Shown one piece after another: positions 1-24,122 of a DNA stretch of 24,122 nucleotides. The translations under genes were made by a program, and so were the position numbers. The stretch is from a virus. Within the stretch, counting starts at the first letter, position 1; each line of letters starts with the position of its first letter. The notes below the pieces were generated by a model. The model was given only the letters and a program-made list of their open reading frames with translations. It did no database searches and was not told the DNA's origin. The stretch spans positions 1 through 24,122 of the IMG/VR virus record IMGVR_UViG_3300017728_000112; one strand, given 5' to 3'.

Positions 1-687
1 GGTGATATAATTTATGAAGGTAGATGGGGTCAAAGTTTTAGATTAGGGTCAACCGTTAATAATGCTAATATTCCAAATACGTGGTCTAGTGCTGGTGAAA
101 ATGGAGATCCTATTACAATTTTAAGAAATAGTCAACATGATGATGGTAACGATCCTTGGGTACCTCAAGTTGAAGATATAAATCAAGATAAAACTAGTAT
201 TTATCTTACCTCCACTCAAAAAATCCCAATTGAAACTGCTAGTACTAATTACAAAGGGTACAGTACACCCCCTACTTCTCCTAATGAGTTTGCAGGAGAA
301 CAGATAATTTTAAACTCAGGACGATTATTATTTAATTCAAAAAATGATTCTATATTATTAAATTCCTCAAAAACTATTAACTTAAATTCATTAGAAGATA
401 TAGTAATAGAAACACCTAAAACTGTAATACAATCAGGAGAAATTCATTTAGGAGATAAATCATCATCTGAACCTATTATATTAGGAAATAAATTTTTAAC
501 TGATATGAGTAAATTATTAAGCCAAATAATAGCATTAAGTACAGCATTACAATCTCCTGTTGGTAGTGGTGTTCCATTTGTACCAAACGCAGCTATACCA
601 GTACCCGCAACTCAATTACAGTTACAAGCTCAACAAATGTTAAATAGTATTGAAACATATAAATCTAAAGTAAGTACTAGTAAATAA
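1..687 (+). CDS. gp5-like baseplate hub / central spike protein, C-terminal part
   Basis: Frame 1 is open from the window edge to a TAA at 685-687, giving the last 228 residues of a longer protein. The first visible residues include 'GRWGQSFRLGS' and 'GENGDPITILRN', which look like the OB-fold/spike junction of phage hub proteins. Residues around 97-155 are short alternating beta strands rich in Asn, Ser and Ile ('ILLNSSKTINLNS', 'SGEIHLGD'), the pattern of the triple-stranded beta-helix in T4 gp5, gpV and VgrG spikes. The tail is a helical Leu/Gln-rich stretch. In T4 the equivalent spike sits under the tube and pierces the outer membrane; no lysozyme domain is visible in this fragment. An ATG at 505 lies inside the same frame and is not needed as a start. 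The next gene starts in a TAATG overlap. The structural assignment is inferred from pattern; the coding call is near certain. Confidence 0.65.
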   Translation, partial: GDIIYEGRWGQSFRLGSTVNNANIPNTWSSAGENGDPITILRNSQHDDGNDPWVPQVEDINQDKTSIYLTSTQKIPIETASTNYKGYSTPPTSPNEFAGEQIILNSGRLLFNSKNDSILLNSSKTINLNSLEDIVIETPKTVIQSGEIHLGDKSSSEPIILGNKFLTDMSKLLSQIIALSTALQSPVGSGVPFVPNAAIPVPATQLQLQAQQMLNSIETYKSKVSTSK

Positions 688-2681
688 TGGGATTAGAAAA
701 ACTCATAGTAAATCAAATTACAGGTGCAGCTAAGAATGCATTTAAAATGGATATTGTTATCGATTCAATGAAAGGTCAAGTAATTGATGTTGTAGCTGAA
801 AAAGTAGAAGAAAAAGTCCCAGTTCCATTACCTTTTAGCACTAGAGATGTATTAAATGGTAATGCATCTTTATCTCCAAATTTATTAACACCAGAAATTT
901 TACAACAAGTCCCAGAAATACCTGAATCACAAAGACAAGAATTATTAACAACTTTAGATAATTTAGAGGCACAATTAAACCAAATCATTGATACTAAAAA
1001 TAAATTACAAGGTTCATTAGATACTTTAAGAAAACCAATCGAAACTTTAGAAAAGTTAGCAGATACTTTAGGAAAAGTAATTCCAACTTTAAAGGGGGTT
1101 GTATTAATTATTAGAAACTTACCTCTTCCCACTGCAGTACCTCCAGGTATAGGTTTACCTGCTACTGTTCTTAATAATTTCTCAAATACCCTAGATGTAT
1201 TAAAAGTAGTTATCGATAAATTAGATGGTCCTGTTTCTGTAGTTTCATTAGGGGTAGAACAGATTTCAAAAGTAATTACTCCTCTTTTAGGTAAAATTAA
1301 ACTCTTAGATCCTATTTTTATACAATCCCAACAAATTATTATTTTTATAAGATCTTTATTACTTTATGGTCCTTTAGCAACTCAACAAGATATAAATTCT
1401 GTAGCATCAGATGTAAATGGTAGAGCTACTGCTATAATAGATGCAGCACCTGGTCCATTAAATTCATCTTCAGGAGGAGAGTGGAGGTTAGTTTCCCCTA
1501 TTGGTGGTGTTTCTACCCCACCTTCTACACCACCCCCAACACCTACATCTCCCTTTACAGCTGATAATGGTTATATTTATGAATGGTTTGCAAACGATAA
1601 AGCTTATAGTGATTTCTTATTAGGGTTACTAACACCTCCGGTTGTAGGTGATGGTTTAATATACAGAGGATATCAATTAACTATTGAATATGATGGTGAT
1701 AATAAATATCCATTTCCTGCAAGAAGAATAGTTGCTAATTTTACCCTAACAGAATCAGATATTAACCCAAATGACCCCGATACTAATTTTGCATTAAGAC
1801 TCTTAGGAAGTACAGTATACAATCTCCCAGATGAAGATTATTCTTTTTCATCTTCAGTTCAAGTATTGATAAGTGAAGCATATTATGAAATAGATAGATT
1901 TATTGATGGTAAACAATCAATTCAAAAATTAATAAATGATGAGTATATATTTGATTCTAATGGTATAGCTATAGGTAGAATTCCTCGTAGACCAGGATTT
2001 ACTTTCCCTCCATCAATAGTCCAACCAACTAACATAGTTTCACTTCCAACTTCAGGAGTACCTTCTGGTGGTACTGTAAATTCAAATATTGAGGCAACAG
2101 CAAATTTATCATCAGATAGTAGGGTATCTAATTTACAAGCTTTTGAAGGAGGAATTGCTATAGATGCTGTAATTAAAGGAGGTATGAACCCAGGATTACC
2201 ATCATTCAAACCATCCTCTAGACCTAGAATTTTTCAAACTTATATTGATAGATTTCCTAATGATACTTTCCTACAAGAATATGGAGGTTTTTTTATTATA
2301 ATAGAATCAGGACTTGATACCACTACAGGTGGAGGATCTGCACCTGTAAGTGTAGCTACAAATCCTAATCAAGGTTCTAGTAGAAATATTACTGCAGGAA
2401 GAAATAATACAACAGCTTCAGGAGGTAAAGGTTCAAGTAATGGTTCGGGTAATACACCACCACCCCCACCTCCAAACCCATTTGCACCTTTCACCACTCC
2501 TGGTACTATGATTAATGAGATTAAACTTTACGCAGTTCCTAACACTAACCCTGTAGTTATACGAACATATAAATGGAATGGTAATAAATGGAACTTAATA
2601 TCAACTTCAGGTGGAACCGGAGGGGGTAAAGGTGGTGGAGGAGGTAGTCCTGGTGGTGGAGGATTTGGTGGGGGTTACTAA
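687..2681 (+). CDS. 664-aa phage structural protein with helical N-terminus and Pro/Gly-rich tail
   Basis: I do not recognise a named family. Residues about 70-230 are long amphipathic helices with heptad-like Leu/Ile spacing ('LDNLEAQLNQIIDTKNKL', 'LRKPIETLEKLADTLGKV') and hydrophobic patches, suggesting a coiled-coil or membrane-active rod. Pro-rich linkers follow ('TPPSTPPPTPTSP' near 278 and 'NTPPPPPPNPFAPF' near 590). Between them lie aromatic, beta-type domains, including 'NGYIYEWFANDKAYSDF'. The last 25 or so residues are almost pure Gly with Lys, Ser and Pro. The start codon overlaps the stop of the spike gene (TAATG), implying coupled translation, and there is no Shine-Dalgarno. Position between a gp5-like spike and the gp25/gp6 genes suggests a baseplate-hub or tail-tip component. 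The gene is certain; the role is inferred from context only. Confidence 0.6.
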   Translation: MGLEKLIVNQITGAAKNAFKMDIVIDSMKGQVIDVVAEKVEEKVPVPLPFSTRDVLNGNASLSPNLLTPEILQQVPEIPESQRQELLTTLDNLEAQLNQIIDTKNKLQGSLDTLRKPIETLEKLADTLGKVIPTLKGVVLIIRNLPLPTAVPPGIGLPATVLNNFSNTLDVLKVVIDKLDGPVSVVSLGVEQISKVITPLLGKIKLLDPIFIQSQQIIIFIRSLLLYGPLATQQDINSVASDVNGRATAIIDAAPGPLNSSSGGEWRLVSPIGGVSTPPSTPPPTPTSPFTADNGYIYEWFANDKAYSDFLLGLLTPPVVGDGLIYRGYQLTIEYDGDNKYPFPARRIVANFTLTESDINPNDPDTNFALRLLGSTVYNLPDEDYSFSSSVQVLISEAYYEIDRFIDGKQSIQKLINDEYIFDSNGIAIGRIPRRPGFTFPPSIVQPTNIVSLPTSGVPSGGTVNSNIEATANLSSDSRVSNLQAFEGGIAIDAVIKGGMNPGLPSFKPSSRPRIFQTYIDRFPNDTFLQEYGGFFIIIESGLDTTTGGGSAPVSVATNPNQGSSRNITAGRNNTTASGGKGSSNGSGNTPPPPPPNPFAPFTTPGTMINEIKLYAVPNTNPVVIRTYKWNGNKWNLISTSGGTGGGKGGGGGSPGGGGFGGGY

Positions 2682-2687
2682 AAAAAC

Positions 2688-2725
2688 TTGGATATGCAAA
2701 TAATTTTTTGTATCATAATATCCAA
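2688..2725. repeat. 8-bp perfect inverted repeat in the gap before the glycosyltransferase
   Basis: TTGGATAT at 2688-2695 is matched by ATATCCAA at 2718-2725, with a 22-base A/T-rich loop. It lies between the stop of the 664-aa gene (2681) and the ATG at 2739. No T-run follows it, so it is not a standard intrinsic terminator. It could be an mRNA stem, a weak attenuator or an operator, or chance in AT-rich sequence. Confidence 0.35.
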
Positions 2726-2738
2726 AATCTATTAAACC

Positions 2739-3377
2739 ATGAGTTCTCAAATTCCAAAAATTATTCATCAAATATGGGTAGGTGATAATCCTATTCCGGA
2801 TCATTGTAAGGAATTTCATTTAAAAATGAAACAAATGCATCCTGATTGGGAGGTAAATTTATGGGGGAATGAAATATTTACTACTTACTATTCTAATGAT
2901 CCATTTTTATCCAACTATAGAAAAAATGTTGAATTATATAAATGGGCTTTTATATGTGATAGAATTAGATTGTTATTATTAAGAGATTATGGTGGGGTTT
3001 ATGTTGATATAGATGCTGAACCTATTAGATCATTTAATAATATTTTATCTAAATTAGAACCACATCATACATTCTTTTCAGGTATGAAACCAACCCAAGA
3101 AAATAATACTTTAATAGATTGTACTGTTTATGGGTCAATCCCAAATTCAAGAGCAGTTAATTTATGTTTAGAAACGTATGATGATATAAATTGGGCTAAC
3201 GGGTGTAAGATGTTTAGTGATGCTTTAATAGCGCATATGGACACTGATATAGCGTTATTTAACTATAAATACTTTTATAATTGGGAACGAAATGATCCCC
3301 ACACAATAGTTTTACATGATGTTGAAGAAACCCGACTTTTTAGTTGGTTAGATAATGAAGAAGACAAAAACTGGTAA
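2739..3377 (+). CDS. DXD glycosyltransferase (capsular-polysaccharide / OCH1-like sugar transferase)
   Basis: This 212-residue protein starts 'IPKIIHQIWVGDNPIP' (residues 5-20), the hallmark opening of the Gly_transf_sug family (OCH1/TcdB-like GT-A transferases). It continues with 'LYKWAFICDRIRLLLLRDYGG' features and the 'YGGVYVDID' motif at 84-92. In this family the Asp-x-Asp (D90-I-D92) binds the metal and nucleotide-sugar, so the likely reaction is transfer of a sugar from a nucleotide-sugar donor. The length is that of a catalytic domain alone, with no membrane segment, so it would be soluble in the host cytoplasm. It sits alone between two virion gene groups with 57- and 55-base gaps. 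Acceptor possibilities are a virion protein, phage DNA bases or host surface sugar; the sequence does not decide. Family call firm, target unknown. Confidence 0.85.
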   Translation: MSSQIPKIIHQIWVGDNPIPDHCKEFHLKMKQMHPDWEVNLWGNEIFTTYYSNDPFLSNYRKNVELYKWAFICDRIRLLLLRDYGGVYVDIDAEPIRSFNNILSKLEPHHTFFSGMKPTQENNTLIDCTVYGSIPNSRAVNLCLETYDDINWANGCKMFSDALIAHMDTDIALFNYKYFYNWERNDPHTIVLHDVEETRLFSWLDNEEDKNW

Positions 3378-3417
3378 TATTATCTATTACCTTTATACAA
3401 AAAAACAACTAATTTAA

Positions 3418-3427
3418 TATTTATAAC
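3418..3427 (+). promoter_or_regulatory. TATTTATAAC motif, copy 1 (before the gp25 gene group)
   Basis: TATTTATAAC, preceded by A, occurs 5 bases before the ATG at 3433 in the 55-base gap after the glycosyltransferase. The same 11-base string recurs at 16612-16621 and 21491-21500, and a variant at 8056-8067, each just before a gene that appears to begin a unit. It resembles the T4 late promoter core TATAAATA. The spacing to this ATG would give an extremely short or no leader. Confidence 0.5.
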
Positions 3428-3432
3428 AAAAA

Positions 3433-3780
3433 ATGAAATCAAGCGAATTGAAAAATATGATAAAGGAGGCCGTAAAAGAGGCAATTCAAGAAGAATTAAA
3501 AGATATTCTTTTAGAAGCTGTTAAAGCCCCAAAAGCATCTACTGTAGCAGTTGTACAAGAATCAGTTTCTCAACCCCAACCACCTTCACCCCAAACCCAA
3601 ATGAGTGCTGAACAAAAGAGAGCAGCATATCAAAATATTTTAGGTGAAATGGGTGGCACAATGACAACTAATAATGTACCTCAAAGATTCAATCCAGCAG
3701 GTGGAGATTCAATTAATGGATCATTACCCCCAGGAGAAGTAAATATGTCTCAAATCGCAGGTTTAATGGGAAAAAAATAA
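3433..3780 (+). CDS. 115-aa protein with charged amphipathic N-terminal helix, function unknown
   Basis: Residues 5-30 form a strongly amphipathic Lys/Glu-rich helix ('KEAVKEAIQEELKDILLEAV'), followed by a Ser/Gln/Pro-rich linker ('SQPQPPSPQTQ') and a C-terminal half with 'AEQKRAAYQNILGEMGG', 'VPQRF' and a Lys-Lys end. No catalytic motif is visible. The ATG at 3433 is preceded only by A/T sequence and the TATTTATAAC motif, and the gene lies 5 bases upstream of the gp25-like gene, so it is probably first in the wedge transcription unit. Residues 26-28 (Leu-Leu-Glu, then Ala) fit the loose (L/I)-x-E rule of T4 prohead protease, but such a loose match is expected often in a Glu/Leu-rich helix. 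It could be an assembly chaperone, a small core protein or a baseplate accessory protein. Gene likely real, function open. Confidence 0.75.
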   Translation: MKSSELKNMIKEAVKEAIQEELKDILLEAVKAPKASTVAVVQESVSQPQPPSPQTQMSAEQKRAAYQNILGEMGGTMTTNNVPQRFNPAGGDSINGSLPPGEVNMSQIAGLMGKK

Positions 3781-3785
3781 TTTAA

Positions 3786-4193
3786 ATGGCTCAAATAATA
3801 GCAAATAAAGTCCCGATTGATTCTAACCCCCGAAAAGCGGTTGGGTTTGGGTTTCCTTTAGATGGTGATGCTGTTTTTATACCTACATATACTACTAGGG
3901 AACAAACAAAAGCAAATTTAATTAATTATTTATTAACTAACACCGGGGAAAGAGTATTTAATCCTAGTTATGGTGCTAATTTAAGAGCTCAAATTTTTGA
4001 AGGACTTAACGACGATAATCTTGTAACTTTAGAAGATGTAATTGTACAAGCTATAAATGATCGATTCCCAAATATAGAAGTCGAACAGATAAAATTTGAT
4101 CCTGATCCTGATAACAATACTTTATTTTTTACATTAACATACCAGATAGCATTATTATCAGGTACAGATGAAATAAATATACAACTTACATAA
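3786..4193 (+). CDS. 25: Baseplate wedge protein, T4 gp25-like
   Basis: The 135-residue length matches T4 gp25 (132 residues) and the gp25-like/GPW family. Key features are 'AVGFGFPLDG' at 18-27, 'TREQTKANLINYLLTNTGERVFNPSYG' features across 37-63 with the conserved Glu-Arg-x-x-x-Pro-x-x-Gly, and a C-terminal acidic beta region. In T4-like and related contractile systems this protein joins the inner baseplate to the sheath and helps trigger sheath contraction; despite the old 'lysozyme-like' name it is structural. It begins 5 bases after the preceding small gene and ends 2 bases before the gp6-like gene, the same 25-then-6 order as in T4. It is the clearest evidence that this is a contractile-tailed phage. 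Confidence 0.92.
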   Translation: MAQIIANKVPIDSNPRKAVGFGFPLDGDAVFIPTYTTREQTKANLINYLLTNTGERVFNPSYGANLRAQIFEGLNDDNLVTLEDVIVQAINDRFPNIEVEQIKFDPDPDNNTLFFTLTYQIALLSGTDEINIQLT

Positions 4194-4195
4194 TA

Positions 4196-6058
4196 ATGGC
4201 TGAATTAAAAAGAGATATAAGATATATTGATAGAAATTTTAATGATTTTAGAAATACATTAATTAATTACTCTCAAACATACTTCCCAGATACTTACAAT
4301 GATTTTACTCCTGATTCTACAGGGATGTTATTTATTGAAATGGCTTCTTATGTGGGGGATGTTTTATCATTTTATTTAGATAACCAAGTACAAGAAACAT
4401 TTATCCAATATGCTCGTGAAACCGAGAATTTGTTTAATATGGCTTATATGTTAGGTTATGAACCTAAAGTAACCACAGCAGCAAGCGTTAATATTGATTT
4501 CTACCAACAACTCCCAGCAAAACTAAGTGGTAGTGTTACAGTCCCTGATTTTGATTATGCTTTACAAGTTCCAGAAAATACTACAATTTCATCAGTTAAT
4601 AATGAGGAATTTATTATTGAAGATGTGATAGATTTTTCATCTTCAAGTTCATTAGATCCATCAACAATTACTGTATATCAACTTTCAGGAACAACACCTA
4701 CAACATATTTAATTAAAAAAACACGTAAAGCAATATCAGCTACAATTAACACTTCTACTTTTAATTTTACATCACCAGTCAGATTTGATACTCGTAGTAT
4801 AAACGATTCAAATATTATAGGAATTTTAGATTGTTTCGATTCTGATGGGAATGAATGGTATGAAGTTCCTAATTTAGCTCAAGAAAATGTATATGATACT
4901 ATTAGAAACACTAATACCAATGACCCAAATGTTCCTGATGATGGTAGTGGAAATGACGTCCCATACCTTTTACAACTAAAATCAGTACAAAGAAGATTTG
5001 CTGCTAGATTTGTAAATAATAACTCATTACAATTACAGTTTGGTGCTGGTAGTTTTGGGGATAATGATGAAGAAATTATTCCTAACCCTGATAATGTAGG
5101 ATTGGGTTTACCATTTGAAAGAGATCAATTAACAACAGCATTCTCACCTTTAAATTTTGTATTTACAAATACCTACGGTATAGCACCTTCAAATACAACC
5201 CTAACAATAAGATATTTAACTGGTGGTGGTATTAATTCTAATGTTAATGCTAATACCTTAACAACAGTTGATGATACTAATGTAACTTTTGTAAAAGAAA
5301 ATCTTAACCCTGCATTAGCTAATACTATATTTAACTCTCTAGCAACAAATAACCCTGTGGCAGCTGATGGAGGTCAAGATGGAGATACAACAGAAGAATT
5401 AAGACAAAATGCTTTAGGTAATTACCAAACCCAGTTAAGAACAGTAACTAAAGAAGATTATCTAATTAGAGCATTATCTATGCCCTCTAATTTAGGAGTT
5501 GTAGCAATGGCATATGCTGAACCTGTTAAAGTAAGTGAATACGAAACAGGTACTTTACCTTCAATATTAGATTTATATGTTTTATCCTATGATATTAATA
5601 AAAAACTAAAAACAGCATCCTCAATTTTAAAACAAAATTTAAAAACATATCTTTCTGAATATAGAATGATAAATGATGCTATTAATATTAAAGATGCTTT
5701 TATTATTAATATTGGAATTGAGTTTGATATAGTAGTAAGACCTAATTATAATAATAATGAAACTTTAACTAAATGTATTGAAGCTTTAACCAATTACTTT
5801 AATATAGAAAATTGGCAAATAAACCAACCAATAATCCTTCCAGAATTAAGCATTCTTTTAGATAAAATTGAAGGTGTTCAAACTGTTAAAAATTTAAAAA
5901 TAGATAATTTAGCAGGTACTACTTTAGGGTATAGTGAATATGCTTATGATGTTGTAGGGGCTACAATTAATGATGTAGTTTACCCATCAATAGATCCTAT
6001 GGTATTTGAAGTCAAAACCCCAGGTACCGATATTAAAGGTAGAGTAGTACCACTATAA
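4196..6058 (+). CDS. 6: Baseplate wedge protein, T4 gp6-like (baseplate J superfamily)
   Basis: The 620-residue product is close in length to T4 gp6 (660). The N-terminus has 'RDIRYIDRNFNDFRNTLINY' followed by 'PDSTGMLFIEMASYVGDVLSFYLDNQ' features (about 40-65), the typical opening of gp6/baseplate-J wedge proteins. Around residues 393-440 is the family signature 'DTTEELRQNALGNYQTQLRT' leading into 'TKEDYLIRALSMPSNLGVV'. The C-terminal third contains alternating strands and helices ending near 'VVPL'. In T4, gp6 dimers make the inner iris of the baseplate and hold the wedges together. It starts 2 bases after the gp25-like stop and is followed after 13 bases by the next virion gene, consistent with one transcript. 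Identification rests on signature motifs and gene order; both agree. Confidence 0.9.
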   Translation: MAELKRDIRYIDRNFNDFRNTLINYSQTYFPDTYNDFTPDSTGMLFIEMASYVGDVLSFYLDNQVQETFIQYARETENLFNMAYMLGYEPKVTTAASVNIDFYQQLPAKLSGSVTVPDFDYALQVPENTTISSVNNEEFIIEDVIDFSSSSSLDPSTITVYQLSGTTPTTYLIKKTRKAISATINTSTFNFTSPVRFDTRSINDSNIIGILDCFDSDGNEWYEVPNLAQENVYDTIRNTNTNDPNVPDDGSGNDVPYLLQLKSVQRRFAARFVNNNSLQLQFGAGSFGDNDEEIIPNPDNVGLGLPFERDQLTTAFSPLNFVFTNTYGIAPSNTTLTIRYLTGGGINSNVNANTLTTVDDTNVTFVKENLNPALANTIFNSLATNNPVAADGGQDGDTTEELRQNALGNYQTQLRTVTKEDYLIRALSMPSNLGVVAMAYAEPVKVSEYETGTLPSILDLYVLSYDINKKLKTASSILKQNLKTYLSEYRMINDAINIKDAFIINIGIEFDIVVRPNYNNNETLTKCIEALTNYFNIENWQINQPIILPELSILLDKIEGVQTVKNLKIDNLAGTTLGYSEYAYDVVGATINDVVYPSIDPMVFEVKTPGTDIKGRVVPL

Positions 6059-6071
6059 TAAAAAAATAAAA

Positions 6072-7127
6072 ATGGCAGTATATAAACTTTTCCCAACAAA
6101 AGATGCTTCACTTTATAGTGAATTTCCTAGTACTAATACTGGTTTAGATCAGATATTAGAAGCTTCTACTTATCTAAAAGAAGGTGTACCTTACGTTAGT
6201 AGATATTTAATAGAATTTTCAACAACAGAAATCCAAGATATACTTAATAATAAAGTAGGTTCCTCATCTTTTGCTACTTATCTAAGAAATTATTCAGCTC
6301 TAGTAACTAGTTTAAATACAGATTCAAAATTAGAAGTTAAAACAGTATCTGGAAGTTGGGATATGGGAACTGGAGTATTAGGTTACCAACCTGCAGTTGA
6401 AAATGGATGTAGTTGGGTATGGAGAAGTTACTCAGGTTCAAATGCTTGGGTATCTACTGGAAGTGATTCATATGCTAACCCAGTTTACTCACAATCATTT
6501 AGTTATGGAAGTACAACGGATATAAATGTAGATGTTACACCATCCATATTATCTTGGTATAGCGGTTCAATTCCAAATGATGGTTTTTTAGTTAAACAAC
6601 CTGATGCTGTTGAATTTGTTCAAAATCCAAATGTTGTAACTACATTTAAGTATTTTTCAATTGATACAAATACAATATACCCACCATCATTAGAATTTAA
6701 ATGGGATGATTATACTTTTAGTACTGGCTCATCCACTAATAAAATATTGGAATCTGCTGAGACTTTTATGTCAGTTTATAATAATGAAGGTACATACTAT
6801 TCTCAAAGTGTAGCTAGAATGAGATTAGCTGCTATTCCAAAGTACCCATTACAAACATTTAGTACAGCATCTGAATGGACTACAAATTTCTACTTACCAG
6901 AAAATGTATCTACTTATGCAATTAAAGATACAACAACAAACGAATTTGTAGTCGATTTTGATTCTAATTATACAAAAATTAGTGCAGATTACTCATCAAG
7001 TTATTTTGATGTTTATATGAATGGTTTAGAACCTGAAAGATACTATACAATTCTTATTAAGACTATATTAGATGGTACTACAAAAGTGTTTGATGAAGAT
7101 ATAATGTTTAAAGTAGTTAACGGTTAA
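6072..7127 (+). CDS. Virion protein with DNRLRE/CBM-like beta-sandwich domain
   Basis: This 351-residue protein opens with 'YKLFPTKDASLYSEFPSTN' and continues with 'SRYLIEFS' (44-51), 'LEVKTVSGSWDMGTG' (about 91-105) and a Trp-rich 'GCSWVWRSY'. Residues about 150-215 show 'DVTPSILSWYSGSIPNDGF' and 'YPPSLEFKWDD'. That order (load-bearing strand, Trp-containing loop, Asp-Val-Thr helix, NxGF, then P-S-L-E-F) is how DNRLRE/carbohydrate-binding-like beta-sandwich domains look in phage and bacterial surface proteins. The C-terminal 100 residues look like a second, Ig-like domain. Placed immediately after gp6, it could fill the place of a T4 outer-wedge protein such as gp8 (334 residues), but I see no gp8 sequence signature. 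Structural role likely, exact position in the baseplate unknown. Confidence 0.6.
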   Translation: MAVYKLFPTKDASLYSEFPSTNTGLDQILEASTYLKEGVPYVSRYLIEFSTTEIQDILNNKVGSSSFATYLRNYSALVTSLNTDSKLEVKTVSGSWDMGTGVLGYQPAVENGCSWVWRSYSGSNAWVSTGSDSYANPVYSQSFSYGSTTDINVDVTPSILSWYSGSIPNDGFLVKQPDAVEFVQNPNVVTTFKYFSIDTNTIYPPSLEFKWDDYTFSTGSSTNKILESAETFMSVYNNEGTYYSQSVARMRLAAIPKYPLQTFSTASEWTTNFYLPENVSTYAIKDTTTNEFVVDFDSNYTKISADYSSSYFDVYMNGLEPERYYTILIKTILDGTTKVFDEDIMFKVVNG

Positions 7128-7129
7128 TT

Positions 7130-8038
7130 ATGGCAAGATATTCAGGAGCAAGACCATCAAGACAAAACCCATTTGCAAATCAAGGATCAGGATCAGGGTC
7201 AGGATCAGGTAAAGGAACAGGAAAAACTAAATACCCTCCTGCTCCCCCACCATTTGATTTTAAGGGGTATGAAGCTAATAAAAATGCTCAATTTAGAGAA
7301 GAACAACAAGCAAAGATACAAAGGAGAAAAATTGAGGAACAAAATGAAACCCAAGCTCCTAGAGGATATGCTTATACAGTAGATGGAAAAGTTGTAGGTG
7401 AAAAAGCATTTTTAAATGCTGGTAGTGGAGCTCGTAGCTCAGGACGTGGTTCAGGTATTAACCCACCACCTATGAATATACAAGGTACTCCACCTGAAGA
7501 CACTATTAAAAATGGACCTAAACCTATCCCAGAACCTGAAGTACCTAAACCTTTAAGTTTAGAACCAGAAGTTGGGTCAATAGAAAAATTACGACCAGAG
7601 GATCCATCAGAAGTTGCTTCAAAAAGTCCACTTATATTATCAAATTTAACAAAAGAAGTTTTTGAAAAATCTTCATTTGATAATACTTTGGATATAACAT
7701 TTTCTCAATTAGGGCCTGAAAGTGCATTAGATCCAACTTTTTTTGATGTTAGCTTGGCTACCTTAGAAGACTTTTGGACATTATACGAACAATTCTTTTA
7801 TGATATTCCTAAAACTGGAGATGTTAATTCACATGAATATTTAGCTAGGACAAGTGGGGAATATGCAAACTTTGAATTTATACAAGAACAAATACAAGCA
7901 TTATTAGACGAAATAGCAGAAATAAGAGAAGAAAATGTAGAACTTAGACTTGAAAATGTTAATTTAACTGTATCTGGATCCTTAGCAGAAGGAGAAGCTG
8001 CAGCATTACAAGCTCAAATTGACGCACAAACAACTTAA
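7130..8038 (+). CDS. 302-aa virion protein: Gly-Ser linker, proline-rich middle, C-terminal coiled coil
   Basis: Residues 19-26 are Gly-Ser repeats followed by a Lys/Gly stretch, then 'PPAPPPFDFKGYEANKNAQF' features and a basic/acidic helix (about 50-75). The middle is Pro/Glu-rich and likely disordered ('PEPEVPKPLSLEPEVG'). From about 205 it becomes ordered: 'LEDFWTLYEQFFYDIPKTG', 'NSHEYLARTSGEY', then a heptad coiled coil ('IQALLDEIAEIREENVELRL', about 252-275). I recall this closing block from structural proteins of uncultured marine T4-like phages, but cannot name the protein. It starts 2 bases after the previous stop (TTAATTATG) and ends just before the palindromic motif of the giant gene, so it probably closes the wedge unit. 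A trimeric or dimeric tail/baseplate connector is a reasonable inference. Confidence 0.6.
   Translation: MARYSGARPSRQNPFANQGSGSGSGSGKGTGKTKYPPAPPPFDFKGYEANKNAQFREEQQAKIQRRKIEEQNETQAPRGYAYTVDGKVVGEKAFLNAGSGARSSGRGSGINPPPMNIQGTPPEDTIKNGPKPIPEPEVPKPLSLEPEVGSIEKLRPEDPSEVASKSPLILSNLTKEVFEKSSFDNTLDITFSQLGPESALDPTFFDVSLATLEDFWTLYEQFFYDIPKTGDVNSHEYLARTSGEYANFEFIQEQIQALLDEIAEIREENVELRLENVNLTVSGSLAEGEAAALQAQIDAQTT
7184..7207 (+). repeat. Four tandem GGATCA-type hexamers encoding a Gly-Ser linker
   Basis: Three GGATCA units and one GGGTCA variant run in frame from 7184 to 7207 and encode Gly-Ser four times (residues 19-26 of the 302-aa protein). This is a slippage-prone tandem repeat that could vary linker length without breaking the frame. 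Confidence 0.85.
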
Positions 8039-8055
8039 GTTTTTACAAATTAAAA

Positions 8056-8067
8056 TATTTATAAATA
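8056..8067. promoter_or_regulatory. Palindromic TATTTATAAATA motif, copy 2 (before the giant gene)
   Basis: TATTTATAAATA is a perfect 12-base palindrome ending one base before the ATG at 8069. It contains the exact T4 late core TATAAATA (8060-8067) and shares A-TATTTATAA with the copies at 3418, 16612 and 21491. With T4 spacing the transcript would start inside the start codon, so either the spacing is shorter or the element has another role. Confidence 0.45.
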
Positions 8068-8068
8068 A

Positions 8069-11000
8069 ATGGCAACATCACCAACAGCATCAGTTACTTC
8101 AATAACCCCTAGCATTATAGGTGGGGAAGGGTTTGAACTTTCAACTCAAACTATTATACCTAGTGCTGAAGTAACAGCTACTTTTGTCCCATTTCAAGAC
8201 ATAGTAGAAGTTTGGGCTTATGATCCTAATAATAATTTATTAGGAGGAGATAGTAATTTTCAAGATTATATACTTGTTGATTCTCCTTCTGGTGAGGAAG
8301 AAATTGATGGTAGTACTAGTGAATTAAAGTTAAATCCTGAACAAGATTCTGTAAATTTAGGATTTGATATAGGTACTGTAAATTTAGTTTACAATTTTAT
8401 TAGACCTCAATTAGGTAGTAGTAACCAAGATGATTCTGATTTAAAATATTATTTAGCAGAAATTTCTTCAGATAGAACAGAATTAAGATTTAAATCAAAT
8501 TATATTGATAATAATATTATAATATCAACATATAATTCATTTAAGGCTCAATTAAATTCTAATGAAAATTTTGCAGATGAATTTTATGTAAATTTTGGAG
8601 ATAATGAATATCAAGTAGGTATAAATTGTACTTTAGACACATCAGTTGATCAATTTTCAGTTTTAGTAAAGTTGTATGATGCTTTACCTCCTCAATTTTC
8701 ACTAGATGATTTAGCCTGTTTTGTTATAAAACCTGCAGAGTCTTTAGCATATAATATTCAATTCCCAGAACTCCCAGATCCTGAAGACTTTACATATATT
8801 AAAGGTCCTAACTATAAATTAAAAGTAAATGAATTTTTAAATAATTCAACTAATTTAAAGTCTAAAAATGAATTATTACAGACCAATTCTTCAGGTTCAC
8901 TAGATGAACTGCAAAACATACTTAACAGGAAAGGTGTAACATTAACACCTAATTATTCATATGATACTTTTAATGAATTTGTTAATTTTTCTTCTGCTAA
9001 AAAAAGAATCGAAAATTTTGTAGAAAAAGTAACTCAAATCCAATCTTACCAAGCTGATATAGATACTTTAAGTAGCATTTCAGGACCAACATCAGAATCA
9101 ATATCAATTTCATCAAGTGTAGCTTCAGCTTATAATAACATTCAAAATTTAATTACTAATTTTGATGGGTATGAATATTTTTTATATTATGGAACAGGTT
9201 CATCTTCATATCCAAAAACAGGTTCAGCATATCCATTTGAATTATTACCTACTACTAATGCAAGTGTTTCTGTTTGGTTAGGTAGTGATGTTGAAAATAC
9301 TCAATATTATGGAGGTATTTTATTATCAGCTTCATTGTATGATTATAGTAATCAAAACTGGTTATATTATACAATACCAGAATTCATTAGAGATAATAGT
9401 AACAACAACCAATATCTTGAATTTTCAAATATGGTTGGTCAACATTTTGATGAAATATGGTTATATACTAGAGCTGTAACTGAAAAATTAAATACAACAT
9501 CTGAATTAAATGATGGTGTACCTCTAGATTTAGCCGATGATGTTATTACATCCTTAGGTTATACTGGATTTGGAAATAATTTTAATAACCAAGATAATTT
9601 TATTGGGTTAGTAGGTGAAGATAATGGATCTTATGTCCCACCAACTGGAAGTGAATTAATTACAAATTATATAGCAGTTAATGGTGGTACTATAGTTAAT
9701 TATTGGGATCCAGATTATTCATGGGAGTATTATGTTCAATCACTTTCAGATCCTGGATATCCTTATGCTATAGATAAAGTTAGTAAAGAAATTTATAAGC
9801 GCCTTTACCACAACATGAACTACCTTGTTAAGAAAAAAGGTACAATTGCAGGTTTAAGACAACTTATTAATATTTGGGGTATTCCAAATACAATTCTCCG
9901 AATTAATGAATTTGGAGGTAAAGATAGAGATAATTCTGATGATTATGATTTATGGTATAACAGATATAGTTATGCTTATACTCCTGTTTCTACTCAAAAT
10001 GTAGCAAGTTCATCAGTTGTATTTCCTTGGATGCCATTAGAAAGAAATAGAATTGTTGATAGTAAAAATATTGTACCTGATAGTTTCCAATTTAGGTTTA
10101 AAACTACAGGTTACCCATCATCATCATATGCTGGTGAGTTTTTTACTCAATCTTTAGCAGTTAAAAAATCAGATGGTGATGACACTTCAACAGAATTTGA
10201 TTTTGGTATTTCATTATTTTATGAACCTGTAGCTACAGGATCATATTCAGGTTCAGCATCTAGTGAATATGAAAATTGGGGTAAAATGAGATTTTACCTA
10301 TCAGGATCTTCAGCTAATGGTGGTATAGCAACGTCAGATGATATATATCTCCCATTCTTCGACAAAGGTTGGTGGACAGTAATGTTACAACGAGATCAAC
10401 ACGTATCTGCAAGTGATAACACAAATGCTACAACTTATACTTTATATGCTAAAAATACAATCTATAATGGTTGGGATGGAGCTCAAATAGGATTTGAAGG
10501 TTCAGCAAGTATAACATCTGATGTTTCCCAATCCATAAATGAAGCTTGGAATAAATTTGGAACTTCTGTTTATGATGGTATTTACTTAGGAGGATTTGTT
10601 TCTGGTTCTACAGTAGGTAGTGAAACTTTAGGGCTATCAGGAAAAATATTTTCAGGTTCTTTACAAGAATTTAGATATTATTCAAACGACATACCAGAAG
10701 CTACATTTAATGACTTTGTAATGAACCCTGAATCTATTGAAGGTAATGCAATTACAGGTTCACAGTCATCATTTGATATAGTTAATTTTAGAGCACCCTT
10801 AGGTAATGAATTAGAAAGTATATTTACTTCTTCTTATAGTTCTTCCTATTCAGAATCAATGCAATCAATGCATCCTGCAATTCAAGGTCAAGCTCCAATA
10901 TTAATTACAGGTTCATTTTTTAATCCAACTACTTCTACTACTTCAAGTGAATATAGAGTTTTATATTATGAAAATACAACAAACAGAACTTTTAGTAAGA

Positions 11001-14000
11001 CAAATACCGAAGTATATTTCTTAGACCAACCAGCTATTGGATTCAGAAATAGAATTTCAGATAAAATTCAACTAAGAGATGGAGATGATTTTGGTAATAT
11101 ATTATCAAATAGAATTAGTATTCAACAAGATTATCAAATTAGTAGAAGTTACACTGAAAATATTAATAATTTAGAGGTAGCATTTTCACCACAAGATGAA
11201 GTAAATGATGATATTATTGCTTCATTTGGGTATGGTGTAATAGCTGATGCTATAGCAGATCCAAGATTTATATCATCATCAGATGATTATTACCCCCAAT
11301 TAAGAAAAATTGCAGAATCTTATTTTAAGAAATACACAGAAGGAAATGTTTACGATTATTTAAGATTAATTAAATATTTTGATAATTCAATATTCCAAGC
11401 AATCAAAGCTTATGTTCCTGCTCGTACAAGTTTATCTACAGGTATTGTTATTAAACAACACATGCTTGAAAGAAATAGATTCCAACCTGTACAAATAACA
11501 GAAGGAACCCCAATTGCTGTAACACCTTCAGGAGCATTAAATACTCCAATTATAATGGAGAATATAGTATTATCTGGAAGTATAGATGCAATTAATCAAG
11601 AAGCACCTTCAGGTAGTACAGGGGGTTCAGCAAATAAGTTTAATTATGTAGATAGTTCATTTTTAGTAGAATCAGGATCAGAACAAGGTAACCCTCATAG
11701 TACCCCATTTGGTAAAATTGTAAATACTCAATCTTACGAAATTACAAATGAAACAGTATTAGGATTAGTAGAAGAAACTATAAATAACCAGCATGAGTTT
11801 TATGATGGAGAATTTAGTGGTAGTGAAGAAGTAGTAACATCTCAATCAGCCTTTTATAATCCTTTTATTAAACAGTCTAATGTACCAGTATTTTATACTA
11901 CAGAAGTTAAAAATTTAGATCCTTTACAATCATCATCAGCTTTCTTCACCCAATTATCTGGTTTTAATATATCTGGAGATGTTTCAGCTTATACAGCAAG
12001 TGGACAATTTCAAATAGCTTTAGTAGATGTTACAGTTGCAGCACCCACATTCCCCAAATCATATACAAATTTACAAGCAACTGGTTCTAATGGATTAACA
12101 GGTGTTGTATTAGATATGGATATTACAGCCTCTAATGGTACACAACCAGGTGATATTGCTAATAATATTACTATTGTTAATACAGGATCAGGATGGAATG
12201 GTAATTCACCGGTAGAATTAAGAATTAACAATGACCAATTTGAAAATTTTGGTCCTGGTCAAGGTGTAATATTTGATATAGGAGCAGATCTTTTAAGTAA
12301 TACATCTGCATCAACTCTTTCAAATCAAGAAATAGACCAATTCCTTCAAGGTCCTGCTTATTTAGAAGTAACATCAGGAAGCTCAGATATATCAAAAACA
12401 GCATTAGCTAATGGTTATAGATATATTCCTTCATCTTCATTAGTTGTAGCTACAGGATCTTTATTAGATAGTTCTTTCGTTTTACCAGGGGCATCCCCTT
12501 CAGAAGGCATTCAGTTTCAACCTAGTGATTTTAATCAATTCCATAAAGATAGATTTGGTCCAACACAATTACAAGAAGGAGTAAAAATGCAACCTATTAA
12601 TAGACCTTTAGTTATAGGTTTATGGAGGCAAGATTGGGGTTCAGCAATAACCTCACAATATTTAACTGAAATATATGTAGAAAGTTGGGATAGTAATGGG
12701 TATAATAGTGGAAGTTGGTGGCAAAGTGTAGATACCCTTGGAGGGCCTATATTAAACCAGATGGTTTCAGAAGAAGTCATGAATGAACTCATTAATCCTG
12801 ATTTACAAGGTATAAACACCCCAGCTACAAGATCATTTTATGTTTCTTATGTAGGTATTCCTTATGTAAATAGTCCAAGTATAAATTTAGCGGGTTCAAG
12901 TAGTTTAGGCAACGTAATTACAACTAATACTGTAGAAGGAATTGGGGTTAATGCTTTACAAAACCCTTCAAATACTGAAACGTTAAAGTTTAAAGCTTTT
13001 TCTGCATATACTGGTGTAGGTCAGCTTGGAAATTTAGATACTCCAACCTTAAAAGCAGATTTAACAGCAGTATTTCCTAGTACAGCATCATATACTTATA
13101 TTGATACTGATGGTCCTTTGGCTGGAGTAGGTTTTGGTATAGATTATAGAATAATAGATCTTTCGGCTAATAAACAAAGAACAAGTTTATCATTTTACAA
13201 TACCGATCCAATAATTAATACTTTTACTAAAAATTGGAATAACTATCTATTCCAAATTTATCAAAATAATGAAGAAAATAATGTTGGTCAAAGACCTATT
13301 CTTCAATATGGTGTAATTCCAACCGTTGATCAACTTGCCCAATTTGGTGATTCATCCAAACCCTCAGGTGCTACAGTAGGAAGTGGACTTGTAGGTGGGA
13401 GAGTAGATTATAAACAATTATTTAAAGTTACAGATAGTAGTGCATCAGAAAATACATATTTTATTGCTACTACTAATAGACAAGCCCTTTTACCTTATCT
13501 TGATGATAATACAGGCACCACATATTATAGATTATTCAGTAAAGGAATGGATATCTGGGCTTATGATGATTTTGGTAGTGGGTTAGAGATAAGACCTGTT
13601 ACAGAAGTATTCGATTTTACTACTAATAGTGTATTAACTATTGATACAACTGAAACAAGTAGTGGTCTCTTCACCAACCCATCTGCACAAAATCAGCAAT
13701 TTAATGGAATCTACCAATCTACTATCATCCCAGATTTAAGTAATAATTATAATCGTATAAATGGAAAATATTATGTATTAGAAACTAATCCAACCATACT
13801 ACCAGGAGTTAGAAACGCAGCAACCCCTCAACCAAATAATAACTTTGCTCATATAACAGCATCATGGGATACACATCAAAGTTACTCAGGAACACAAAAT
13901 GATTATGATGTAAAACCAATAAACACTACTCGCCCATCAGTAGGTTCAACTGTAAAAGCTTCTAATAGATATGTGTTAAGTAATTTTTACGGAGCAAGAG

Positions 14001-16576
14001 ATAATGCACTTCTTGATATTAATGCTAATACTCCAACAAAAGGAACATCAAGTTTATATCCATTTTTACTTAATACTACATCATCTTTCCCTGATTTAAA
14101 TTATACACCTCCTCAGTACTATTCTGGTAGTTATGCTACTGTTCCAACAGCTCTATCAATTAATAATCAAAGTGTAAACCCTACAACAGGAAATACTATT
14201 CAAAATGAAATAGCTTTTAGTCAAGATCCTAACATAAAATTTACAATTGGTTTTACAGGTTCACTATCCTCTTTTTCTAGTTCCTTAGGACCGAGCAATA
14301 TTATTGATACAAACCAATTAACTCTAGCTTCTCAACCATTTACCTTTGGTGCATATACAAATCTATATCAACCAAGTTCAAGAGTGTATTATGGTACAGT
14401 ATCTGGAAACGGAGGTTTTAATTTTTCAACATTGTACTCTCAATATAATATAGATCCTTACATTGAAGATACAGGAATAGGATTTTTTGAAAATACAATT
14501 TATTTTGCTACCCCAAATAATTATAATGATAATAGACCTAATAAATTTAAATTTGTAGTAGAAAATCAAAATGGAATAAATACTACATCTAATTTAGCAC
14601 CAATATTTTCTCAATCAGCTCAACAAGTTGCTACACCTGAAAGTAATTATACTATGTTAGCTTCTATATTACCAAGATATTCTGGAAGTAAAGTAACTAG
14701 TGCTAACTATAATTTCTACTCAGCTCCAACCCCACCTAAAAATGAAAAATTATTATTAGGAACAGGAAGTTTTGAAATTTTAAACACCTTTAATGCAACA
14801 GGTTCTACATTAACTGCAGCAGGTGTTACACAATCTAATACAACAGGTATTGGTTCTGGAGCAGAATTTACATTTAACTTAGCAACTACTCAATCTATTG
14901 GTAGTATAGTAGTCACTTCAGGAGGTAAAAATTACAAACCAGGAGATGCATTAATATTTACATCTCAATCATTAGGTGCAACTGTACCAAATGGGTTAGA
15001 TTTAACACTGTTATTAAATGCAAGTAACTTTAAATTGTTAAAACCTACAGAATTTGCTGATGGAACATCAGGCAGTTGGATAGGAGATCAATCTTATGGT
15101 AAAACTGCAGCATTAGATAAAAATCCAATTTATTTTGCTCATTTTAAAACCTCTAGGAATAATTTAGAATTAGATGATACTTACACATTTTCAATTGACC
15201 AATTAATCTTAGCTCCATTCGAAGATGTTTCTGCAGATTCATTATCAACACCACCCCAAACAGTAGATATTAATGGTTCAAATAATAGATTATTAGATGT
15301 TACAAGCACATTTGAAAAAGGAAGAAAAGCTTCTATAACATATCAAGTCCCTATTCAAACATACCCTGTACTTTCAATTCCACGTAATACAGATAGCGCC
15401 ATAACACAATCACCAGCTATATCACGATCAGTAGTTACAAATTACCAAACATTAACAATTGGAGATAATGAAATTTTCCAAGGTGGGGCTGAATTTGAAA
15501 CAATATTAACAACTCAACCTGATGGAGATGGTCCAAATTTCTTAGAATCAGCTAGTATAACTAGAGGTTTGAATATTGGTCTTATTCCTGAATCTGGTTC
15601 AACAAATGGTAGAGAAGTTATTAGTTACTTAGGTACTTCTATTTCTTCATCAGGAGGTAATACAATTACATATGGTCATGAATTTTGGGCATTTGCTTCA
15701 GGTTCAGATTCAGAAGGAGGATATATAGATTTAAAAGGAGGCCCTGCTCGTATGTCTGCTAGTTTAGCCCCAGGATCAGGTAATTTTGGTTTTTATTTTG
15801 GTGATATTTTAGCAATAGCCCATAGTTACAATTATTGGGTTAAAGATCAATTACTTTCAGAATATACAGCAAGTGCTGCAACACCAGTTGCAAAATTTAA
15901 GGTACCGGGATTACCTACAGCATCATCAACACAATCCCCAATACCAGTTGCTTCTTCATCACTTGCAAATTATAATACATTTAACTTCTCATCTTCAGAA
16001 GCAGGAGCCAATGTGTTAGGTTATGAAGATTTTGGTTTACCATTCTTAATTGAAAGAGGAGATGAAATTAGAGTAACTTATGATATTAATTTTACAGGTT
16101 CATCATACTCAGACATCACCCCAGATGTGCAAGCTTTAGCAAATTACCGTACTCAAGATTTTGTAGTAAAGGATATTGGATTTAGTGTTAGTGGTAGTAG
16201 TACAGGTTTACCCTCTATTGTATTTGCTAATAGTGGACCATCTGCTTCAATTTCTTCAAGTAGATTATTTGATAGAATTTACGTAAATCCAAACCCTGCA
16301 GAATTAGCAGAACCAATACCTTCGGGTTCAATATATCAATTTACAATTAGAAGAAAAATTAATGCTGATGATAGAATTATTATTTATCAAACACCACCAA
16401 TTAATGCTTTAGGTTCACAAACACCTACAGGAGATGGATACTTAATACCTAATGATTTTACACCAACACAAAAGAAAAACGTTCAAACTTTAATTAATCA
16501 GTTGAAGAATCAAAATGCAGTTAATACAAGTACTACTGCACAACAATCCCCAGGAACAGGACCTTCAACAGCTTAA
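8069..16576 (+). CDS. Giant (2835-aa) baseplate/tail protein with gp7-like and LamG-like regions
   Basis: One uninterrupted frame of 2835 codons. At about 565-620 is 'SKEIYKRLYHNMNYLVKKKG', then 'GLRQLINIWGIPNT' and 'ILRINEFGGKD', the block seen in T4-like outer-wedge (gp7-like) proteins. Residues about 674-870 alternate strands and Trp/Gly turns and end 'GSLQEFRYYS', a concanavalin/LamG-like sugar-binding fold. At about 1035-1140 lies 'LEVAFSPQDEVNDDII' followed by 'YFDNSIFQAIKAYVPARTSL' and 'IKQHMLERN', a conserved block in this phage group. Near 2255-2300 is a 'VVTSGGKNYKPGDALIF' module, a GxGY-GD-type repeat common in T4-like tail proteins. Much of the rest is Ser/Gly/Thr/Asn-rich beta sequence. 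T4 gp7 is about 1032 residues, so this is far longer and may combine wedge and peripheral adhesin functions. The ATG at 8069 follows the palindromic motif with no Shine-Dalgarno. Gene certain; wedge assignment moderate. Confidence 0.7.
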   Translation: MATSPTASVTSITPSIIGGEGFELSTQTIIPSAEVTATFVPFQDIVEVWAYDPNNNLLGGDSNFQDYILVDSPSGEEEIDGSTSELKLNPEQDSVNLGFDIGTVNLVYNFIRPQLGSSNQDDSDLKYYLAEISSDRTELRFKSNYIDNNIIISTYNSFKAQLNSNENFADEFYVNFGDNEYQVGINCTLDTSVDQFSVLVKLYDALPPQFSLDDLACFVIKPAESLAYNIQFPELPDPEDFTYIKGPNYKLKVNEFLNNSTNLKSKNELLQTNSSGSLDELQNILNRKGVTLTPNYSYDTFNEFVNFSSAKKRIENFVEKVTQIQSYQADIDTLSSISGPTSESISISSSVASAYNNIQNLITNFDGYEYFLYYGTGSSSYPKTGSAYPFELLPTTNASVSVWLGSDVENTQYYGGILLSASLYDYSNQNWLYYTIPEFIRDNSNNNQYLEFSNMVGQHFDEIWLYTRAVTEKLNTTSELNDGVPLDLADDVITSLGYTGFGNNFNNQDNFIGLVGEDNGSYVPPTGSELITNYIAVNGGTIVNYWDPDYSWEYYVQSLSDPGYPYAIDKVSKEIYKRLYHNMNYLVKKKGTIAGLRQLINIWGIPNTILRINEFGGKDRDNSDDYDLWYNRYSYAYTPVSTQNVASSSVVFPWMPLERNRIVDSKNIVPDSFQFRFKTTGYPSSSYAGEFFTQSLAVKKSDGDDTSTEFDFGISLFYEPVATGSYSGSASSEYENWGKMRFYLSGSSANGGIATSDDIYLPFFDKGWWTVMLQRDQHVSASDNTNATTYTLYAKNTIYNGWDGAQIGFEGSASITSDVSQSINEAWNKFGTSVYDGIYLGGFVSGSTVGSETLGLSGKIFSGSLQEFRYYSNDIPEATFNDFVMNPESIEGNAITGSQSSFDIVNFRAPLGNELESIFTSSYSSSYSESMQSMHPAIQGQAPILITGSFFNPTTSTTSSEYRVLYYENTTNRTFSKTNTEVYFLDQPAIGFRNRISDKIQLRDGDDFGNILSNRISIQQDYQISRSYTENINNLEVAFSPQDEVNDDIIASFGYGVIADAIADPRFISSSDDYYPQLRKIAESYFKKYTEGNVYDYLRLIKYFDNSIFQAIKAYVPARTSLSTGIVIKQHMLERNRFQPVQITEGTPIAVTPSGALNTPIIMENIVLSGSIDAINQEAPSGSTGGSANKFNYVDSSFLVESGSEQGNPHSTPFGKIVNTQSYEITNETVLGLVEETINNQHEFYDGEFSGSEEVVTSQSAFYNPFIKQSNVPVFYTTEVKNLDPLQSSSAFFTQLSGFNISGDVSAYTASGQFQIALVDVTVAAPTFPKSYTNLQATGSNGLTGVVLDMDITASNGTQPGDIANNITIVNTGSGWNGNSPVELRINNDQFENFGPGQGVIFDIGADLLSNTSASTLSNQEIDQFLQGPAYLEVTSGSSDISKTALANGYRYIPSSSLVVATGSLLDSSFVLPGASPSEGIQFQPSDFNQFHKDRFGPTQLQEGVKMQPINRPLVIGLWRQDWGSAITSQYLTEIYVESWDSNGYNSGSWWQSVDTLGGPILNQMVSEEVMNELINPDLQGINTPATRSFYVSYVGIPYVNSPSINLAGSSSLGNVITTNTVEGIGVNALQNPSNTETLKFKAFSAYTGVGQLGNLDTPTLKADLTAVFPSTASYTYIDTDGPLAGVGFGIDYRIIDLSANKQRTSLSFYNTDPIINTFTKNWNNYLFQIYQNNEENNVGQRPILQYGVIPTVDQLAQFGDSSKPSGATVGSGLVGGRVDYKQLFKVTDSSASENTYFIATTNRQALLPYLDDNTGTTYYRLFSKGMDIWAYDDFGSGLEIRPVTEVFDFTTNSVLTIDTTETSSGLFTNPSAQNQQFNGIYQSTIIPDLSNNYNRINGKYYVLETNPTILPGVRNAATPQPNNNFAHITASWDTHQSYSGTQNDYDVKPINTTRPSVGSTVKASNRYVLSNFYGARDNALLDINANTPTKGTSSLYPFLLNTTSSFPDLNYTPPQYYSGSYATVPTALSINNQSVNPTTGNTIQNEIAFSQDPNIKFTIGFTGSLSSFSSSLGPSNIIDTNQLTLASQPFTFGAYTNLYQPSSRVYYGTVSGNGGFNFSTLYSQYNIDPYIEDTGIGFFENTIYFATPNNYNDNRPNKFKFVVENQNGINTTSNLAPIFSQSAQQVATPESNYTMLASILPRYSGSKVTSANYNFYSAPTPPKNEKLLLGTGSFEILNTFNATGSTLTAAGVTQSNTTGIGSGAEFTFNLATTQSIGSIVVTSGGKNYKPGDALIFTSQSLGATVPNGLDLTLLLNASNFKLLKPTEFADGTSGSWIGDQSYGKTAALDKNPIYFAHFKTSRNNLELDDTYTFSIDQLILAPFEDVSADSLSTPPQTVDINGSNNRLLDVTSTFEKGRKASITYQVPIQTYPVLSIPRNTDSAITQSPAISRSVVTNYQTLTIGDNEIFQGGAEFETILTTQPDGDGPNFLESASITRGLNIGLIPESGSTNGREVISYLGTSISSSGGNTITYGHEFWAFASGSDSEGGYIDLKGGPARMSASLAPGSGNFGFYFGDILAIAHSYNYWVKDQLLSEYTASAATPVAKFKVPGLPTASSTQSPIPVASSSLANYNTFNFSSSEAGANVLGYEDFGLPFLIERGDEIRVTYDINFTGSSYSDITPDVQALANYRTQDFVVKDIGFSVSGSSTGLPSIVFANSGPSASISSSRLFDRIYVNPNPAELAEPIPSGSIYQFTIRRKINADDRIIIYQTPPINALGSQTPTGDGYLIPNDFTPTQKKNVQTLINQLKNQNAVNTSTTAQQSPGTGPSTA

Positions 16577-16579
16577 TAA

Positions 16580-16622
16580 TTATAACTTGGAATAGAAATT
16601 AAAAAAACGTATATTTATAACT
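16580..16622 (+). repeat. Direct repeat TTATAACT, 35 bases apart, in a 61-base gap
   Basis: TTATAACT occurs at 16580-16587 and again at 16615-16622, the second copy being part of the TATTTATAAC motif. The copies lie between the giant gene stop (16576) and the ATG at 16638. They could be tandem promoter cores or a duplicated binding site; in AT-rich sequence chance is possible. Confidence 0.35.
16612..16621 (+). promoter_or_regulatory. TATTTATAAC motif, copy 3 (before the 222-aa virion gene)
   Basis: The same A-TATTTATAAC string as at 3418 and 21491 occurs 16 bases before the ATG at 16638. Here the distance leaves room for a short leader under a T4-late-type start position. It lies in the largest intergenic gap of the structural region, as expected of a promoter for the following three virion genes. 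Confidence 0.5.
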
Positions 16623-16637
16623 AAAATAAACAAGACA

Positions 16638-17306
16638 ATGGGATATTTAAATAATCAAGTAGTAACAATTGATGCTATTTTAACTAAAAAAGGTAGAGAA
16701 CTCTTAGCTCAAGGTGAAGGGGGTTTTACTATTACACAATATGCTTTAGCAGATGATGAAATCGATTATACAATGTATAATCCAACTCACCCTTCAGGTG
16801 CTGCTTATTATGGAGAGGCAATTGAAAACATGCCTTTATTAGAAGCATTTCCAGATGAAACTCAGATTATGAAATATAAGTTAGCTACTTTACCTCGTGG
16901 TACTAGTAGATTACCTATTATTAATGTTCCTACAAACGTTACTTTACAACAGCTAGCTACCCAAGCAGTAACTCCGTCTACATTAAATTATATAACTACA
17001 GTAGAACCATCAGGTTATACATTTACCATTTCAGATGCTAGATTATTTTCAACATTCCAAGCTACTGGAATTGATACAGCAGCAGCTAATACTTTGAATG
17101 CAAATGTAACAGCTGTAACTAACGGAACTAATGTTTCTCAAACAGTAATAGGAACTACATTAAACATAGCAGCTACTGGAGTTAATACATTATTTGGAAC
17201 TCAAACATCACTATATGCTACATTAACAATTATAGGTAGAGATAGTGGAGCAAGAGTACAAATCCCAGTAACAATAAATAAATCAGCTAACACAACCGCA
17301 GCATAA
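16638..17306 (+). CDS. 222-aa conserved virion structural protein
   Basis: The N-terminus 'VVTIDAILTKKGRELLAQGE' (about 8-27), followed by 'FTITQYALADDEIDYTMYNP' (about 30-49), is a block I recall from structural proteins of marine T4-like phages, where it is annotated only as a virion or hypothetical protein. Residues about 95-220 form a Thr/Ala/Val-rich beta domain ending 'GARVQIPVTINKSANT', which looks Ig-like. No catalytic residues are visible. It follows the TATTTATAAC motif and is separated by 21 A/T-rich bases from the 342-aa gene, so the two and the following paralogue probably form one transcript. The giant tail protein directly upstream suggests a role in the tail or its outer appendages. 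Confidence 0.65.
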   Translation: MGYLNNQVVTIDAILTKKGRELLAQGEGGFTITQYALADDEIDYTMYNPTHPSGAAYYGEAIENMPLLEAFPDETQIMKYKLATLPRGTSRLPIINVPTNVTLQQLATQAVTPSTLNYITTVEPSGYTFTISDARLFSTFQATGIDTAAANTLNANVTAVTNGTNVSQTVIGTTLNIAATGVNTLFGTQTSLYATLTIIGRDSGARVQIPVTINKSANTTAA

Positions 17307-17327
17307 AAATAGAATAAAAATAAAATT

Positions 17328-18356
17328 ATGGGATTTCAAAGATTTCAAGCAGGAGATATAATAGTAAGTAATGATGCCGTTGCTTCCACAATGTGGAGTA
17401 ATAACGTACCAACATTAACTGAATTTTATACTTCATCAGTTCAAGTAGAAAGTAGTACAAAAGAATATTATTTTGATGTTTACCAAACAGCATCCCAAGA
17501 TACAACAGCACAAATTCAATTTGCAGTTGCTTATTGTGATCAAGAAGGTAGTGGTAGTACATTTTTTAATTCTTTAGTAACAGGTTCTTCAGCTACAAGA
17601 TCAAATTATGGTCAATATAGAACTTTAGTTCTAGGAGATGAAAACGCAAGTTTTATTTTTGGTAACGCCACTTCATCTTATTTTTATGCTCTCAATATTG
17701 AAAGAGCCCGCTATAAAGAATCAATTCTCCCAGGTATAACAGATATTGTATTAACAAATTCAGGTAGTACTCTTCATTTAACAGATGATAGTCAATTAAA
17801 CCAAACTGCAGTATTTACGGATGCAGGTAGAAGATATAATTTAGTATCTGGTTCATCAGGAACAGTTTACACAGGGTTAAATGATAATGGTTGGACACCT
17901 TCCTCAGGATCATATGGTTGGTTATTACCAGATATTGGAGTTCTATTATTAAATGGAGAAGCTTTAGATGGTGCAAGTGGTATTGCTGTTGATGGTGGTT
18001 TAAATTTTAAAATTTCTAGATCATTTGATTCTGGTTCCTTAAACCAAAAAAGAATGATTGATACATTAAATAATGGTCAAAACTTCACATTAAATAGTGA
18101 TGAAACATTATCATCAGATTTTGTATTTGTAAGAGCAAAAAACAATGAATTTAACTATTCAGAAAACCCATCATTTATTTCAGGTTCAACAGGTGTTGTA
18201 ATTTATCCTGAATTTGTTGATAACCCACAAACATATATTACTACAGTAGGATTATATAATGATAATAGTGAATTATTAGCAGTAGCTAAATTATCAAGAC
18301 CCCTACCAAAAGATTTTACAAAAGAATTACTCGTAAGAGTTAAGCTTGATTTTTAA
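17328..18356 (+). CDS. 342-aa virion protein, paralogue A (shared 'TTVGLYNDNSELLAVAKLS' C-terminus)
   Basis: Starts 'MGFQRFQAGDIIVSNDAVA' and is rich in beta-type Ser/Gly/Thr sequence. The C-terminal 60 or so residues, 'NEFNYSENPSFISGS', then 'YITTVGLYNDNSELLAVAKL' and 'RPLPKDFTKELLVRVKLDF', form a conserved ending that recurs in the next gene. It recalls ends of structural proteins in marine phages of this type. No enzyme motif is visible. It begins 21 bases after the 222-aa gene and is followed after 5 bases by the paralogue. Its position after the giant baseplate/tail gene suggests an outer tail, fibre or collar component, with the shared end as a possible attachment domain. Function inferred from context only. 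Confidence 0.65.
   Translation: MGFQRFQAGDIIVSNDAVASTMWSNNVPTLTEFYTSSVQVESSTKEYYFDVYQTASQDTTAQIQFAVAYCDQEGSGSTFFNSLVTGSSATRSNYGQYRTLVLGDENASFIFGNATSSYFYALNIERARYKESILPGITDIVLTNSGSTLHLTDDSQLNQTAVFTDAGRRYNLVSGSSGTVYTGLNDNGWTPSSGSYGWLLPDIGVLLLNGEALDGASGIAVDGGLNFKISRSFDSGSLNQKRMIDTLNNGQNFTLNSDETLSSDFVFVRAKNNEFNYSENPSFISGSTGVVIYPEFVDNPQTYITTVGLYNDNSELLAVAKLSRPLPKDFTKELLVRVKLDF
18240..18262 (+). repeat. 23-bp perfect direct repeat, copy A
   Basis: Identical over 23 bases to 19190-19212. It encodes the shared Thr-Thr-Val-Gly-Leu-Tyr-Asn segment near the C-termini of the two neighbouring paralogues. Flanking sequence is similar but diverged, so this is the best-conserved core of a gene duplication. 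Confidence 0.85.
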
Positions 18357-18361
18357 AATGA

Positions 18362-19306
18362 ATGGCAGCCTTCAAACAATTTTCCACCAAGGATATTACC
18401 ATAGCTCCTTTTACAGCTAACAAAGGATTTGATTTTGTTAGTGGATCTATAACTGCATCTAACGTTGGTATTGACATTTTTCAAGGTATTAACCCTACAG
18501 GCTCTATTATTTCAACGGAAGCCCCAGATACAGGTTTAATATCAGTACAAAACACAACAGGGGTATATAATAGTATAAAACAGTTATATTATACTAATTT
18601 TTTATCTAGGAGTTGGGGTAATGATGTCCCTACCCAAAGTATAATCCCAGGAGCTTTAAGACAAGACACAAAATTTGTAGGTCCAATTCAAGCACCTAGA
18701 TATGAAAATTATCTTCAATCTACCTTAACTCAATCAAGAATGTTACCTACAGGGTCAGGTTCTGTAGAAGGTGCTATTTCAGTTGTTTCAGTTCCACAAA
18801 AATTATTTGGTGAAAATATTGTTCCTACTACTTTTGTTTTAAATTATAGTAGTAGTGAATTAACAGATGATGGAGAAGGAAATTTAATAAGTGGATCTGA
18901 TATAGTAGGTCAAATTTTTTATCCTCATGGTATAGCAGTTATTACTACAAGTTCTTTAACAACTATGAGTGCTGCTATTAGTGCTTCTGGAAAAGATTTA
19001 TCTGCTGTTTCTGTTCATTTTTCATCATCTATAACAATATATGAACATCAATATAAATGTATTATTAGTGAAAATGAATTTGGATATTCATTAAACCCCT
19101 CAATTATATCATCAAGTACAGATTTAACCGGTAGTCTAAATGATGTGTATTATGATTTTGCAACAGGTTCAGTTTTTGACCCTTATGTAACTACAGTAGG
19201 ATTATATAATGAAAATTCTGACTTATTAGCTGTAGGTAAATTATCATACCCTGTACCAATTTCAAAATATTGTGATACTACAATCATAGTAAATTTCGAT
19301 ACTTAA
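18362..19306 (+). CDS. 314-aa virion protein, paralogue B (shared C-terminal domain)
   Basis: Starts 'MAAFKQFSTKDITIAPFTAN', similar in layout to the upstream paralogue (Met-x-x-Phe-x-x-Phe). It has a central beta-rich body with 'LYYTNFLSRSWGNDVPTQS' (about 78-96) and ends 'NEFGYSLNPSIISSS' with 'YVTTVGLYNENSDLLAVGKL', matching the end of paralogue A. An ATG at 18358 in another frame reads into an unrelated frame and is rejected; the ATG at 18362 gives the conserved start. There are 5 bases between the paralogue A stop and this start, so both are likely on one transcript. As for A, a virion role in the tail periphery is inferred. I recall similar 'SRSWG' plus 'TTVGLYN' proteins from phage structural gene blocks but cannot name them. 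Confidence 0.65.
   Translation: MAAFKQFSTKDITIAPFTANKGFDFVSGSITASNVGIDIFQGINPTGSIISTEAPDTGLISVQNTTGVYNSIKQLYYTNFLSRSWGNDVPTQSIIPGALRQDTKFVGPIQAPRYENYLQSTLTQSRMLPTGSGSVEGAISVVSVPQKLFGENIVPTTFVLNYSSSELTDDGEGNLISGSDIVGQIFYPHGIAVITTSSLTTMSAAISASGKDLSAVSVHFSSSITIYEHQYKCIISENEFGYSLNPSIISSSTDLTGSLNDVYYDFATGSVFDPYVTTVGLYNENSDLLAVGKLSYPVPISKYCDTTIIVNFDT
19190..19212 (+). repeat. 23-bp perfect direct repeat, copy B
   Basis: Second copy of the 23-base identity with 18240-18262, within the 314-aa paralogue. The two copies lie 950 bases apart start to start, which makes recombination that would fuse the two genes possible. Confidence 0.85.
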
Positions 19307-19307
19307 A

Positions 19308-19757
19308 ATGCAATGGACTTATAAAACACAAGTAATGGAGAGTATCTCTGACTTTCCAGATGAAACTCATGGTTTCGTGTATATGATAACCCACAAACCT
19401 ACAAAAAAGGCTTATCTTGGTAAGAAAATACTTCAAAATACTACTAAAGTAAAATTAGGTAAAAAAGAATTAGCTGAATATGCTGGGGTAGTAGGAAGGA
19501 AACCATCATATAAATTAGCAGTAAAAGAATCAAATTGGAAAACATATTGGGGTTCAAATAAATATCTTAAAGAATTATACGAAACAGAACCAAGAGAAAA
19601 TTTTGAGCGACATATTTTAATTTGTGCTCCTACAAAAAAGTTATTAACTTACTACGAAATAAAATATCAAATGATATATCAAGTTTTAGAAAAACCCGAA
19701 GAATTCTTCAATGATAACATTCTCGGAAAGTTCTTCACTCGTGACTTTGATATCTAA
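19308..19757 (+). CDS. GIY-YIG-like nuclease
   Basis: The 149-residue protein has 'GFVYMITHKPTKKAYLGKK' at 22-40, which aligns with the GIY (Phe-Val-Tyr) and YIG (Tyr-Leu-Gly, 36-38) strands of GIY-YIG nucleases. A basic stretch, 'WKTYWGSNKYLKELY' (about 77-91) with 'FERHILICAPTKKLL', and a helical 'YYEIKYQMIYQVL' containing Glu follow, the order seen in phage Seg-type and related GIY-YIG enzymes (nuclease core, then a conserved Glu). It is shorter than homing endonucleases with DNA-binding tails, so it may be a repair or host-DNA-degradation nuclease and not a mobile element. It starts 1 base after the virion paralogue stop and is the first gene of the DNA-metabolism block. Family call moderate; substrate unknown. 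Confidence 0.7.
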   Translation: MQWTYKTQVMESISDFPDETHGFVYMITHKPTKKAYLGKKILQNTTKVKLGKKELAEYAGVVGRKPSYKLAVKESNWKTYWGSNKYLKELYETEPRENFERHILICAPTKKLLTYYEIKYQMIYQVLEKPEEFFNDNILGKFFTRDFDI

Positions 19758-19765
19758 ATAATTGT

Positions 19766-19778
19766 TCGTATATTACGA
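19766..19778. promoter_or_regulatory. TCGTA-TAT-TACGA inverted repeat before the primase
   Basis: In the 24-base gap before the primase ATG at 19782, TCGTA (19766-19770) and TACGA (19774-19778) form a 5-base inverted repeat around TAT. It may be an operator or a promoter core distinct from the TATTTATAAC motif; it is too short to be sure. Confidence 0.3.
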
Positions 19779-19781
19779 TTT

Positions 19782-20708
19782 ATGGTAAATGAACTATTAG
19801 TCAATTTAGTAGATTCTGTATTAGGTACAGGTAAAAGAACAGCAAGAGGCAATAAAGCCTATCACTGTCCTTACTGCAACCATCATAAACCAAAATTAGA
19901 AGTTAACTTTACTCAACATAAAAAAGGTTATAATCCCTTCCATTGTTGGGCTTGTGATAAAAAAGGTAGTCGTATTTCGTCTATATTTAAACAAGTAAAA
20001 GCACCATTAGAAAAATACGAGGAATTAAAAAAATTAATTGGTAGTGAAGTCGAAATAAAAAAACAAGATAATCAAACACAATTAAAACTCCCAGAAGAAT
20101 ATAAATCAATTTTAGGTAGTAGAGATATTTTAGCCCGACATGCATTATCATACTTAAAATCTAGGGGTATTACTAAAGATGATATTGAAAAATATAATAT
20201 AGGATATTGTGAATATGGTAGATATGCTAAAATGATTATTATCCCATCTTATGATGAACAGGGTAATTTAAATTATTTTACAGGTCGTTCATTTGAAAAA
20301 GAACCATTTGTTAAATATCGTAATCCAGAGACATCACGTGATATAGTACCATTTGAGTTATTTATTAATTGGGATATACCGTTAGTACTGTGCGAAGGAC
20401 CATTTGATGCTATAGCTATTAAAAGAAATGCTATCCCTCTATTAGGTAAGAATATACAACAAAATTTAATGAAAAAAATCGTCACTTCTAAAGTTGAAAA
20501 AATTTATATAGCTTTAGATACAGACGCCCAAAAGCAAGCACTTAAGTTTGCTGAATATTTTATAAATGAAGGTAAAGAAGTCTATTTTATGGACCTCGAA
20601 GGAAAAGATCCAAGTGAAATGGGTTTTACTAATTTCACAAAACTAATTCAAAAAACGTTTCCAATTAATCAATACGATTTGATGAAACGGAAACTACAAT
20701 TACTATGA
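19782..20708 (+). CDS. 61: DNA primase, T4 gp61 / DnaG-type
   Basis: Residues 29-58 form a zinc-binding domain with two Cys pairs: C29-P-Y-C32 and C55-W-A-C58. The catalytic TOPRIM domain follows: 'LVLCEGPFDAIA' with Glu205 and Asp209, then 'IYIALDTDAQKQ' with Asp246 and Asp248 as the metal-binding DxD, and 'EVYFMDLEGKDPSEMG'. Primases of this type make short RNA primers for lagging-strand synthesis alongside the replicative helicase. The length (308) is near T4 gp61 (342). The start is preceded by A/T sequence with an inverted repeat and no TATTTATAAC motif, so early or middle expression is likely. The stop overlaps the start of the next nuclease gene by four bases (ATGA), implying coupled translation. 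No helicase gene is visible in the window. Confidence 0.92.
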   Translation: MVNELLVNLVDSVLGTGKRTARGNKAYHCPYCNHHKPKLEVNFTQHKKGYNPFHCWACDKKGSRISSIFKQVKAPLEKYEELKKLIGSEVEIKKQDNQTQLKLPEEYKSILGSRDILARHALSYLKSRGITKDDIEKYNIGYCEYGRYAKMIIIPSYDEQGNLNYFTGRSFEKEPFVKYRNPETSRDIVPFELFINWDIPLVLCEGPFDAIAIKRNAIPLLGKNIQQNLMKKIVTSKVEKIYIALDTDAQKQALKFAEYFINEGKEVYFMDLEGKDPSEMGFTNFTKLIQKTFPINQYDLMKRKLQLL

Positions 20709-21490
20709 GTAAAAGAAACATTAAACATTCCTACAACAGGATTCTAGAAATTTCTGAGGATGCGAAACAAATTACTATGCCAGATTCACGGTACTACCGT
20801 AGAAATGGAAAGTACTACCCCTCAATCACTTATGTTTTAGGATCATATCCTAAAGGTAAATTCTTTGAAGATTGGCTAAAAAAAGTAGGATATTCTGCTG
20901 AATATATTGTTAAAAAAGCAGGGGAACAGGGTACTGAAGTACATGAAATGATTGAAGATTACCTAAATGGTAAGGAATTAAATTTCTTATCACCAACGGG
21001 ATACCCAAAATATGACCCATTAGTATGGCAAATGTTCTTACGCTTTGTTGATTTTTGGGAAGAATATAATCCAAAATTAATTGAAACAGAAGTACACTTA
21101 TTTTCAGATGAAATTAAAGTAGCAGGTACTTGTGATATGGTATGTGAAATTGAAATCGATGGTAAAACAGAACTTTGGATTATTGATTTTAAAACATCAA
21201 ACCACCTTCAAACAACCTATGATTTACAAACTGCAATTTATGGTAAATGCTATGAAGAATGTTATGGTAAAAAAGCAGATCGTTATGGTGTGCTTTGGTT
21301 AAAATCTAATAAACGTAAAGCAGCAGCAGGTAAAATTCAAGGTAAAGGATGGGAAATGTATGAATCAAAACGTACACAAGAAGAAAACATTGATATTTTT
21401 ATGACTGTTAAAAAATTGTTTGATTTAGAAAACCCAAGACATTCACCTATATTTACTGAATTCAGAACGCAAGCTAAAAGAAAGTTGTGA
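20705..21490 (+). CDS. PD-(D/E)XK nuclease (RecB/Cas4-like exonuclease family)
   Basis: 261 residues with motif order typical of phage RecB-like nucleases: 'YPSITYVLG' (38-46), a His-Glu pair in 'GTEVHEMIEDYL' (76-87), Glu127-x-Glu129 in 'IETEVHLFSDE', 'GTCDMV' with Asp144, 'IIDFKTSN' (159-166) with Asp161 and Lys163, and Gln175 in 'YDLQTAIYG'. These residues match the metal-binding and catalytic set of the PD-(D/E)XK fold. It lacks the four-Cys cluster of Cas4/AddB. The ATG at 20705 overlaps the primase stop (ATGA), linking it to replication or recombination, perhaps end resection, recombination or host DNA breakdown. Its stop TGA directly abuts the TATTTATAAC motif of the next unit, marking the border to region 7. 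Confidence 0.88.
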   Translation: MSKRNIKHSYNRILEISEDAKQITMPDSRYYRRNGKYYPSITYVLGSYPKGKFFEDWLKKVGYSAEYIVKKAGEQGTEVHEMIEDYLNGKELNFLSPTGYPKYDPLVWQMFLRFVDFWEEYNPKLIETEVHLFSDEIKVAGTCDMVCEIEIDGKTELWIIDFKTSNHLQTTYDLQTAIYGKCYEECYGKKADRYGVLWLKSNKRKAAAGKIQGKGWEMYESKRTQEENIDIFMTVKKLFDLENPRHSPIFTEFRTQAKRKL

Positions 21491-21500
21491 TATTTATAAC
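21491..21500 (+). promoter_or_regulatory. TATTTATAAC motif, copy 4 (before the kinase/polyprotein pair)
   Basis: The string directly follows the nuclease stop (the A of TGA supplies the leading A) and stands 14 bases before the ATG at 21515. It is identical to the copies at 3418 and 16612, which precede virion genes. This suggests the pair at 21515-24122 is transcribed with the late, structural genes and not with the primase block upstream. Confidence 0.5.
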
Positions 21501-21514
21501 AAAATATTTAATTC

Positions 21515-22312
21515 ATGATATCATTGGTACAACTATTAAATGAAGTAGAAAGTACACCTAAAGCTATTATATTAGCAGGTGCCCCTGGAGCAGGTAAAGG
21601 ATATGTTTTAAAAGGTTTAGATTTAAGTGGTTTAAAAGTAATGAATGTTGATAATACATTTATTAATAAACTTAAACAAGCTAACGTATCTTTAGATCTT
21701 AAAAATGCAACTCCCGAAGAAAGAAGCGAACAAGCTAAAGCAATGGCTGCAGCTAATAAAGAATTTAAAGGTGAATTGCAAAATGTAATTGATGGTAAAC
21801 AATCATTTATATTAGATGGTACAGCGGCTTCATTTAAAAAAACATCTGAATTAAAACAACAATTAGAAGAAGCAGGATATAAAGTAATGATGCTTTATGT
21901 TTATACTGATTTGGAACGTTCACTTAAACAAAATCAAGATAGATTTGAAAAATCAGATGGTGAAGATAGAAGTTTAGCACCTGCAATTGTAATGCGTACT
22001 TGGAAAGGTGTAACAGATAATATTAAACCTTATTTTGATTTATTTGGTAGTAATTTTATAGCAGTAGCAAATACATTAGAAGGTGATAGAATTGAAGATG
22101 TAGAAAAGATTATTACAAAATATCTAAAACCTTTTGAACCTAAAAACACCAAACCAAAAACCCCAGCTCAACAGAAAAAATCTGATGAACAAAAAGCAGA
22201 GTTAAATGCTGCTATTCAAGATATGCTAGATGAGGATTTTATATATGAAATGTTAAGTTATACAATGTCTAAGGAAGAAGCCCAAATGCGTATAGAACAA
22301 TTCTTAAGATGA
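21515..22312 (+). CDS. Zeta-toxin-like P-loop kinase with capsid-targeting-like leader
   Basis: 265 residues. The Walker A is 'GAPGAGKGY' (22-30) after the strand 'KAIILA'; 'KVMNVDNTF' (41-49) with Asp46 and 'SFILDGTAASFKK' (97-109) are the positions expected for substrate and second-strand motifs in zeta-toxin/polynucleotide-kinase-type P-loop enzymes. Later helices include 'RSLAPAIVMRTWKGV'. Such enzymes phosphorylate UDP-sugars, nucleotides or polynucleotide ends. No antitoxin gene lies beside it. The first ten residues, 'MISLVQLLNE', form a hydrophobic amphipathic leader ending Leu-Asn-Glu before Val, like T4 internal-protein leaders cut by the prohead protease after (L/I)-x-E. The C-terminal 40 residues, including 'DMLDEDFIYEML', form an acidic helix. 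The stop overlaps the next ATG (ATGA). Kinase fold likely; packaging into the head is my inference. Confidence 0.75.
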   Translation: MISLVQLLNEVESTPKAIILAGAPGAGKGYVLKGLDLSGLKVMNVDNTFINKLKQANVSLDLKNATPEERSEQAKAMAAANKEFKGELQNVIDGKQSFILDGTAASFKKTSELKQQLEEAGYKVMMLYVYTDLERSLKQNQDRFEKSDGEDRSLAPAIVMRTWKGVTDNIKPYFDLFGSNFIAVANTLEGDRIEDVEKIITKYLKPFEPKNTKPKTPAQQKKSDEQKAELNAAIQDMLDEDFIYEMLSYTMSKEEAQMRIEQFLR

Positions 22313-24122
22313 ATCAATTAACTAAATTTTTAGTAGATGGTATCCTTAATGAAGGAAACGGTAAAGTAATAGCTGCTTATGGGGGTGGATTTAAACCACC
22401 AACAGCTGGCCATTTTGAAGTGGTTAAAAGAGCACTAGAACAAAACCCAGAAATAGAAGAATTAACTATATTTGTTGGAGGTGGTGAACGTGATGGTATT
22501 ACTCAAGCTGAGGCTATTTTAATTTGGGAAATTTTCCAATCATACCTTCCAATGAAAGTGAATATCCAACCATCTAAAGCTCCAATTGGTGATGTTATTC
22601 GTTTAGGAAAAAATAATTTACAAGATACAGTTTATTTTGTAATTGGGGGTAGAGAAGGTAGAGATGATGATGCTGAAGATATTGCATCTAGAACTAAAGG
22701 TATTGAAGAAAAATACCCTAATATGAAAGTTAAAGTAGTTACTACTCCTGATGGTGGGATGAGTGGTACTAATGCTAGACAAGCAGCTAAAGTTTCATAT
22801 GAAGAATTTAAAAAATTCCTACCAGGTAAGTTATCAGATGAGGAAAAAGAAATGGTGTATAACATTGTTTCACCTTCAATTAAAGAAATAAAACTTCCTA
22901 ATATATCTGATATTAAAGAAAAATTTAAGGTTTTTGTTAGTAAACTAAAACAAGAAGGTAAAGAAACTAAAGCAGCATTTGCTCTTTTAGTTAAAGCTGC
23001 CAAAGGTGAAATAGAACTTACTGATTTAGATAAACAACAAATTAAAGAACAACTTAAAGATATTCTTAAAGGAGTATTTGGGGCGGCAGTATTTGCACTC
23101 CCAGCAGGAGGATTAGTTTTACTTTTACTTAAATTGATTAAATTACATGGTTTAGTTACTCCAACAGCATTTTTAGAAGAAAATGATCCCGAAGATGGTA
23201 AAGCTGCCCCTTATGGTTCAGGATATAATGAATTAAAAGAAGGAGACTATTCACCATTAGGGTATGCTAAAAGAATCATAAATGGAGATATTAGCTTTAG
23301 AGAAGCAATGGAAGAATCAGGTATACCATTTGGCAATTTATCTGATTTATTAAAAAAACTAGGTGCAGAACATTTAATTGCAACATCATATAATTTAGAT
23401 AATTTAAATGAAAATGCTTCATATTCTAAAGATATAGATATTAAGGGTAGAATAATGCAATTAACCCAACATATGTTAGATAAAGGGTACAATATAGAAC
23501 CTTTACCTACAGTTGAATTTATTGATGGTGATAGTGAAAATGCACGTGAATTTCTCGGTAAAACAGCGTATTATGACCCGAACACACAAACTATAGTACT
23601 ATATACCGAAGGTAGACACCCTAAAGATATAGCGCGTAGTTATACGCATGAAATGATACATCATATTCAAAATTTGGAAGGTAGATTAGGTGATATTCAA
23701 ACTACAAACACACAAGAAGACGATAATTTAAATGATATTGAAGCTGAAGCTAATTTAAAAGGTACAATGACATTCAGGAATTGGACTGATAGTTTAAATG
23801 AAGCAATTGTAGGTGAAAAAATTGAATGTGATAATTGTGGTTGGAGTTGGAATATAGTAGATGGTGGAGATGATTTATTTATATGTCACAAATGTGGGCA
23901 TGATAATTCTCCACTAAATGAAGCTAAACCATATAAACACAAACATGGTTTTGATGATAAATTAGGTAAAGACCCATTTGGGTTAAACCAATTTGCTAGA
24001 GAAATAGCAGAGGGAGTATTAAACGAAGGTCGATACGATAAATTAGCTAATAAATTATCATCAATTGCATTTGGAGCTTTTAAAGATATTCACGATAGGG
24101 GTGATAAAGAAGGTGAATTTGA
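22309..24122 (+). CDS. Multidomain polyprotein: nucleotidyltransferase, hydrophobic segment, HExxH peptidase, zinc ribbon (3' end outside window)
   Basis: Open from the ATG at 22309 (overlapping the kinase stop) to the window edge: 604 codons plus 2 bases, no stop. Residues 20-160 are a cytidylyltransferase/NMNAT-like Rossmann domain: 'GGGFKPPTAGHFEVV' (25-39, HxGH-like region) and 'GGMSGTNARQAA' (149-160, ISSTxxR-like). A charged helical region (about 195-250) leads to a strongly hydrophobic segment at about 255-279 ('VFALPAGGLVLLLLKLI'). Residues about 312-490 include 'THEMIHHIQ' (446-454), an HExxH zinc-peptidase motif, with 'DIEAEAN' (476-482) as a possible third-ligand region. A zinc ribbon has C507/C510 and C526/C529. 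'VLNEGRYDKLANKLSS' begins the next module. Leu-Asn-Glu occurs at 13-15, 366-368, 496-498, 536-538 and 571-573, with looser LEE (289-291) and LKE (309-311). Phage 'polyvalent' internal proteins show comparable domain mixes. Confidence 0.85.
   Translation, partial: MNQLTKFLVDGILNEGNGKVIAAYGGGFKPPTAGHFEVVKRALEQNPEIEELTIFVGGGERDGITQAEAILIWEIFQSYLPMKVNIQPSKAPIGDVIRLGKNNLQDTVYFVIGGREGRDDDAEDIASRTKGIEEKYPNMKVKVVTTPDGGMSGTNARQAAKVSYEEFKKFLPGKLSDEEKEMVYNIVSPSIKEIKLPNISDIKEKFKVFVSKLKQEGKETKAAFALLVKAAKGEIELTDLDKQQIKEQLKDILKGVFGAAVFALPAGGLVLLLLKLIKLHGLVTPTAFLEENDPEDGKAAPYGSGYNELKEGDYSPLGYAKRIINGDISFREAMEESGIPFGNLSDLLKKLGAEHLIATSYNLDNLNENASYSKDIDIKGRIMQLTQHMLDKGYNIEPLPTVEFIDGDSENAREFLGKTAYYDPNTQTIVLYTEGRHPKDIARSYTHEMIHHIQNLEGRLGDIQTTNTQEDDNLNDIEAEANLKGTMTFRNWTDSLNEAIVGEKIECDNCGWSWNIVDGGDDLFICHKCGHDNSPLNEAKPYKHKHGFDDKLGKDPFGLNQFAREIAEGVLNEGRYDKLANKLSSIAFGAFKDIHDRGDKEGEF

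Follow-up and report, generated by a model that had tools for sequence, protein, structure and literature searches.

Polyvalent proteins, the internal proteins of phage T4 with their targeting sequences, the gp21-type proteases and the leader of DarB from phage P1 are all known. In T4, IPI, IPII, IPIII and Alt are processed by the protease gp21, and they consist of a short N-terminal leader ending in L/I-x-E, as in MKTYQEFIAE↓A of IPII/IPIII (here and below the arrow marks a cut, known or predicted), and a variable cargo. They are separate proteins with terminal propeptides. The published cut rule of gp21 is L/I-x-E (PMC9026906). Polyvalent proteins are large proteins of the injected type, in which peptidase, ADP-ribosyltransferase, nucleotidyltransferase and other effector domains are combined and shuffled (Iyer et al. 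2017, PMC5512222). The analogy to polyproteins has already been drawn in that study, which ascribes release to embedded peptidases and which, in the available portion of its text, does not describe gp21-type border sites or cleavable leaders.

The Dar proteins of phage P1 (DarB, DdrB, and DarA) are also very large and packaged, and DarB needs no more than its first 30 residues to be targeted to the capsid. The available text on these proteins reports no multi-site division into modules and compares the protease, Pro, with gp4 of HK97 (PMC9024508). In phiKZ and SPN3US, a gp21-related prohead protease cuts many head proteins after Glu, the site in phiKZ being S/A-x-E, with multiple cuts in propeptides. 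These cuts remove propeptides, and the accessible parts of the two reports contain no case of different enzymes being released one by one at shuffling borders (PMC9026906, PMC10052503). Likewise, literature searches returned, within the text that the sources made available, no description of head-protease sites at each shuffling border or of polyproteins cut at multiple sites by a prohead protease.

The locus described here resembles the T4 internal proteins in its short leader ending in L/I-x-E, its variable cargo and the gp21-type protease of its relatives, and it resembles the polyvalent and Dar proteins in the size and composition of its product. It differs from the T4 internal proteins in that one chain of modules carries a predicted site at every junction. 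The product is, in our opinion, probably a modular polyvalent cargo protein of a T4-like phage, one that would enter the prohead, be cut by a gp21-like protease, and be injected.

Modules and predicted cut sites of the polyprotein

The window is the entire 24,122-base IMG/VR record, and the modular polyprotein ORF lies at its end (22309–24122, + strand, as are all features of this section). The 604 residues seen are open at the contig end; one relative (L002) runs about 150 amino acids beyond the point where the window polyprotein ends. The start of the ORF overlaps by 4 nt an upstream ORF that resembles a Zeta-toxin/AAA kinase (21515–22312; Zeta_toxin, E value 1.5e-18) and has a leader of its own, MISLVQLLNE↓. 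Neither Pfam nor PADLOC gave a match for the polyprotein as a whole.

As the preliminary description had it, the triplet LNE occurs in the polyprotein at residues 13–15, 366–368, 496–498, 536–538, and 571–573, and is followed, in that order, by G, N, A, A, and G. It had also put the number to be expected at fewer than one, and the figure calculated from composition is 0.29 (Poisson P = 1.3e-5). The window holds six LNEs, all within its last two ORFs, the single LNE of the upstream ORF falling within the first 10 residues. When all ORFs of the window were checked, the other 15 were found to lack the triplet.

The polyprotein begins with the leader MNQLTKFLVDGILNE (residues 1–15; 22309–22353), a predicted helix (residues 2–13 in the AlphaFold model) that ends in the predicted cut site LNE↓G (13–15; 22345–22353). 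We infer that this leader acts like a T4 capsid-targeting sequence. The first module (residues 18–190; 22360–22878) is a nucleotidyltransferase with the fold of the NMN/phosphopantetheine adenylyltransferases. It matches phrog_3041, a cytidyltransferase, and its fold, which AlphaFold predicts confidently, has phosphopantetheine and nicotinate adenylyltransferases as its best PDB matches (Foldseek: CoaD, 6cck_B, E value 4.5e-5, TMt 0.77; also NadD, 8aih). The next module is helical, hydrophobic and membrane-like (residues 191–291; 22879–23181), and its end, PTAFLEE↓, provides the predicted cut site LEE↓N (289–291; 23173–23181), which is LNE in two homologues (L036 and L058). The module, which ends in LPAGGLVLLLLKLIKLHGLVTPTAF (window 22879–23181), looks like the LETM1 pattern; the Pfam model LETM1_RBD scored far under the cut-off (E value 0.23; best member 0.078), and the LETM1-like identity was set aside as a lead only. 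A short shuffled linker, NDPEDGKAAPYGSGYNELKE (23182–23241), carries the predicted cut site LKE↓G (309–311) and recurs as the upstream context of sites in homologues.

The predicted site LNE↓N (366–368; 23404–23412) precedes a zincin-like metallopeptidase module (residues 369–495; 23413–23793) with the sequence HEMIH at positions 447–451. Residues H447, E448, and H451 are invariant, the AlphaFold pLDDT is 80, and the module resembles other predicted phage proteins. No Pfam model matched it above the cut-off (best, DUF6647, E value 0.002), its profile found nothing among PDB sequences, and its model found nothing significant among PDB folds. It is followed by the predicted site LNE↓A (496–498; 23794–23802), by a zinc-ribbon module, CDNC...CHKC (residues 499–535; 23803–23913), and by a second predicted LNE↓A (536–538; 23914–23922). 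The ribbon is matched weakly by several Zn-ribbon Pfam models and was found in 32 homologous copies, in differing contexts. An internal element, KDPFGLNQFAREIAEGVLNE (residues 554–573; 23968–24027), ends in the predicted site LNE↓G (571–573); it appears to resemble the leader, and it recurs with variable modules downstream. The C-terminal module starts with GRYDKLANKLSS at residue 574 and continues to the contig end (24028–24122). In relatives, this module has a second peptidase-like motif, RHELEHLTQ.

The AlphaFold model, built with 30 homologues, has pLDDT values below 50 at residues 359–375, 462–501, and 536–581, and these stretches, predicted to be disordered linkers, hold all four internal LNEs. 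The earlier placement of LNE at domain borders agrees with this pattern, but it missed the borders marked by LEE (289–291) and LKE (309–311).

Exchange of modules at [LIV]-x-E borders

A scan of viral contigs revealed 237 stretches encoding relatives of the polyprotein, and the profile of the zincin module alone found 561. The arrangement is not peculiar to a single phage and recurs in more than 200 viral-contig stretches. The only isolated phage with a relative is Flavobacterium phage immuto (four records), whose 907-residue protein is annotated as NMN adenylyltransferase, and this isolate makes the idea of polyprotein cutting directly testable. Two of the linker modules are nearly without relatives in isolated phages. 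Five genome-bin loci encode a related zincin, one of them titled Flavobacteriales and one Winogradskyella, and the host of this T4-like phage likely lies within the Bacteroidota, probably marine ones.

Across 60 non-redundant homologues, LNE was observed 132 times where 16.5 would be expected; of the 114 internal LNEs, 102 lie at most 6 residues from the end of a homologous segment (random positions 47%, maximum 59% in 1000 trials). Breakpoints, 325 in total, were defined blind to the motif as the points where alignments to at least 6 other members stop. The motif [LIV]-x-E lies at most 6 residues from 75.1% of these, versus 19.0% at random (maximum 24.0%, 200 trials), counts that are not independent draws because homologues share history, a weakness that extends to the controls. 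The variants [LIV]-x-K (23.4 vs 27.0) and [LIV]-x-D (17.2 vs 22.4) were not enriched at the breakpoints. In a control that employed the upstream tail and replication proteins of the same loci, [LIV]-x-E reached 24.5% versus 10.8% at random (n = 49).

The triplet ahead of the zincin module, compared in 58 proteins, is LNE in 32, VNE in 7, INE in 4, LTE, LKE, LDE, and LEE in 2 each, ITE in 1, and another triplet in 6. The pattern is one of constant Glu, an aliphatic residue two residues ahead, and a free middle residue. Judged by sequence only, [LIV]-x-E conforms to the L/I-x-E of gp21 substrates at 52 of the 58 zincin borders and near 75% of the breakpoints. Strict LNE, which had been taken as the cut signal, is the commonest form of this looser motif but only one of its forms, and the residue that follows it is not strictly small (family counts N 41, G 30, A 20, D 20, K 11, I 8, V 7). 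The immuto copy contains no LNE and has other middle residues at its borders. The whole-proteome LNE count in immuto (19 versus 16.6 expected) is too blunt a measure for that reason.

The internal [LIV]NE sites join 69 upstream clusters with 60 downstream clusters in 113 distinct junction pairs. As had been anticipated in the preliminary description, the sites stay at the same borders while the adjoining modules change completely. At the level of sequence, the comparison demonstrates that unrelated modules, predicted to be globular, are joined at linkers that keep [LIV]-x-E whatever flanks them, and that relatives exchange modules there. Such a pattern could be sought in the DNA, if the LNE-coding nonamer served for recombination and the peptide pattern were its by-product. 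Module exchange does occur at these points, and TTAAATGAA is the commonest coding, accounting for 58% of the sites. However, 49% would be expected for it, thirteen different nonamers are employed, and VNE, INE, LTE, LKE, and LQE stand in for LNE. Codon choice for the Leu, Asn, and Glu of LNE does not depart from that in the rest of these genes, and selection therefore acts on the peptide and not on the DNA. The recombination-site reading was dropped after this codon usage test, and we hold it to be very improbable.

The unrelated modules swapped at the sites include zincin, zinc ribbon, superoxide dismutase, plastocyanin, and deoxynucleotidase. In one member (L047, 3071–6829), an Fe/Mn superoxide dismutase (E value 4.5e-29) and a plastocyanin-like copper protein (E value 6.7e-14) are located between predicted cut sites, the latter with VNE↓ and VKE↓ on its two sides. 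Superoxide dismutase and a plastocyanin-like protein are unusual cargo for a phage. Other members include a Zeta kinase (L057) or show weaker matches to RegB, ART-PolyVal, and NT5C. The family shows several effector-type domains per chain together with extensive shuffling, as do the polyvalent proteins.

Modules also occur in both fused and separate form. The Zeta kinase, which is separate in the window, is fused to the polyprotein in L057 and L059 via NELTQFLVD(S/G)ILNE↓, the joints ending in NELTQFLVDGILNE in L059 and in DSILNE↓ in L057. The deoxynucleotidase is encoded by its own gene in immuto and L216, with the leaders MKKVMGNLADLLLEE and MQHRLVDLLLEE, and is fused in others. A module starting with GSSGTPI follows VKE↓ inside the immuto protein, and in L216 it opens a protein of its own behind a leader that ends in LIQE↓. 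This pattern of fusion and fission fits with modules that would function as separate proteins. Alternatively, the chain might stay intact, injected or not, with [LIV]-x-E as a favoured and tolerated linker end for module exchange. The available part of PMC5512222 describes N4 vRNAP and several polyvalent proteins of plasmids as moving without being cut. A neutral linker, however, would not be expected to hold Glu and an aliphatic residue constant yet free the middle residue, nor to recur at the ends of leaders. Other charged variants are not enriched, and modules also exist as stand-alone genes that have leaders of their own, which likewise speaks against an uncut chain. We judge an uncut chain to be distinctly unlikely and retain the reading that the polyprotein is cut.

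Head protease and capsid protein in relatives

A Peptidase_S77 of the gp21 type (E value 8.9e-35; 36% identity to T4 gp21) and a Gp23 capsid protein (E value 6.3e-84) are encoded in collinear genomes and in immuto. The protease was found in the contigs of 10 of 14 relatives as well as in immuto, and six such genomes are collinear with the window, which stops short of the head genes. The preliminary description looked to a gp21-like protease and a fitting capsid cleavage site in the same genome. Both are present, with predicted [LIV]-x-E sites, in the collinear relatives, but the window contig itself carries neither gene. The end of the capsid propeptide, KQLVxE↓ or KQIVSE↓, aligns with FLTE↓A of T4 and is predicted from that alignment. 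By the same means, sites are predicted close to both ends of the S77 protease: LTE or LNE around residue 20, and for the most part L-x-E or V-x-E towards the C terminus. The protease termini, which carry LTE↓S and LNE↓G, are probable autocleavage ends. The candidate cut sites of gp23 probably follow a rule similar to [LIV]-x-E.

From these comparisons we infer packaging, cleavage, and injection of the polyprotein. The leader, and perhaps also the internal leader-like helices, would bring the chain into the prohead core, and the gp21-like protease would cut after Glu. The nucleotidyltransferase, the membrane-like segment, the metallopeptidase, the zinc ribbon, and the C-terminal module would each be freed as a separate product. 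The freed proteins would be injected with the DNA, and their targets in the host may be its NAD or nucleotide pool and its proteins. Several findings were counted against this explanation: the homologues that lack a leader, the immuto borders without LNE, the Val (not Leu/Ile) at P3 of the gp23 site, the embedded zincins, which could do the cutting, the non-independence of the breakpoint counts, and the fact that the protease and capsid genes are known from relatives and absent from the contig. No virion proteome of immuto or of any other member came up in the literature searches. The earlier proposal of a packaged precursor cut in the prohead is supported as regards the persistence of the borders and the protease and capsid genes of relatives; its strict LNE wording did not hold, and the leader is not universal.

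Leaders and the exonuclease-terminase island

A leader is present in 42 of the 60 homologues and 14 begin directly at the nucleotidyltransferase, so that not every family member carries one. Leaders were surveyed in six large genomes and one bin locus. Class A (M-x-N-F-D-L-K-K-F/Y-L) was found 26 times at the N-terminus versus 2 times internally, and its bodies fall into 23 unrelated groups. Class B (MKxSELKxLIKE) was found 11 times at the N-terminus and 0 times internally, on 10 unrelated bodies. Examples of leaders are MENFDLKKFLVENK and that of the window polyprotein. Unrelated proteins thus share an N-terminal leader with a predicted cut site, as is the case for T4-type capsid-targeting sequences. 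The polyprotein sits in an exonuclease-terminase island in which leaders occur in 37 of 121 genes versus 31 of 984 elsewhere (P 2e-20), and in which LNE is seen 47 times versus 9.6 expected. The N-terminal enrichment of LNE is by itself modest, and the leader classes provide the clearer signal. Two large proteins from the same island (L082:26015–28540, 841 aa, and G005:55312–57939, 876 aa) have 5 and 8 [LIV]NE sites, respectively, and no HExxH, and are possibly further multi-cut head proteins.

A classical polyvalent protein would not need the prohead protease for any special part: cleavage of the [LIV]-x-E linkers would fall to the embedded zincins and take place in the head or once the protein had been injected. 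Nearly all members have the zincin module, the C-terminus of relatives contains another HExxH region, and the accessible text of PMC5512222 proposes that polyvalent proteins process themselves. This alternative is weakened because multi-site proteins from the island are devoid of HExxH, and because the same motif terminates the short leaders of many unrelated proteins that contain no peptidase. Moreover, the S77 protease bears the motif where it probably cuts itself, the capsid protein bears it as well, and the motif agrees with the known specificity of gp21. We therefore regard cutting by the embedded zincins as unlikely, and favour cutting by the prohead protease.

We lean towards the broader view that, in a large group of T4-like phages of the Bacteroidota, the head protease has a second role in releasing cargo and the three-residue site serves as a modular connector, so that any enzyme placed between two sites would be released and injected on its own, the cleavable leaders shared by dozens of neighbouring genes giving rise to a large, interchangeable injected arsenal. 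If true, an equivalent of the polyproteins of eukaryotic viruses would exist in tailed phages, with the morphogenetic protease inside the capsid, and not an embedded peptidase, doing the cutting. A simple sequence rule, i.e., [LIV]-x-E at borders together with a leader, would then allow the injected proteome to be read from the genomes of marine phages, most of them uncultured. The gain of unusual cargo, including superoxide dismutase, plastocyanin, ADP-ribosyltransferase, and NAD/nucleotide enzymes, would also be explained.

A glycosyltransferase of the DXD sugar-binding type, which has no counterpart in the six compared genomes, is encoded among the tail genes of the window (2739–3377). In the same tail gene cluster, a 115-aa ORF (3433–3780) has a class B-like start, MKSSELKNMIKEAVKEAIQEEL, and is conserved in relatives beside baseplate genes; leader class B therefore need not imply head targeting. 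Runs of consecutive small genes with near-identical leaders and unrelated bodies were observed at G005 61961–64976 (L134), G003 97669–102496 (L119, L120), and G004 7968–10732 (L123). The leaders in these runs read MDNFDLKKYLAEGRLxxE and MKHSELKQLIKEEI..LNE, and the runs are candidate clusters of injected internal head proteins.
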